In this document: piece by piece, positions 1 to 64,000 of the stretch
Layout of the letters: each line of letters opens with the position of its first letter
Numbering within the stretch: the first letter of the stretch is position 1
DNA from: Roseimaritima ulvae
GTDB taxonomy: Bacteria; Planctomycetota; Planctomycetia; Pirellulales; Pirellulaceae
Length of the DNA stretch: 64,000 nt
NCBI RefSeq assembly: GCF_008065135.1
Contig: NZ_CP042914.1
Span: 62,001-126,000 of the forward strand
Direction of reading: 5' to 3'
Position numbers and translations under genes: made by a program
Notes under the pieces: generated by a model
Seen by the model: only the letters and a program-made list of their open reading frames with translations
What the model was told of the DNA's origin: nothing
Database searches by the model: none

Positions 1-3
1 GGG

Positions 4-235
4 TTGCGCGCGCCGTCCAAACTCTGGCGAGTTCGGCTACGGCGTTTGGGCGTCAGCCTTTCCGGGCTGCCAAGCCGTAGCTACCGTCGCCAGACGGTGG
101 TTGCGCGCGCTGTCCAAACTCTGGCGAGTTCGGCTACGGCGTTTGGGCGTCAGCCTTTCCGGGCTGCCAAGCCGTAGCTACCGTCGCCAGACGGTGGTTG
201 CGCGCGCCGTCCAAACTCTGGCGAGTTCGGCTACG
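4..235. repeat. 97-bp tandem repeat, 2.4 copies, built of GCCA-loop hairpins
   Basis: Two full copies (4-100, 101-197) and a partial third (198-235) repeat with an exact 97-bp period and almost no divergence. Each unit holds a minus-oriented 24-nt hairpin motif (17-40, 114-137, 211-234) and a plus-oriented one (77-100, 174-197). Both have a short variable stem closing a GCCA loop. The same motif recurs at 48280-48341, 62541-62560 and 63938-63961. The sequence looks like a BIME-type palindrome cluster and not like coding DNA. Confidence 0.9.
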
Positions 236-341
236 AATTGCCCTACGGGAGCTTCCCGCAACCATGTGGGTCTGTAGTGGTTATGATACGATCGATGCGA
301 GCCAACCCCGGACCTCAAGATCTTGTAGGAAAGAATCTGAC

Positions 342-3300
342 ATGAAGACATCGTACGTTTGTTTGCTTGCGATTGCGCCTTGGTTTGCGGGCCTCCACGC
401 TTTGGCAGCCGCTCAACAACCCATCGTCGACGAAGCCGTGATGTTCGCTGAAAAAGACGGCATGGTGGCGGTGGAAGCGGAACATTTTTTCAAGCAAACC
501 GCGACCGATAAACGCGCCTTCTATCTAACGCACTCCGCACTCACCCCGGACGTCACCCCGGATGGCGACCCCCAGCACACGCCCGGCGCCAGCGGTGGGG
601 CTTATTTGGAAATCTTGCCCGATACCCGTCGCACTCATGCCGACAAACTAATCCACGGTGAAAACTTTTCCCCACAGCCCGGCAAGCTGGCAGTGCTGCA
701 CTACAAAATCCACTTCAGCAATCCCGGCAAATATTATGTCTGGGTCCGGGCTCACTCCACCGGCAGCGAAGACAATGGGTTGCACGTCGGACTCGACGGA
801 CAGTGGCCCGAATCAGGTCAGCGGATGCAGTGGTGCGACGGCAAACATCAATGGACTTGGCAAAGTAAACAGCGCACGGAAAAACAACATTGCGGCGAAC
901 CTTATAAGATTTTCGTAAACGTCACCAAAGCCGGTGTGCATACGGTTCAATTTTCGATGCGCGAAGACGGCTTTGAATTCGATAAATTTATCCTGACCAA
1001 GCAACGTGAATTGCCTCGGCCCACGGGCATCGGTCCCCGGGTGTCGCTGCATCAAGGCACCCTACCCAAAGCTTTCCCTTACGTTAAACCGTCGCAGATG
1101 GTCGCCGTGGTCGCCCAACCGGTGCCGGATAAAAACACCAACGCGGTCTCGCTGGATATGCCGGCCACCATGTTTGCCAAAGGAAAAACCTCGGGCTACT
1201 ACGCCCACAATCAATGGCTGGCGATCAATCCCGACCGCGACAAATCCGGGTTTGCCGAACGGACCTTCCCCTACCCCACCGGTCGCTACCATGTCACGCT
1301 GCAAACGGTGGGCGAAAACGATGGGCGGTCGAAGTATGAGGTTAGCGTCGACGGTGACAAGGTCGGTGACTACACCAACCCGCTGAGCGATCAAACCTAC
1401 GCAGACGGCGCGAAGTTCAACCACACTTGGCGAAACGTCGCGATCACCGAAGGAGCGATCATCAAAGTCGCTTCGACGATCGGTACCAACGACGGCAAAG
1501 AATTCAGTCGGGCCCGTTGGGCGGGGGTGCAGTTCGCGCCGGCCGACCGAGCTACCCGGCAAGCCGCCGCGCCGATGATCGCGGAACTGGCCAAGCAACA
1601 GACCGTCCGAGCCGATGCACGCACGCAGCGCGGCAGCCCCACCAAATCGGTTAGCGATCAACCGTTGCAGACACCGCGGGGCGCCGATGGTGATGGCACC
1701 GTCAGTATCGACGGTGAGAAAAAGACTTGGCACAAACTGACCCTAAACCTGGCCGGACCCTACGCCCACGAACAAGACAACGCTCCCAATCCCTTCACCG
1801 ACTATCGCCTGACGGTCACCTTCAAACATTCCGACGGCACGCAGTACACCGTGCCCGGCTACTTCGCTGCCGACGGGGACGCTGCCAACACATCGGCCGA
1901 ATCCGGTACGACTTGGCGAGCCCATTTTGCGCCCGATCGAACGGGTGCCTGGTCCTATCACGTGTCCTTCCAGCAGGGAAAACATGCGGCGTTGGATGCC
2001 GCTGCGGACGCCCAACCGTTGGCCGCTTTTGATGGGAAACAGGGTACCTTCAAGGTTGCGGCCAGTGATAAACAGGGTCGCGATCTGCGCGGTCAAGGTC
2101 GCTTGCAATATGTCGGCAAACACTATCTACAGTTCGCCGGTTCCGGCAAGTACTTTTTGAAAGTGGGTGCCGATGCGCCGGAGACGCTGCTGGCCTATTC
2201 CGACTTTGACAACACCATCGCCGGCAATGCCCGCAAGGCTCCGCTGAAGTCCTGGTCGCCGCATGTGCAGGACTGGAAACCGGGCGATCCGACTTGGGGC
2301 GAGGGCAAAGGCAAAGGTCTGATCGGCGCGATCAACTATCTGTCGGGCAAAGGTTGCAACGCGTTTTCGTTCCTGACCTACAACGCCGGTGGCGACGGCG
2401 ACAACGTTTGGCCCTTTATTCAGCGTGAAGACAAACTGCACTACGACTGCAGCAAGCTGGATCAGTGGGGCACGGTGTTCGATCACGGGACGGCTCGCGG
2501 CATGTACTTGCATTTCAAAATGCAAGAAACCGAAAACGACGATCACCGTAAAGGCAAAGGCGGTGGACGGATCGAGGAAAGCCTGGATGGTGGCGATCTG
2601 GGCGTGCAGCGAAAACTGTATTGCCGCGAACTGATCGCTCGCTTCGGCCATAACCTGGCCCTCAACTGGAACCTGGGCGAAGAGAACACGCAATCGACCG
2701 CGCAGCAGCAAGCCATGATCAACTACATCGCCGACCTGGACGCTTACGGTCACAACATCGTCGTGCACACCTTCCCCAACCAGCAGGACCAAGTCTACCG
2801 ACCCTTGCTCGGTGAAAAGTCTAAACTGACCGGGGTTTCGCTACAGAACAGCAGTCTGGAAACGACTCACGAGCAAACCGTCAAATGGGTCCGCGAATCG
2901 GCAGGGGCCGGCAAGCCCTGGATTGTGGCTTTTGATGAATCCGGTTCCGCCGCGCACGCCCAGTGTCCCGACCTCGGGTACAAAGGTTTTGATGGTCACG
3001 ACCGCAGCGGTAAAATGGTTTACACACCGGATAAAGTCCGCAAACAAACGTTATGGGGCAACCTGATGGGTGGCGGCGCGGGATGTGAATATTACTTCGG
3101 CTACCAGTTCGTAGAGAACGACATCGTCTGCGAAGACTGGCGCAGTCGTGATCGGAGCTGGGATTACTGTCGGATCGCGATCGACTTCTTCCACGACAAT
3201 AATATTCCGTTTTGGCAGATGACCAATGCGGATGCCTTGGTCGGCAATCCCAAACATGGCGTATCGAAATTCTGTTTCGCCAAAGCCGGCGAAGTCTATC

Positions 3301-3506
3301 TGGTGTACCTGCCCGAGGGCGGTAACGGTGAATTGGACATGACAGCGGTCGACGGTCAGTACGACGTAAAGTGGTTCAATCCCCGCCAGGGCGGTGAGCT
3401 GGTCGCCGGCTCGGTTCGCTCGGTCAGCGGTGGCCGGCGCGTATCGTTGGGTGCCCCACCGGCCGAGGGCAACGAAGACTGGCTGGTTGTCGTCCGGCGG
3501 CGGTGA
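342..3506 (+). CDS. secreted DUF5060 / TIM-barrel carbohydrate-active protein
   Basis: The product has about 1054 aa. ATG 342 is preferred because it starts a clean signal peptide ([15 protein letters not shown]...ALAAA); the longer frame reads into the upstream repeats. Two beta-rich CBM-like modules lie in the N-terminal half (about residues 25-240 and 265-415). A DUF5060-like immunoglobulin-fold domain follows (about 450-560), with motifs LNLAGP and DYRLTVTF. Next is a TIM-barrel glycoside-hydrolase-like domain (about 590-950), with candidate acidic catalytic residues in NWNLGEEN (about 779) and VAFDESG (about 864). A short beta domain resembling the putative collagen-binding domain closes the protein. 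Family knowledge suggests a periplasmic or extracellular polysaccharide hydrolase, but the substrate is unknown. A weak TATGAT -10-like box lies at 282-287. Confidence 0.8.
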
Positions 3507-3997
3507 GCGGTACCAGGGGTGGGGCGATCGCCCTCTCCTCGCTAAGCCTCAATTCTGCCAGGGGACGTGCGATCAATAAATTGGGAGAATTCTGGTGCTA
3601 CTCTCAACCGCAACGCGGTTCAACAACAGAGCCCAGGGTCGCGCAGCGCACCCTGGGAATCCAGCCCCGTCACCCGCGAACCCTGAAGGGGTTTAACAAT
3701 TCTCATTCCCGCACTATGTCCCGTGGGCGAGGAGTGTTCGACCCCGTTGGGGTCCACTGCGGGAATTTCACGAATCCTCGGGTGCGCTGCGCGACCCAAG
3801 GCTTTGTTGTCCGACCGCGTTGCGGTCAAGCACTCTCCTGACTAATAAATCGCACGTCCCTCCCAGTATGAATGCCTCCACGCGCCTGGCTTGATCCCGC
3901 ACTCCCCCGCCGACAGTTCTGCCACCAGCGATTATGCTACACCCAGGCGGAACGGTTCGTGTGCTATCGATTGGCCAAGTGTTTCCAGGAAAAGTGT
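3507..3997. other. intergenic region, no gene, large imperfect palindrome inside
   Basis: I see no convincing coding sequence here. Most of the gap is the inverted repeat described at 3562-3860. The remaining 130 bases before the sulfatase are the presumed promoter and leader. Open frames in this stretch consist of repeat sequence. Confidence 0.7.
3562..3860. repeat. about 300-bp imperfect palindrome with nested hairpins
   Basis: The left end GGGACGTGCGAT (3562) is mirrored by ATCGCACGTCCC ending at 3860, and homology continues inward for about 140 bases on each side. Shared blocks include a CGCAACGCGGT segment and a GGGTCGCGCAGCGCACCC segment, each near-palindromic itself. There is no open frame typical of a transposase. 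It could be a MITE-like element or a large cruciform-forming intergenic repeat. Confidence 0.75.
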
Positions 3998-5566
3998 ATG
4001 TCTATGTATCGCGTTACCTTGTTGCTGGTCGCTCTTGTCGCTTCCGGCCTGACCCAGCAACTAGCCGCTGCGGAGCGGCCGAACATTCTGTTTTTGTTCT
4101 CCGACGACCACGCCATCAAAGCCATTTCGGCTTACGGTGGACCGCTGGCTGACGTCGCTCCCACTCCCAACATCGACTCTCTGGCCCGTGACGGCGCAGT
4201 GTTTCAGAATTCGTTCTGTGCCAATTCGATCTGTGGGCCTTCGCGCGCCACGATCCTGACCGGCAAGCACAGCCACAAGAACGGCTTTATGCGGAACGGC
4301 AACAAGTTTGATCCCGCCCAGTGGACCGTCGCCAAAGCTTTGCAGAAGGGCGGCTACAACACCGCAGTGATCGGCAAGTGGCATCTGAACTCCAACCCGG
4401 TGGGCTTTGATCACTGGGAGATCCTGCCTGGCCAAGGCAACTACTACAACCCAGTGTTCCTGCAGATGGACGGCTCTCGCAAACGTTTTGAGGGCTACGC
4501 CACGGATCTGACCACGGACAAAGCGGTCGACTGGTTGGAACAGCGAGACGAATCGAAGCCGTTCTTCTTAATGTGCCAACACAAAGCCCCCCACCGCACG
4601 TTCTCGCCGGCCCTGCGGCATCTGGGGGCGTTTGATGACGTCGAAATTCCCGAACCCGACACGCTGTTTGACAACTACGCCAACCGCAGCTCCACGTTGG
4701 CCCGAAACGAAATGGAAATCGATCGGCATTTCGACTGGGCGTACGACGCCAAGATCCGCAAAGACCAACGCGGCGATGTCAAACTGCCTCCGCCGGATCG
4801 CTACGGCACGCCCGAGTACGGTCGCATGACGCCGGAGCAGCGAGAGGTGTGGGACGCGCACTTCGAACCGCACAACCAAAAGTTCCTGGCGGATTTCGAA
4901 GCCGGCAAACTGAGCCATCGTGACGTCGTGCGGTGGAAGTATCGCCGCTACATGCGGAACTACCTGAGCACGGTGAAGGCGGTCGATGAAAGCGTCGGCC
5001 GGATGCTGAAATACCTGGACGACAACGGTCTGGCGGAAAACACCATCGTGATCTATTCGTCCGATCAGGGTTTCTTCTTGGGCGAACACGGTTGGTACGA
5101 CAAACGCTGGATGTTTGAAGAATCGTTCCGCATGCCCTTCCTGGTCCGCTGGCCCGGCGTGATCGCTCCGGGATCGAAACCGACCGAGCTGATCCAGAAC
5201 ATCGACTACGCCCCCACCTTCCTCGATGCTGCCGGCCTGGACACGCCCGACGAAGTCCAAGGCCGCTCGCTGCTGCCGCTGTTTAAAGGGGACGCCGAAG
5301 ATTGGCGGGAGTCGTTGTACTACGCCTATTATGAACTAGGTGAGCACGCGGTCCCGCAGCACTTCGGGGTTCGCACGCAAAATCACAAACTGATTTATTT
5401 CCCGTTAACCGATGAGTGGAACCTCTTCGATCTGCAGCGCGATCCCGACGAGCTGCAAAGCGTCCACGCGGATCCAGAGTACACGGTCGCACGGCAGCGG
5501 CTGGTCGCCGAATTCAATCGCCTCCGCGAGCAATTCGACGCCCCACCGTTCCCCAAACGGAAATAG
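3998..5566 (+). CDS. secreted S1-family sulfatase
   Basis: The product has about 522 aa. ATG 3998 follows AGGAAAA and gives a signal peptide ending near LAAA (residue 25). The alkaline-phosphatase-like fold starts at RPNILFLFSDDH, whose Asp pair is the expected metal ligand. The sulfatase signature C79-G-P-S-R is intact, so Cys79 should be converted to formylglycine. Further family motifs are GKWH and SSDQGFFLGEHGWYDKR. Known members hydrolyse sulfate esters of polysaccharides or glycosaminoglycans in the periplasm; the substrate here cannot be read from sequence. It is downstream of a DUF5060 protein but separated by the large palindrome, so an operon is unlikely. Confidence 0.93.
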   Translation: MSMYRVTLLLVALVASGLTQQLAAAERPNILFLFSDDHAIKAISAYGGPLADVAPTPNIDSLARDGAVFQNSFCANSICGPSRATILTGKHSHKNGFMRNGNKFDPAQWTVAKALQKGGYNTAVIGKWHLNSNPVGFDHWEILPGQGNYYNPVFLQMDGSRKRFEGYATDLTTDKAVDWLEQRDESKPFFLMCQHKAPHRTFSPALRHLGAFDDVEIPEPDTLFDNYANRSSTLARNEMEIDRHFDWAYDAKIRKDQRGDVKLPPPDRYGTPEYGRMTPEQREVWDAHFEPHNQKFLADFEAGKLSHRDVVRWKYRRYMRNYLSTVKAVDESVGRMLKYLDDNGLAENTIVIYSSDQGFFLGEHGWYDKRWMFEESFRMPFLVRWPGVIAPGSKPTELIQNIDYAPTFLDAAGLDTPDEVQGRSLLPLFKGDAEDWRESLYYAYYELGEHAVPQHFGVRTQNHKLIYFPLTDEWNLFDLQRDPDELQSVHADPEYTVARQRLVAEFNRLREQFDAPPFPKRK

Positions 5567-5575
5567 CTCAGCCAG

Positions 5576-5662
5576 TAGGCCGGAACAAGCCGTGCGCCGT
5601 TCCGGCATGGGCAATCAAACGGCAACATCCTGCCGGAACCGCGCACGGCTTGTTCCGGCCTA
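5576..5662. terminator. inverted repeat downstream of sulfatase, possible terminator
   Basis: A 32-base arm (5576-5607, beginning TAGGCCGGAACAAGCC) is mirrored by 5631-5662 with one base of slippage and a 23-base loop. It starts ten bases after the sulfatase stop. No U-tract follows, so it may equally be a dispersed palindromic repeat that insulates the two genes. Confidence 0.5.
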
Positions 5663-5715
5663 CATTGGTAGAACTGTTTAACCAATCGTTTCCAAATCAT
5701 CCGAAAGAACCAGCC

Positions 5716-6198
5716 ATGACCAAGTCTCGATCCCTTGAGAATCTGCAAAAGTCGCTGTCGATGGAACTCACCGCGACCCATCAGTACCAACTGCATGCCG
5801 GCGTGTTGGACGACTGGGGGATGACCTTGCTGTCGGCGCAGATGCGTGAGGAAATGCAGGAAGAGCTCGGGCACAGCGAACAGTTCATGGAACGCATGCT
5901 GTTTCTCAAGGGACAGCCCGAATTGAAGCTGGAGAAAACACCCGTCCGCGCCACAACGCTCAAAGAGATGTTTGAAACCGATCTGGCCGACGAGAAGGGA
6001 GCGATCGAGTTCTACACCAAGGCATCGATGCAAGCCTACGAAGATGGCGACATTGGTTCGCGGACGTTGTTCGAACGCATCGCTTTGGATGAAGAACAGC
6101 ACATGAGTTGGCTGGAACTGCAGCTCGACCTGCTCGAGCGGATGGGCGAGCCGGCGTATATCTCCAAGCACATGCCCGCGCCCAACCAGTCGTCCTGA
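5716..6198 (+). CDS. bacterioferritin-like diiron four-helix protein lacking the haem ligand
   Basis: The product has 160 aa, the normal bacterioferritin length; ATG 5716 begins MTKSRSLENLQKSL. Ferroxidase-type ligands are visible in SMELTATHQY (E17), EELGHSEQ (E and H), DEKGAIE and DEEQHMSW, spaced as in bacterioferritins. At the place of the haem-binding methionine (EMKH in E. coli Bfr) this protein reads ELGH, so the axial haem ligand appears to be Leu. Expected role: cytosolic iron oxidation and storage or oxidative-stress protection, as a 24-mer or a DPS-like assembly. It stands alone. Confidence 0.88.
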   Translation: MTKSRSLENLQKSLSMELTATHQYQLHAGVLDDWGMTLLSAQMREEMQEELGHSEQFMERMLFLKGQPELKLEKTPVRATTLKEMFETDLADEKGAIEFYTKASMQAYEDGDIGSRTLFERIALDEEQHMSWLELQLDLLERMGEPAYISKHMPAPNQSS

Positions 6199-6575
6199 GC
6201 GCCAGGTCGCATAGAGCCAGGAACGCTGCTAGCAGGCTGTTGATTTAGTCGTTTAACCCGTAGCCGAAGGCGTGGGCGAATACGTTATCGGCTGCCAAAA
6301 GGCATTGCTCGCACCCTAACCTCCAACGCAACCATTAAATCGACAGCCTGCTAGGCCCGGTGGGCCGGCACAATTCTGCCGATGCGCGGCGTAGAAACCT
6401 TTTGTGTCGGCCCTCCGGGCCTGACGCGTCTCGGGGGCCTGCTTTGCTTCCCTAACCACCCGTGTGGCGCCAACGTAGATCACATGGCCCTGTCGCCCTT
6501 CTCCCATGTCGCCCTCTCCCCCGCCGAGGCGGTTATCATGTGATCCTTAAAATCACAACTTTGTGGAGATCGAGT
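6199..6575. repeat. repeat-filled intergenic region
   Basis: No gene is seen. An inverted repeat (AGCAGGCTGTTGATTTA at 6231 against TTAAATCGACAGCCTGCT ending at 6352) encloses a CGTTTAACCCGTAGCCGAAGG segment from the family that builds the array at 41.5-43.8 kb. It is followed at 6354-6425 by two REP-like palindromes, GGCCCGGTGGGCC and GGCCCTCCGGGCC, of the RAYT-associated type. Confidence 0.75.
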
Positions 6576-8417
6576 ATGAGTGGGTTGGGACGGCTGGCGG
6601 CGACGGTGATTTTTCTGGCGGGGTTGTACGCGAATTCCGCGGCGGCTGCGGAGCCGGATTACGACGTGGTGATCTATGGCGCCACACCCGCGGGGATCGC
6701 GTCGGCTGTGGCGGCTGGCAAATCCGGTCGCTCCGTCCTGTTGGTTGAACCCACAAACCGCATCGGCGGTTTGGTCACCAGCGGACTTTCCCATACCGAC
6801 TTTCATTCCCTGGAAAGTCTCAGCGGCGCGTTCTGGGATTTCGCCAACCGCGTCGAACGGCATTATGCCCAGACCTACGGCGCGGATTCGCAGCAGGTGC
6901 GAGAAAGCTTTCACGGCACCTTCGCCGAACCCAAAGTCAACCTCGCCGTGTTCCAACAATTGTTGAAGGAACAGACCAGCGTCGAAGTGATCCGCGAGCA
7001 TGCACTGACCGCGGTGGATGTGCGTGAAGCCGAACCGCACAGGCACATCCAATCGGCTACGTTCGCCGATGCGAGTGGCAACGCGCTGACGGTCCGCGGC
7101 CGAGTGTTTATCGACGGCAGCTACGAAGGCGACCTGATGGCCATGGCGGGCGTCGAGTGGCGAGCCGGTCGCGAAGGCCGCGACGAACACGGTGAATCGC
7201 TGGCCCCGGAAACCGCCGACGATCAGCTGCAGGCCTACAACTTCCGCTTTATCATGACCCGTGAAGAAGCCAACCGCGTGAAGCCCGTCGCACCGCCCGG
7301 CTACCGACGCGAAGATTTTGTGGGCGTGTTGCAGGCGCTGCAGACGGATCAGATCCAACGCGTCTTCGACTACCCCAGCAAGTGTATCTTCAAGGCCCAT
7401 TTGCCCGTATTACCCGGCGGTAAGTACGACATCAACGATGTCTCACGGAGCTTGGTGCGGCTGTCGCTGCCCGGCAAAAACCTCGGTTGGCCCGACGGCA
7501 CCCGAGAAGAGCGTCAGGCGATTTACGCGGAACATCTCCGCGATCAGGCGGGCTTGTTGTACTTTCTGCAAAACGATCCCGAGGTGCCCGAAAAGTTTCA
7601 GCAGGAAGCCTTGCAGTGGGGGTGGTGCCGCGATGAATTTTTGGACACCAATCATCTGCCGCCGCAACTGTACGTGCGAGAAGCTCGTCGCATGCAGGGC
7701 GTGTACGTTTATACGCAGGCCGATAGCGAGTTCGCCGAGGAAGGCACCCGTGCGGTGTTCCATGGCGATTCCATCGCCATGGCAGACTACGGCAACAACT
7801 GCCACGGTACCCACCACGAGGGTCCGCGGTTTGGCGGCAAACATACGGGTGAGTTCTACAATCCGGTGCCGCCTTATCAAATTCCCTACGGCGTGTTGCT
7901 GCCCAAAGACGTTGACAACCTGCTGGTTCCGGGAGCCGTGTCGTCGTCGCATGTGGGGTTCTGTGCGTTGCGGTTAGAACCGATCTGGATGTCGTTGGGG
8001 CAAGCGGCCGGACACGCCGCGGCGCTGGCCGTACAAGATGCTCAGCCGGTGCAGCAAGTCGACGTGTCTGCGCTGCAGCGGCGATTGCACGCCGACGGTT
8101 CGGCCACGATGTACGTCAGTGACGTGCTGCCCGATTCTGCGGACTTTGAAGTCGTGCAGTGGTGGGCCGCCGCCGGCGGATTGCAACACGTCTATCCGGC
8201 CGATACGCCCCGCAAGGCGCGGGGCAAGAAGCTCCATGGTCAATACACCGAAGCAGCGCCGGGGCACGCGGCGGAGCTGGACAAGCCGCTCGACGCCGAG
8301 CTGGAGCAGCACTGGCGCAAGCTGGCCGCCAAGCTCGGCGTGCCGGTCGCCGCGCTGCCCACCGCCGACGGCAAAACCACCCGAGGCGACTTCATCCGCG
8401 CCGCAGCAAAAAAGTAG
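6576..8417 (+). CDS. secreted FAD-dependent oxidoreductase (FAD_oxidored family)
   Basis: The product has about 613 aa. ATG 6576 is preceded by GTGGAGAT and starts a signal peptide ending at SAAAA (residue 25). A Rossmann dinucleotide-binding motif follows at once (YDVVIYGATPAGIASA, residues 29-44), then RSVLLVEPTNRIGGLVTSGL, which is typical of the FAD_oxidored (PF12831-like) family common in planctomycetes. Conserved RIGG and GLSHTD segments support FAD binding. The C-terminal 130 residues are more polar. Function is probably oxidation of a sugar or other organic substrate outside the cytoplasm; the substrate is unknown. The stop codon TAG lies inside a dispersed repeat (AAGTAGCATGGTCCC). 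Confidence 0.85.
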   Translation: MSGLGRLAATVIFLAGLYANSAAAAEPDYDVVIYGATPAGIASAVAAGKSGRSVLLVEPTNRIGGLVTSGLSHTDFHSLESLSGAFWDFANRVERHYAQTYGADSQQVRESFHGTFAEPKVNLAVFQQLLKEQTSVEVIREHALTAVDVREAEPHRHIQSATFADASGNALTVRGRVFIDGSYEGDLMAMAGVEWRAGREGRDEHGESLAPETADDQLQAYNFRFIMTREEANRVKPVAPPGYRREDFVGVLQALQTDQIQRVFDYPSKCIFKAHLPVLPGGKYDINDVSRSLVRLSLPGKNLGWPDGTREERQAIYAEHLRDQAGLLYFLQNDPEVPEKFQQEALQWGWCRDEFLDTNHLPPQLYVREARRMQGVYVYTQADSEFAEEGTRAVFHGDSIAMADYGNNCHGTHHEGPRFGGKHTGEFYNPVPPYQIPYGVLLPKDVDNLLVPGAVSSSHVGFCALRLEPIWMSLGQAAGHAAALAVQDAQPVQQVDVSALQRRLHADGSATMYVSDVLPDSADFEVVQWWAAAGGLQHVYPADTPRKARGKKLHGQYTEAAPGHAAELDKPLDAELEQHWRKLAAKLGVPVAALPTADGKTTRGDFIRAAAKK

Positions 8418-8445
8418 CATGGTCCCCCGGGCAGTGTGCAAAAAG
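8412..8445 (+). repeat. GTAGCATGGTCCCCCGGGC repeat overlapping the stop codon
   Basis: The sequence AAGTAGCATGGTCCCCCGGG starts within the last sense codon of the FAD oxidoreductase. The same sequence, in the same register relative to the stop, recurs at 10198-10220, and a third copy is at 10230-10257. It is noncoding apart from the stop codon it contributes. Confidence 0.75.
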
Positions 8446-8614
8446 GTAGCCGCAGGCGCCGGCCGCCGTGGATGTCGACAATCACGAATGACACACAGCA
8501 TCAATTCACCTCGATCCACACGTCCCGGCGGACAACGCCTACGCCTGCGGAGCCGATCAGGTTTAAAGGTTTGGGCAGAACGTTTGGCGTCTCCTGCGGC
8601 TACGGGTTAAACGA
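8446..8614. repeat. solitary degenerate copy of the 221-bp array unit
   Basis: In order, this stretch contains GTAGCCGCAGGCGCCGG, GCCGCCGTGGATGT, GGCGGACAACGCCTACGCC, TGCGGAGCC and CTCCTGCGGCTACGGGTTAAACGA. This is the same order as one unit of the tandem array at 41.5-43.8 kb. The middle portion is diverged. It shows that the unit exists as a dispersed single element. Confidence 0.7.
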
Positions 8615-8766
8615 CAACCCGCGGTCGAGCGTAGCGAACACCGCCGGAGCTCCAGAAATCTTCAAATTGCCGCGGAGCGTCGCGGTCAGGCCATGATCTG
8701 GAGTATTCTGTTGAGCAGCTAGGTTTTTGCAAGTCAAAGGTCTTCTCCCGAACCAACCGAGACACC

Positions 8767-10203
8767 ATGAAAAATTTTTTCCGGTTCGCCGCCCTGTTTT
8801 TGAGCATTGTCTGTCCAGGATTTTCGAGCAACGTGCGAGCCGAAGAAGCGGTGACGCTGAACCAGAAGGCGGATGGGTACCGCGGCATTTGGTACATGAA
8901 TCAGCCCTCCGGTGACGAATACGTATACAAGTACAGCGGTGGTCTGGGTACCTATTGCGCCAAACACAAACCGTTCGCGATTTACTGCAAGCAGGTCAAC
9001 AAGACGTTTTTCTGTTACGGCGGTGCGACGGCCGGCGACAGCCGTAAGCTGCTGCACATGGTGTCTTATTTCGATCACGACAGCAAAACCGTTCCCCGGC
9101 CGACGATCCTGCTGGACAAACACACCAACGATGCGCACGACAACCCGGTGATTTCTGTCGACGACCAGGGCTACATCTGGATCTTTTCCACATCGCATGG
9201 AAGAGCGCGACCCTCGTATATTCACCGCAGCAAACGCCCGTTCGATATCGAAGAGTTCGAGCTCGTTCCGGCGACGCGAGTCGATGGAAACGGCCGCACG
9301 CCGATCACCAATTTCTCCTACATGCAAATGTGGCACAACAAAAACGGCTTCCAGGCATTTTTTACCCGCTACAACTATCCGGCGGCTCGTACGATCTGTT
9401 TCATGAACAGCGCCGAGGGGCGGCAGTGGAGTGCCTGGCAGCGGCTGGCGGCGATCGGTCAAGGACACTACCAGATCAGCGGCAGCGGCAGCGCAAAACT
9501 CGGCTCCATGTTCAACTATCATCCCCAAGCCAAGGGACTCAATTGGCGGACCAACCTGTATTACATCCAGACCACGGACAGCGGCAGCAGTTGGCAAACG
9601 GTGGACGGCAAACCCTTGACGCTGCCGTTAACCGATGTTCACAACGACGCTCTGGTGCATGACTATGAAGCCGAAGGATTAAACGTGTACCTGAAAGATC
9701 TACGCTTCGATGCGGACGATCATCCGGTGTTGTTATACATCACCAGCAAAGGCTACCAGTCCGGTCCGCAGAACGATCCACGAACCTGGACGATCGCCCG
9801 CTGGACCGGAAGTCAATGGAAGATTTCGCCGATCACAACTTCGGACAACAACTACGACATGGGCGAGTTGTGGATGATGGCTGACGACGACTGGCGAGTC
9901 ATCGGACCCACCGAAACCGGTCCGCAGCCCTACAACCCCGGCGGCGAAGTGGCGATGTGGAAAAGCGTCGATCAAGGAGCCACGTGGAGCAAGCAGCGTC
10001 AAATGACGGCGGGCAGTCCGATGAATCACACCTACGTTCGCCGAGCTCTCCACGCGCATCCGGATTTCGTCGCGATCTGGGCCGACGGTCATGGTCGAAA
10101 GCCATCGGATTCGCGGTTGTACTTCGCCAACGCAGCGGGCGAAGTGTTTCAGTTGCCAACCAGCATGTCCACCGACACCGCCCCAGCAATCGTCCATAAG
10201 TAG
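8767..10203 (+). CDS. secreted BNR-repeat beta-propeller protein
   Basis: The product has 478 aa. ATG 8767 starts a signal peptide (MKNFFRFAALFLSIV...NVRA). The mature protein begins KADGYRGIWYMNQPS and carries repeated blocks of the type D.GYIWIFSTSHG, SAEGRQWSAWQ, TDSGSSWQTVDG and VDQGATWSKQ. The SxDxGxxW-like turns are BNR/Asp-box motifs, so a seven-bladed propeller of the BNR_4 type is likely. Relatives include sialidase-like and polysaccharide-lyase-associated proteins, so a periplasmic glycan-active role is plausible but not proven. The stop codon TAG is contributed by the same dispersed repeat as in the preceding gene. Confidence 0.8.
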   Translation: MKNFFRFAALFLSIVCPGFSSNVRAEEAVTLNQKADGYRGIWYMNQPSGDEYVYKYSGGLGTYCAKHKPFAIYCKQVNKTFFCYGGATAGDSRKLLHMVSYFDHDSKTVPRPTILLDKHTNDAHDNPVISVDDQGYIWIFSTSHGRARPSYIHRSKRPFDIEEFELVPATRVDGNGRTPITNFSYMQMWHNKNGFQAFFTRYNYPAARTICFMNSAEGRQWSAWQRLAAIGQGHYQISGSGSAKLGSMFNYHPQAKGLNWRTNLYYIQTTDSGSSWQTVDGKPLTLPLTDVHNDALVHDYEAEGLNVYLKDLRFDADDHPVLLYITSKGYQSGPQNDPRTWTIARWTGSQWKISPITTSDNNYDMGELWMMADDDWRVIGPTETGPQPYNPGGEVAMWKSVDQGATWSKQRQMTAGSPMNHTYVRRALHAHPDFVAIWADGHGRKPSDSRLYFANAAGEVFQLPTSMSTDTAPAIVHK

Positions 10204-10312
10204 CATGGTCCCCCGGGCCGTGTACAAATAAGTAGCATGGTCCCCCGGGCCGTGTGACAGAGCATGCTACGGGAGTTCACGCTGTCACACGGGCCGGGGA
10301 CCCATGCTACGG
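10198..10312. repeat. GTAGCATGG repeat cluster with long inverted repeat
   Basis: One copy at 10198-10220 overlaps the BNR gene stop. A second at 10232-10258 forms an inverted repeat with 10283-10310 (GTAGCATGGTCCCCCGGG against CCGGGGACCCATGCTAC) around a 24-base centre. The palindrome lies between the convergent BNR and J-domain genes and could act as a bidirectional terminator. Confidence 0.75.
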
Positions 10313-10319
10313 GGCCGTG

Positions 10320-10907
10320 CTACGAGCAGGTGACGCGTTCGCGGCGGGGGGTGCTGTTCGGCCGTTGCGGTCGGTGGTCGATGCGCAGTTGGTTGACCAC
10401 GGTTTGGTGGTTCATGGCTTCGACCTGTTCCACACCCGCGGCGGTGATGGAGATCTGGCCGCTCTCTTCGCGGCCCACCCAGCCTTTCTCTCGCAAATAC
10501 CACATGTGGAAATCGAGCAGCTCGACCGGCATTTTTACAAGCGTCTCCAGCGTGCCGATCCCGATGCCCGGTCTGTGCATCTCCTGACGACGTTTGGCGT
10601 ATAGGATCGACAGGATGCGATACCGGGCCACGCTGTCATCGCCCGCCGCATTGGCGCCGGCGACGATTTCCAGCTGCGCGTTCTTTTCGCGATCATAGCG
10701 GACGTCATATTCGGCTCGCTTGGCGGGGTCCCGCAACGTCTCAAACGCTTCGACCGCTTTGGTGAACGCCACCGTGTCGCCGCTGCCCGATGCATCGGGG
10801 TGATGCTGGCGAGCGTGATATCGAAACAGGCGTTCGATCGTTGCCGTGGTGGCGCGAGGACTGGCTTCCAGGATTTCGTAGTAGTCGACAAATTCGCAAG
10901 TGGTCAT
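10320..10907 (-). CDS. J-domain protein with C-terminal winged-helix-like region
   Basis: The product has 195 aa. The N-terminal 60 residues form a DnaJ-type J domain: DYYEILEASPRATTATI, HARQHHPD with HPD at residues 36-38, and FETLRDPAKRAEYD. There is no G/F-rich or zinc-finger domain, so it is not a full DnaJ. The C-terminal half (REKGWVGREESGQISITAAGVEQVE) has the beta-wing look of a winged-helix domain. It probably stimulates an Hsp70 ATPase on a specific client. It is downstream of and co-oriented with the OPT transporter, 168 bp away; linkage is uncertain. Confidence 0.83.
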   Translation of the reverse strand: MTTCEFVDYYEILEASPRATTATIERLFRYHARQHHPDASGSGDTVAFTKAVEAFETLRDPAKRAEYDVRYDREKNAQLEIVAGANAAGDDSVARYRILSILYAKRRQEMHRPGIGIGTLETLVKMPVELLDFHMWYLREKGWVGREESGQISITAAGVEQVEAMNHQTVVNQLRIDHRPQRPNSTPRRERVTCS

Positions 10908-11075
10908 TTCTTGTACCTACTCTGGGTGGATGGTGTGCCCCGGAAGAAGTGTAGGTTCCAAAAAATGATCTGCCGACGAAAAATTCGCTACGGATCCGCG
11001 ACGGATGATTGTGCGGTTTGTTCGTATTGCGCATGCTCCGCTTTGCGCCAGGATTCTTTGAATCAGACGTGCAAA

Positions 11076-13040
11076 CTAGGATCGTCGTGGTCGCGTCATC
11101 AGCACGAACGCGGCAATGATGCCCATCGCAACGGCCAACGTAATTGTGGTCACGGCCGCTGGGGCCAGTGGCAGGTCCAGCGCTGTGAGGCCGAAGGCGG
11201 CCAAGCCAGCCAGTCCGACGGCGGTTAATGCCTCGCCGGCGATCACGCCCGAGGAGAACAGAATCCCTCGGTGCAGCACGTGGTCGTGATCTTTTCGGGC
11301 GACCCTTCGGGTATACAGATGGGCGATCAGCCCGCCGATCAAAATGGGCGTGGCCAATCCAAACGGCAGATACATCCCGACGGCGATCGGCATCAGATGA
11401 GCGCGATGTGTAGTGCGTCGTTTGAGGACTTCGTCGATGATCAAAATCACCACCCCCAAACCAGCTCCGATGCCGATCAGGTTCCACGGCAGCTCGCCTT
11501 CGCCGGAAAACCCGCGAGCCAGACTGGCAAATAAACTCGCTTGCGGCGCCGACAGCTTTTCTCCTCCAATCCCGCCGGGCGTGTTGTTATGCAGCAGCGT
11601 CAGCACGGGAGCCATCACAAACGCGGCCACCGCCACGCCGGCAATCTGCATGATCTGCTGGCGGAACGGCGAGGCGCCCACGATCGATCCGGTTTTTAAA
11701 TCGTTGCACACGTCGCCGCTGGTACAGGCCACACAGCACACCACTGCGGCGATTCCCAGCGTGGCTACCATCCCGGCGGTCCCCGAAAAACTGAACAACC
11801 ACAGCAACCCGCCGGCGGCCAACACCGCGGTGATCGTCATGCCCGAAACCGGACTGTTGGAGTTGCCGACCAGACCGACGATGTAACTGGCGACGGCGGA
11901 AAAGAAAAAGCCCATCGCAAACATGATCGCCGTGGCTAGTACCGTCACACCCACGCTGTCGGTGAAGCGATAGTTGAGGATCGCCAGCATCACCGTGCAG
12001 GCGATGCCCAGCGTCAGAATCAATCCCGATGGAATGTCGCGTTCACTGTTACGAGGCGGTAGGCTTTGGTTGCGGAACCCTTTGGCCAACTCGCGAACGG
12101 CCGCCACCAGGCCCGCACGGACGGCCACCAGCGAGCTCATCCCGCCGACGACCATTGCGCCCACGCCCACGTAGCGGATTTCACTGCTCCAGATCGCCCA
12201 AGCTCCATCGATCGGATCGGCGTGTTGGCTAGCGCCGCCCAACAGCGGGATGCCGATCAGCCAACCCAACGCGCCTCCGATAAAGATCAGCACTGCCACA
12301 TGCAGCCGGACGATGAAACCCACGGCCACCAGCATCGGCGATAGATCGCCCCCGAAATAAAAGATCCGGTCGCCGCTCGCCCGGGCGACTTGCAGCGTGT
12401 CCTGGACGATACCCATAAAGCCGGCGGCGACTTTGAATACCGCTCCCAGCACGCCGCCGATGATCAGGCTGCGGGCCGCGTCGGTTTGTTGATCGCCGCT
12501 CTCCCCTGCTTTCAATACCGCCGCGCAAGCAACACCCTCGGGATACGGCAAGTCGTCGTTGTTGGCCACAAATACCCGTCGCATGGGGATCATAAATAGG
12601 ATGCCCAGCAGGCCCCCGGTCAACGCCACCATCGACACGGTCCAGAAGTCAAACGATTGCCAGTAGCCGATCAGGATCATGGCGGGCATCGTGAAGATGA
12701 TTCCGGCGGCCAACGATTCGCCGGCTGAAGCACAGGTCTGCACTTGGTTGGCTTCCAAGGTGCTGGAATTGCGAAACAGCAAGCGGAACAACAGCATCGC
12801 CATCACAGCCGCCGGTATGGACGCCGACACGGTCATACCGGCCTTCAAGCCCACGTACACGTTGGCGGCTCCCATCACGATCGACAGCAGTACCCCCAAA
12901 ACGATCACGCGGAGCGTCAGCTCGCCGCCGCCCCAGTGCGGACTGCCGGCGTCGCCCTCGACAGGCGGGACCGGACCGGAGCGGTTTTGGTCGCCAGCCG
13001 AAGGAGTGATGTAGGGATTCGAAGGCGCAGAATCATTCAT
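11076..13040 (-). CDS. OPT-family oligopeptide transporter
   Basis: The product has 654 aa. ATG 13040 gives a 40-residue soluble N-terminus, then many hydrophobic helices covering the protein (roughly 14-16 TM segments). Family-typical segments are ELTLRVIVLGVLLSIVMGAANVYVGLKAGMT near the N-terminus, ASAGESLAAGIIFTMPA, and PYPEGVACAAVLKAGE. Members of the OPT family (TC 2.A.67) import oligopeptides or metal chelates using proton symport. Length and order of motifs match the prokaryotic branch. It is monocistronic or paired with the J-domain gene. Confidence 0.93.
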   Translation of the reverse strand: MNDSAPSNPYITPSAGDQNRSGPVPPVEGDAGSPHWGGGELTLRVIVLGVLLSIVMGAANVYVGLKAGMTVSASIPAAVMAMLLFRLLFRNSSTLEANQVQTCASAGESLAAGIIFTMPAMILIGYWQSFDFWTVSMVALTGGLLGILFMIPMRRVFVANNDDLPYPEGVACAAVLKAGESGDQQTDAARSLIIGGVLGAVFKVAAGFMGIVQDTLQVARASGDRIFYFGGDLSPMLVAVGFIVRLHVAVLIFIGGALGWLIGIPLLGGASQHADPIDGAWAIWSSEIRYVGVGAMVVGGMSSLVAVRAGLVAAVRELAKGFRNQSLPPRNSERDIPSGLILTLGIACTVMLAILNYRFTDSVGVTVLATAIMFAMGFFFSAVASYIVGLVGNSNSPVSGMTITAVLAAGGLLWLFSFSGTAGMVATLGIAAVVCCVACTSGDVCNDLKTGSIVGASPFRQQIMQIAGVAVAAFVMAPVLTLLHNNTPGGIGGEKLSAPQASLFASLARGFSGEGELPWNLIGIGAGLGVVILIIDEVLKRRTTHRAHLMPIAVGMYLPFGLATPILIGGLIAHLYTRRVARKDHDHVLHRGILFSSGVIAGEALTAVGLAGLAAFGLTALDLPLAPAAVTTITLAVAMGIIAAFVLMTRPRRS

Positions 13041-13140
13041 GGCTTCAAGCTGTCGGGGGAATCAGGGTGAGACAAAGGGGCAATCGGACACTGGTCCCAC
13101 ATTCTACAGGGTTGCCACTCGGAAAAGCTTAGAGGGTTTT
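13041..13140. promoter_or_regulatory. upstream region of OPT gene
   Basis: About 100 bases between the OPT start codon and the REP block. It should hold the OPT promoter (minus strand), but I could not pick convincing boxes. Confidence 0.3.
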
Positions 13141-13490
13141 AGGCCCGGAGGGCCGGCATAGCCATTGCCGGGGCTGTAAAGCCCCGGTCTTGGCCTCCTA
13201 AAAAACCGCAGGCCCGGAGGGCCGGCATAGCCTTGGCGCAACTGTGTCGGCCCTCCGGGCCTGGAGCGCCTTGTTGGTTTTGATCCGGGGCTTTACAGCC
13301 CCGGCAGAGATTGTGTCGGCACTCCGTGCCTGGCGCCGGTCGCAGCAGAGTCCTGGCCCGGTGCCAGCCACAGCAGTGTCCCGGGTGGGTCTAGGCCCGG
13401 AGGGCCGGCATAGCCTCTGCCGGGGGTGTTGACCCCCGGTAGAATGGATGCCTTTACTTTAAGGCCCGGAGGGCCGACACAACCTCGCGT
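13141..13490. repeat. REP-like palindrome block left of RAYT
   Basis: The block contains repeated GGCCCGGAGGGCC palindromes on both strands, the variant GGCACTCCGTGCC, and CCGGGGCTTTACAGCCCCGG or CCGGGGGTGTTGACCCCCGG hairpins. Stem changes are compensatory (GGCCC/GGGCC against GGCAC/GTGCC). About 215 bases (13141-13354) are a near-identical direct repeat of 14077-14292 on the other side of the transposase. Confidence 0.88.
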
Positions 13491-13500
13491 GGGGAGAATC

Positions 13501-13953
13501 ATGAGCACGCATCAACAATTGTTGTACCACATTGTCTTCAGCACCAAGAATCGCAAACCTTTCCTCAAGAATGATGCTTTTCGAGAGAGTGTTTTTGCTT
13601 ACGCTGCCGGGATCTCAAAAAACCTTGGAGGATTCGCGCTGAACGTCAATGGATATTTTGATCACATGCATTTGTTGGTCCGCATCCCTGCAAAAATCGC
13701 TGTCTCAAAATTCATCGGCGAACTAAAAGCAAACACGAGTAAACACATCAATGATACAAGTGGGCTGATTTACAAATTTGGTTGGCAAGATGGATTTGGT
13801 GCGTTTACCGTCAGCACCTCACAAAAAGACAAGGTGTATGAGTACATTGCCAATCAGATGCAGCATCATCTGGGGGAAACCTATAAGGCGGAATACATTC
13901 GGCTGCTGGAGAAACACGAAGTGGAATACGACCCAAGGTATGTCTGGGAGTAA
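13501..13953 (+). CDS. REP-associated tyrosine transposase (RAYT, Y1 HUH family)
   Basis: The product has 150 aa. ATG 13501 follows GGGGAGAA. The HUH motif is present as GYFDHMHLLVRIP (H55-x-H57), and the catalytic tyrosine is expected in KVYEYIANQMQHH (Tyr115, in the YIANQ context). This matches the Transposase_17/IS200-like fold, a single-strand DNA endonuclease and ligase. Base composition is AT-richer than its neighbours, suggesting acquisition. It is flanked on both sides by REP-like palindromes, the classic REPtron arrangement, so it is probably the source of the GGCCCGGAGGGCC repeats. The right REP begins directly after the TAA stop. Confidence 0.92.
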   Translation: MSTHQQLLYHIVFSTKNRKPFLKNDAFRESVFAYAAGISKNLGGFALNVNGYFDHMHLLVRIPAKIAVSKFIGELKANTSKHINDTSGLIYKFGWQDGFGAFTVSTSQKDKVYEYIANQMQHHLGETYKAEYIRLLEKHEVEYDPRYVWE

Positions 13954-13954
13954 C

Positions 13955-14292
13955 TGTGTCGGCCCTCCGGGCCTGGCGAGTGTTGTTGGCTTCGATCCGG
14001 GGCTTTACAGCCCCGGCAGAGATTGTGTCGGCACTCCGTGCCTAGTGCCGGCCGCAACAGAGTCCTGGACGGGTCTAGGCCCGGAGGGCCGGCATAGCCA
14101 TTGCCGGGGCTGTAAAGCCCCGGTCTTGGCCTCCTAAAAAACCGCAGGCCCGGAGGGCCGACATAGCCTTGGCGCAACTGTGTCGGCCCTCCGGGCCTGG
14201 AGTGTGTTGTTGGTTTCGATCCGGGGCTTTACAGCCCCGGCAGAGATTGTGTCGGCACTCCGTGCCTAGTGCCGGCCCCAGTTGTGTCCTGG
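13955..14292. repeat. REP-like palindrome block right of RAYT
   Basis: This is the mirror counterpart of the left block, with GGCCCTCCGGGCC, CCGGGGCTTTACAGCCCCGG, GGCACTCCGTGCC and GGCCCGGAGGGCC elements. It consists of one extra half block (13955-14076) and then the 215-bp direct repeat of the left block (14077-14292). It starts one base after the RAYT stop and ends 31 bases before the end of the convergent giant gene. Confidence 0.88.
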
Positions 14293-14322
14293 CCGATTTC
14301 ATGCCCGGATCCCCCGCCACAA

Positions 14323-17300
14323 TCATGCCGCCGGCTCTTGCTTTGTTGTGCCCCGGGCGATGGCTGCGGCGATGACCGCTAGCAGGACCAATAACAAACC
14401 GAGCTGCCAGGGTGGGAGTTTGTAACGCGAATCAAACTCCAGTTCCAACTCCAGCGGGTCGTTCTCCGCCACCTGCACACTGCGGCGGAACGTGTACATC
14501 TCGCCTTCCTCCGGCAAACTGATGATGATGGCCTGGGGCGCCGGATCGGTGGTGTGCTGATGCTGCACCAGGCGGCCGGCGATCTGCTGCAAGACGGCGT
14601 TGTCTTCGGTCGTGTTGCCCCGTAGCAATTGACTTAACTCCTGCGGCCGGAAGTTCAGCTGATCCTGTTGCAGGATCGGGTTGTCCGCGGCGGCTTGACG
14701 CAATTGCTCGTTGTCCAGCATCGCGGCGTCTTCGGGTTTGTTATCCAAGAACAAACGCTGACGACGCGTGTTCAGTCCCACGATGGCCTGTTGGGTTTGC
14801 AGGTTTTCCAACTGCACGCGAGCGTCTTCGTTGGAGGCGGCGTCGAGGGCATATTGGTTGGCGACACTGTTAAACGCCCAGCGGGCCTTGGTTTGCTCAC
14901 CGGCCTGCAGCAGTTCGTTGGCCTGTTCTAACAATTCCGCCGCCTGTTGGGCTTGAACCTGTCGCTTGCCGCTGACCTTCGACAGATACGAATCGCGGTC
15001 GTACTGTTCTTGTCGGGCCACTTCGATCAGTTCCAGGTTGCCCTCGTTGTCGGTCAGTACAAAACCCTTGGGCGCCAGCACATGCCACTGGATGTTTTCC
15101 AGCGGGACGTTCAGCTGAGGGCTTTGCAGGGTCAGTTTGCGCAGCTGCGTTCCGGTGACCGTATACACAAATCGAACTTTGGCCGTGCGGTCGTCGATGC
15201 CGGGCAGGATGTAGAACTGCCAGGCGTTTGCTTTGCCGCCTTGGCGAATCGAATGCACACTTTCGCCGTTCACAAAGATACTGAACAGTTCGCCGCCCTC
15301 GGGCAGGCCGACGATCAAACTGCTGCGTTGAATGACTTCCATTTGCAGTTCCACGGCCGTCAATTGATCGCCCGTGGGTGACAGCACGGTGGTCAGCGAT
15401 CCCTCGGCCACACGCAGTTTCAAAGCGTCGGCCAGGGAGTGCCGCGTGGCTTGAATCGTCAGCGTGCTCTCCGGTGCGACCGCGCGCAGCGTGAGTGCGG
15501 GGGCCGTTCGATTTCCGGCCTCGCGGAGCGGTTGCGGAACCGTGCTCCAGTCGGCGCGTTGCCAACCTTGCGACAGCGGTTCGTGTTCGATCTCCAATCG
15601 TCCGCCGGCTCGCACGGCGAAGAAGTAAGCCAATTGCCGAGCTTGTGGGAAGTCCGCCGGACTGAGCGCTTCGCTGTTGCCCACCCGTTCGCCGCGTCGT
15701 TCATATTCGATACGAAACTGGATGTTGCCGACGACGCGACGTTTGAACTGGACCTCCCAGGTATTCGAATCCGGAGCCGTGCGGACAAAGTCGCTGACCG
15801 TATTGCCGGTGGCCCGCAGCGTCTTGATGACGTCCTCGTCGGTCAACGGCAGGACGACTTGCAGAGATCGGATGGACGCGTTTTGGACATTAAAATTAGC
15901 CAACAGTGCCGACCGCGTTTGGCCTTCACGCAGCGTCGTCTCGTGCAACACCTGGCCGGTCACCCAGGGATCCAATTTTTCAATACCCAGTACCAAATTC
16001 CAGTCCCGCTGCAGCAGCCGAAACGCCAATGCGCCCTGGGCCCCGCCGCCCAAACTGCGGGGATCGGTTTCCGAGACGTTCTGGCGGGTCACGGTTCTCA
16101 AGCGTATGCCGGTTGTGGGTCGGACGACCAATTCCCCGGTCTGACGCGTGGATTCGTTTAACACAAATCGAGGGATTTCCCAGTCGCCAACTTCGTCGGG
16201 GGCGGGCCCAGCCAGGACCAGCGAGAAGTTCTGGGCGCCGATGGTTTTGCCGTTCAGATGCAAAATAATCTGCCGCTGATCGCCTTCGCTCAGTTCCGAC
16301 CAATGATGCAAGGCGTCGCCGCTGAGCGATTCGACTTCCAATCCGTCTGGCAGCGGGAAAGTTAACTGGAACAACCCCGCACGCGTGATCTCCGCGGCGA
16401 AGTTGACGTTCAGCACCACGCGTTCATCGCCCAGCGAAAGCGCTTGTTTGCTGAACACGCGAACTTCCGAATCCACCGGAGCGACTCGCAGCGCCAGCTC
16501 TCCACCCTCGGCGCCATACCGGTAGACGCGATGCAGCACTGCTTGCTTTTCATTCAGGAACGCCTCCTGATCGGCTTTGCGAAAATCTCCCAGATTGACC
16601 GCCGAGAGCGTTTTCGAATCGTTTTCATCTTCGTTTTCGGCATCCGTCACGGGTTCCAGTTTCTCACCCTGAGCGTCGGGGCCAAAGGCGATCGCCAACA
16701 GTCCGACTTGGCCATCCGCATCGACAACCTTGAGCGGCGCCAAGGTGACGTCGGCCGGCAAGGGATCGAGTCCCCGCTGCGTATCCACCTGCACGTCAAA
16801 CGCCTGCGACTGAGCGGGCTCGATCTGCAGTTTCAGCAAGCCGCTGTCGGCGTCGAACTGCCAGGAACCGACCGGGCCCGATACGGCGCTGACGGTCAAC
16901 CCTTGCGGCACCGAGACGTTCAGTTCACTGACCTGACCTTGCGACGTGCGAATATGCAGTCGATGACGACCGTCGATCACGCCGGGGCCAGGCAGGTACA
17001 GGTTCGATGCTTCGACGAAGAACTGGGTGGCTTCCATCGTGACATCGCGGGCTTGGGGTTTGAACACCAAATTTGCGGGACCGGGAAACAACAGCAGTTT
17101 GGCCTCGGTGCTTCCCTCAGCGGCTTCCATCGCTTCGACACGGACGGCTCGCGGGCTGGTGATTTCCCAACCGGCTTCGTCATAACTCACCTGCACCGTC
17201 TGCATGGCGGCGGTGCCGGTCAGCACCGGCACGCTCTCGGTGGCTCGAATCGCGTCCAACTGATAGCTGAAGCTCGCCTCGAAATCTTGCCCTGCCTCTT

Positions 17301-20300
17301 GCTCGCTGTCGGCTTCTGCTTCGTTGCCAGCTTCTTTGATGACAGCGTCTTCGATGACAGCTTCTTCCGGATCCTCACCGTCACCCTGCTGTTCACTGTC
17401 GCCCTGCCCTTCGCTCTCTGTCGGCTGTTGAGGGATGGTGAGGATATAGCACAGACCGTGGCCGGGGATTTCGGTTTTGCTCAACCGCAGCCCATCGGCT
17501 TCGAAATTGGTCAACACGGCGGGAGCTTTTAGCAACAGGAAGCGATCGCCCGGCCGACCCGTCAGCCGGATCGTGCCCTCGGCCAGCAAACGGGCATCCT
17601 GCTGGGTTACCTGCCACTGTTGGGTGATCTGGTTGGCGGCTTTCAATCCGTCGGGGACTTCCGCCCAGCCGTTGGAGGTGAACGCGGACAGGCACAAAGC
17701 CAGCACGGCAATCGACGCCGTTACCACGCCGGCGTCACCGCCGTTCTCGCTACCATCATCGTCGGGTTTGGCCGCGGCGGCTTTCTTCCGTCGCTCGGCG
17801 ATTTCACGGAACCGTTTGCGAATGTCGCGAGTCGTCTGCAGCATCGTGGGGAGCAGTAACAGCAGCAGGATCGCGAGTGCCAGCAAGGCATAGAACCAGG
17901 GTGCCCCGTCGTGTTGCAGCAAGACGCCGACAGCCACCAGCAGGATGCCCAGGCCGCGGATCGCGGCCCGTGGCCGCGACTGGTTCGTCAGAAACGACAG
18001 GCCGATCGCGGCGAGGCCAACCAGCGCGGTCGTCAGGCCCGGCCAAGATAGATTCGCTTGCCACCACGGCATCTGATGCACTACCAGTTCAACGGTTTCG
18101 CCCGCCGCCAGCACCGGCAAACTAAGTTGCAGCGGTGCGGGCGAACCGGTTTGCGCCAGCGCCACGCCGGCGGTCCAAAGTGACAGCAACACCGCCACCC
18201 CCAGGGAGACCAGGCTGAGTGCCCGCACGGATTCGGAGCGTTTGCGGCCCCACAGGCCAAAGCACACCAGCAGTCCGATCACCAACAGCCCCACGCCGCC
18301 TCGCCGAGCAAGCCAGTCCAGCCCGCTGGGTCGCAGGACGGGGACCGGCGGCGTGACCGTGCCGCCGCTGGCTACCAGCACATGTTTTTCGTCGCCGCTG
18401 ATATTCCACTGCGTTTTTAGCACCGGCGTCGAGACCGTTGGCAACCGCAGCCGAGGATGCGATTCGTCGACGGTGGGTTTGCCCAGCCGCAGTTTAACTT
18501 CCACCGGGATGTTGGGATCGGTGCCGCCGGGCAGCGGGATCAGCGTAGCGTCGTCGGCTTGTCGGGCGGTCACGGGTTGGCCGTTAACGGTGGCCTCCCA
18601 CAGACGCACCGGATCGTCCGGCAGCTGAACTCGGAACGTGCGTTGGCCTCGCGATTTGACGTAGTACAACACTTCGGTGACCAGTTCGCCGTCTTTGGAA
18701 ACGCGGCTGTTGGCTTCGGAGAATTCTACGACCTGCGTCACGGTGGTGCCGGGTTGGAACCAGTCGACCGAGAGTTTCAGGTCAAACGGACGAGCCGTGT
18801 ATTGCCAGGTTCCCAGCGGCGGAGCGGTGCTGAGTAGGCGGAATTCGGCGGGCAGTTCTAGCGGGTCGAGTTTGAGGATGTCTTCAGAAATCGAAACCGT
18901 GTTGATCTCCACCTGCATCGGACTGACCACCTGGATGTAGCCACGTTCGCCCTGCACCTCCAACGGCGTCACCGCAGCGGCTTGAAACGTCCCCTCGTCG
19001 CTGTCGGGCTTCTCTTCAAAGGTCACCAACAGCGTGTATGGGCCCATCACCGGTTGATGCAGTGAAACGATCAAGGTATCGCCGTCGCGTCGCCAAGTGC
19101 GGACGTCCTGGCCATCGACCATCAAGTTGCCCAAGCCGGCCGGGATGGTGATCTTCCATTCCGATACCGGGGCTCCGGTGACGAAGTAGTTGATCAGGGC
19201 ACTGCCATAGACGGTTTCCTGACTGAGCGAATACAGGTGGAACACATCCGACTGCACGCTCCGCGGCAATGGTTCGATCCGCATTGTGGCGGACCAGCCG
19301 GGTTCACGAATGCGGAAGGCCTGTTGCAAATTGGGCGTCGGCTTGGGGAAGTAGGACAGCGGCGTTTCGACCAACAGATCGGTTTCGGCTACCGCGATTC
19401 GATAACCCGGAGCGCCGACGATCCCGATGTTGCCACGGACCGTTTTGGCGTCGGTGAATTCGATTCGCGGCAACACCCAATCGGCGGCCGCCGCGACTTC
19501 GTTCTTCTCTAGTTGCAGCGTTACCAACTGCCGTCCCGAAACGTCTTGGCCGAAGATCACCCGCAGATTTCGAACCCCGTCGGTGATCTCGGAAGCGGCG
19601 ATGTAATCGGCCACGGCGGCACCGGTAACCGAAACGACCGAATAATCACCCGGGATGCCAAAGTCCCATTCGCGAATCGGGGCTTCGCGGACATCCATTT
19701 CGATGTCGGCTTGAATCACGCGATCGGTTTCCGCCAATTGATACAGCACCAACGCGGAGATATTCACTTCTGGCTGGATGCGATCGGCCACCACGGTGAA
19801 AGCGTGCTGGGCGGCCGGAAAACGGTACACAAAAACTTGACGGGCTTCGACCGCGTCGCCGGGAAATTGATCGGGCGCCAATTGCGTTAATCCCGTCAGG
19901 CCGGTGGGGTCCAGACGCACCGATCCCCGATTGCTGAGCCGCAAATATCCGCTATGGCGGATCGCACCGATGGGATTCAAACGCAGACCTTCCACACGAA
20001 CCGGAAAGGCACCCAGCGGCGTTTGGCTGCGGACGTTTATTTGCGCCGTGCCCGTGATCGGCTGACTGAGCGTAATGTCCAGCTGACGGCTGCCTTCCTT
20101 GTCGACGACATTCCAAGCCACCAAGTTGCTGCCCTGCACGTCCAAGATTTCGCCGGGGCCATTTAACCGAATGCTTAACGATTTCAGTTCACCCTGCAGC
20201 ACCTGATAGTCGATCTGGTGATCTTGACGCAGCAACCCGGTGCCGACGCTGGCGTCGATGCGGCCACTGGTGGTAAAGAACAGCTTGCCTTCGCCGGTTT

Positions 20301-21465
20301 TGCGAGCGGCTTTCCATTGCATGTGGGCGCGGCCCGAGGCGGGCAAGAATCCCAACCAATTATCGGCTTCTCGCTGCGGTGTGATCGTGGACGGATCGCG
20401 GTGGAATTCCAGGTCGTCGCCCAGCCCACTGATGTTCATCGGAACCACGGCTCCGGCGGCCACGGTAAAGTCCAAGCTGTATGAGTTGGCGTCCGGCTTG
20501 TTCAGGGCGGCCACAAAGTCCAGCTGGATTGGAAAGCTGCCGGTTTGCGGGAACACCAGTTCGTAAACCGGACGTTCGCCAGCGGTGGACAATCGCAGCC
20601 GATACGGGGTGTCGGCCGGCAGCTCACTGATCGCCGCATTGCCCGACAAAATGGTGATCGACACATCCGGTTCGCTTACGATCGCCGTACCGGAAAATTG
20701 AAAATGAACCGATTTGCCGTCGGTATCCGCATCGCCCGTCAATTTCGTGTCAATCAGATCCACGTCCGCCGGCGCCGCACCACTGCGATTTAATGACAGG
20801 GTGATCTGCCCGCCGCTGGAGGTATGAAACCGATTCGCGCGACGGTCCGCTTCGAAGGGCACAAACCCCTCTGCCACCGTGGCGGTGCCCTGCACTTCGG
20901 CGGCGTAGTTGATCTCGATGATCGAATCAAAACCCACCGCATCGGCCGGGGATAGATGTGTGACGTCGACGGTGGCGGGAAGTTCTCGTGCGGGGGAACG
21001 GAGCTTGACGACGGGTTGCAAGTCCTGCACGTCGGCTTTGACCTGCAGATCCAGAAAACGCTCTTCGCCGACGCGGCGTACCGACCAGGACAGCACCTCG
21101 TCGGATTCCACCGACTTGACTTCGCCGGGACCGCGGATCCCGAAGCTGATCGTTTCCGCTTCGCCCTGAATGATTCGGATGCTCAGTGCAATGGTTTGTT
21201 CGCTGCGTTCGGCGCCGACCTGCACGCTGGCTTTGGCAGTGGCGGAGTAAAATACGGGCGGCTCGGGCAGTTGACCACGAGCTTCGACCACGATCGTGCC
21301 CCTGCCATCTTCGGCAACCGACGTCTGGACGCTGGCCCCGGCGGGTTCCTGCTCCGCGGGATCGTCTTGCGCATGACCGGAGATGGTCAGCGGGATGGCG
21401 AAACAGATCAACGCCAGCAGGGCCGGCGACTTGTAGGGAAGCCACAGATTTCGGAACATCGCCAT
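14323..21465 (-). CDS. giant two-part membrane/envelope protein of unknown function
   Basis: The product has about 2380 aa from ATG 21465; a GTG at 21474 would add three residues. A signal peptide (LLALICFAIPLTISGHA) leads into about 1000 residues of beta-rich extracytoplasmic sequence. A cluster of about five hydrophobic segments follows at residues 1060-1265 (LLVIGLLVCFGLW, ALLALAILLLLLLP), with a charged stretch IRKRFREIAERRKKAAAAKP. The last segment, VLALCLSAFTSNGWA, looks like an internal signal peptide. A second beta-rich region of about 1080 residues ends in a C-terminal TM (LGLLLVLLAVIAAAIA). I do not recognise a family. It is the third gene of an ECF sigma / VWA operon, which suggests an envelope-stress or surface role. 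The two halves have similar architecture and may be an ancient fusion. Confidence 0.75.
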   Translation of the reverse strand: MAMFRNLWLPYKSPALLALICFAIPLTISGHAQDDPAEQEPAGASVQTSVAEDGRGTIVVEARGQLPEPPVFYSATAKASVQVGAERSEQTIALSIRIIQGEAETISFGIRGPGEVKSVESDEVLSWSVRRVGEERFLDLQVKADVQDLQPVVKLRSPARELPATVDVTHLSPADAVGFDSIIEINYAAEVQGTATVAEGFVPFEADRRANRFHTSSGGQITLSLNRSGAAPADVDLIDTKLTGDADTDGKSVHFQFSGTAIVSEPDVSITILSGNAAISELPADTPYRLRLSTAGERPVYELVFPQTGSFPIQLDFVAALNKPDANSYSLDFTVAAGAVVPMNISGLGDDLEFHRDPSTITPQREADNWLGFLPASGRAHMQWKAARKTGEGKLFFTTSGRIDASVGTGLLRQDHQIDYQVLQGELKSLSIRLNGPGEILDVQGSNLVAWNVVDKEGSRQLDITLSQPITGTAQINVRSQTPLGAFPVRVEGLRLNPIGAIRHSGYLRLSNRGSVRLDPTGLTGLTQLAPDQFPGDAVEARQVFVYRFPAAQHAFTVVADRIQPEVNISALVLYQLAETDRVIQADIEMDVREAPIREWDFGIPGDYSVVSVTGAAVADYIAASEITDGVRNLRVIFGQDVSGRQLVTLQLEKNEVAAAADWVLPRIEFTDAKTVRGNIGIVGAPGYRIAVAETDLLVETPLSYFPKPTPNLQQAFRIREPGWSATMRIEPLPRSVQSDVFHLYSLSQETVYGSALINYFVTGAPVSEWKITIPAGLGNLMVDGQDVRTWRRDGDTLIVSLHQPVMGPYTLLVTFEEKPDSDEGTFQAAAVTPLEVQGERGYIQVVSPMQVEINTVSISEDILKLDPLELPAEFRLLSTAPPLGTWQYTARPFDLKLSVDWFQPGTTVTQVVEFSEANSRVSKDGELVTEVLYYVKSRGQRTFRVQLPDDPVRLWEATVNGQPVTARQADDATLIPLPGGTDPNIPVEVKLRLGKPTVDESHPRLRLPTVSTPVLKTQWNISGDEKHVLVASGGTVTPPVPVLRPSGLDWLARRGGVGLLVIGLLVCFGLWGRKRSESVRALSLVSLGVAVLLSLWTAGVALAQTGSPAPLQLSLPVLAAGETVELVVHQMPWWQANLSWPGLTTALVGLAAIGLSFLTNQSRPRAAIRGLGILLVAVGVLLQHDGAPWFYALLALAILLLLLLPTMLQTTRDIRKRFREIAERRKKAAAAKPDDDGSENGGDAGVVTASIAVLALCLSAFTSNGWAEVPDGLKAANQITQQWQVTQQDARLLAEGTIRLTGRPGDRFLLLKAPAVLTNFEADGLRLSKTEIPGHGLCYILTIPQQPTESEGQGDSEQQGDGEDPEEAVIEDAVIKEAGNEAEADSEQEAGQDFEASFSYQLDAIRATESVPVLTGTAAMQTVQVSYDEAGWEITSPRAVRVEAMEAAEGSTEAKLLLFPGPANLVFKPQARDVTMEATQFFVEASNLYLPGPGVIDGRHRLHIRTSQGQVSELNVSVPQGLTVSAVSGPVGSWQFDADSGLLKLQIEPAQSQAFDVQVDTQRGLDPLPADVTLAPLKVVDADGQVGLLAIAFGPDAQGEKLEPVTDAENEDENDSKTLSAVNLGDFRKADQEAFLNEKQAVLHRVYRYGAEGGELALRVAPVDSEVRVFSKQALSLGDERVVLNVNFAAEITRAGLFQLTFPLPDGLEVESLSGDALHHWSELSEGDQRQIILHLNGKTIGAQNFSLVLAGPAPDEVGDWEIPRFVLNESTRQTGELVVRPTTGIRLRTVTRQNVSETDPRSLGGGAQGALAFRLLQRDWNLVLGIEKLDPWVTGQVLHETTLREGQTRSALLANFNVQNASIRSLQVVLPLTDEDVIKTLRATGNTVSDFVRTAPDSNTWEVQFKRRVVGNIQFRIEYERRGERVGNSEALSPADFPQARQLAYFFAVRAGGRLEIEHEPLSQGWQRADWSTVPQPLREAGNRTAPALTLRAVAPESTLTIQATRHSLADALKLRVAEGSLTTVLSPTGDQLTAVELQMEVIQRSSLIVGLPEGGELFSIFVNGESVHSIRQGGKANAWQFYILPGIDDRTAKVRFVYTVTGTQLRKLTLQSPQLNVPLENIQWHVLAPKGFVLTDNEGNLELIEVARQEQYDRDSYLSKVSGKRQVQAQQAAELLEQANELLQAGEQTKARWAFNSVANQYALDAASNEDARVQLENLQTQQAIVGLNTRRQRLFLDNKPEDAAMLDNEQLRQAAADNPILQQDQLNFRPQELSQLLRGNTTEDNAVLQQIAGRLVQHQHTTDPAPQAIIISLPEEGEMYTFRRSVQVAENDPLELELEFDSRYKLPPWQLGLLLVLLAVIAAAIARGTTKQEPAA

Positions 21466-21490
21466 GACACTCACGTTGAGGAAAAAGGCA

Positions 21491-21532
21491 CGTAGCCTAG
21501 GCTACGTTCCCAGGCTAGAAGCCTAGGCTACG
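21491..21532. repeat. CGTAGCCTAGGC palindromic repeat overlapping the VWA gene end
   Basis: CGTAGCCTAGGCTACG (21491-21506) and GCCTAGGCTACG (21521-21532) flank CCAGGCTAGAA. On the minus strand the repeat encodes the last residues (RSLGF) and the TAG stop of the VWA gene. It separates that gene from the giant gene. Confidence 0.75.
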
Positions 21533-24346
21533 GGCTTGCTCGATCATTTGATGGAGCTGTTGGATGCGTTGGCTTTGACGCTCTCGCGGCGGCAATTCCG
21601 CGATCAGTTGCGACAAGCGTTTCAGGTCGACCGTGGCCCCCAGCGGTTCGCCGCGTAGTTTGGCGGCCAATAGGGCGGCGGAGGTAGCGATCTGCAGCGA
21701 GCCGGCGGCTTGGTCGATGCGTGGCGCGTCGGCCACGTAGGGAATCGGCCAGCGGTTTTCGACCATCTGTCCGCTCGACAGATCGCGAAACCGCACCGAC
21801 ACCGAACCCACATCGCCTTCGCCATCCGGTTTGGCTTCGAATTGGTACACCGCCACACCGGCTTCCGCCGCAGCCATCTCGGCGGCGTCCACGGCGTCGT
21901 TGCGGAAGTCTTCTTTGTTCAGGATGTGTTTCTCAAAGCCCAACAATTTGTAGCGACCCACGCGGCGAGGATTAAACTCGATCTGCACTTTGACGTTCTT
22001 GGCACTCGGCCGCAGGGCTCCGGCCAGTTGCTTCGCAAACCCATCGTCGACGGATTCGAATGTGTCCAGCAAGTAGTACCGCCCGTCGCCCTTGCGGGTC
22101 AGAGCTTCCAAGACTTCATCGTTTAATCCCTCGGCGCTGATCCCCGCGGCATCAAAGGCGATGCCGGCGTCGCGCATTGTGGTGATCTGCTGGGACAAAC
22201 GTTCCGGGTTAGCGTTGCCCAGGTTCACCGCCCCGTCGGTCAGCAACACGATGCGGTTCTGGGCCGATTCGAGCTGCAGTTGTTTGGCTTTTTCGAAAGC
22301 CAACTGCAGGGCCGCTTCGATATTGGTGCCACCTTCGCGAGGCAAACTGTCAATGAGTTCGACCAGGTTCTGCGCCTGATCGCCAGGGACCTGATCGGCC
22401 AGTAGACGCGGTTGGCGGGCGAAGCTGATCAGGGTCACGCGATCGGCCGGTGTGAGTTGCTGAGCCAACTGAGCCACGGCGCGGCGGACGGTTTGTTGAC
22501 GATCGACGCGTTCCATGGAACCGGAATTGTCAAGCAATAACGTCAACCGCAGCGGCGTCGTACTGGCTCGGCCGGCGGCAGCGGTACGCATCGAAACCCG
22601 CAACACGTTTCGCTGTTGCAGGAAGGGGTGAACGGCTTGCTCCACGCGACAGGCCACCTTCTCGTTGTGGCTGGGCATCGGGTCGCCGTAGTCGAAAGCG
22701 TTGACGAATTCCTCGATGCGAATCTTCGCCGGTTCGGGCGCTTCGCCCGCTGCCAAGGCCGCATAAGCCAGTTTGAAGGACACGTCACTGACGTGCAGCG
22801 AAAAGGTCGAAAAGGCATCGACGGCGGCGGCCGTTTCGTTCAGGCCCGCAGGGGCCTCACGTTGCCGGATGCGAGCATCGGTGACCACGGATTTGCCCGC
22901 TAGCCCCGCCGGCGCCTGTCGTTCGTACAACTCCTGGGGCAGGAACTCGGTCTGCACTCGTTCGGCTTCTTCTTCCTCAATGCTTTCAGTGCCGCCAAAC
23001 AGACCTTCCAGGGCTTTGTCAGGTCGCTGGAAACTCGCATTGTTTTTATCCCAGCCGGCGGTCTGCTCCGCCAGACGCCTGACCGCTTCACGCTTGCCGC
23101 GGGACTCGTAACTGAAATCTTGCCTTTGCTGCTTCAGCTCATCGACGACGATCGCGTCCAGTTCATCGGTTGCGGTTTCCGCAACCGGATCCGGAACGGA
23201 TAGTCCTAACCGCCGGCCTACCGTGGCGTCTTTGGCAACGCGACTGCTTCGTCCGAAGTCCTCTTCGCCCTCGGCCGGCGGCGCGAGTGCAGGCGAGGCA
23301 GTGTTAGGCATGGGAGCATTGCCGGAACCAGACTGAGGACTGTTGGAGGGCGGGCCGGCCAGGCCACCGAATGCGCCCCCAAAGCCGCCGCTACCACGAC
23401 CGGAATTCATTTCGGATTTAGGCCGTGCGTCGCTGCGGAAGGTTTGAGAGGGGACATTAAATTTCGGCAGGTCGCCGTATCTTGCCTCCTGCCCGGACGT
23501 CCCCCAGCGCGTCTGAGGCGCCTTAACGGTTGCTCGCAGATTCGACTCGCCTCGCGGTTGTCGCGTGACGACTCCCCTCTGAGCACCCGCCTCGCCGTTG
23601 CTAACACCCGCCGGCGCTGCGGATGGGGGCTGCGAATTCACCGGAGGACTCGCCGGGGCGGACTGGACATCACCCATCCGCATACCGCCCATCCCCATCT
23701 CCATATCGCTCATCTCCGCCACGTCATAGCCCAACGCCTTTTCTTCCAGCATGAACTGTTCGGTCACTTCGCCGCCGAAATCATCGCTGAACTGGACGGA
23801 GCGGTCGATGGACGCAGAGTTGTCGAGCGATAATGCCACGTCGGGTGCGTCCTCCATGGCCGCCGGCATCTCCATGTCCCTAAGCGAAAAGCTGGCTACC
23901 CTGGAGGCATCTCGAGCCATATAGATTGAAGGAAACAGCAGACCGACCAGCATCACCAGTGCAGCGATGCCCGCCAAGGTTCCCAACATGGTGGCGGGCT
24001 TGGAGTATCTCCAAGCGGATTGCAAGCTCACGAAGTGTGTTTTTCGCGGCGGCGTGTTCCCTGCGGACGGCTCGGCTTGGTTGTCGAGCTTGGCCAGCAG
24101 TGATTGACGTTTTTCGTCGGGCAGTTGCCAGTCGTCTTCCTGGTCGCCGGCGTCCAGCGTGGCAACCGCTTGCAGCCGGCTATGGACAGATTGCATCTGA
24201 GATGCGAAGGCGGCCAGAGCGGGTTCTTGGTCGATTAACTGCTGCAATTGCTCCCGCTCAAAATCGGAAGCTTCGCCCAGCACCATGGCGACGATGCGAG
24301 CTTCCAGTTCTGGACTAAGCGGAGCGTGTTGAGATGGTTCGTTCAT
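21515..24346 (-). CDS. membrane-anchored VWA (YfbK-like) protein with anti-sigma-like N-terminus
   Basis: The product has 943 aa. Residues 1-62 are helical and charged (SPELEARIVAMVLGEASDFE) as in cytoplasmic anti-sigma domains. One TM segment lies at about 119-140 (MLGTLAGIAALVMLVGLLFP). A long low-complexity linker rich in Gly/Pro/Ser follows. Then comes a YfbK-type VWA N-terminal domain (FSLHVSDVSFKLAYAALAAG), a VWA domain with an intact MIDAS motif (LLLDNSGSM, about residue 602), and a DUF3520-like C-terminus. The start overlaps the sigma-factor stop by four bases (ATGA), implying translational coupling. The likely model is a transmembrane regulator that holds the ECF sigma factor until a metal-dependent ligand interaction occurs outside; this is inference. 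Confidence 0.85.
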   Translation of the reverse strand: MNEPSQHAPLSPELEARIVAMVLGEASDFEREQLQQLIDQEPALAAFASQMQSVHSRLQAVATLDAGDQEDDWQLPDEKRQSLLAKLDNQAEPSAGNTPPRKTHFVSLQSAWRYSKPATMLGTLAGIAALVMLVGLLFPSIYMARDASRVASFSLRDMEMPAAMEDAPDVALSLDNSASIDRSVQFSDDFGGEVTEQFMLEEKALGYDVAEMSDMEMGMGGMRMGDVQSAPASPPVNSQPPSAAPAGVSNGEAGAQRGVVTRQPRGESNLRATVKAPQTRWGTSGQEARYGDLPKFNVPSQTFRSDARPKSEMNSGRGSGGFGGAFGGLAGPPSNSPQSGSGNAPMPNTASPALAPPAEGEEDFGRSSRVAKDATVGRRLGLSVPDPVAETATDELDAIVVDELKQQRQDFSYESRGKREAVRRLAEQTAGWDKNNASFQRPDKALEGLFGGTESIEEEEAERVQTEFLPQELYERQAPAGLAGKSVVTDARIRQREAPAGLNETAAAVDAFSTFSLHVSDVSFKLAYAALAAGEAPEPAKIRIEEFVNAFDYGDPMPSHNEKVACRVEQAVHPFLQQRNVLRVSMRTAAAGRASTTPLRLTLLLDNSGSMERVDRQQTVRRAVAQLAQQLTPADRVTLISFARQPRLLADQVPGDQAQNLVELIDSLPREGGTNIEAALQLAFEKAKQLQLESAQNRIVLLTDGAVNLGNANPERLSQQITTMRDAGIAFDAAGISAEGLNDEVLEALTRKGDGRYYLLDTFESVDDGFAKQLAGALRPSAKNVKVQIEFNPRRVGRYKLLGFEKHILNKEDFRNDAVDAAEMAAAEAGVAVYQFEAKPDGEGDVGSVSVRFRDLSSGQMVENRWPIPYVADAPRIDQAAGSLQIATSAALLAAKLRGEPLGATVDLKRLSQLIAELPPRERQSQRIQQLHQMIEQARSLGF

Positions 24347-24897
24347 GATTGTTGATCGATCCCCTGTGAACGCAGTTTGTCGGCCAGCTGTTTCAGAATG
24401 TGATGCAGCCGGTAGCCCACATTGCCGACGCTGAGGCCGGTGGTGGCGCTGATTTCTCGATACTTGAGGCCTTCGAAATATTTCAAATGCACCAGTTGTC
24501 GGTCGGTATCGTCCAGTTGTTCCAGGATCTCGCGCAAGGCTCCGTCGGCTTCCATCCGCAGCAGCATTGCATCGGGCATTTCAGATTCGCTGTGGGTGTC
24601 GGGTTCGTTGCGGTCATCGCCGCACAGGGTTTCGCGACGGTGGTCGCGGACGTGGTTGAAGGCTCGATTGCGAACGCTGCGGAACAGCCAGTCGCGAGGC
24701 GCATCGACTTCATCCCAGTGGATGTGCAACTGCAGAAACACCTCTTGCACGATCTCTTCGGCCACCGCTCGGCGGCCGGTCAACGAAAACGCATACCGCA
24801 GCAACGGACTCTCCTGAGCATCAAACACTGCCCGCAGGCTGGGCGCAGGCGCAGCCTCGGTAGCGGACGGTCTGACGCGGGGGGTCCGTTTCAGCAT
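24343..24897 (-). CDS. ECF-type RNA polymerase sigma factor
   Basis: The product has 184 aa. A sigma-2 region (LLRYAFSLTGRRAVAEEIVQ, WLFRSVRNRAFNHVRD) and a sigma-4 helix-turn-helix region (LDDTDRQLVHLKYFEGLKY, GLSVGNVGYRLHHILKQLADKL) are separated by a short linker; there is no sigma-3 domain. The ATG at 24897 is the only sensible start. It is the first gene of a three-gene minus-strand operon with the VWA and giant proteins and should direct RNA polymerase to its own and other promoters once released. The intergenic region to the divergent DUF1559 gene holds a 12-bp direct repeat. Confidence 0.93.
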   Translation of the reverse strand: MLKRTPRVRPSATEAAPAPSLRAVFDAQESPLLRYAFSLTGRRAVAEEIVQEVFLQLHIHWDEVDAPRDWLFRSVRNRAFNHVRDHRRETLCGDDRNEPDTHSESEMPDAMLLRMEADGALREILEQLDDTDRQLVHLKYFEGLKYREISATTGLSVGNVGYRLHHILKQLADKLRSQGIDQQS

Positions 24898-25030
24898 GAG
24901 TTCTGTTCGCGGCGTCTGGCAGTGGTGAATTACGACGCATTCATCCTCTCAACAGAATGAACCGGCCGAGCCCCGATGCTTAGAAGTTTTTTGACGCTTT
25001 TCCGGGAATCGCGAGGCTGCTACGCAAAAA

Positions 25031-25099
25031 GTTCCGGTTTGTTCCAGATAAAGTTTCGATTATGACGATTTTTAGCCGATTTCCATTGTTCCGGTTTGT
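25031..25099. promoter_or_regulatory. two exact 12-bp direct repeats between divergent operons
   Basis: GTTCCGGTTTGT occurs at 25031-25042 and again at 25088-25099, 57 bp apart, in the 291-bp gap between the ECF sigma gene and the DUF1559 gene. The second copy overlaps the candidate promoter of the DUF1559 gene. This could be a binding site for a shared regulator. Confidence 0.4.
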
Positions 25100-25114
25100 G
25101 TAATGGGGTACATT
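25086..25114 (+). promoter_or_regulatory. candidate sigma70-type promoter of the DUF1559 gene
   Basis: TTGTTC (25086-25091), a 17-bp spacer and TACATT (25109-25114) lie 75 bases upstream of the ATG. The match to consensus is partial. Confidence 0.3.
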
Positions 25115-25188
25115 CTTACGAACGGCCAAATGGTGTGATTCTAGGCACCATAGATCTTTTCTTCTCAAATTTGCTGGGGTGCGTTTTC

Positions 25189-26244
25189 ATGAAACGTCTT
25201 TCGAAGCGGACCGGTTTTACACTGGTCGAACTATTGGTGGTGATCGCCATCATTGGAGTTTTAGTGGGCTTGTTATTGCCCGCTGTGCAGGCTGCCCGTG
25301 AGGCGGCACGCCGAATGAGTTGTAGCAACAATCTGAAGCAACTCGGATTGGCGATGCACAACTATCATGACACCCATCAGCGGTTGCCAGCGATGGGCGT
25401 CCGTGGAATGGGAGCGAACACGGGGATTTGGTATTCCTGGACGATTGCCACGCTGCCGTTTGTCGAGCAGGATCCGATGTACGATGCGATCCAGAATCAA
25501 GCTCGACCGCGTGGACCGGGATTGCCGACGCCGTGGAGCACCGCATCAAATGCGTTTGGGACCTCGACGTGGAAGGTCAACATTCCCTCGTTCCAGTGCC
25601 CCTCCGACGCGGAGCCCTCGGATTTGCGTGAAAGTCCCAGCTTGCTGAACTACAAAGTGTGCGTGGGCGATGACTATCACCAGAACCACTTTATCCCTTC
25701 CCAGGGACGCAACAACCGCGGCATTTTCCAAATGGATCGTTGGCGAAAATTCGCTGACATCACCGATGGACTTTCCAATACGGTGATGCTGGGTGAAGTC
25801 GCCGGCGGGGGCGCCCGCAACTCGATCCTGGGCGGCGTGGCGGTGAACCTGCGATCCTGGAATCCCGCCTCCTGCGAAGCCCGCGTCGATCCGGTGACGC
25901 GCAAGCTGACCGGTGACCTGCGAGCCGAGTTCCGTCCGACCAGCGGACGTGCTTGGGACGGTCGCCCGTATTTCGCCGGTTTCGCCACCATGGTCGCTCC
26001 CAATGGTCCATCCTGCCATTGGGGCGGTGTGGACGGCAACGAGCACATGGGAACCTTGTCGGGGCAGCACCCCGGTGGCGCTCAGGTCTGCAATGCCGAT
26101 GGCTCGGTCACCTTCGTGACCGAAACGATTGACTCCGGCAACCAGGCCATCGACGACGTCGCCGATCCCGCTGGACGAATTTCGCCATGGGGCCTGTGGG
26201 GCGCCCGTGGTTCTCGCGGCGCCGGTGAGGTTTCCCAGCCGTAG
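25189..26244 (+). CDS. DUF1559 pseudopilin-like protein
   Basis: The product has 351 aa. ATG 25189 gives MKRLSKRTGFTLVELLVVIAI, a type IV prepilin signal with cleavage expected between G9 and F10 and the conserved Glu five residues later. The motif AREAARRMSCSNNLKQLGLAMHNYHD and the C-terminal pattern HPGGAQVCNADGSV are diagnostic of DUF1559 (SBP_bac_10-like), a family greatly expanded in planctomycetes. The protein is expected at the cytoplasmic membrane or cell surface through a type II-like secretion route; its biological role is unknown. A hairpin terminator lies just downstream, before the lipoprotein gene. Confidence 0.93.
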   Translation: MKRLSKRTGFTLVELLVVIAIIGVLVGLLLPAVQAAREAARRMSCSNNLKQLGLAMHNYHDTHQRLPAMGVRGMGANTGIWYSWTIATLPFVEQDPMYDAIQNQARPRGPGLPTPWSTASNAFGTSTWKVNIPSFQCPSDAEPSDLRESPSLLNYKVCVGDDYHQNHFIPSQGRNNRGIFQMDRWRKFADITDGLSNTVMLGEVAGGGARNSILGGVAVNLRSWNPASCEARVDPVTRKLTGDLRAEFRPTSGRAWDGRPYFAGFATMVAPNGPSCHWGGVDGNEHMGTLSGQHPGGAQVCNADGSVTFVTETIDSGNQAIDDVADPAGRISPWGLWGARGSRGAGEVSQP

Positions 26245-26281
26245 CGGCTCCGTTCCTTGTGGTTTGACTTGTTTGCAACCC

Positions 26282-26320
26282 ACGTCCCGCTCGCTCGGCA
26301 GTGAGCGGGACGTTTCTGTT
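26282..26320 (+). terminator. rho-independent terminator or attenuator
   Basis: An 11-bp stem (ACGTCCCGCTC at 26282-26292 with GAGCGGGACGT at 26303-26313) with a 10-base loop is followed by TTCTGTTTGT. It lies between the DUF1559 gene and the lipoprotein gene, so the downstream operon is either read through at lower level or has its own start. Confidence 0.75.
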
Positions 26321-26340
26321 TGTATAGGATAATTATCGAA

Positions 26341-26832
26341 ATGAAAATTCATTCCATAGTGCAATCTGCTGCCGTTTGTTTGTTGGTTCTGCCTCTAAGC
26401 GTTGGTTGTGGTGGAGGCCTGGACGTCGCGGATGTCAGTGGTATCGTGACCCTCGATGGCAAACCGCTGGACAATGCGATTGTTACTTTCTCACCCGAAG
26501 ACGGAGGCCCCTCGGGTATCGGCCGCACCGATGACAAGGGCTACTACGAGTTGTACCGTCGAGGTCAGCCGGGAGCGCCCATCGGCACCCACAGGGTGAT
26601 GGTGACGTCGGTGCAGCAAAACACCGAATCGGCTCCCAGCACTCCGCCTGAAGAGCTGACCAGTGACAGTCCCGAATACATGGAACAGGCGCTCGGCGGA
26701 ACGAGACCCTCGGACTACGACCAAGCGATTTCGAAAGAACCGATTCCGGCGAAGTACAATAGCCAGACGACGTTGACGAAAACGGTCGAACCCGGGGACA
26801 ACGTTATCGATCTGGAACTTACGTCGGACTGA
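26341..26832 (+). CDS. small lipoprotein with carboxypeptidase-regulatory-like fold
   Basis: The product has 163 aa. ATG 26341 follows AGGATAA. The lipobox LSVGC (Cys23) predicts a lipoprotein. The mature part (DVSGIVTLDGKPLDNAIVTFSP, TDDKGYYEL, GTHRVMVTS) is the transthyretin-like / CarboxypepD_reg beta-sandwich seen in many planctomycete lipoproteins placed next to DUF1559 genes. The likely role is structural or partner binding at the envelope. Downstream genes follow at 21 bp. Confidence 0.85.
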   Translation: MKIHSIVQSAAVCLLVLPLSVGCGGGLDVADVSGIVTLDGKPLDNAIVTFSPEDGGPSGIGRTDDKGYYELYRRGQPGAPIGTHRVMVTSVQQNTESAPSTPPEELTSDSPEYMEQALGGTRPSDYDQAISKEPIPAKYNSQTTLTKTVEPGDNVIDLELTSD

Positions 26833-26853
26833 CCGCAGCTGGTACGAAACGAT

Positions 26854-28284
26854 ATGGCTGCGATGAATCGCTTGCACCACGACGATCGAAATCCGATTTT
26901 CGGTCGTCGTTTTTTTGGGCTCCTCGCTATCGCGCTGGCGCTGCTTGGGCTGTACTTTCTGGTGCGCCCGCCGAACCCCGATCCCTCAAGCGAAGCTGTC
27001 GCGGAGGTTGACGGTTCCCCGCCGACCGCCGTCTCCACTCCCTTGCCCCACGCTGCCCCCACAACCGATAGCGACGCAACCGAGAACTTATCGGCAAACG
27101 CCCAGTCGACGATTCGCTTGCCCACCGTGGCGGTGCCGGCCGGCGTCGAGGCGTTGGAACAAGAGACGCGCCGTGTTGCCCAGGATCTGCTGGAACAGTT
27201 TCCCCAGCAGCCTGCCGCGATGCACGTCGCGGCTGTCATGCATGCGCAATTGCGCGAGACCTCCGAAGCCCAGCGGTTGTGGCGGAAATGCGTCGAGCTA
27301 GCGCCGGATGATCCTCGTTATCGCGTCAATCTGGCCTCGGTAGCCATGGATCAGGGGGATTCCCAGACGGCGATAACAGCCCTGCAGGATCTGGTCGACA
27401 ACGGCAATGACTCCGAAGACGTGTTGTTGCATTACGGCATGGCGCTGAACAATGTCGGCAATAGCGAACAAGCCGAACAGGTGCTCGCCAAGGCCGTCAA
27501 ACGGTACCCACAATCAGGATCGCATTGGTCGGTGCTGGGACAGGCTCAGTTGAAAAATGGCGAGTTCCAGCAGGCCGCCGATTCGCTGCAACAAGCCCTC
27601 GACCTGGGAGTCCAATTGGCCGATGTGTATTTCCAGTTAGCCAACGCGCATAGCCGGTTGGGTAATACCGAACAAGCGAAGACATTCCGTGAAAAATTCC
27701 AACAACTTAAACAGGAGGCGCCGGTCGAGGCCCAGGAACGGTTTCATAAACTGTCGACCGCCGAAGCTCGCCGCACCGCGATCACGATCCTGCTGGAAGC
27801 GGCCACCGTCTGTCAAGCTCAGGAAGACATCGACCGCGCCGAGCTATACCTGCTGCGGTTGTTGTCGCTTGATCCCGCAAACCTGCTTGGCTGTCGAACG
27901 CTGGCGGATCTGTATCAACACACAGGGGCCCTCCGTGAAGAGCAAACGGTCCGCGAACACCTGCTGTTGGTCGAACCGTTCCGCTTCGAAAACCTGCTCA
28001 CCGCTGCCCAAGTGGCGGCGGAATTGAAACAATTGGATCGCGCGGAAGCGTTGCTAAAACAAGCCGTCGCGCAGCAGCCCACCTCCGCGATGCCCTATGC
28101 GGCCTTAGCGGAGTTTTATCTGCAGGTTCAAAAGACGTCCCAGGCAAAATTTTATGCGGAACAGGCGGTGCGTCGATCGCCTTCCCCCGAAGGCTATCGG
28201 TTTTTGGCAGAGACCTATCGCTTGCTAGGTGACTCGGAGGGCGAACGCCGAGCACTGGATGCCGCTAAGATGAACAACGACTAG
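26854..28284 (+). CDS. membrane-anchored TPR-repeat protein
   Basis: The product has 476 aa. One N-terminal TM (FFGLLAIALALLGLYFLV, about 20-38) is followed by a Pro/Ala-rich linker and about ten tetratricopeptide repeats from residue 90 (for example LWRKCVELAPDDPRYRVNLASVA and LGQAQLKNGEFQQAADSLQQAL). The TPR domain should face the periplasm or outside and act as a protein-binding scaffold. It is directly followed (24 bp) by a CRTAC1-type protein, and the same TPR/CRTAC1 pairing occurs again downstream, so the two probably form a complex. Confidence 0.87.
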   Translation: MAAMNRLHHDDRNPIFGRRFFGLLAIALALLGLYFLVRPPNPDPSSEAVAEVDGSPPTAVSTPLPHAAPTTDSDATENLSANAQSTIRLPTVAVPAGVEALEQETRRVAQDLLEQFPQQPAAMHVAAVMHAQLRETSEAQRLWRKCVELAPDDPRYRVNLASVAMDQGDSQTAITALQDLVDNGNDSEDVLLHYGMALNNVGNSEQAEQVLAKAVKRYPQSGSHWSVLGQAQLKNGEFQQAADSLQQALDLGVQLADVYFQLANAHSRLGNTEQAKTFREKFQQLKQEAPVEAQERFHKLSTAEARRTAITILLEAATVCQAQEDIDRAELYLLRLLSLDPANLLGCRTLADLYQHTGALREEQTVREHLLLVEPFRFENLLTAAQVAAELKQLDRAEALLKQAVAQQPTSAMPYAALAEFYLQVQKTSQAKFYAEQAVRRSPSPEGYRFLAETYRLLGDSEGERRALDAAKMNND

Positions 28285-28308
28285 CCCTCACGCTGCCGCC
28301 GGACTGTT

Positions 28309-30327
28309 ATGCCACCAACCGACTCACTCGCTCGCTTGCTACTTTGCATCATCGCCTCGGCATGCCTGACGGCTTGTTCCGATTCGACGGACGCCCCTCA
28401 GTCACTCGCGGCACCCGGCGTATCCGAAGGCTCACCGGGCAGCGACACCAACGGTCCCACCGACCCCGCGGCGGTTCTTCCCCGCACGCCCCCTGCCCCG
28501 GTCGCAACCGCCCCGGTTGCTACGGTCCCAGTCGTAACGGCTCCGGTTGCAACTGGTGAAACCGCCGTGGACGACGCGCCGACTGCCACTGCGGCGGAGC
28601 GTGCTCAGCAAACGCTTCCTCAAACCAGCATTCGCATCACGGATGTCACGGCCGCCAGCGGGATCGATTTTCGCCACACCGACGGCGCGTTTGGTCAGGC
28701 TTACATCGTCGAAGGCATGGCCAGCGGAATCGTGACCTTTGATTATGACCAGGATGGCTGGATCGACATCTACTTCCTCAACGGTGCACCTCTGGAGCAA
28801 GACGCCGTCGACCAAGACGCCGCGGAACAAAACACGGCGAGCGACCCCGCACAGGCTCCCAGCAACCGTTTATATCGGAACCTGGGCGACGGACAGTTTG
28901 CCGACGTCACGCAGTCGGCGGGCGTCGGCGACACTGGGTTCGCGCTCGGCGGCACTGCCGCGGATTACGACGGTGATGGGGACCTGGACCTGTATGTGAC
29001 CAATTTCGGTGCCAACGTCCTGTATCGCAACGACGGCAATGGACGGTTTACCGATGTCACGGCGGCGGCCGGCGTGGCCGGGATTCCCCTCGGCGCCTCA
29101 GGCCGCGATGGTCGCGTGGGAGCCGGATGCAGTTTTTTCGACATGGACAACGATGGTGATCTGGATCTGTATGTCGCCAAATACGTCAACTTCACCTACG
29201 ATAACTTTGTCCCGGTAGAGATTCGCGGACATCGTTTTCAAGCGGGCCCGCAGTACTATGATGCGATTCCGGACATCCTGTATGAAAACAAGGGCGATGG
29301 CAGCTTTGCCGATGTCACCACCGCCTCGGGCATCGGCGCGGTGTCGGGACCCGGCATGGCCACCCTGGCTTGGGACTATGACCAAGACGGTGACCAGGAT
29401 GTGTTTGTGTGCAATGACGGAGAACCGAACTACTTGTTTGTCAACGATGGAAGCGGCCATTTCAGTGAACAGGCTGTGCTGGCCGGATTGGCATACGACT
29501 TTAATGGCAAAGCCAACGCCAGCATGGGCGTCGACTTGGCCGACTACGATGGCGATGGGCTGCTGGATTTGTTCGTCACCGATTACCAAGCCGAAATGCC
29601 TGTGCTGTACCGAAATATCGGCAGCGGTCTGTTCGAAGACCGCACGACGTCGGCCAAAATCGACAACGCATTGTTTGCGCACGTCCACTGGGGTACGTCC
29701 TTCGTCGATTTTGATAACGATGGTGACAAAGACCTATTCATTGCCTGCGGTCATTTTGACCCCATCGAATTAATCGACGATCGCACGGCCAAGCGAGTTC
29801 GCAACTATCTGCTGATGAACCAGGGCGACGGTAGCTTCGTTGATGTTTCGCTGGCTGTTGGCGATGGACTGCAGGTGGTGGCCAGCAGCCGCGGGGCGGC
29901 CTTCGAGGATTTTGACAACGACGGAGACATCGACGTGGTGGTTACTAATTCCGCCGACGCGCCGACCCTGCTTCGCAATGATTCGGTGACCGATCATCAT
30001 TGGTTGGAAGTGAAACTGAAAACGGATACCAATAACCCTGATGCCGTGGGAGCCACAGTCACGGTATCCGCGGCAGGGAAAGTGCAGAAAGCCGTTATGC
30101 TTAGTGGTCGCGGTTACCAGAGCTATTTTGGGTCGCGGCTGCATTTTGGATTAGGTGCGGCGACGGCGATCGACTTTGTCGATGTGGTTTGGCCCGATGC
30201 CACCGAGGAACGTTTTGAAGTGGAAGGTGTCGATCAACTGATCGAACTCCGCAAAGGTTCTTCCACCGCCACCGCCACCCCGATTTCTATTTCGCCGCCT
30301 GCCGTGGAGAGCGGTGTCGATGACTAA
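28309..30327 (+). CDS. CRTAC1-family lipoprotein with FG-GAP repeats and ASPIC/UnbV domain
   Basis: The product has 672 aa. The lipobox LTAC (Cys23) is followed by a Pro/Thr/Val-rich linker. A beta-propeller with repeated Ca-binding loops covers about residues 105-560: DYDQDGWIDIYFLNG, DYDGDGDLDLYVTNFG, DMDNDGDLDLYVAKY, DFDNDGDKDLFIACG. The C-terminal ASPIC/UnbV domain (AVGATVTVSAAGKVQK, GYQSYFGSRLHFGLG, VDVVWPD) is complete. It is an extracytoplasmic adhesion or recognition protein of unknown ligand. It overlaps the next gene by eight bases. Confidence 0.9.
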   Translation: MPPTDSLARLLLCIIASACLTACSDSTDAPQSLAAPGVSEGSPGSDTNGPTDPAAVLPRTPPAPVATAPVATVPVVTAPVATGETAVDDAPTATAAERAQQTLPQTSIRITDVTAASGIDFRHTDGAFGQAYIVEGMASGIVTFDYDQDGWIDIYFLNGAPLEQDAVDQDAAEQNTASDPAQAPSNRLYRNLGDGQFADVTQSAGVGDTGFALGGTAADYDGDGDLDLYVTNFGANVLYRNDGNGRFTDVTAAAGVAGIPLGASGRDGRVGAGCSFFDMDNDGDLDLYVAKYVNFTYDNFVPVEIRGHRFQAGPQYYDAIPDILYENKGDGSFADVTTASGIGAVSGPGMATLAWDYDQDGDQDVFVCNDGEPNYLFVNDGSGHFSEQAVLAGLAYDFNGKANASMGVDLADYDGDGLLDLFVTDYQAEMPVLYRNIGSGLFEDRTTSAKIDNALFAHVHWGTSFVDFDNDGDKDLFIACGHFDPIELIDDRTAKRVRNYLLMNQGDGSFVDVSLAVGDGLQVVASSRGAAFEDFDNDGDIDVVVTNSADAPTLLRNDSVTDHHWLEVKLKTDTNNPDAVGATVTVSAAGKVQKAVMLSGRGYQSYFGSRLHFGLGAATAIDFVDVVWPDATEERFEVEGVDQLIELRKGSSTATATPISISPPAVESGVDD

Positions 30328-31759
30328 ACGGCGCGACTCACAATCCCGGCGAAGCAAGCCTGCTCCTTCCCCCGCCGCATCGGCGGAGGGCCAGCCGATT
30401 CGTTGGCATCTGGTGGGAACCTTGATCGCCGCGATCGCTGCGGCGGCAGCCCTGGTCGGGTACGGTCTTGGTTGGTGGCCCCCGCCGACGGACGTGCCTT
30501 CTGCCGAGCAGCTCGGCGACGGTGAGTCACTCGCCCTGCAGCCCGCTCGTCTACAAAACCTGCCGGTCGAGGCAGAGTTCGCAACGGTGGAGCAGTTGCG
30601 AAGCGAAGCCGATGAACTCAGCCGCAACCTCCGCGAGCGGTTTCCGGAATCGGCCAACGCCTTTTACATCGCGGCCCGGCAAGCCTCACAATTCAGACAG
30701 TACGAAGAGGCGGCCGGCTGGTGGCGGCGGGCGATCGAGTTGGCTCCTGAGTTGCCGGCCCCGCGAGCCGGTCTAGCCAACGTCCAGCTGGAGCAAGGCA
30801 ACGCCGTCGATGCGATCGAAATCCTGCAGACGGCTTTGGAAAAGGGAATCCGCTCGGCAGAGATCCAAGTGCTGTTGGTGCAAGCGCTGCAGGAAACCGG
30901 CGAGCTCGAAGAAGCCCTCAACGTCTGCAATTCCGCCCTTTCACGCTATCCGAACAATCAGACTTTGCTGCAGGAACGAGGACAGATCCACATGCAGCAA
31001 CAGCACTGGGAACTCGCCCGCAAAGATTTTGAACAGCTTCTGGAACGGACGCCTCAAGCCCGCTCCGTCCGCTCGTCGCTGGCAACCGTATTAGCCCGGT
31101 TGGGCGAAGATACATTGGCCGCCGAGCAACGCAAACGGTACGAGGCGTCAAAACCGGTGGACGCTTCGGACGATGAAGACTTTGATGAGATTTATCGAAC
31201 CGCCATGCAGCAGATTCTCGTCACCAGCTTGGTCGATGCGGCTCAGGAGTTCAGAAAACACGGTGACCAAGCGATGGCGGAACATTTGCTGGTGCGAGCC
31301 CTGGCGCTGCATCCGCTGCACGCCGCCGCTTGCAAGTCATTGGTTTCCATGTTTCGCGAACAAGGACGCGTGGCGGACGCCTACACGGTTCAAAAACGCT
31401 TGGTCAAAATACAGCCTACGTCGGATCAGCATATCAATTTGGCAGGCTTTGCCATCGCTCTGCAAAAGCTGGGCGAAGCGGAAGCCGCTCTGAGCGCGGC
31501 GATTGAATCCGACCCTAACTCGCCCATCCCACACCGCACCCTGGCCCTGCTATATCTGCAAGCGGATCATCTGCGGGATGCCAAGAGTCATGCGGAGCAA
31601 GCCTGTCGGCTCGGCGGATCCTCGCAAGACTATCAACTATTGGCGCGAATCTGTTTGAGAATGAACGATGAAGCTGGATACCAAACGGCCCTGCAGAATG
31701 CCGAAGACGCTCGGGAAAACGAAACCGCCCGGGGAAACGAAACGGCTCGACAACGCTGA
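30320..31759 (+). CDS. second membrane-anchored TPR-repeat protein
   Basis: The product has 479 aa from ATG 30320; a GTG at 30314 is the alternative. A basic N-terminus (MTKRRDSQSRRSK) precedes one TM (about 31-51, LVGTLIAAIAAAAALVGYGL). TPR units follow from about residue 110, similar in spacing to the TPR protein two genes upstream (WWRRAIELAPELPAPRAGLA and related). It overlaps the upstream CRTAC1 gene and is itself overlapped by 92 bases by the next CRTAC1 gene, so translation of the three is probably coupled. The paralogous pair suggests tandem duplication of a TPR-CRTAC1 module. Confidence 0.85.
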   Translation: MTKRRDSQSRRSKPAPSPAASAEGQPIRWHLVGTLIAAIAAAAALVGYGLGWWPPPTDVPSAEQLGDGESLALQPARLQNLPVEAEFATVEQLRSEADELSRNLRERFPESANAFYIAARQASQFRQYEEAAGWWRRAIELAPELPAPRAGLANVQLEQGNAVDAIEILQTALEKGIRSAEIQVLLVQALQETGELEEALNVCNSALSRYPNNQTLLQERGQIHMQQQHWELARKDFEQLLERTPQARSVRSSLATVLARLGEDTLAAEQRKRYEASKPVDASDDEDFDEIYRTAMQQILVTSLVDAAQEFRKHGDQAMAEHLLVRALALHPLHAAACKSLVSMFREQGRVADAYTVQKRLVKIQPTSDQHINLAGFAIALQKLGEAEAALSAAIESDPNSPIPHRTLALLYLQADHLRDAKSHAEQACRLGGSSQDYQLLARICLRMNDEAGYQTALQNAEDARENETARGNETARQR

Positions 31760-33557
31760 TCGGCATGGTCTGAGCCGACACGCGGTCACAGCGCTCGGAA
31801 TGATCATGAGCCTAGCGGTGTGGGGATGCGGTAAAACCGCCGGGCCCGCAGCGTCGCGGGATCCTGCGAATTCGGTCAATGAAACAGGGCCCGACCCTGC
31901 CTCGCCTCCAACCTCCCCCGCGGAAGCCGCCGTCAGCGTCGCCACTGCGGATGCGATTCGGTTCGTCGACGCCCTGCCCGGCAGCGGTATCCGCTTCCAA
32001 CACAGCGATGGCGGGGGTGATCGGCAGTACATCACGCAAACCGTGGTGGCGGGCCTCGCGTTGTTCGACTACGACCAGGACGGCTGGATCGATATCTATC
32101 TTTTAAACGGCTCGTCGGTGCCGGGCAATATCGTCGAACCGGCTCCGACCAATAAACTCTATCGCAACAACGGCGACTGGACGTTCAGCGATGTTACCGA
32201 TGCGGCCGGCGTAGCCGACACGGGGTATGCCCTGGGCGTGGCCGCCGCGGACTATGACCAAGACGGCGACCAGGATTTGTACGTCAATAATTTCGGCGCC
32301 AATGTGCTGTATCGCAATAACGGTGACGGCACCTTCACGGATGTTACGGACCTGGCGGGCGTGCAGTGCGAGCAAGTGGGAGCCGGTGTGGCCTGGGCCG
32401 ACATCGATGCGGACGGAGATCTAGATCTGTACGTCGGGAACTATGTCGATTTTACGTATGACAATTACCGTGGACGAAAGTCGGGACCATACGAATACGC
32501 CGCCGCGCCGCAGGATTATAACCCGGAATCGGATCGACTGTTTCGTAATAACTCCGACGGCACGTTTACCGACATCAGCCAAGCCAGTGGACTGACGGAT
32601 ATCAAGATGCCTTCGATGGGCGTGATCGCCGTCGACTACGACAACGACCGTGATACGGATGTTGTGGTCTGCTGTGACAACGCGCCAAATCGCTTGCTCC
32701 GCAACGACGGTTCAGGCGGTTTTGAAGACGTGGGCGTGCTGGCCGGGTTCGCGCATGATTTACAGGGCAACAACAACGGCTCCATGGGCGTCGACGCCGG
32801 CGACTACGACAATGACGGCTTGTTGGATCTATACGTGACGAACTATCAAGGCGAACTGTCGGTCTTATACAAAAACGCGGGCCAGGGGTTCTTTACCGAT
32901 GTGTCGCGATTCTCTCAGGTTTCCACAAGTTCCATGCCGCACGTGAAATGGGGCACCGGCTTCACCGACTTTGATCTGGATGGGCATCGCGACCAGTTCA
33001 TCGCCTGCGGGCACTTCATCAAACATATTCAGCAGTTGGACGATCGCACCGATGTCCGCGTGCCCAACTTTGTAATGAAGAATCTGGGCAATGGGAAATT
33101 TGCAGACGTGACGGACACCGCGGGCGAAGTCATGCGCGAGGCCTTGGCCACCAAAGGAGCCGCGTTTGATGATTTGGACAACGATGGTGATATCGACGTC
33201 GTGTTGTTAAACGCCAACGAGCGGCCGTCGCTATTGCAAAATGTGACGGCCACCGAAAACCGTGCCTTGCAACTGCGACTGGTGGGCATCCAAACGAATC
33301 GTGACGGCGTGGGAGCCCGGGTGACGGTGGTTGCCGGCGACCGACGACAGGTAGCCGAGGTCCACAGCGGTCGCGGCTATCAATCACATTTCGGCATGAC
33401 CTTGCATTTTGGTTATCCCTCCGACACGCCCGTCGACCGCGTCGAAGTCGATTGGATCGGCGGCGGCAAAGACGTGTATCAGTTGCCCGAAGGCAACACG
33501 AGCTTCCTGCTGTACGAAGGCGGCACTGCTGGCTTAGCCGTCTGGGGACACGAGTAA
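31668..33557 (+). CDS. second CRTAC1-family protein (FG-GAP, ASPIC/UnbV)
   Basis: The product has up to 629 aa. A hydrophobic segment ends in the lipobox-like LAVWGC (Cys54). The long basic n-region (40 residues) is unusual; the start overlaps the TPR gene by 92 bases. It is kept at 31668 because the next in-frame ATG (31800) would leave too short a signal. FG-GAP loops DYDQDGWIDIYLLNG, DYDQDGDQDLYVNNFG, DIDADGDLDLYVGNYV and DYDNDGLLDLYVTNYQ are present. A C-terminal ASPIC/UnbV domain (GVGARVTVVAGDRRQ, GYQSHFGMTLHFG, VEVDWIGGG) completes it. It is a paralogue of the upstream CRTAC1 protein. Confidence 0.88.
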   Translation: MKLDTKRPCRMPKTLGKTKPPGETKRLDNADRHGLSRHAVTALGMIMSLAVWGCGKTAGPAASRDPANSVNETGPDPASPPTSPAEAAVSVATADAIRFVDALPGSGIRFQHSDGGGDRQYITQTVVAGLALFDYDQDGWIDIYLLNGSSVPGNIVEPAPTNKLYRNNGDWTFSDVTDAAGVADTGYALGVAAADYDQDGDQDLYVNNFGANVLYRNNGDGTFTDVTDLAGVQCEQVGAGVAWADIDADGDLDLYVGNYVDFTYDNYRGRKSGPYEYAAAPQDYNPESDRLFRNNSDGTFTDISQASGLTDIKMPSMGVIAVDYDNDRDTDVVVCCDNAPNRLLRNDGSGGFEDVGVLAGFAHDLQGNNNGSMGVDAGDYDNDGLLDLYVTNYQGELSVLYKNAGQGFFTDVSRFSQVSTSSMPHVKWGTGFTDFDLDGHRDQFIACGHFIKHIQQLDDRTDVRVPNFVMKNLGNGKFADVTDTAGEVMREALATKGAAFDDLDNDGDIDVVLLNANERPSLLQNVTATENRALQLRLVGIQTNRDGVGARVTVVAGDRRQVAEVHSGRGYQSHFGMTLHFGYPSDTPVDRVEVDWIGGGKDVYQLPEGNTSFLLYEGGTAGLAVWGHE

Positions 33558-33565
33558 ATTCCGGT

Positions 33566-33640
33566 CCCCCCTCCCCAAAAATGGTCGCGCCGGAGGTTTC
33601 CATCTCAATAGGTGTGACCGCGACCGTTTTTGGGGAGGGG
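33566..33640. terminator. bidirectional hairpin between convergent genes
   Basis: CCCCCTCCCCAAAAATGGTCGCG (left arm starting 33566) pairs with CGCGACCGTTTTTGGGGAGGGG (33619-33640) around a 29-base loop; A and T tracts lie inside the stem. It sits between the convergent CRTAC1 gene and the minus-strand operon end. Confidence 0.65.
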
Positions 33641-33661
33641 CAACCGGTTTTCGGACAGAGC

Positions 33662-34807
33662 CTAACTGTGATTGCTCAGGTCATTTGGTGTCAGCGACTC
33701 ATCTTCTTCGGCAACGGTCAAATACAGGCCTCGCATCAGCACAAACAGGTTGTGATAGGCAAACTCGCTGCCCGGCTTGGCCGCCGCGAACTCCACGCCA
33801 TTGCGATTCATGAAACACAGCAAGCTGACGACATGCTTGCCATCCACCTTGGGGTCGTAGCCGCTCTGGCCTCGGAATGGTCGAATGTCGCCGGTCTTTT
33901 CCAATTGCAGGATTTCGCGATCCAAGTCCTGTAAGAATCGGTCCCCTGCGTAGAAATGGGTATAGCGGTTGCGTTGCTTGACCCACTGCGCAACTTTGGC
34001 CGAACCATGGTACTGCTTGGTCAGTTGCATCAACGCGGCTTCCAAACGCTGGATGCTTTCGACGGAGGTTTCCCCGTTCGCCTCGGACTCTTGGACCACG
34101 GCCGCTCGAGCTTGTTCGACGGCGGTGCGCGAGTCTCGAAAGTCTTCCCATCTGAGGATATAGGGCCACGAGCTGATCGTTCCATCGACCGTTTGACTGG
34201 CGCTAAATTTGAGCGGTCCCTGCTTTAGCGTCAGTTGGCTCAACCATTCATGATCCAATTCCAGTTGTTCGAGCGCCTCGGTGCTGAAGCGTGAAGATTC
34301 ATGGTCAAACTGGTACGGCAGGGACGAAGCGGCCAGCCGAGCCAGCATGAAATTCAGGGCGCTGCCATTGCGGATATTGGGGCCGCTCAACTCTGGATGG
34401 TTTTTAAACCTGTCCCAGACGCGACTGTTCTGCCACTTCTGATCGTTTAGGTACTTCAGCCTTGCGATTTGACGAATATGGTCAAGCTCCATCTTCTTTT
34501 TTTCGGCGAGCGTTTTGCGTTCCCAATAAATCCGTAGCTCTTTTTTCCAGTTGTCCAGTTCCTTGCTATAAGCGGAGGCATGCAGATTGCGTGCTTCAGC
34601 AAAGTCGACCGCCGCATCGCTTTGAGCCCGGATCAAATCGGCTTGCGCATAGATTCTTGATGTGACCGCGTATACAGGATCGTAGGCACTCCACTGCAGC
34701 CGCGTCGGGTAACGATAGACGGGGTCCACCACAACCACTTCCTGGCCTCTGCTTATCGAGCTGATAAGCAATCCCAACAGGCAGGCCGGTATTGCCGTTT
34801 TCCACAT
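33662..34807 (-). CDS. secreted helical protein of unknown function
   Basis: The product has 381 aa. A signal peptide (MWKTAIPACLLGLLISSISRG) is followed by YRYPTRLQWSAYDPVYAVTSRIYAQADLIRAQSDAAVDFAEARNLHAS in overlapping segments, which with the long charged stretch that follows predicts alpha-helix and coiled coil to about residue 125. I recognise no catalytic motif. The same N-terminal pattern (AQADLIRA and AEARNLHA blocks) occurs in other planctomycete secreted proteins as far as I recall. It is the last gene of the ECF/kinase/FHA operon, 27 bp after the FHA-protease-like gene, so it may be an output or sensor partner. Confidence 0.6.
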   Translation of the reverse strand: MWKTAIPACLLGLLISSISRGQEVVVVDPVYRYPTRLQWSAYDPVYAVTSRIYAQADLIRAQSDAAVDFAEARNLHASAYSKELDNWKKELRIYWERKTLAEKKKMELDHIRQIARLKYLNDQKWQNSRVWDRFKNHPELSGPNIRNGSALNFMLARLAASSLPYQFDHESSRFSTEALEQLELDHEWLSQLTLKQGPLKFSASQTVDGTISSWPYILRWEDFRDSRTAVEQARAAVVQESEANGETSVESIQRLEAALMQLTKQYHGSAKVAQWVKQRNRYTHFYAGDRFLQDLDREILQLEKTGDIRPFRGQSGYDPKVDGKHVVSLLCFMNRNGVEFAAAKPGSEFAYHNLFVLMRGLYLTVAEEDESLTPNDLSNHS

Positions 34808-34834
34808 GACTCTTACTCTCTGACGTTTTAGGTA

Positions 34835-36469
34835 TTAGGTTTTGGGTTTTGGTTGCTGAGGGAGACATTCCCGCAAACGTTGAAACAGGGCGGCATCGTA
34901 TAACGATTCACCATCGGGTTGTGGATTGGGCCCCTGTGGGCTGGGACGTGAATAGATGGCCACGACTTGTCCCTGGCTGTTCAACACCGGACTGCCAAGG
35001 AAGGCCAGCTGGTGTTGTTCTGCGGATCCCTTCGCTACCAGCCTCGGGTGTGAGTCGGCTGACGCCTTGACCAGCTGTGCGACACGGCTGGACACCGTCG
35101 ATGGTTCCAGCGGTTCTCCGCGGTCAAAGTAGGGGTCTTCCCGATCGAAAGCACATCCCGTGACTTGCAGTTTTTGATTGGGACGCAAGGAGCTGTCCGA
35201 TGAGGAGCCTGACAACCAATGGGGCAACGGTTGGTCGACGCGGAGGATGGCAACGTCGTAGGCGATCTTTCGGTCAATGGCTTCCAAGGCTTTGACCCGT
35301 GCGGCGATCAGGCGGTCCTTGACTTCCTCGAATGTTTCAGGCTCAGGCGGTTGCGACTCTAATTGGTCAAACAGCGCATCGTGTTCCCGCTGGGCTTGTC
35401 GTGCCTGTTGGTAGAGCTTTTGGAAGTCGGGATGGATCACCGTTGACTGAATCGCGATGTCCTGTGCGGCGGCGGGGGAATACAAAAAGGCTTGCGGGAA
35501 GCCGTTCTGTTGCAAATGTTGCATGGCCTGGATCACGGATGCCGAGGTGGCGATGTGTTCGGCGTCGATGGCAAAGCCGCTGCCGACGCGAAAAGCGGTC
35601 TCTTGCTGTGAGTCCGAACACAGGATCAAATACAGCGACGCGGCTTGTTGGTCTTCGGGCGATAGAGCGACGCTGGCCGGCTGGGTGTGCGGTTCCTCGC
35701 GGACGCTATCCGGGGAACTCGACTCGCCCGCCGCTGCATGGACCACCGTTGCCGGCCGCGGCCGCGGATCCAGTTCCGGATCGGCGGCGAGCGGCGTTGC
35801 CGATGGCGGTGTTGGAGCATCACCGCGAACACGGAATCCCCACCAGCCAATCAAGCCGACCAGCAAGACGGTGGACACCGTGGCGACCGCGGCCAACGGA
35901 GCTTGGACACGCCGCCTCGGTGCCCGTGGGGTGGTTGCCACGCGAATCGGGGCCGCGGGCGGGGCGCCTTGAAACTCACGCAGCCAATCCGAGACTTGGT
36001 AGGCGGTGGAGCCCAAGAAGACCTTGTCGCTCGGTTGCACGGGGGCCCGGGAGATCTTGTTTTCGACTTTGCCGATCGACGTGCCGTTTGTGGAACCCAG
36101 ATCTTCCAGAACCATGTTGTCGCCGTCGAGCAACAGCCGCGCGTGATGTGTGGACACATTCGTATCACTTAGACGGATCGTATTGTCGGTTCCACGACCG
36201 AGCGTGATGATCTGGGCGGTGGTTGGCAGGCTTGGGGGCCACGGCATGCGTTGGGTTTGTCCCAGCGTAATCCGGTCCGTCGGTTGGATGGTCTGTGAAC
36301 CATGGAGTCGTTGTCCGTTGACGAATGTGCCGTTTGTGGAGCCCAGATCGGTCAACGTCAGACCCTCGGCGTTGCTGGTCAGCCGGCAATGCTGTCCGGA
36401 TACCGTGTTGTTTTTGACAACCAGGTCACAGGATGCATCTGATCCGATCGTCCACGACTGTTCAGGCAT
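34835..36469 (-). CDS. FHA-FHA-TM protein with degenerate trypsin-like domain
   Basis: The product has 544 aa from ATG 36469; a TTG at 36580 would extend it into the preceding gene by 71 bases and has no ribosome site. FHA domain 1 (WTIGSDASCDLVV, SGQHCRL, LGSTNGTFVNG) and FHA domain 2 (TLGRGTDNTIRLS, STHHARL, LGSTNGTSIG) are complete. A TM segment lies at about 196-215. The outer part is an HtrA/trypsin-like fold (VGSGFAIDAEHIATSASVI, YDVAILRVD). The histidine position reads Ser and the GNSGG serine motif reads AFLGS, so only the Asp remains and it should be catalytically inactive. Inferred role: phospho-dependent signalling across the membrane under the kinase encoded upstream. Confidence 0.82.
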   Translation of the reverse strand: MPEQSWTIGSDASCDLVVKNNTVSGQHCRLTSNAEGLTLTDLGSTNGTFVNGQRLHGSQTIQPTDRITLGQTQRMPWPPSLPTTAQIITLGRGTDNTIRLSDTNVSTHHARLLLDGDNMVLEDLGSTNGTSIGKVENKISRAPVQPSDKVFLGSTAYQVSDWLREFQGAPPAAPIRVATTPRAPRRRVQAPLAAVATVSTVLLVGLIGWWGFRVRGDAPTPPSATPLAADPELDPRPRPATVVHAAAGESSSPDSVREEPHTQPASVALSPEDQQAASLYLILCSDSQQETAFRVGSGFAIDAEHIATSASVIQAMQHLQQNGFPQAFLYSPAAAQDIAIQSTVIHPDFQKLYQQARQAQREHDALFDQLESQPPEPETFEEVKDRLIAARVKALEAIDRKIAYDVAILRVDQPLPHWLSGSSSDSSLRPNQKLQVTGCAFDREDPYFDRGEPLEPSTVSSRVAQLVKASADSHPRLVAKGSAEQHQLAFLGSPVLNSQGQVVAIYSRPSPQGPNPQPDGESLYDAALFQRLRECLPQQPKPKT

Positions 36470-36509
36470 AGCGGGTCTTTGTGCAATAGTGGGTGTGCGG
36501 CGAATTGGA

Positions 36510-37346
36510 CTAGGAACTGGACGGTTGGAAGCGGAAGCGTTGCTGTCCGAGTTGGAATTCGGTTTGTTTATCCAGGGCAAATTTTTTCACTCGGATCCAA
36601 ACTCCATTCAGTGACTTTTGGTCTTCGACCATCCATCGTTCGGTTGAGTCCTGATAGAAACGAGCATGTTTCGGATTGAGGCACGGGTCGTCATCGACGA
36701 TGATTTGACAATCGGAGTCGGTGCCCATGAAGGCTTCTCCGGCCAGCGAGAAGGATCGCCCTTTTTTCTCGTCCCGGCCCGTTTCGGATAGTCGGGGGAC
36801 GTGTTGTTCCAGCAACGTGCGGGTCGGTGCGCGGTATGCCTGGGTCTGCAACGCATCGGTTTCTCCCGGATCGTGTCCCGCAGCGGGCAGTTGAAACCGA
36901 TAGCGTCGACCGCCGAGGATCAATTCGCTTTGCCGCGACAGCGATGCACGAACCGCTCGCACGAAGCTGCCGTTGGTGCTTTTTTTATCCAGCAGGAACC
37001 AGCGAAATCGTCCTTTGTGCTTCTGGCACCGCAGTTCCGCGTGATGGCCCGACAGGTCGCCATCGAAGGGCAACGTCAGGTCGCCTTTTTCGCGACCGAT
37101 GGTGAACTTGGAATCGCGAATGCGAATGGTTTCTCCCGTTTCACGGTTGCCATCGTCCAGCACGGTCAGGATGGCCAATGGTTGTCGGTTGACGGGACGA
37201 AACGGTAGCACTGAACCCGGTTGCTGTGTCTTGGAAGACGTGGGCTCGGACGGTTGGGCCGCCTGCTTCAAAAATTGTTGTAGCGGTTCGGTCACTGTCT
37301 GGATGACCGGTTCCTCTTCGCTGTCCGGGATGGATGGTTGATTCAT
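36510..37346 (-). CDS. double FHA-domain protein
   Basis: The product has 278 aa and is soluble. FHA 1 (about 60-150) has TIGREKGDLTLPFDGDLSGHH and KKSTNGSFVRAV; FHA 2 (about 195-275) has FMGTDSDCQIIVDDD, LNPKHARF and SLNGVWIRV. Arg, Ser and Asn of the phosphothreonine pocket are present in FHA 1, while FHA 2 lacks the Arg. It lies between the Ser/Thr kinase (94 bp upstream) and the FHA-protease-like gene and probably binds phosphothreonine on the kinase or its substrates as a cytoplasmic adaptor. Confidence 0.85.
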   Translation of the reverse strand: MNQPSIPDSEEEPVIQTVTEPLQQFLKQAAQPSEPTSSKTQQPGSVLPFRPVNRQPLAILTVLDDGNRETGETIRIRDSKFTIGREKGDLTLPFDGDLSGHHAELRCQKHKGRFRWFLLDKKSTNGSFVRAVRASLSRQSELILGGRRYRFQLPAAGHDPGETDALQTQAYRAPTRTLLEQHVPRLSETGRDEKKGRSFSLAGEAFMGTDSDCQIIVDDDPCLNPKHARFYQDSTERWMVEDQKSLNGVWIRVKKFALDKQTEFQLGQQRFRFQPSSS

Positions 37347-37440
37347 GAATGGTTTACAAGGGTTCTACAGGAGAGTGGTGTCCGTATCGGCCAACGCCAA
37401 GGTTCCGCCCAGATCGATCAACCGCTGGGCGATCGCGCGA

Positions 37441-40305
<2,865 letters not shown>

Positions 40306-40398
40306 CAGGACTCCAGTCGCTGGCAATTTGGACATTTCGCGCGGGAGGTCGAGTTGATTCCCGTTCTAAAAAGCCAATCGCGATGCCGGCGGAAAGTG

Positions 40399-41082
40399 TC
40401 AACCGAAATCGCTGTGATTTTCTGATTCGTGAGATTCCGCCGCGGAGAACTGTGCAAAACGTTGGCTCAGACGTTGCTGGACCAACTTTAAAATTCGATG
40501 GATTGTTTGCCGCGAGAGTTGCAATTGGTCGGCAATTTCCGTGCGGCTGCGGCCTTCCAGGCTGAGCGTAATGATTTCGGCCGCGCGCTCCGGCAGGCCA
40601 TCCAGGACCACGTCGATTTCTTCCCACAACGCCACCGCGTCTTCCACCGATGGCTGCCGGTCAAATACCAGGGCCTCGTCAAAGCTGGCTAGGTCCGCTG
40701 TGGCGTCGCGCTGCTGGGCGGTGTGTTTGCGGGCGTGTGAGCGGGTTTTGCAAAACGTCAATGTGACCAGCAACTGCCACAACTGTTGGGAACCCTGGAA
40801 GTGGAATTTGCCGGCTTCCTGTTGACGAAAAAACGTGCGGAATACCGATTGAACCACATCTTCTTCGTCAAAACGCTTTCGCAACGCGGGATGGATGTGG
40901 TTGCCGGCCAGCTGGATCAGGCGGCGAGAGTAGTCATCGAACAGTTGCTTCGCCGCGTGCGATTCACCGGCCTGCAATCGTTGCTGGAACGATTGGAAGT
41001 CAAAAGATTCGTTGGCTGACTGGTTGCTCACGTCGTCGACTGGTTCGTTGGTAAAGAAATCCGAGACGCACGAGACCGCCAA
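40399..41082 (-). CDS. ECF-type sigma factor, kinase-linked
   Basis: The product has 227 aa from TTG 41082; a GTG at 41031 (giving MSNQSANESFDFQ) is an equally good or better start, since neither has a clear ribosome site. The sigma-2 region is LFDDYSRRLIQLAGNHI, RFDEEDVVQSVFRTFF and QLLVTLTFCKTRSHARKH; the sigma-4 region is LPERAAEIITLSLEGRSRTEIADQLQLSRQTIHRILKLVQQRL in overlapping motifs. It heads the operon with the Ser/Thr kinase 93 bp downstream, so its activity is likely set by phosphorylation and not by an anti-sigma factor. The family is a planctomycete-type ECF with a long N-terminus. Confidence 0.88.
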   Translation of the reverse strand: MAVSCVSDFFTNEPVDDVSNQSANESFDFQSFQQRLQAGESHAAKQLFDDYSRRLIQLAGNHIHPALRKRFDEEDVVQSVFRTFFRQQEAGKFHFQGSQQLWQLLVTLTFCKTRSHARKHTAQQRDATADLASFDEALVFDRQPSVEDAVALWEEIDVVLDGLPERAAEIITLSLEGRSRTEIADQLQLSRQTIHRILKLVQQRLSQRFAQFSAAESHESENHSDFG

Positions 41083-41171
41083 GTATAGTCGCTGGAGCCC
41101 CCCGAGTCATGCATGAACCGCGGCGACTGGATTGGTTCGAGTGAACGCTTGTTCGGTCAGCCCGTTGGTCG

Positions 41172-41471
41172 CTAAGAATCGTTTTCCGTCACGCTGTCGA
41201 TTTTGTCCTGCATCGATTGCTGGCGGTCGGTACGGGTGCCGACTTTGATGGTCGTGGTGATCCGTGGCGCGCCCAGCTCGTGCACGCGCTCGTGGCAGCG
41301 TTTGATCGCCGCGAACACCTCGTCCCAGTCACCTTCGATGTTGGTGCCATAGGCGTGCAGTCGATGCTCCAGCCCGGCTTCCTGCAAGACCTGCTGGCAT
41401 TCGGCCACATACTTGCTGACCGAAACGCCCACGCCCATCGGCACCACACACAAATCGACAATTACATTCAT
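41172..41471 (-). CDS. MTH1187/YkoF-like thiamine-binding protein
   Basis: The product has 99 aa. ATG 41471 (MNVIVDLCVVPMGVG) is chosen over TTG 41480. Family-typical features are the start VDLCVVPMGVGVSVSKYVAEC, the segment HAYGTNIEGDWDEVFAAIKRCHE and the C-terminal ITTTIKVGTRTD. Members form small ferredoxin-like tetramers; some bind thiamine or its precursor. The tandem repeat array starts only 55 bases upstream, so its promoter lies in or very near the array. Confidence 0.87.
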   Translation of the reverse strand: MNVIVDLCVVPMGVGVSVSKYVAECQQVLQEAGLEHRLHAYGTNIEGDWDEVFAAIKRCHERVHELGAPRITTTIKVGTRTDRQQSMQDKIDSVTENDS

Positions 41472-41526
41472 CTCAGCCAAGCCTTGTACTAAACGGTTCG
41501 ATACGCCCTTAAGGCTTCAGTCTAAT

Positions 41527-43803
41527 CGTTTACCCCGCAGGCGCAGGCGTCGGCGCGGGCTGGCGCGGGTGTTTGCATAACCATTTCGTGTATCGCAACG
41601 GTCCGCTTCGCTTGCCACCTTAGGGCGGACCACGCCTGCGCCTGCGGAGCCTGTCCGGTCTCAATCGTTTAACCCGTAGCCGCAGGGTCCGGCGCGGGCA
41701 GCCGCGGATGTTTGCATTGCCATTTGGTGTATCGCAACTGTCGGCTTCGCTTGCCACCTTAGGGCGGACCACGCCTGCGCCTGCGGAGCCTGTCCGGCCT
41801 CAATCGTTTAACCCGTAGCCGCAGGCGCCGGCGCGGGCCGGCGCGGATGTTTGCATTGCCATTTGGTGTATCGCAACTGTTGGCTTCGCTTGCCACCTTA
41901 GGGCGGACCACGCCTGCGCCTGCGGAGCCTGTCCGGTCTGCGGGCAATGGCAAGCTTTTCGAGGCTCCTGCGGCTACGGGTTAAACGATGCGCGTCGCAC
42001 GTCTGGCGGCTACGCGGCCTCAATCGTTTAACCCGTAGGCGCAGGCGTCGGCGCAGGCCGCCGCGGATGTTTGCATTGCCATTTGGTGTATCGCAACGGT
42101 CCGCTTCGCTTGCCACCTTAGGGCGGACCACGCCTCCGCCTGCGGAGCCTGTCCGGATCGCGGGCAATGGCGAAGCTTTTCGAGGCTCCTGCGGCTACGG
42201 GTTAAACGATGCGCGTCCCACGTCTGGCGGCCACGTGGCCTCAATCGTTTAACCCGTAGCCGCAGGCGTCGGCGCGGACCGCCGCGGATGTTTGCATTAC
42301 CATTTGGTGTATCACAACTGTCGGATTCGCTTGCCACCTTGGGACGGACCACGCCTGCGCCTGCGGAGCCTGTCCGGTCTGCGGGCAATGGCGAAGCTTT
42401 TCGAGGCCCCTGCGGCTACGGGTTAAACGATGCGCGTCCCACGTCTGGCGGCTACGCGGCCTCAATCGTTTAACCCGTAGCCGCAGGCGCCGGCGCGGGC
42501 CGCCGCGGATGTTTGCATTGCCATTTGGTGTATCGCAATTGTTGGCTTCGCTTGCCACCTTGGGACGGACCACGCCTGCGCCTGCGGAGCCTGTCCGGTC
42601 TGCGGGCAATGGCGAAGCTTTTCGAGGCTCCTGCGGCTACGGGTTAAACGATGTGCGTCCCACGTCTGGCGGCTACGCGGCCTCAATCGTTTAACCCGTA
42701 GCCGCAGGCGCCGGCGCGGGCCGCCGCGGATGTTTGCATTGCCATTTGGTGTATCGCAACGGTCCGCTTCGCTTGCCACCTTAGGGCGGACCACGCCTCC
42801 GCCTGCGGAGCCTGTCCGGATCGCGGGCAATGGCGAAGCTTTTCGAGGCTCCTGCGGCTACGGGTTAAACGATGCGCGTCCCACGTCTGGCGGCTACGCG
42901 GCCTCAATCGTTTAACCCGTAGCCGCAGGCGCCGGCGCGGGCCGCCGCGGATGTTTGCATTGCCATTTGGTGTATCGCAATTGTCCGCTTCGCTTGCCAC
43001 CTTGGGGCGGACCACGCCTGCGCCTGCGGAGCCTGTCCGGATCGCGGGCAATGGCGAAGCTTTTCGAGGCTCCTGCGGCTACGGGTTAAACGATGCGCGT
43101 CGCACGTCTGGCGGCTACGTGGCCTCAATCGTTTGACCCGTAGCCGCAGGCGTCGGCGCGGACCGCCGCGGATGTTTGCATAACCATTTGGTGTATCGCA
43201 ACGGTCCGCTTCGCTTGCCACCTTAGGGCGGACCACGCCTGCGGAGCCTGTCCGGTCTGCGGGCAATGGCGAAGCTTTTCGAGGCTCCTGCGGCTACGGG
43301 TTAAACGATGTGCGTCCCACGTCTGGCGGCTACGCGGCCTCAATCGTTTAACCCGTAGGCGCAGGCGTCGGCGCAGGCCGCCGCGGATGTTTGCATTGCC
43401 ATTTGGTGTATCGCAACGGTCCGCTTCGCTTGCCACCTTAGGGCGGACCACGCCTCCGCCTGCGGAGCCTGTCCGGATCGCGGGCAATGGCGAAGCTTTT
43501 CGAGGCTCCTGCGGCTACGGGTTAAACGATGCGCGTCCCACGTCTGGCGGCTACGCGGCCTCAATCGTTTAACCCGTAGCCGCAGGCGCCGGCGCGGGCC
43601 GCCGCGGATGTTTGCATTGCCATTTGGTGTATCGCAACGGTCCGCTTCGCTTGCCACCTTAGGGCGGACCACGCCTCCGCCTGCGGAGCCTGTCCGGATC
43701 GCGGGCAATGGCGAAGCTTTTCGAGGCTCCTGCGGCTACGGGTTAAACGATGCGCGTCGCACGTCTGGCGGCTACGTGGCCTCAATCGTTTGACCCGTAG
43801 CCA
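41527..43803. repeat. tandem array: two 139-bp and nine about 221-bp palindromic units
   Basis: Unit starts (CGTTTA/GCCCGTAG) are at 41527, 41666, 41805, 42025, 42246, 42467, 42688, 42909, 43130, 43345 and 43566, with a partial unit at 43787. The spacing is 139, 139, 220, five times 221, 215, 221, 221. Long units contain a second module of about 82 bases that the short units lack. In long units the ends are a perfect 23-bp inverted repeat (ATCGTTTAACCCGTAGCCGC and its mirror). Internal hairpins include GGTCCGC/GCGGACC. Units differ by few substitutions; those at 42025 and 43345 share rare variants, indicating block duplication. The array is not CRISPR (no spacers), and open frames shift between units. 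Confidence 0.95.
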
Positions 43804-43861
43804 TGTCACGGCCTGACGCGGCGCTACGAAAAAGCCGTGCCGGGATGCTCCTTGTTGGGCA

Positions 43862-44848
43862 TTACGATTCCTGATCGACGCTGGTGGCGGCAGGGAAGTA
43901 GCGGTAGACCCACAGCAGGTATCCCACGAAGACGGCGAAGTTCACTGAAACCATCAGCGGAATGTTCATCTCCAACACTCCCATTTCTTCCATCATTTCT
44001 AACTGCTCCGCCGGATAGTTCATTTCTCGGTACAGATCCATCAGGCTGATGCGCGAAAAACTGATGAGCGTTGACAGACCGAAAACGACCATGGCAACTA
44101 GCGTCGCCCACCAAGCCGCGATCTTTAATTTGTACGTGGCCCATGCCAGGTAGCCAAACAGCACGCTGAATCCGAGAAAAAACAACGCACCCGAAATGCC
44201 TTTGAGGATGATCCCGAAAAACGGCGTCACGAAACCATAGCCTGCAGACCAGAGCACCGAGGTCGCACCGAAGCCGAGCAACAGGCTGAGCGACAGCACC
44301 GGAAGCGGACAATGGTCGGTCCAGCGGACTTGGGGATCCTTGATTTCGCACGTCTTCCTAACGTCCGCGCGTTGGTAGAACAAGATGAATATTCCCGGCA
44401 ACACCACGTACATGCAGCTCATCGTCCCAATCATCATGACATACATGAACGTCACGCCCTGAGGAGGAATGTTCTGGCCCTGGGCCGCAAACACCTTGGA
44501 CATGTTTGGCAGCCACCAAATGATCACCACCAAAGCCATGACACCCATTGCCAGCCACATCCACGCCAAGACAAGCGTCAACGCGCGCGCCCAGCGTCGC
44601 CCGCGAACCGAACCAGCGCCCAGCCAGACAAGCGCCACCGCCATCACTGCATACATGCCAGCCGCCGGAATCATTTGGGCCGCAGACGTCCCACCGGCCT
44701 GTGGGCTGACTGCTACCGATAACAACAGGAGAGGAACCATCAAACCCGCCAAACCACCCATGGCAATTTGCAGGAATCCATAAATGGCCAACCCGATGCT
44801 TTGGTCACGAAATCTAGGCATATCAGCCGATGGATCGCCGACGCTCAT
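43862..44848 (-). CDS. polytopic membrane protein of unknown function
   Basis: The product has 328 aa from ATG 44848. About eight hydrophobic segments are visible, including IGLAIYGFLQIAMGGLAGLM, MYAVMAVALVWLGAG, ALTLVLAWMWLAMGVMALVV, MYVMMIGTMSCMYVVLPGIF, LSLSLLLGFGATSVLW and AAWWATLVAMVVFGLSTLI. No catalytic or transport motif is recognised. The region between helices (RADVRKTCEIKDPQVRWTDHCP) is polar. Its 3' end lies about 60 bp from the tandem array. A homologous neighbour is not seen. Confidence 0.72.
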   Translation of the reverse strand: MSVGDPSADMPRFRDQSIGLAIYGFLQIAMGGLAGLMVPLLLLSVAVSPQAGGTSAAQMIPAAGMYAVMAVALVWLGAGSVRGRRWARALTLVLAWMWLAMGVMALVVIIWWLPNMSKVFAAQGQNIPPQGVTFMYVMMIGTMSCMYVVLPGIFILFYQRADVRKTCEIKDPQVRWTDHCPLPVLSLSLLLGFGATSVLWSAGYGFVTPFFGIILKGISGALFFLGFSVLFGYLAWATYKLKIAAWWATLVAMVVFGLSTLISFSRISLMDLYREMNYPAEQLEMMEEMGVLEMNIPLMVSVNFAVFVGYLLWVYRYFPAATSVDQES

Positions 44849-45191
44849 GTCATTCCTGTCACTAGATGTTCAAATGCCCCAAAGGGTTGGCGCACGTGCA
44901 TGTTCGCAATCGTGTTTGTTGTCACCGTGAACCATAGTCGATTCCCTATTTCTAGCCGTTGAAGCGGTGGAAAGCCACCAAAAACAATATCCCGGCGCCA
45001 AGCTGCAGCGAATTGAATCCGGCCCCACCATCATCGAAGTACGCGATCACTTTGCCATCTTCCAGGTGATACCCACTGGTCGTGTTTGCCAGAATCCAGC
45101 CGCTCGTTGAAACCACGACGCCGCGGCCAACCAACACCTCCGACGTGACTAAACAAGGCTTTTCATCGACGCTCCAACACGTTTGTAAAAA
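44849..45191. other. intergenic, small ORF of doubtful status
   Basis: This 343-base gap between two minus-strand genes holds a 61-codon minus-strand frame (44952-45137, beginning MLVGRGVVVSTSGWIL and ending in a hydrophobic stretch). I do not recognise it and see no ribosome site. It could be a gene remnant. Otherwise nothing is apparent. Confidence 0.35.
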
Positions 45192-46634
45192 TTAAAACAG
45201 CGGTTCAGCCATCTCGCCATTCATCTTTTCCCACAGTTCCACCAATTCGTTGAGACGTTCGGGATTTGATTTGGCAAGATTCGCTTCTTCAGAGAGATCT
45301 TTCGAGAGGTCATAGAGTTCCCATGGCGTTTGGCTATTGCTAAGCCCTTTCCAACCGCCCATGCGAACGATTTTCCAATCGCCGTGCCGTAATCCGGACC
45401 TGCCACCCTGACGCCAAAAGAGGGTTTCATGAGGGGGGCCGGTTTTCTTGCCGGTGACGAAGGGAACTAAGTCAACGCCCTCCACGACCTCCGGTGCAAT
45501 GGCGCCTTCACTGTTGGCCGTGGCGGTCGCAAAGATGTCGAATGAACTGACCGGTTTCTCGTAAGTCTGGCCTGCCGGGATCTTTCCTTTCCACTGCATC
45601 ATGAAGGGCACGCGTAGGGCGCCTTCGTACATTTCCCCTTTCGATCCTCGCAGCGGGAAATTGCTGGAAGTCAGTTCGCGAGTCGGACCTCCGTTGTCGC
45701 TGAGGAAAAAGACGATTGTGTTTTCTTCCAGGCCCGACTTCCGCAGCTGCGCCATCACGGCTCCAACACTGTCGTCCATGTTCGACAACATGGCGGCAAA
45801 GATGCGACGCTGGATGTCTTCGATGTGCGAGAACTTTTCCATGTACGCGTCGGCACCTTGCAGTGGGCTGTGGACCGCGTTGTAGGCAAGGTACAGGAAG
45901 AATGGTTTGTCGTCGTGGCGGTCGATAAAGTCGACAGCTTCGCGGGTAAACGCATCGGTCAGGTATTCGGTTTCGACAACGGGTTGGCCGCCGCGAGTGA
46001 TGGGATTGTCGGCATCGTAATCTGGCTCATTGTGGCCCATGTGATCGGTATAGATGAGTCCCTTTTTTCCGACCCAACGGCCCGTGAGTCCGCCTGGCAA
46101 ACGCTTGCGGCGCAGCATCGTCGTGACACCTTTGTACGGTGGCGGCACGAAGTAGTGGCCCTCGTGCAGGAATCCAAAGAACTCATCGAAGCCGTGCCGA
46201 AAGGGGTGATAGTCCGCCGTGCCACCCTGATGCCATTTGCCGATCAGCCCCGTCGTGTAACCAGCATTCTGCAACGTCTCGGCAATCGTGATTTCCGCAA
46301 CCGGCAGACCGAAGCCAGGCTGTTCATTGAACGCACCAGTGGGATTGAACTCATAACCGAAGCGAGTCGGAATTCGCCCCGTCAGCAATCCCGCCCGTGA
46401 GGGACTGCAATTGGGCCCCGCGACATAGCCGTCGGTGAAACGCACGCCATTGCTGGCGATCGAGTCGATATGAGGCGTGGGAATCTCGGGATTGCCCTGA
46501 CAGCCAAGCTCCCCATATCCGAGGTCATCCGCAAACAGAACGACGATGTTGGGTTGTTGGTCAGCAGCGGCCAGAATGGACGTGGCCGCCGTCAGAAATA
46601 ACGCGGTTATCGGCGTAGATCGAACAAGTTTCAT
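45192..46634 (-). CDS. secreted S1-family sulfatase (arylsulfatase-like)
   Basis: The product has 480 aa from ATG 46634. The signal peptide is MKLVRSTPITALFLTAATSILAA, split before DQQPNIVVLFADDLGYGELG (metal Asp pair). The signature C76-S-P-S-R is intact, followed by AGLLTGR, GKWHQGG, FFLSDNGGP and HGDWKIV. The C-terminal motif PWELYDLSKDLSEEANLA is the standard sulfatase end. The predicted product is periplasmic and depends on formylglycine conversion; the substrate is probably a sulfated glycan. It is transcribed divergently from the DUF1552/DUF1592 operon. Confidence 0.95.
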   Translation of the reverse strand: MKLVRSTPITALFLTAATSILAAADQQPNIVVLFADDLGYGELGCQGNPEIPTPHIDSIASNGVRFTDGYVAGPNCSPSRAGLLTGRIPTRFGYEFNPTGAFNEQPGFGLPVAEITIAETLQNAGYTTGLIGKWHQGGTADYHPFRHGFDEFFGFLHEGHYFVPPPYKGVTTMLRRKRLPGGLTGRWVGKKGLIYTDHMGHNEPDYDADNPITRGGQPVVETEYLTDAFTREAVDFIDRHDDKPFFLYLAYNAVHSPLQGADAYMEKFSHIEDIQRRIFAAMLSNMDDSVGAVMAQLRKSGLEENTIVFFLSDNGGPTRELTSSNFPLRGSKGEMYEGALRVPFMMQWKGKIPAGQTYEKPVSSFDIFATATANSEGAIAPEVVEGVDLVPFVTGKKTGPPHETLFWRQGGRSGLRHGDWKIVRMGGWKGLSNSQTPWELYDLSKDLSEEANLAKSNPERLNELVELWEKMNGEMAEPLF

Positions 46635-46811
46635 ATGTGTCTTCTATCTTCATATGGTGCTTCTGTAACAACAAGTCACAACGCTCAGGAATGTTCATCA
46701 TGATCGATTACTATAGAGTCTTTTGCCGAGGGTCTGCGGCATTGGATCGCTGGTGGCTGGCGAAATGAGTGGACGTTGCTCGGCCAGAACATGTATGGGC
46801 AGTCTCGCGGT

Positions 46812-46820
46812 GGTACAATA
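46812..46820 (+). promoter_or_regulatory. candidate extended -10 element upstream of DUF1552 gene
   Basis: TGGTACAATA lies 60 bases before ATG 46879 and matches TGnTATAAT in seven of nine positions. No good -35 box is visible, as is common for extended -10 promoters. The 244-base gap to the divergent sulfatase has no other clear feature. Confidence 0.3.
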
Positions 46821-46878
46821 GTCTGCCCCCCAATGAAAAACTGCTCACCAGTTTGCCCGCCCACCCGAGGCCCTGCCG

Positions 46879-48243
46879 ATGAATCTTTCCCGCCGCAGCT
46901 TTCTGCGAGTCAACGGTGGCACGCTTGTATTGCCCTTCCTGCCCTCGTTGGCTTGGGCCGAGGGCACGCCGGCTAGCCTTACCAAGCCCAGCAAAAAGCT
47001 GACCATTGTTTATCTGCCCAACGGCATCGTCCGTCGCTGTTTCTTTCCCGGCGAAGAAAACGCCGAAGTGCCGGGATTTATCGGCGGCTTCAATGCGGAC
47101 AAAACCAAGAACGAGCGACGTTTTCAGCACAAACCGGGCATCTACCCGATGGAGCTGACCGCCACGATGCAGCCGCTGGCTGCACACGTGGACGATTTTT
47201 CTTTAGTCACCGGACTCGATCGCACCTACAAAAACGGCCAGGACGTACACGCCCAAGGCGCTTCCTGCTACCTCACCAGCTTGTCTCCCGAACAGGCCGA
47301 CCGCCAAGGCATCGCTCATCCCAATGGCCGTACTCTGGATCAAGTCATCGGCGATGCCGTGGGGTACTCGACGGTCTTCAATACGCTCGAGATCAGTTGC
47401 AACGGGTTCACCGCGCCCAAGGAACCGATCGAGTTCGACAATATCTCCTGGTACGGCCCCGGCAAGATCGCGCCTTCGATCCGGGAACCGCAAAAATTGT
47501 ACGATCGCCTGTTCCTGCGGGAGAGCTATCGCGAGCACGTCGAAGATGTTACGGATCTGGTGATTGCTGATGCCAAGACGCTGTCGCGGCGATTGGCTCA
47601 CGATGATCGCCATACGCTGGATGAGTTTATGGAGATGGTTCGCGGCATCGAACTGCGGATCAAAAAGATGGATCGCATGTTGTCCGACGTGGACGTGCAG
47701 GTGCCCAAAAATGAAGTGCTACCGCGGGGCGAATACATCCGGCTGCAAATGGACTTGATGCTGCTGGCCTTCCAGATGGGCATCACCAACGTCTGCACCT
47801 TCATGCTGGGACCGGAACGCTGGGATGCGACGTTGATGTACGAAGGCGTGTTCGACAAACCCGTCCAGCACCACAACATGACGCACAATCAAAAAGGCGA
47901 CGGCTACAAAGAGCTGCAGAAGATCGACGACTTCCATATGCAGCAGTACGCTTATCTGATCAAGCGGATGAAAGAGATCAAGGAGCTGGACGGCAGCTGC
48001 ATGCTGGATAATTCGCTGGTGGCCTTTGGGGCCGGCCTGGGCGACGGGGCGACGCACCAGTACTACGACCTGCCGATGATGGTTGCCGGACGCGCGCAGG
48101 GTCAGATCAAGCAAGGACGTTTCATCAAGTTGCCCAGCGGGACGCTGAATTCCAACCTGTGGCTGACCATTGCACAGCTGATGGGCCTGAAACTGGACTC
48201 CTACGCCGACAGCACCGGCGTGATCTCTGACCTGTGGACATAG
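46879..48243 (+). CDS. DUF1552 secreted protein (Tat substrate)
   Basis: The product has 454 aa. A twin-arginine signal (LSRRSFLRVNGGTLVLPFLPSLAWA) begins at ATG 46879. The remainder follows the DUF1552 pattern: KKLTIVYLPNGIV, GLDRTYKNGQDVHAQGASCYLTSL, LRIKKMDRMLSDVDVQ and LLAFQMGITNVCTFMLG. In planctomycetes these genes are nearly always next to DUF1592-type multiheme-like proteins, as here. The function is unknown; an alkaline-phosphatase/sulfatase-like periplasmic enzyme is sometimes suggested. It is followed at 125 bp by the DUF1592 gene. Confidence 0.9.
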   Translation: MNLSRRSFLRVNGGTLVLPFLPSLAWAEGTPASLTKPSKKLTIVYLPNGIVRRCFFPGEENAEVPGFIGGFNADKTKNERRFQHKPGIYPMELTATMQPLAAHVDDFSLVTGLDRTYKNGQDVHAQGASCYLTSLSPEQADRQGIAHPNGRTLDQVIGDAVGYSTVFNTLEISCNGFTAPKEPIEFDNISWYGPGKIAPSIREPQKLYDRLFLRESYREHVEDVTDLVIADAKTLSRRLAHDDRHTLDEFMEMVRGIELRIKKMDRMLSDVDVQVPKNEVLPRGEYIRLQMDLMLLAFQMGITNVCTFMLGPERWDATLMYEGVFDKPVQHHNMTHNQKGDGYKELQKIDDFHMQQYAYLIKRMKEIKELDGSCMLDNSLVAFGAGLGDGATHQYYDLPMMVAGRAQGQIKQGRFIKLPSGTLNSNLWLTIAQLMGLKLDSYADSTGVISDLWT

Positions 48244-48279
48244 CCGCCATCATGCCTCGCCGGACACCGCCGTTTCTTC

Positions 48280-48341
48280 GTCGCTACGCCCGCCAGAGCG
48301 TGGGGATCGTTGCGCGTCCACCTTCTGGCGAAGGTAGCTAC
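48280..48341. repeat. inverted pair of GCCA-loop hairpins between DUF1552 and DUF1592 genes
   Basis: A plus copy (48281-48304, GCTACGCCCGCCAGAGCGTGG) and a minus copy (48318-48341, CCACCTTCTGGCGAAGGTAGC) are separated by GGATCGTTGCGCGT. The same head-to-head arrangement and spacer occur at 77-137. It sits 28 bases before the DUF1592 start codon and may affect relative expression. Confidence 0.75.
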
Positions 48342-48368
48342 GAAGAGTCGGCTAAGAAACGCCATCAC

Positions 48369-51326
48369 ATGTCAATCGTGAAACGATGCTGCGCTGTGAT
48401 TTGTCTGATTTGGGTCTCCAGCAACCTAGCTGACGCCCAAGATCAAGAATTTCAACAGGTCTTGGTACCGCTGTTTCAGCAGCACTGCCTGGATTGTCAC
48501 GGTGTCGAGGAAGCGAACGCGGACATCGATCTGCAAAGCCTCGCCACGGCCAAAGATTTGCTCGACCGACCCGCATGGATCGAAAAAGTGTTGGACGCCA
48601 TCGCCGGCGGGGCCATGCCGCCGGATGGAGAGCCGGGATTGGAGCCGGCGAAACAAACGGCGGCCGTGAAGGCACTGAAAGCGATGCTGCGGCAGGCCAC
48701 CGAGCATACGCAGCGAGCGAATGTTCCGGTCCGTCGGCTGAATCGTTTTCAGTACAACAACACCGTTCGCGATCTGTTTCAACTCGATCGAGACGTGTTT
48801 GCCTTGCCCGAGAAGTTGATGACTCGCCACCACAATTATCTGCACGAGCGGGATCCCCAGGCCGCGGCCCATCCGATGCCGAGTTCGGTGCAAGTCGCGT
48901 CGCATTCCTTGCAACCGCTGCCGGGTTTAACAGGCGTCAAACCCTTTCCGAAGGATCTGCGGGCCGAACATGGCTTTGACAATCAAGCGAATCAGTTGAC
49001 TCTGTCGCCGTTGTTGCTCGATGCGTTTTTGCGGCTGAGCGTTTCGATTGTGGAAAGCCCGGACTTCAACGAACAAACGGTCGGCATTTGGAACGACTTC
49101 TTTGCGGCACCTGCCGATCCGAATCAACGTGACGGCGAGATTCGAAGACGATTGGCCAGCTTTCTGCGTATCGCGTTTCGCGGCCCCGTCGACGACGAAA
49201 CGCTCGACCGCTACACCGCCTACGCGATCGCCAAAATCGACAGCGGTTTATCGTTCCCCGATGGCATGAAAAAGGTCGCCGCGGCGGTGCTGTCTTCGCC
49301 GCTGTTTCTATATCGTTCGCCCGCCGTGGATCCGTCCGATCAGCCCTTCGTGTTGGCTTCGCGATTGTCGTATTTCCTCTGGGGCAGCTGTCCCGATGAG
49401 CCATTGCTGCAACGGGCCGCAGCGGGTCAGCTTTCCGACCCGGCGATGCTTGACCAGACGATCGCTCGGATGCTGGCTGATCCAAAGATCGAAGGTTTTT
49501 TGGATTCCTTTCCATCGCAGTGGATGCAGTTGGAAAACGTCTTGGCGGTCACACCGGATCCGCAGATCAACCGCTACTTCTCGCTCGCGGCCGACCGACC
49601 GGCCAGCGTGCAGATGGTATTGGAACCGCTGTTGTTGTTCGACACGGTGTTTGTCGAAAATCGGCCCATCGCGGATTTGTTAGCGCCCGACTTCACCTAT
49701 CAAAGCGAATTTCTGGAGACCTGGTATCACAGCGAATTGTCGCCGCCGCCGGTGGATGTGCAGGCGATTGAAGCGGAGAACCAGCGGAAGGACGAGCGAC
49801 GACGTGAGCTGCGGGATGCCATCGCCAGCCTGATCGCCGAACAGAACGAGCTTGAGCAGCCGGTGCGCGCGGCGGTGTTAAAGGAACGCCAGGAATCCGG
49901 TTCCGCTCCGTCGGCTCTCGACTTGAAGCCCTATGCGAGTTGGGGTTTTGATGGCGACTTGTCGGAATCGGTGCGGGGGCTGGATCTGACGGCTCACGGC
50001 GAAATTCAGTTCCGTGACGGCCAAGTGGTGCTGGACGGGGCTTATTTGCTCAGCAAGCCGCTGCCTATCGATTTAGACGCTAAGACGATGGAAGTTTGGT
50101 TTCGGTTGCCAACATTGCAGCAACGCGGTGGTGGACTGATGGGGGTTCAGGTGACCGGAGGGCTGTTCGAAACCATCGTCTTGGGCGAACGGCAGAACCT
50201 GCGTTGGATGTCCGGCAGCAACGGCTTCGAACGCACCGAAGATTTTGTCGACGCCGTGGACGAAACCGCTGCCGATGAACTGCTTCATCTAGTGATGGTG
50301 TACGAGCAAGACGGCACCAAGACGCTGTACCGCAACGGCCTGCGATACGGCCGGCCGTATCAGAAGGGGCAGGTGACGTTTCCTCGCGACCAGACGAACG
50401 TGATGTTTGGACTCCGTCATCTGCCGCCGGGCGGCAACCGTCATCTGGCCGTCAGCATCGACCAGGCGCGGCTATACGATCGAGCTTTGACGATCGAGGA
50501 AGTCGAAGCCGCCGCCTCGCAGCGCGGTACGTTCGTGTCGACCGAGCAGTTGGTCGCCGCGATGACGCCAGACCAGTGCCGCCACCGCGATGAATTGATC
50601 GCGGCCTTGGCGACTCGTCGGGAAGAGCTACGGCAGGTGCCGGCCAATGTCGATCCCGCGGCCGTCGTCCGCGCGGCGCAGCAAAAGTACGATGACAAAC
50701 TTCGCGCGATGTTACAGGCACGTGATTTTCATCGCGTCCCGCTCAGCGATCCAAGGTTCGGCGGCATCATTACCAACGCCGCCACGCTCAGCATGACTTC
50801 GGGACCTCAACGGACGCATCCGGTGGCTCGCGGGGTGTGGGTGATTGAGGTGATTTTCAACGACCCACCCGACCCGCCACCCAACGACGTGCCGCCGCTG
50901 AACGAGGAGGCCGGCGACAAGGACCAAACCATTCGTGAACGATTTGCCGCGCACCGTGATCACGCGTCCTGTGCGGGCTGTCATACGAAACTCGATCCGC
51001 TCGGTTTTGCCTTGGAAAACTTTGACATCACCGGTCGATGGCGAGACAAGTACGCCAATGGTCGAGACGTGGATGCCAGCGGCACGCTGATGCGGAAGCA
51101 TGATTTTGGCGAAGCGGTTAGTTTCAAAGCCGCGATCGTCAAGGAACAACCGCGGTTCGCCAAAGCTTTCACCGAGCATCTATTGCGGTTTGCAGTGGCA
51201 CAGGAACTTTCGCCCGCCGACTCCTTGGTCGTGGACGACATCCTGGCCCGAGCCGCCGAGGACCACTACCGGCTGCAAACCTTGCTGCGAGAAGTGATTC
51301 ACAGCGAACGCTTTCAGACGTATTAA
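48369..51326 (+). CDS. DUF1587/1592/1595/1588/1585 cytochrome-type protein with LamG insertion
   Basis: The product has 985 aa. ATG 48369 starts a signal peptide (IVKRCCAVICLIWVSSNLADA). A planctomycete cytochrome-c-like domain has C40-L-D-C-H44. DUF1587 (RRLNRFQYNNTVRDLFQLD), DUF1595/1592 (RLSYFLWGSCPDEPLL) and a concanavalin-like LamG module (about 520-715, ASWGFDGDLSESVRG, TMEVWFRLP) follow. DUF1588 carries a second CxxCH (HASCAGCHTKLDPLGFALENF, Cys near 867), and the protein ends with DUF1585. It is expected in the periplasm, possibly electron transfer coupled to polymer binding. It pairs with DUF1552. Confidence 0.9.
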   Translation: MSIVKRCCAVICLIWVSSNLADAQDQEFQQVLVPLFQQHCLDCHGVEEANADIDLQSLATAKDLLDRPAWIEKVLDAIAGGAMPPDGEPGLEPAKQTAAVKALKAMLRQATEHTQRANVPVRRLNRFQYNNTVRDLFQLDRDVFALPEKLMTRHHNYLHERDPQAAAHPMPSSVQVASHSLQPLPGLTGVKPFPKDLRAEHGFDNQANQLTLSPLLLDAFLRLSVSIVESPDFNEQTVGIWNDFFAAPADPNQRDGEIRRRLASFLRIAFRGPVDDETLDRYTAYAIAKIDSGLSFPDGMKKVAAAVLSSPLFLYRSPAVDPSDQPFVLASRLSYFLWGSCPDEPLLQRAAAGQLSDPAMLDQTIARMLADPKIEGFLDSFPSQWMQLENVLAVTPDPQINRYFSLAADRPASVQMVLEPLLLFDTVFVENRPIADLLAPDFTYQSEFLETWYHSELSPPPVDVQAIEAENQRKDERRRELRDAIASLIAEQNELEQPVRAAVLKERQESGSAPSALDLKPYASWGFDGDLSESVRGLDLTAHGEIQFRDGQVVLDGAYLLSKPLPIDLDAKTMEVWFRLPTLQQRGGGLMGVQVTGGLFETIVLGERQNLRWMSGSNGFERTEDFVDAVDETAADELLHLVMVYEQDGTKTLYRNGLRYGRPYQKGQVTFPRDQTNVMFGLRHLPPGGNRHLAVSIDQARLYDRALTIEEVEAAASQRGTFVSTEQLVAAMTPDQCRHRDELIAALATRREELRQVPANVDPAAVVRAAQQKYDDKLRAMLQARDFHRVPLSDPRFGGIITNAATLSMTSGPQRTHPVARGVWVIEVIFNDPPDPPPNDVPPLNEEAGDKDQTIRERFAAHRDHASCAGCHTKLDPLGFALENFDITGRWRDKYANGRDVDASGTLMRKHDFGEAVSFKAAIVKEQPRFAKAFTEHLLRFAVAQELSPADSLVVDDILARAAEDHYRLQTLLREVIHSERFQTY

Positions 51327-51348
51327 ACGTGAAAAGACGCGAACGCAA

Positions 51349-51396
51349 CCCAGGGCGGCACCAACGCTTGTTGCCCTCGCGTTGTCTTGCACTGGG
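51349..51396. repeat. nested palindrome CCCAGGG...CACTGGG, copy 1
   Basis: Outer arms CCCAGGGC and GCACTGGG enclose CAACGC and GCGTTG arms, 23 bases after the DUF1592 stop. A better conserved copy lies at 57492-57539. It may terminate transcription of the DUF1552/1592 operon. Confidence 0.6.
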
Positions 51397-51570
51397 CTAT
51401 GAAAATTGCTGGATCTGCGGTCCGCAGAGTAGGCGTTTGGTCGTGATATAACTTGCGATGCGTGCTCACGCAGCTCAAAATAGCGGGCGCGGAGGTATTC
51501 AGCATCCTCGCCGAACCGTAGGGCGATCGACTGCGGCAAAGAATCTCTGGCCGAACCTTCGGAAACTGAA

Positions 51571-52878
51571 ATGCATCTAGCCCTCGTTTGCCCCGATATG
51601 ACGGGGCATTTGAATCCGATGACCACGCTTGGTCGGGCGTTATCCCGCCAGGGACATCGGGTCACGCTGATGGGTTTGCCCAGCTCTCGAGCCGTCGCCG
51701 AAGCACGTGGTTTGGAATTTTTGGAAATCGGCTGTCCCGAATTTGCCGCGGGGGAATTGGAAGCGGACCGAGCCCTGTTGGGGCGGCTGCGTGGTTACTC
51801 GGCGGTACGACTGACCGGCCAGATGCTGCGCAGAGCGGCCGCGATCGTGTTGCGAGACGCGCCCGAGATCGCCCGCGCTGAAGGCATCGAAGGGTTTGTC
51901 GTCGACCAGGTCTCGCCCGCGGGAACAAGCGTCGCGCAGTCGTTGGAGCTGCCTTTTGCCACCGTCTGCAACGCTCTGGCAATCCATATGGAAGCCGGAG
52001 TGCCGCCGGTGATGATGCCCTGGCCGTACCGTCAGGGAAGTTTGGCTCGCTGGCGAAATCGGATCGGCAATCGTTTGTTGAGCTTTGCCGCCAAACCCGT
52101 GTTTGAGGAAGTTAATCAGTTTCGTGATCGCCACCGACTGACGCCGCTGGTGCCCCTGATGCCAAGCCATGACGAACTGGTGCAAGTCGCTCAGCAACCC
52201 GCCTTTTTGGATTTCCCTCGCGAACAACTTCCGGATCATTTTCATTACACCGGCCCCTGGCACGAGCCGGATCGAGACGCTGAGCTGGAGTTCCCCTGGG
52301 ACAAACTGGATGGGCGGCCGATCCTGTACGCCTCCTTGGGGACGCTGCAAAACCGGCTACAGGGATTGTTCGAAAACATCATCGCCGCCTGCGCCGAACA
52401 AGACGTGCAGCTGGTGTTGTCGCTGGGCAGACAGGAGGCAGAGCTGGATCTGCCGACGACGTCCAACGCCATCATCGTCCCCTATGCCCCGCAGCTCCCG
52501 TTGCTGCAGCAAGCGGTCGCCGTGGTCACGCACGGCGGCTTGAATACGGCTCTGGAAACGCTCGCCCAGGGGGTGCCGATGGTGGTCATCCCGATGACCA
52601 ACGACCAGCCCGGCGTCGCGCGTCGCGCCGAAGCGTTGGGCGCCGCGGCAGTGGTTTTACCCCGCTCGGCGACCGTTAAACGACTCCGGCAGGCCATCGC
52701 TCAGGTCTTGCAGCAGCCAAGTTACCGTGAATCGGCCGAGCGCTGCCAGCAGCAACTGAAGCAGGCTCCCAACGTGACCGATGCCGCCGACCTGATCAGC
52801 CGTGCCTTAACCGAGCAGACCCGCCTGACGCGAACCGACCAGCTGCAAACCAAGCAAAATCACTCGTCGGCAAAATGA
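51571..52878 (+). CDS. GT1-family glycosyltransferase (UGT/MGT-like)
   Basis: The product has 435 aa from ATG 51571. The N-terminal acceptor domain begins MHLALVCPDMTGHLNPMTTLGRAL, with a His (residue 13) in the position of the general base of GT1 enzymes. The C-terminal donor domain has YASLGTLQN, VPYAPQLPLLQQAVAVVTHGG and HGGLNTALETLAQGVPMVVIPMTNDQP, the PSPG-like nucleotide-sugar site. Relatives glycosylate macrolides, sterols and carotenoids such as zeaxanthin (CrtX). No biosynthetic cluster is adjacent, so the acceptor is unknown. It is cytoplasmic or membrane-associated. Confidence 0.9.
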   Translation: MHLALVCPDMTGHLNPMTTLGRALSRQGHRVTLMGLPSSRAVAEARGLEFLEIGCPEFAAGELEADRALLGRLRGYSAVRLTGQMLRRAAAIVLRDAPEIARAEGIEGFVVDQVSPAGTSVAQSLELPFATVCNALAIHMEAGVPPVMMPWPYRQGSLARWRNRIGNRLLSFAAKPVFEEVNQFRDRHRLTPLVPLMPSHDELVQVAQQPAFLDFPREQLPDHFHYTGPWHEPDRDAELEFPWDKLDGRPILYASLGTLQNRLQGLFENIIAACAEQDVQLVLSLGRQEAELDLPTTSNAIIVPYAPQLPLLQQAVAVVTHGGLNTALETLAQGVPMVVIPMTNDQPGVARRAEALGAAAVVLPRSATVKRLRQAIAQVLQQPSYRESAERCQQQLKQAPNVTDAADLISRALTEQTRLTRTDQLQTKQNHSSAK

Positions 52879-52953
52879 GCGCCCCGATCTCGCAGCTTTG
52901 GAGCCTAAGTTGCGTAGCGGTCCTTCATTTCCCCAGCGGAGCAAGTAGCAAAC

Positions 52954-53457
52954 ATGACATTTCGCATCAAAGAAAAATTCTGGTCATGGGGCAATGACTT
53001 TAGCATCCAGGATGCCGAGGGGAATCTATGTTATTACGTCGATGGCAAAGCGTTTTCCTGGGGTGACAAGCTGTCCTTTCAGGATGCCAACCGCAACGAA
53101 TTGGCGTTTATCAGCCAAAAGCTGCTGTCGTGGAAACCGCGCTACCAGATCATCATCGACGGATCGGTGTTTGCGGAAGTGGTCAAGGAATGGACTTGGC
53201 TGAGGAAAAAGTTCACGTTGGATGTGCCGGGTCCGAACGACTACACGATCGACGGTTCGTTTTGGCAGCACGAGTTCACGTTTGAGCGATCGGGCCGCAC
53301 GGTGGCCAGAGTCAGCAAGAAGCTGTGGTCGTGGACGGACAGTTACGGCGTAGACATCGTGGAAGGTGAAGACGAAGTCGCCGTGTTATGCGCCTGCATC
53401 GTGATCGACCAAGTCCTGCACGACGAACGAAGCAACCACAGCAGCGTCAACAACTAA
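52954..53457 (+). CDS. LURP-one-related / Tubby-C-like protein
   Basis: The product has 167 aa and no signal. The repeated pattern RIKEKFWSWGNDFSIQDAEGN, KAFSWGDKLSFQDANRNELAFI, SQKLLSWKPRYQIIIDG and VSKKLWSWTDSYGVDI is typical of the LURP-one (LOR) beta-barrel fold, shared with Tubby C-domains and phospholipid scramblase. Bacterial members are of unknown function; membrane-lipid association is possible. It starts at ATG 52954, 75 bp after the glycosyltransferase, on the same strand. A CGTTTAACCCGTAGCCGCAGG repeat fragment lies just beyond its stop. Confidence 0.83.
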   Translation: MTFRIKEKFWSWGNDFSIQDAEGNLCYYVDGKAFSWGDKLSFQDANRNELAFISQKLLSWKPRYQIIIDGSVFAEVVKEWTWLRKKFTLDVPGPNDYTIDGSFWQHEFTFERSGRTVARVSKKLWSWTDSYGVDIVEGEDEVAVLCACIVIDQVLHDERSNHSSVNN

Positions 53458-53768
53458 CTCGCAGGTCCGCAATCGTTTAACCCGTAGCCGCAGGCGCCGG
53501 CTGACTGAGGAACATTGAATTGCCCGTGCGGCCTGACTTCACCCTCCCTCTGGGAGGGTCGAGCGTCAGCGAGGGGAGGGTTTCTCGGCTGCGAACAATG
53601 ATTCTAACGACATGCAAGTCCAACGAACCCTCCCCGCTCGTTCCTCGCGACCCTCCCAGAGGGAGGGTGAAATACTATTAAGTCAGGCGTCTCCGCAGGC
53701 ATCGGCGAAAACGTTTCCCAGCACCACGGGCGAGTCGCCAAACCTTACAGTCAACCCCAACAAATACC
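53458..53768. repeat. repeat-filled intergenic region with large nested inverted repeat
   Basis: An array-family fragment (CGTTTAACCCGTAGCCGCAGG, about 53473-53497) is followed by an inverted repeat at 53532-53687. Its arms begin CCTGACT and contain ACCCTCCCTCTGGGAGGGT, itself a hairpin. The right arm carries a ten-base insertion relative to the left. No gene is seen. Confidence 0.75.
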
Positions 53769-54601
53769 ATGCCTTACAGCAAACAACCCCGCAAACGTTT
53801 CCGACGCCGACGGTGGACCAGCTTTAGCCTGCGGAATGGTTACTGCGTACGTTGGGGCAGGATCATTTTCACGATGTCGTTTGGGTCATCACAAAAGATG
53901 GAGACGATTATCTCAAACACCTCTCCGATCTCGGAGAGCTTGGTGCACGCGACCCAGGGGCACCTGCTGACTTGATTGGACAATTGAGTGATTTCCCGAG
54001 GCTGGAAACCTTGACTCTCGTTGGCTCGGACGCGAACGAAAAAGGCCTCAAGTATGCAGGCCAACAGGGTAGCCTACGAACGTTGCACCTTTTCCGTCCC
54101 TTCCAATTCACCGAGCAGGGTATGGCTCACCTCGCGGGTCTCGGCGAACTCCAAAGTTTAACGATTACATCAACCCAGATAGAGTCCCTGCGGGGACTGG
54201 AACGCGTGCCGAGTTTGCGTCACCTTTTCATTGATCACAGCGATTTTAAAGGAGAATGTTTCCAGCACCTACAAGCACTAACACAGCTTCGCCAACTCAG
54301 GCTTGCCTCTCGTGAAGTGACGCTCACCGACGAAGATCTTATCCACCTCGGATCCTTGACGCAGTTGGAACACCTTGCAGTTGACGTCTCGGAGATCACT
54401 GAAGAAGGCGTGCGACACCTCGCTGGCTTGGAGAATCTGCAATCGCTCTCTCTCGCGGAAACAACTATTTCCGCAGACGGTTTACGGCACCTTGCGACCC
54501 TCAACAACCTGCGATCGTTGACGGTCAAATTCTCTGGCAAGCAAGAAGCGGCGTGGCTCCAGCAACAGCTCCCGGGGTGTACCGTCAGATTCCGACGCTA
54601 G
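53769..54601 (+). pseudogene. decayed leucine-rich-repeat gene
   Basis: A basic start, MPYSKQPRKRFRRRRWTSFSL, of the kind that begins many planctomycete LRR proteins (usually followed by a TM segment), opens at 53769 but runs into a different frame after about 35 codons. The LRR region (DHFHDVVWVITKDGDDYLKHL, LETLTLVGSDANEKGL, LEHLAVDVSEITEEGVRHLAGL) continues in frame +2 from about 53852 with only a TTG as possible start and has lost the TM segment. A frameshift plus deletion is the simplest reading. The TAG stop is formed by TA of the target and G of the adjacent mobile element, so the natural 3' end is also altered. Confidence 0.7.
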
Positions 54602-54839
54602 GCTCTGTCTGAAACTTATTAAACCGATAAATTGACAGGTGCAATGATTCGCAAGTAGCGTCCGATGATTTGCTCGACGATGCAGCGCCGCCGGTACGAG
54701 CCTTTATCGAGCTCCTCAGCGTCCACGGTCGCCTGCTGGAGACGTCGCAGAATGCCATTGAATTTGCCGACTTTCTCCTATGACTAGAAAATCAATTCTA
54801 GGCACGGAGTCAGCGAACGGACAGTTTTCAGACAGAGCC
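54601..54839. mobile_element. 239-bp TA-flanked MITE / IS remnant
   Basis: Terminal inverted repeats GGCTCTGTCTGAAA (54601) and TTTCAGACAGAGCC (ending 54839) match over 14 bases. Both ends are bordered by TA, consistent with a TA target-site duplication. The interior on the minus strand can be read as GSYRRRCIVEQIIGRYLR, resembling a transposase C-terminal segment (RRxxVExxxG), so it looks like an internally deleted insertion sequence. Both flanking coding sequences end at its edges with TAG codons composed of TA and element G. Confidence 0.72.
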
Positions 54840-55765
54840 TAATGTACTGAAACCGCTTTCGGATGCGACTTGCAATTACCGATCCGTTGGTCAAGGAATC
54901 GGATTGCCTGCTCAAGCCGCTCGTCTTGAAAAAATGGTTTGCCGCCATGCCCAGCGGATTCCAGCACCACCAGCTCTGCGACAAGCCCTGCGGCCTGGTA
55001 GAGTCGCACGATGTGCTGGCTCTGGTCCAACAGAACGGTCTTGTCAGCCTTGCCGTGGAAAACCAACAGCGGCGGGTCATCATCCGAAACGTAATTCGCG
55101 GGACTGGCGAACCGTTCCGTTTGCGGATCCAGTTTTTGACCAGCAACCCCTCCAAGCAAGGCAAAGCTGCCGGACTTTTGGGTGTAGGCGCGTTCGGGTT
55201 GAGTCCTGCCACGCAGGACGAAGTCAGACGGACCGAAATAGTCGATTACGGCCTGAACACGTGACGATTGATCGAGGTTCCCACCCACATCGCCTTCCAG
55301 TTCGATCACGTCGCCGGAGGTGCCCATTAACAAAGCCAAATGACCACCGGCCGAACTACCCGCCACAGCGATTGACTCGGCGTCGTAGCCGAATCGATCC
55401 GCGTTGGCGCGAAGCCAGCGTACGGCGGCTTTGCAATCATGGATTTGCGCCGGAAAGACCGCTGTGTCGGCAAAGCGGTAGCTGATGCTGGCCAGAGCAT
55501 AACCCTGCTCAGTGATCTTCAGGATCGAAAGTTTGTTCTTCGAACCACCACGCCAACCCCCGCCGTGAATCCAGACGACTAGCGGTGCCGCGTGTTGCAC
55601 GGTCGGGAGGTACAAATCCAGCTTCAATGCTCGACCATCAACCTCTGCAAACACGAGGTCTCGATGAACTTGCACCGCAGCCGTCTCGTCACCGTTCGCC
55701 GGGGGGATAGCCAGCGCGAAGGCAACCAACATCGATAATTTCAAACCGATCGGGAAACGAGGCAT
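54839..55765 (-). CDS. secreted alpha/beta-hydrolase (esterase, HGGG family)
   Basis: The product has 308 aa. A signal peptide ([18 protein letters not shown]) is followed by an alpha/beta-hydrolase fold: oxyanion HGGGW (67-71), nucleophile elbow G136-S-S138-A-G, acid in [10 protein letters not shown] (Asp about 242) and histidine in ESAGHGGK (about 271). The architecture matches acetylesterase/lipase BD-FAE proteins acting on acetylated sugars. The TAG stop includes the TA and first G of the adjacent element, so the last residues (VSVH) may not be ancestral. ATG 55765 is the only clear start. Confidence 0.9.
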
Positions 55766-55814
55766 CAGGCTGCACGCTGTTTGAGGAGTGGCTGAAAATG
55801 AATGACGGACACTG

Positions 55815-57332
55815 TCACTGAGGCGTTAGCGTGGCGTCGCTAGATTCGGGCATGGGGCCGATATACTTCTTTGCAATCACCACGTTGTCGATAAACACGT
55901 GTTGGTCATAGGGCGACGGGCTCGTTCCGCCGTGGTAAAGGTTCATCCACACCTGTTCGATCTTTAACTCGTCGGTCAGCCGAAAGCGGATGTTTGTTTT
56001 CTCGAATGCCAGATGCCCATCCACCCAGGCACGCAGGACTCCGTTCTTTTCGCCGATTGAGTTGAGCCGGCAGTATTGTTCAATTGCGTACCATCGATTG
56101 GTTTCCAGGTATCCGCGATAGTCATTGTTCCAGATCCAATTCGTTCCATACGAACCTTGCATGTCGGCGTGGTAGCAGTAAAACCCAATCGGCGTTCTCC
56201 CTGCTAAGGGATTTCCAGCCGGGATGGTCCTTCGGAACAGACCGCGCGCCGACCAGCCGTTTGTGCCGTTGCTTTTCCGTCCACCCCAGCCCGCACGGCC
56301 ATACGTGCCACTGATCCCAGGCAGCTTGCCGCCTTGAACGGTTTGGTTCCAATCATCCGCCAACCGTAAGTAGTAACGAAAGTAGATCGCTTCGGGCTCC
56401 TGTCCGGTTTGCTTACCGAATTTGTAAATTGTGTTCAGGGCCGTCGTCGAGCCTTTGGCGATTCGGGAACGTAAGGCTTGGCCCTGTAGCGGCTGGAACT
56501 TCTCGAATCGTGTGTCGGCAGCGACCGTGTCGATCCGGTTCTTGGGTTCGGCCTGCGTCCATTCGCTCTGCCAGTTCGAACGCTCAAAACCCGTCGCAAA
56601 AATCACATTGGGATCGTCGGCAATATCGTGATCATTCTGGTACCGCGCGGCGATACCCAAAATTGGTGGCGATGGCGGTTCGTTATGCCCCTGTTGGCAG
56701 CGAAATACACCGATGCTGGTGGAGCCAAATTGTTTTGAGGTTTGCAGAATCAATGTGGCCTTCGAGATCTTGCCGATCTTTGCGGCTTGATCCAGATCGA
56801 ATCGAATAAAAAGATGAATGGGATCGGCGGAGACGCGTAGCTCGTCAGCTTGGCCCTGACTGCGGTAAGTCGACTTGGTGAGAAAAGTATCGGCAACTGC
56901 GGCAAGACTAGTCGTCCCGGCTTCGCCAATCAGCAGCAATTTGGGATGGAGTGTGGCGTCTGGACTTTCGCGACTGCCGAACACAATCGGGCCACGGCCA
57001 GCGGTGGCCCGCAAAAACATGCCCTGATTAGGATGCTTTCCAGCGGCCCATTCGTTCACCAGATTGGTGACATCCCAAGCAACCGGTTTGCGGGTATCGT
57101 CGTCCACGACTTTGGCAACCGCATAGGCAACATCACCTTGCTCGGTATCCTTCGCATCCCGCCAGTCACCCATGAAGTGTTTCCAGGGCAGAATCGCAGC
57201 GGCGTTATAGTATTCGCGACCGGCGCCATCGTTGTGCTGCGAGGAACCTTCTGCCCAATCCGCTCGCTCGGCCAAAGCCGGACCGACAGTCCCCAAAACG
57301 AACAGCAACAAGCCAATGGTGGTGGATTTCAT
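55815..57332 (-). CDS. secreted polysaccharide-lyase-family-14-like protein
   Basis: The product has 505 aa from ATG 57332, which starts [21 protein letters not shown]; the upstream frame has a poor start. The N-terminal 200 residues resemble a DNRLRE-type module ([46 protein letters not shown]). The C-terminal part (about 235-490) has the PL14-like signature [21 protein letters not shown], with [14 protein letters not shown] and [30 protein letters not shown] segments. PL14 enzymes cleave alginate or glucuronan; here the substrate is inferred only from similarity. It is 50 bp upstream of and co-oriented with the esterase, forming a possible deacetylase/lyase pair. Confidence 0.78.
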
Positions 57333-57682
57333 AAGACTTTCGCAAGGTTTACGAAGACGCGAGGAACACATGCCGCCAGTGTAACGCACATCAGTCATTA
57401 AAACCGGAGCAACATTCGACGCCGATCATCGGTCTCGAATCGTCGATGACTTGGCTCACGCGACCGGGGACGGACATAAATGCGCACGCAACCCAGGGCG
57501 GCGGCAACGCTCGTTCCCCTCGCGTTGCCTTGCCCTGGGCTGGTATCGAGCTGGGCCTTCGGCCCGTCGGAATTTGTACGCCGAAACACTCGCTATTTCC
57601 TGCACACCCTGCCGGGGTGCAATTCGGTCGACGCGTCGCCACCGCCGCTACGCGGCTGATCCACGCTATCTGTTCCACTACG
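57333..57682. repeat. repeat-containing intergenic region, no gene
   Basis: It holds the nested palindrome copy 2 (57492-57539): CCCAGGG...GGCAACGC...GCGTTGCC...CCCTGGG. This is followed by shorter hairpins (CTGGGCCTTCGGCCCG at 57551-57566). Open frames here are repeat-derived. The PL14 promoter is presumably near 57333-57400 on the minus strand. Confidence 0.65.
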
Positions 57683-58765
57683 CTAATCACTTGCTTCCAG
57701 CCACTCGCTCAAATGCTCTCGCACAAAGGCGTCGTCGTTGAGGTTTGGATAAGCGGCGATCACACGGTCGATTTCTTCCGCTTGCCCCGGCGAGAGTGTT
57801 TCCATTGGATCCAAACACCAGGTTCCCGGTAACAAGCCTTGGCGACGCAGCACTTCATGGATGCCGGGGATGCAGCCGGCAAAGTGATTGGCCGCGTCGA
57901 AGAAGGCGGCGTTGCAGTCGGTGACTTCGACGTTGCGGCTTAGCAGCTCACTGGGGATTTCATCGCCTCGTTCCAGCACCGCGTGGATCTCGTCCAGCAA
58001 CTCGACGGCCGCCCGCGTCCATACACTCCAGTGGCCCAACAAGCCGCCGCGGATGCGAACCGCTTTGACGCCCCCTTCGCTGGAGAACCGGTACGGGGTG
58101 ATCAGGTCGGCGATGATGTTGTCGTCGTTGCCCGTGTACAACGTGATCGCATCTTCGCGACCGGCATCGCAAACGGCGCGTACGACATCCAAAGTTTGGT
58201 AGCGATTAAACGGAGCCAGTTTGATCGCGAGCACGTTTTCGATCTCCGCAAACTCACGCCAAAAGCGATACGGCAGCACGCGCCCTCCGACGGCCGGCTG
58301 CAGATAAAAACCGATCACCGGCATGATCCGGGCGACTTCGCGGCAATGGGTTAACAGGTCGTCGATCGAGTCGTCCGCGAGCGCCGCCAAGCTGAGCAGA
58401 CAGGCGTGGTAGCCTTGCGATACGGCGAATTCGGCTTCGCCGATCGCTTGCGGCGTTTTCCCGCAAACGCCCGCCACCTTCAACAGCTCGCGGCCTTGCC
58501 GACCGGTGTATTCGTCGATCACCTGTGAGGTCAGGCGAAGCACCGGTTCAAACAATCCGATTGAGGGATCACGGATGGCGAACTGCGTCGAATGCACCCC
58601 CACGGCGATGCCGCCGGCGCCCGCGTCGATGTAATAGCGTGTTAATGCCGTTTGGTAACGCGGCGCAAACTTTCGCTGGGCGTCCAACGCCAACGGGGTC
58701 GCCGGAATGACCATTCCCCGGCGTACTCCAGCGCGGATCGGGGCGGGCAGGTCTCGGATCTTCAT
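57683..58765 (-). CDS. dihydrodipicolinate-synthase-family aldolase
   Basis: The product has 360 aa. ATG 58765 is used (GGAGCG upstream, four bases after the previous stop); an ATG at 58795 would overlap the previous gene. A TIM-barrel class I aldolase fold: GGIAVGVHSTQFAIRD near the N-terminus and the Schiff-base lysine in VLAIKLAPFNRYQ (about residue 183). It is longer than DapA (about 290 aa). The operon with an epimerase/dehydratase suggests catabolism of a sugar acid or modified sugar, not lysine synthesis. Confidence 0.85.
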   Translation of the reverse strand: MKIRDLPAPIRAGVRRGMVIPATPLALDAQRKFAPRYQTALTRYYIDAGAGGIAVGVHSTQFAIRDPSIGLFEPVLRLTSQVIDEYTGRQGRELLKVAGVCGKTPQAIGEAEFAVSQGYHACLLSLAALADDSIDDLLTHCREVARIMPVIGFYLQPAVGGRVLPYRFWREFAEIENVLAIKLAPFNRYQTLDVVRAVCDAGREDAITLYTGNDDNIIADLITPYRFSSEGGVKAVRIRGGLLGHWSVWTRAAVELLDEIHAVLERGDEIPSELLSRNVEVTDCNAAFFDAANHFAGCIPGIHEVLRRQGLLPGTWCLDPMETLSPGQAEEIDRVIAAYPNLNDDAFVREHLSEWLEASD

Positions 58766-58769
58766 CGCT

Positions 58770-59795
58770 TCAATACGCTCCGTCGTTGACTTCAAAGTGC
58801 GTCGGCTTGCCCAGCGAGCGACCGCCGGTTTTGATCCAATGCGCCTGCCAGCGGATCAGCTGCTCCGCGTCGACTGACGGCGGGCCGAACAGATTCGTCG
58901 CTCGCGAACTATCACTCAGATAACAGCCACCTTCCGGCGTGGAGGTGAACCGTACCGGTTTGTCGAGCAGTTCGCCAAACTGTTTGGCCACCGTTTCGGT
59001 GTGAAGCGTTTCCGGGCCGGTGATGTTGAGCATGTTGGCGGGGGAGGAACAGTGACCCAGACAAAGCAACGCCTGCTGATTGGCATCGCCCTGCCAAATG
59101 ATATTGAAAGCCGGGGCCGAGTTGTCGATGGGTTGCCCGTGCCAGATCTTGGTGGCGATGTCGTGCAGCACGCCGTAACGCAAGTCGATCGCATAGTTCA
59201 ATCGATACAGGCACACCGGCGTTCCCCAGCGTTGGCTGCCGTACTGGAACATCCGTTCGCGGCCCAGGCAGGATTGTGCGTACTCGCCGATCGGGTCCGG
59301 CGACGTCTGTTCGTCGGGCAGGCGGTGAGGGGCGGCCAATGGGTACACGCAGCCCGTTGAAAAGGCGACGATGCTGGAATCGCGAAAGTGCTCGGCGACG
59401 TTGGCCGGGACCAGCGTGTTCATAGCCCAGGTCAGCGGTTCATCGCCGCCGGTCCCGAATTTGCGCCCCGCCATAAACAGCACGTTGGGCGTTTTGGGCA
59501 GGTCCGCCACGGCGGTGCGGTCCAGCAAGTCGCACTGAATGGATCGCACGCCCGACGCTTCCAGTCGCTCGCGGGCGTCAGGATTGGAGAACCTGGCGAC
59601 GCCGTAAACACTTTTACGAGCGCCCGCTTTCTTGATCGCTGCGACGGCCAATTGCCCAAGACTAACGCCCATCTTGCCAGCGATGCCGAGGATCATCAGG
59701 TCGCCGTCGAGTTGACGCATGAATTCAATTAACCGCTCGCTCGGAGAAGCCAGCAGCGCGTCGAGTTGAGCTTCGGATTCGATGAGGTCGGGCAA
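58770..59795 (-). CDS. NAD-dependent epimerase/dehydratase-like protein without YxxxK
   Basis: The product has 341 aa from TTG 59795 (MPDLIESEAQLDALL); a TTG at 59870 would add 25 residues of low quality. The Rossmann motif is LMILGIAGKMGVSLGQLA. Other family features are VFSTGCVYPL-like (AFSTGCVYPLAAPH) and FNIIWQGDANQ. The Tyr of the catalytic pair lies in GEYAQSCLGRERM, but the usual Lys four residues later is Cys, so SDR-type catalysis is doubtful or the residue shifted. It is upstream of and four bases from the aldolase gene. Confidence 0.75.
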   Translation of the reverse strand: MPDLIESEAQLDALLASPSERLIEFMRQLDGDLMILGIAGKMGVSLGQLAVAAIKKAGARKSVYGVARFSNPDARERLEASGVRSIQCDLLDRTAVADLPKTPNVLFMAGRKFGTGGDEPLTWAMNTLVPANVAEHFRDSSIVAFSTGCVYPLAAPHRLPDEQTSPDPIGEYAQSCLGRERMFQYGSQRWGTPVCLYRLNYAIDLRYGVLHDIATKIWHGQPIDNSAPAFNIIWQGDANQQALLCLGHCSSPANMLNITGPETLHTETVAKQFGELLDKPVRFTSTPEGGCYLSDSSRATNLFGPPSVDAEQLIRWQAHWIKTGGRSLGKPTHFEVNDGAY

Positions 59796-59871
59796 AACGA
59801 GAGACCTGTGGAGGGGGGCGGGACCGCGTGCGGAGAGGGCAAGTTTACGCGAATGCGAGTTGGAAAACAAA

Positions 59872-59931
59872 GTAGCCTGACTCTCCGAGTCGGGCAGGCG
59901 GTTGTATACACGACTCGGAGAGTCGTGCTAC
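59872..59931. repeat. GTAGCCTGACTCTCCGAG inverted repeat in divergent gap
   Basis: GTAGC(C)TGACTCTCCGAGTCG (59872) pairs with CGACTCGGAGAGTCGTGCTAC (59911-59931) around 18 bases. It lies between the divergent epimerase and PQQ-propeller genes. Confidence 0.75.
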
Positions 59932-60002
59932 GGCGGAGGTGCTGGCTGCGGCTGCTTCGAATAGAATAGAGACGCGGGGCCGTCAACAAAACGGAAGAGA
60001 CC

Positions 60003-61286
60003 ATGAATCGAATTGCCTTGAAGCGAGTGATTTGTTTGTCCGCCACGTTGGTCGTCTTGTCGGCGGATGCAGCGGAGCCAGAAGTCTGGTCGCAGTTTCG
60101 TGGTCCGACGGCGATGGGGGCGACGTCGCAAACCGGTTTGCCGTTGCAGTGGAGTGCCGACGAGAACGTCCTGTGGAAGACAGATTTGCCCGGCAATGGG
60201 ACTTCCAGCCCGATCGTGTTTGGTGATCAGATCTACGTAACGGCTTACACCGGGTACTTGGTGCCAGGGCAAGATCGCGGGTCGTTGGAAGATCTTCGCC
60301 GACATCTGCTGGCTTTGGATCGCGCCACCGGAAAGCTGAAATGGGATCGCCCGGTGGCTGCCAAGTTGCCCGAGGAAGAGAACATTCGCGACCATGGTTT
60401 TGCCGCCAGCACGCCGGTCGCCGACGCGTCGGGGGTGTATGTGTTTTTTGGCAAAACGGGAGTGCTGGCCTTCGACCATGACGGCAACGAGCGATGGAGA
60501 GCGGACGTGGGCGCGGGAACCCATGGTTGGGGCAGCGGGTCGTCGTTGCTGCTGCACAACGGTTTGTTGATCGTGAACGCCAGCGTGGAGAGCGAATCGT
60601 TGATCGCGTTGGATCCGCGTGATGGATCTCGCCGCTGGGAAGTGGATCATATTCGCGAAGCGTGGAATACTCCGGTCGTGATCCAGTCCGACAGCGGACG
60701 CGAAGAATTGATCATCTCCCGCCACGGCGATGTGATGGCCTTTGCGCCCATGACCGGGGATTCGCTGTGGACGTGCAAGACGGACATCACCTGGTACATG
60801 GTCCCCACGGCGGTGGCGGCTGATGGGGTGGTGTATGTTCTGGGAGGACGATCGGGCGTTGCTGGGCTGGCCGTGCGAGCGGGCGGCAGCGGCGATGTGA
60901 CGGATTCCCATCGCTTGTGGACCAGCACCTCAGGCACCAACGTGCCTTCGCCAATCGTCCATGACGGGCACCTCTACTGGGTCAGCCACGATGGCGGGAT
61001 CGCCTACTGTGCGGACGTCCAAACCGGTGAACTCGTTTACGAAGAACGGCTGGAACGGTTTGGGCAATCGTACGCTTCGTCGCTGCTCGCCGAAGGTCGC
61101 ATCTACTATTTCGATCGCAGCGGCAGGTGCGCGGTGGTGGCGGCAAAGCCGGAGTTCGAACTGCTGGCTACCAGTTCCTTGCGGGATGGGAGCCGATTCG
61201 ATGCCAGTCCGATCGTGGATCAAGGTCGGTTGCTCGTTCGTTCCGGCAACGCTCTGTACTGTCTTGCCAAATCCGACGGGTCCTAG
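60003..61286 (+). CDS. secreted PQQ-like beta-propeller protein
   Basis: The product has 427 aa. A signal peptide (LKRVICLSATLVVLSADA) precedes VWSQFRGPTAMGATSQTGLP, the usual start of planctomycete PQQ-like proteins. Blades show repeated LLALDRATGKLKWDRP, LIALDPRDGSRRWEVD and MAFAPMTGDSLWTCKTD motifs, giving an eight-bladed YncE/PQQ_2-like propeller. There is no clear cofactor-binding tryptophan-docking set, so it may be a binding scaffold and not a dehydrogenase. It is transcribed away from the epimerase gene. Confidence 0.88.
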   Translation: MNRIALKRVICLSATLVVLSADAAEPEVWSQFRGPTAMGATSQTGLPLQWSADENVLWKTDLPGNGTSSPIVFGDQIYVTAYTGYLVPGQDRGSLEDLRRHLLALDRATGKLKWDRPVAAKLPEEENIRDHGFAASTPVADASGVYVFFGKTGVLAFDHDGNERWRADVGAGTHGWGSGSSLLLHNGLLIVNASVESESLIALDPRDGSRRWEVDHIREAWNTPVVIQSDSGREELIISRHGDVMAFAPMTGDSLWTCKTDITWYMVPTAVAADGVVYVLGGRSGVAGLAVRAGGSGDVTDSHRLWTSTSGTNVPSPIVHDGHLYWVSHDGGIAYCADVQTGELVYEERLERFGQSYASSLLAEGRIYYFDRSGRCAVVAAKPEFELLATSSLRDGSRFDASPIVDQGRLLVRSGNALYCLAKSDGS

Positions 61287-61399
61287 CGGACCAGCTGGAT
61301 TGCGGAATATCGTTTTGCGGAGGGTATATCATCCGTTTAAGTTTGCTGAACGAAAACCGGCTGGTAATTTCGACGTGTTAATTTTTTAGGGGCTGTGCG

Positions 61400-62506
61400 G
61401 TGGCGAAGAATATTGTGGTCTGCTGCGACGGGACGGGGAATCAGTTTTCAGTCGATAAAACCAACGTGCTGCGACTGCACGACGCGCTTTGCAAAGATGA
61501 TCCGACACAGCAAGTCGCCTTCTACGCTCCCGGCGTGGGCACCTTTAGCCCATCAATGGCCTGGACGCGACCCGGACGCGCGTTTGGCAAATTGATGGGG
61601 CTGGCGTTGGGCATCGGCTATCGGCAAACGATCGAAGATGCTTACTGGTTTATCGTTGAAAACTACGAGCCCGGCGATCGGATCTGCTTGTTCGGGTTCA
61701 GCCGTGGGGCTTACACAGCACGGGTTGTGGCCGCTCTGCTGCACGGCGTGGGAGTGTTGCAACGTGGGAATCGACATTTGGTTCGTTACGCGTTGGCAGA
61801 GATCGAACTGCACAAGCGAGACAAACTGAAGTTTCAGCATCTGGGGCGATTTCGCAAACAGTTCTCGCAGTCCTTCGCGAAAAAACCGTTCATCTTCCTG
61901 GGACTCTGGGACACGGTGTCCAGCGTGTCCTGGGCCTACGACTATTTGCGTTACGCCTTCACGGCCAGCAACCGCAGCGTGGATGTCGTGCGGCATGCGG
62001 TTTCGATCGACGAGCGTCGAGCGTTCTATTCGCAGAATTTGTTCAGCCGCCGAGAGGGCCAAGATTTTAAGGAAGTCTGGTTTGCCGGCGTGCATTCGGA
62101 TGTGGGCGGCGGGTATCCCGAGGACGAAAGCGGATTGGCGAAGATTGCCCTTGAATGGATGTTGGTTCAGGCCCGCGATTTCGGCGGTGTGCTGTTGGAC
62201 GAGGCAAGAGTCGAACGCGTGCTGGCCGACGGGTGTGCTCCGAACCATCGCGGAGTGCTCCACCGTTCGCTGACGTGGAAATGGTGGCCGGCGGAGTTCT
62301 TTCCGAAACAGCGGTATCCCTCGCCCCTACCTCGGCCGCATCTGTTCCGTCGCCGGCGATTGGCAGCCCGATTTAAACCGGGCGCCGATCCGCCAAAGTG
62401 CCGGATCCACGAGTCTGTCATCGAACGCAAGAAAGAAGGTCGGTTGAATTACCAGCCGTCCAATTGGCCGAGCGAATTTGAGGTCGAGTCGAGGGTGCGA
62501 TTCTGA
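61400..62506 (+). CDS. DUF2235 alpha/beta-hydrolase (Tle1-like)
   Basis: The product has 368 aa from GTG 61400, with AGGGG nine bases upstream. DUF2235 features: CDGTGNQ (9-15), FYAPGVGT, and the nucleophile elbow G99-F-S101-R-G-A. The later GVHSDVGGGYPEDESGLAKIALEWM is the conserved His/Asp-containing stretch. Members include T6SS phospholipase effectors and uncharacterised cytosolic hydrolases; no T6SS genes are nearby. The upstream PQQ gene ends 113 bp away. Confidence 0.88.
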   Translation: MAKNIVVCCDGTGNQFSVDKTNVLRLHDALCKDDPTQQVAFYAPGVGTFSPSMAWTRPGRAFGKLMGLALGIGYRQTIEDAYWFIVENYEPGDRICLFGFSRGAYTARVVAALLHGVGVLQRGNRHLVRYALAEIELHKRDKLKFQHLGRFRKQFSQSFAKKPFIFLGLWDTVSSVSWAYDYLRYAFTASNRSVDVVRHAVSIDERRAFYSQNLFSRREGQDFKEVWFAGVHSDVGGGYPEDESGLAKIALEWMLVQARDFGGVLLDEARVERVLADGCAPNHRGVLHRSLTWKWWPAEFFPKQRYPSPLPRPHLFRRRRLAARFKPGADPPKCRIHESVIERKKEGRLNYQPSNWPSEFEVESRVRF

Positions 62507-62540
62507 AGCGACTTTGAGATTTCCGAGTGGGCTGTCAGGA

Positions 62541-62560
62541 ACGACGTCGCCAGACGTCGT
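62541..62560 (+). repeat. perfect 8-bp-stem GCCA-loop hairpin
   Basis: ACGACGTC-GCCA-GACGTCGT is a perfect hairpin 35 bases after the DUF2235 stop. It belongs to the same loop family as the hairpins at 17-40, 77-100, 48281-48341 and 63938-63961. Confidence 0.8.
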
Positions 62561-62721
62561 CAGTCAGGAAAACGACAGGGGATTCGGCGAAACTCCACAC
62601 GCGGCCCTTGTTTGCTTGCAAAAGTTTCTTTCGGGCCTTGGACCTAACGTGTCCGCAGGGTTTGCATAATCCGCTTATTCCCGCTTGGGATTCACGTTAC
62701 TCATTTTCCAAGGAACGGCAG

Positions 62722-63924
62722 ATGACGCTCACTGTGCAAAACTCTCCCCAGAGCTTTGATCCGGGGCTCTTGAACCAACCGGCCGAGGCCATCGAAGGAG
62801 CGGTCGCCGAATTTCTGGCGGCCTGTGATGTTCAGCCGCGAGCGTACCAACGCCGCATCATTCAGTCCGCCCTGCAGATGCTGGCCGGTTGTTATCCACG
62901 GCGGGACGGTCAGCAGACCGGACCGGCCACCAGCGTGTTGATCGAAAGTCCCACCGGTAGCGGCAAGACGGTGATGGGGTTGGCCTCTGCCGCGCTGCTG
63001 CAGCGGATCACCGGTTGCCGTGTCGGCTGGGTTGCCATGCGACGCAATCTGTTGGCTCAAGCGGCCGCCGAAAACGCTCGCCGCCATTTCGGTTTGCAGA
63101 TGGAAACGATTAGCATGTTCGAAAAGAATCCGCCGGATGTGGATCTGCTGGTAATCGACGAAGCGCAACATGACGCGGCCACCAGCATGGCGAACCTGCA
63201 TTGCCAGATCCGCCCCACCTGGACGCTGGGACTGTCCGCTACGCCCTACCGCAGCGATCGGATCAAGTTGTGTTTTGATCAAGTCATCCGCGACGCGGGG
63301 ATCGCTTCGTTGATCGCCGATGGTTACCTGAGTCCGTATCACCACTACACCGTGCCCTATTACACGCCTCAAGCGATCGCGGATCTGTTGATCAACGATC
63401 CCGACAAGTGGGGGCAGTCGCTGGTGTTCTTTCATCGACGCGAACAATGTGATCTGCTGAAGCTGTTGCTGACACAAGCCGGCATCGATTGCGAAGTCGT
63501 GACGGCGTCCAGCAACCGCGAACGTCAGCTGGCGGCGTTCGAAGCCGGCCGTCTGCCGGTGCTGATCAATATGGCGATCCTGACCGAAGGCTTTGACTGC
63601 CCGGAATTGCAGACCGTGTTCTGCCGGCCCAGCGGTAAAGGGTGCACGATCCAGATGGCGGGTCGTGTCCTGCGGCCCTGCTCGCGGGTTCCCGTCAAGC
63701 AGATCGTGCAGTGCCGCCAGACGCCGCATCCGATGTTAAAAACCGCGATGGCCGCCGAGCAGTACCTGTGGACCGACAGCGGCTGGCGGAGCATCCGCAC
63801 CAACGGCCGTTTGGACGACCTGACTGAGATCGCTCGTCGCCGCGTGGCGCAAACGACCGTCGCCCTGCCCAAACTGGTTTCGATGCACCGAGCTCGTTCG
63901 TTGCGTTGGGCTCAGCACGCGTAG
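62722..63924 (+). CDS. DEAD/DEAH-type helicase, superfamily 2
   Basis: The product has 400 aa. ATG 62722 follows AAGGA. Q-like tip YQRRIIQSA, Walker A SPTGSGKT (76-83), Walker B / motif II VIDEAQHD (about 145), motif III LGLSATPYRSD, motif IV SLVFFHRREQ, motif V NMAILTEGFDCPELQ and motif VI QMAGRVLRPC are all in order. The size suggests a compact core helicase similar to ResIII/RecQ-like singles. The C-terminus (LVSMHRARSLRWAQHA) is basic. Role in DNA or RNA metabolism is unknown; no restriction or defence genes are beside it within the window. Confidence 0.92.
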   Translation: MTLTVQNSPQSFDPGLLNQPAEAIEGAVAEFLAACDVQPRAYQRRIIQSALQMLAGCYPRRDGQQTGPATSVLIESPTGSGKTVMGLASAALLQRITGCRVGWVAMRRNLLAQAAAENARRHFGLQMETISMFEKNPPDVDLLVIDEAQHDAATSMANLHCQIRPTWTLGLSATPYRSDRIKLCFDQVIRDAGIASLIADGYLSPYHHYTVPYYTPQAIADLLINDPDKWGQSLVFFHRREQCDLLKLLLTQAGIDCEVVTASSNRERQLAAFEAGRLPVLINMAILTEGFDCPELQTVFCRPSGKGCTIQMAGRVLRPCSRVPVKQIVQCRQTPHPMLKTAMAAEQYLWTDSGWRSIRTNGRLDDLTEIARRRVAQTTVALPKLVSMHRARSLRWAQHA

Positions 63925-63937
63925 CCCCCGCTCCCCC

Positions 63938-63961
63938 GTAGCCGAAGTCGCCAGACTTTGG
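63938..63961 (+). repeat. GTAGCCGAAGTCGCCAGACTTTGG hairpin
   Basis: This is the same 24-nt element as the reverse complement of 17-40, but with the stem pair changed from C/G to G/C, so base pairing is kept. It lies after the helicase stop near the window end. The window ends at 64000 with no further gene visible. Confidence 0.8.
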
Positions 63962-64000
63962 ACGTTCGTCGCCCGCAAATCTCTTTACTCTTCATCAATT

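Follow-up and report, generated by a model that had tools for sequence, protein, structure and literature searches.

A tandem array of palindromic elements in Roseimaritima ulvae is probably the product of in-place amplification of a RAYT-mobilised repeat

A 2.3-kb stretch on the chromosome of Roseimaritima ulvae consists of palindromic units that follow one another head to tail, and raises the question of what these units are and how they came to be multiplied at one site. The first-pass annotation of the 64,000 nucleotides analysed here (the window; contig NZ_CP042914.1, positions 62,001 to 126,000) offered a mobile palindromic element that had amplified, a source of structured RNA, or a chromosome-organisation site. 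We favor the first of these, with a probability of a little over 0.8: the array would have arisen by in-place amplification of a non-autonomous, REPIN- or TIRtron-like palindromic element mobilised by a RAYT, a history in which we infer transposition.

The array is made up of 11 units followed by a terminal tail fragment (Table 1), with successive unit lengths of 139, 139, 220, 221 (five times), 215, 221, and 221 bp, so the near-constant spacing of eleven units that had been described was confirmed by measurement. Each of the nine long units (215-221 bp) combines a palindromic element of 182-188 bp with a linker of 33 bp; a 221-bp unit is thus a 188-bp element plus the constant linker. In units 1 and 2 about 82 bp are missing, in agreement with the earlier description of an absent 82-bp module. 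A perfect 23-bp terminal inverted repeat had been ascribed to all nine long units, but this holds for six of them and the other three have one mismatch each. The array had also been described as free of spacers. The long units do carry the linker, and its constancy led us to reject a CRISPR-like array. A coding repeat was also rejected: the open reading frames in the array (120-122 aa) recur every 221 bp, a spacing that changes the frame, and they run into stop codons. The units at 42025 and 43345 are two substitutions apart, and at lags of 657 and 1320 windows of 200 bp match exactly; for this pair of units, the proposed block duplication by recombination is therefore upheld, with blocks having been exchanged within the array.

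Table 1. Array components, neighboring genes, and other family copies in the window (window coordinates).
Feature	Start	End	Strand	Remark
Tandem array	41525	43801	.	11 units and terminal tail fragment
Unit 1	41525	41663	+	139 bp, without right arm and right tail
Unit 2	41664	41802	+	139 bp, without right arm and right tail
Complete palindromic element 1	41803	41989	+	187 bp, 23-bp inverted repeat perfect
Linker	41990	42022	.	33 bp, equal length at all eight joints between complete elements
Element 2	42023	42210	+	23-bp repeat with one mismatch
Element 3	42244	42431	+	23-bp repeat perfect
Element 4	42465	42652	+	23-bp repeat perfect
Element 5	42686	42873	+	23-bp repeat perfect; its unit was the genome search query
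Element 6	42907	43094	+	23-bp repeat perfect
Element 7	43128	43309	+	182 bp, one mismatch in 23-bp repeat
Element 8	43343	43530	+	One mismatch; unit near-identical to element 2 unit
Element 9	43564	43751	+	23-bp repeat perfect
Terminal fragment	43785	43801	+	Tail only; array terminus
Thiamine_BP gene	41172	41480	-	PF01910, E 9.2e-37; beside array, context only
Membrane-protein-like ORF	43862	44848	-	No Pfam match; other side of array, context only
Solitary diverged copy	8446	8613	+	No left tail; right half aligns
Tail fragment	6250	6278	+	Family tail fragment
Tail fragment	53474	53501	+	Family tail fragment

The array starts about 55 bases from a thiamine-binding-like gene, as first noted, when the distance is taken from the first tail to the likely ATG near 41471. 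An ORF beside the array found no match in three congeners. At the start of the window, positions 2-235 hold a tandem repeat with a 97-bp period (2.4 copies, 98% matches), along with palindromic stretches belonging to a different repeat family.

The element is built of two inverted tails (TCGTTTAACCC then GTAG) that flank a body, and as a single strand this body is predicted to fold into a long stem from which two side arms branch. Folding of the unit surpassed all 200 shuffles, with z values of -5.26 as DNA and -5.63 as RNA. Elements from 42 of 47 element loci, one per locus, were aligned (L082, L224, L064:2407, L260, and the second L255 element were left out) and gave 188 columns with a mean column identity of 81% and a consensus fold that has 17 pairs in its outer stem and two large-looped side arms. 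The compensatory changes among units for which a check had been proposed are nearly absent: two-sided changes occur in two of the 34 consensus pairs and the covariation term is 0.16 kcal/mol. The letters and the palindrome are thus conserved, with almost no sign of a paired structure that varies. Just outside the tail, the letter is T in 268 of 279 tails from the window and 40 picked loci and in 101 of 106 outer flanks, and the commonest dinucleotide is CT (138/279 in the same tails). Single elements at L082, L064:2407-2569, L224, and L251 have longer palindromic flanks, with CCGAGCAAT or GTCGATTTAAT outside both tails, and could represent an older or longer version of the element.

Copies of the element are widespread in the genome. 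The array unit has 408 matches (E <= 0.001) in the 8,212,515-bp chromosome, which answers the earlier call to look for other genomic copies and led us to reject a purely local satellite. The diverged copy that had been reported at 8446-8614 is present, with 8527-8613 aligning well to unit positions 98-184, but it is not the only one, given the two tail fragments elsewhere in the window and the genome-wide matches. A tail 16-mer with at most one mismatch occurs 191 + 194 times in the genome, and its reversed control 0 times. In an unbiased sample of 60 evenly spaced 20-kb stretches (1.2 Mb), 74 tails were found in 19 loci (control 0), which, scaled up in proportion, suggests about 130 loci chromosome-wide. 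None of the 19 loci lies inside a predicted ORF, one overlaps an ORF end by 40 bp, and the coding fraction of the sample plus the window is 77.6% according to our own simple gene finder. By raw count, 11 of these loci are between co-directional genes, five between convergent genes, and one between divergent genes, with two at stretch ends. Three or more tails were found at seven of the 19 loci.

We also looked for traces of individual insertions. Neither a transposition event nor a base-exact empty site was found from joined flanks or in congeners at the array-side ORF, metG, and feoB. Joined flanks of 51 element clusters gave no clean empty site; 20 hits crossed the joint and are read as self-matches or element pieces. 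At the metG locus, the neighboring gene is kept in one of three congeners (G001), with no tail there; the spacer aligns over no more than its final 120 bp or so and the slot is otherwise filled by other DNA, so it is not an empty site at base resolution. At L274, the metG-side slot that is occupied by an array in R. ulvae, G001 contains a different repeat-rich sequence with CCCCTCTCCCC-type inverted stretches, as if the metG spacer collected species-specific repeats. At feoB, the congeners yielded no partner gene.

The candidate for the mobilising enzyme is a 212-aa RAYT (G000:C1:6434236-6434871), the only one of 13 Y1_Tnp hits in the genome with tails within about 1.5 kb. Its gene splits one copy of the element, with a 30-bp match to the left and a 48-bp match to the right, and further copies lie beyond. 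Because the left neighbor is a one-tail joint, to which the left tail belongs, the gene itself is without one. The protein scores 29 bits against Pfam Y1_Tnp (cut-off 23) and 51.3 bits against the NCBIfam RAYT model NF047646, which is below the cut-off of 80. The HUH and Y...NP residues H110, H112, Y180, N184, and P185 are present in all six aligned sequences, although H112 and P185 are only nearly invariant in a set of 55. While no PDB chain matched by sequence, the predicted structure (pLDDT 81.3) matches ISDra2 (E 4.6e-6), the REP-bound RAYT 4er8 (E 4.9e-4), and also IS608, and so has the Y1 fold of the IS200/IS605 group as modelled. Another Y1_Tnp gene, at window positions 13513-13857 (E 4.3e-24), has many GGCCCGGAGGGCC-type palindromes on both sides (about 13130-14280), and is probably part of a second RAYT-repeat pair of this genome.

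Among 60 relatives, its own family has a close ortholog of this RAYT in only one genome (G028, 51%); this is also the second tail-richest genome, and the RAYT gene there is embedded in an array whose tail is the same but whose body is unrelated. In 241 family genomes, RAYT (E <= 1e-20) was detected in 32 and the exact 13-base tail in 23. RAYT was found in five of the eight genomes with at least three tails versus 27 of the 233 others (Fisher p 0.0013), and in seven of the 23 with at least one tail (p 0.020). The exact 13-base tail is absent in 25 of the 32 RAYT genomes, and three genomes have tails with no RAYT at this threshold (G019 with 23 tails, G127 with 5, and G027 with 5). Three of the G019 elements are near-perfect or perfect hairpins of 63-69 bp with the same tail, and in G079 elements stand on both sides of the RAYT.

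A scan of bacterial and archaeal genomes extended this association. The counts that follow refer to the best 80 of 321 RAYT relatives, which are from planctomycetes except for two loci of one Vicinamibacteraceae MAG; one of the two RAYTs there (L170) is close to one from a planctomycete MAG (L163), so misbinning is possible for it. After six loci with less than 150 bp on one side were dropped, 60 of the remaining 74 had a flanking inverted repeat with a score of at least 18, compared with 19 of 436 mismatched-pair controls. RAYT genes within terminal inverted repeats, the arrangement that characterises TIRtrons, are thus found in the relatives. Scores were below 14 at seven of the 74 loci and at least 14 at 67; the R. 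ulvae RAYT, having no left tail of its own, is not among these 67. The tag GTTTARC was present in 57 of the 67 (28 GTTTAAC, 29 GTTTAGC; neither in 10) and in 75 of 3350 control segments. On a quick RAYT tree that includes near-copies, which add to the clustering, the tag letter changed twice versus 19.2 times when shuffled, and none of 500 shuffles gave as few changes. Up to 400 bp from the RAYT gene there were 4.65 tags per kb, as against 0.13 at distances over 1 kb, and tandem arrays with at least two tags were present at 12 of the 80 loci. GTAG is conserved among the elements of R. ulvae, and comes after the tag, by no more than 14 nt, in eight of the 57 GTTTARC loci; the shared tag is therefore GTTTARC.

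Arrays in R. ulvae are of several kinds: some have just left tails, some just right tails, others full elements plus a linker, and some mix these forms. The left-only and right-only arrays represent one joint on two strands, in which the body end CCTGCGG is followed by a spacer and one tail. In the window and 40 loci picked among genome matches, which are not a random sample, this spacer is exactly 6 nt at least once per locus at 27 of 31 array loci, with letters that vary by locus, and 22 of the 31 have a period of 174-178 bp. The window array, with its long units joined by 33-bp linkers, is one of the four exceptions. Of 90 outer flanks, 23 have a GCGG-like microhomology at a distance of 5-7 nt from the tail on its outer side, versus 36 of 5000 random positions. 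The fixed joint fits cutting and joining by a transposase, with slippage at GCGG as the alternative, and we rank neither above the other.

This alternative belongs to a broader rival reading, in which the repeat is an old dispersed one whose arrays gain and lose units by nothing other than slippage and unequal crossing-over at hairpins, with the RAYT no longer involved. Block exchange in the window array, the linker and variants peculiar to each array, the GCGG-like microhomology, and the 33-bp linker itself, which repeats like duplicated flank, are all in its favor, and growth by recombination alone may well account for the window array. It leaves unexplained, however, the dispersal of the copies, the copy split by the RAYT gene, and the co-inheritance of tag and RAYT, and an exact 6-nt spacer with differing letters at most array loci is not expected from random breakpoints. 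As an account of the family, we consider it improbable.

The remaining two rivals fare worse. A structured non-coding RNA or transcript-processing element under selection would agree with the strong predicted folding and with the position of 16 of 17 classed loci between co-directional or convergent genes (raw counts, two more being at stretch ends). However, the 42 aligned elements that share the fold show nearly no covariation, which leaves a structured RNA unsupported; the window has no Rfam match, and the distribution is patchy, with neither the exact 13-base tail nor RAYT (E <= 1e-20) in three congeners. The earlier suggestion of a source of structured RNA is accordingly not borne out, and we regard it as very unlikely. 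Integron attC sites have the core patterns RYYYAAC and GTTRRRY, which the tail sequences GTTTAAC and GTTAAAC fit, and two integron integrases in the genome score over the cut-off. Nevertheless, the elements come without cassettes, and at the one of two intact integrase loci that was covered (2880760-2881710), the genome's own spaced repeats have other ends than our elements and the surrounding 20-kb stretch has no tail cluster, which makes attC sites barely credible. That stretch (L222, G000:C1:2876000-2895999) carries the integrase along with spaced attC-like repeats ending in GGCAGAAC and GTTCTGCC; a second intact integrase is at 3002368-3003309, and there are two truncated ones besides.

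We thus return to the amplified mobile palindromic element, which is supported by dispersed copies outside ORFs, a RAYT inside one copy, the same association in other genera, and the co-inheritance of tag and transposase. The RAYT, as a Y1 HUH transposase with the IS200/IS605 fold, would recognise the tail and hairpin on single-stranded DNA and cut close to the tail, so that copies could spread to intergenic sites. Further copies would then be added head to tail, at most loci by the fixed one-tail joint and in the window array with a 33-bp linker carried along; the array would be homogenised by unequal exchange. On this reading the array consists of multiplied mobile elements rather than a new RNA or chromosome structure, with the chromosome-organisation site suggested earlier receiving no support here, and a host function is unnecessary to explain it.

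Several known systems resemble this one in part. The text on the REPINs of P. fluorescens SBW25 describes hairpin-forming paired inverted repeats with many intergenic copies, and ordered tandem clusters that include flanking sequence and lie beside RAYT genes (PMC3116915). Our element shares their inverted conserved ends, variable spacer, high copy number, and extragenic location. However, the size distribution of the replicative units described there has its peaks at 71 and 110 bp, and ordered clusters reach a maximum of four REPINs (PMC3116915), while the present element is about 184 bp and three-armed, has another tag, and forms commoner and longer arrays. Compensatory hairpin changes are reported in that text to be common in P. 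fluorescens REPINs (PMC3116915), and they are nearly missing here. TIRYTs or TIRtrons, by their published text, likewise have a RAYT-like gene within long terminal inverted repeats that are also dispersed, dimeric, or clustered (PMC3733652); some of these repeats share the motif GGGGWSAS instead of GTTTARC, a comparison made by text with the repeats of Figure 9 aside, such that overlap is possible.

GTAG-tagged REPtrons, as their texts present them, pair a Y1 HUH transposase bearing the HUH and Y...NP signatures with palindromes next to its gene, and have a tag on the unpaired side and CT as the cutting site of the known enzymes, the same dinucleotide that is commonest outside our tails (PMC3733652, PMC6006769, PMC8266576). 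Our element is not a REP of this kind, a palindrome of 20-40 bp ending in GTAG: its body far exceeds that length, and GTAG is close to the tag in only the few relatives counted above. The text on Class 3 TnpAY1, from Planctomycetes and others, also describes planctomycete Y1 genes that go with high-copy secondary structures of an atypical kind, but these have a CnGA foot and a Y....Q signature (PMC6006769) where ours have GTTTARC and Y...NP. Several REP families are mentioned for R. baltica in the text of PMC3733652, and the RAYT enzyme work found in the literature searched is on proteobacterial systems. No GTTTARC-tagged repeats were found in that literature, figures and supplements of the key papers aside. 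Tandem REPIN arrays are therefore already known, and it is the GTTTARC tag, the three-armed body, and the fixed joint that seem new, as judged from the text of those papers.

Taken jointly, these features allow a more tentative reading, which we put forward as possible but rather less than even in its chances: the GTTTARC tag with its own RAYT clade may form a separate planctomycete palindrome superfamily beside GTAG and CGTC, and the RAYT itself may build satellites at the one-tail joint (body end, 6 nt, tail), making most arrays products of transposition and not accidents of replication. If true, one transposase clade and one tag would be coupled across many planctomycetes, with the tag letter switching along with the transposase branch, which would amount to a natural experiment in end recognition by a single-strand transposase. 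With dozens of arrays that have joints of the same 6-nt length and different letters, the origin of REP clusters and of bacterial satellites would become testable.
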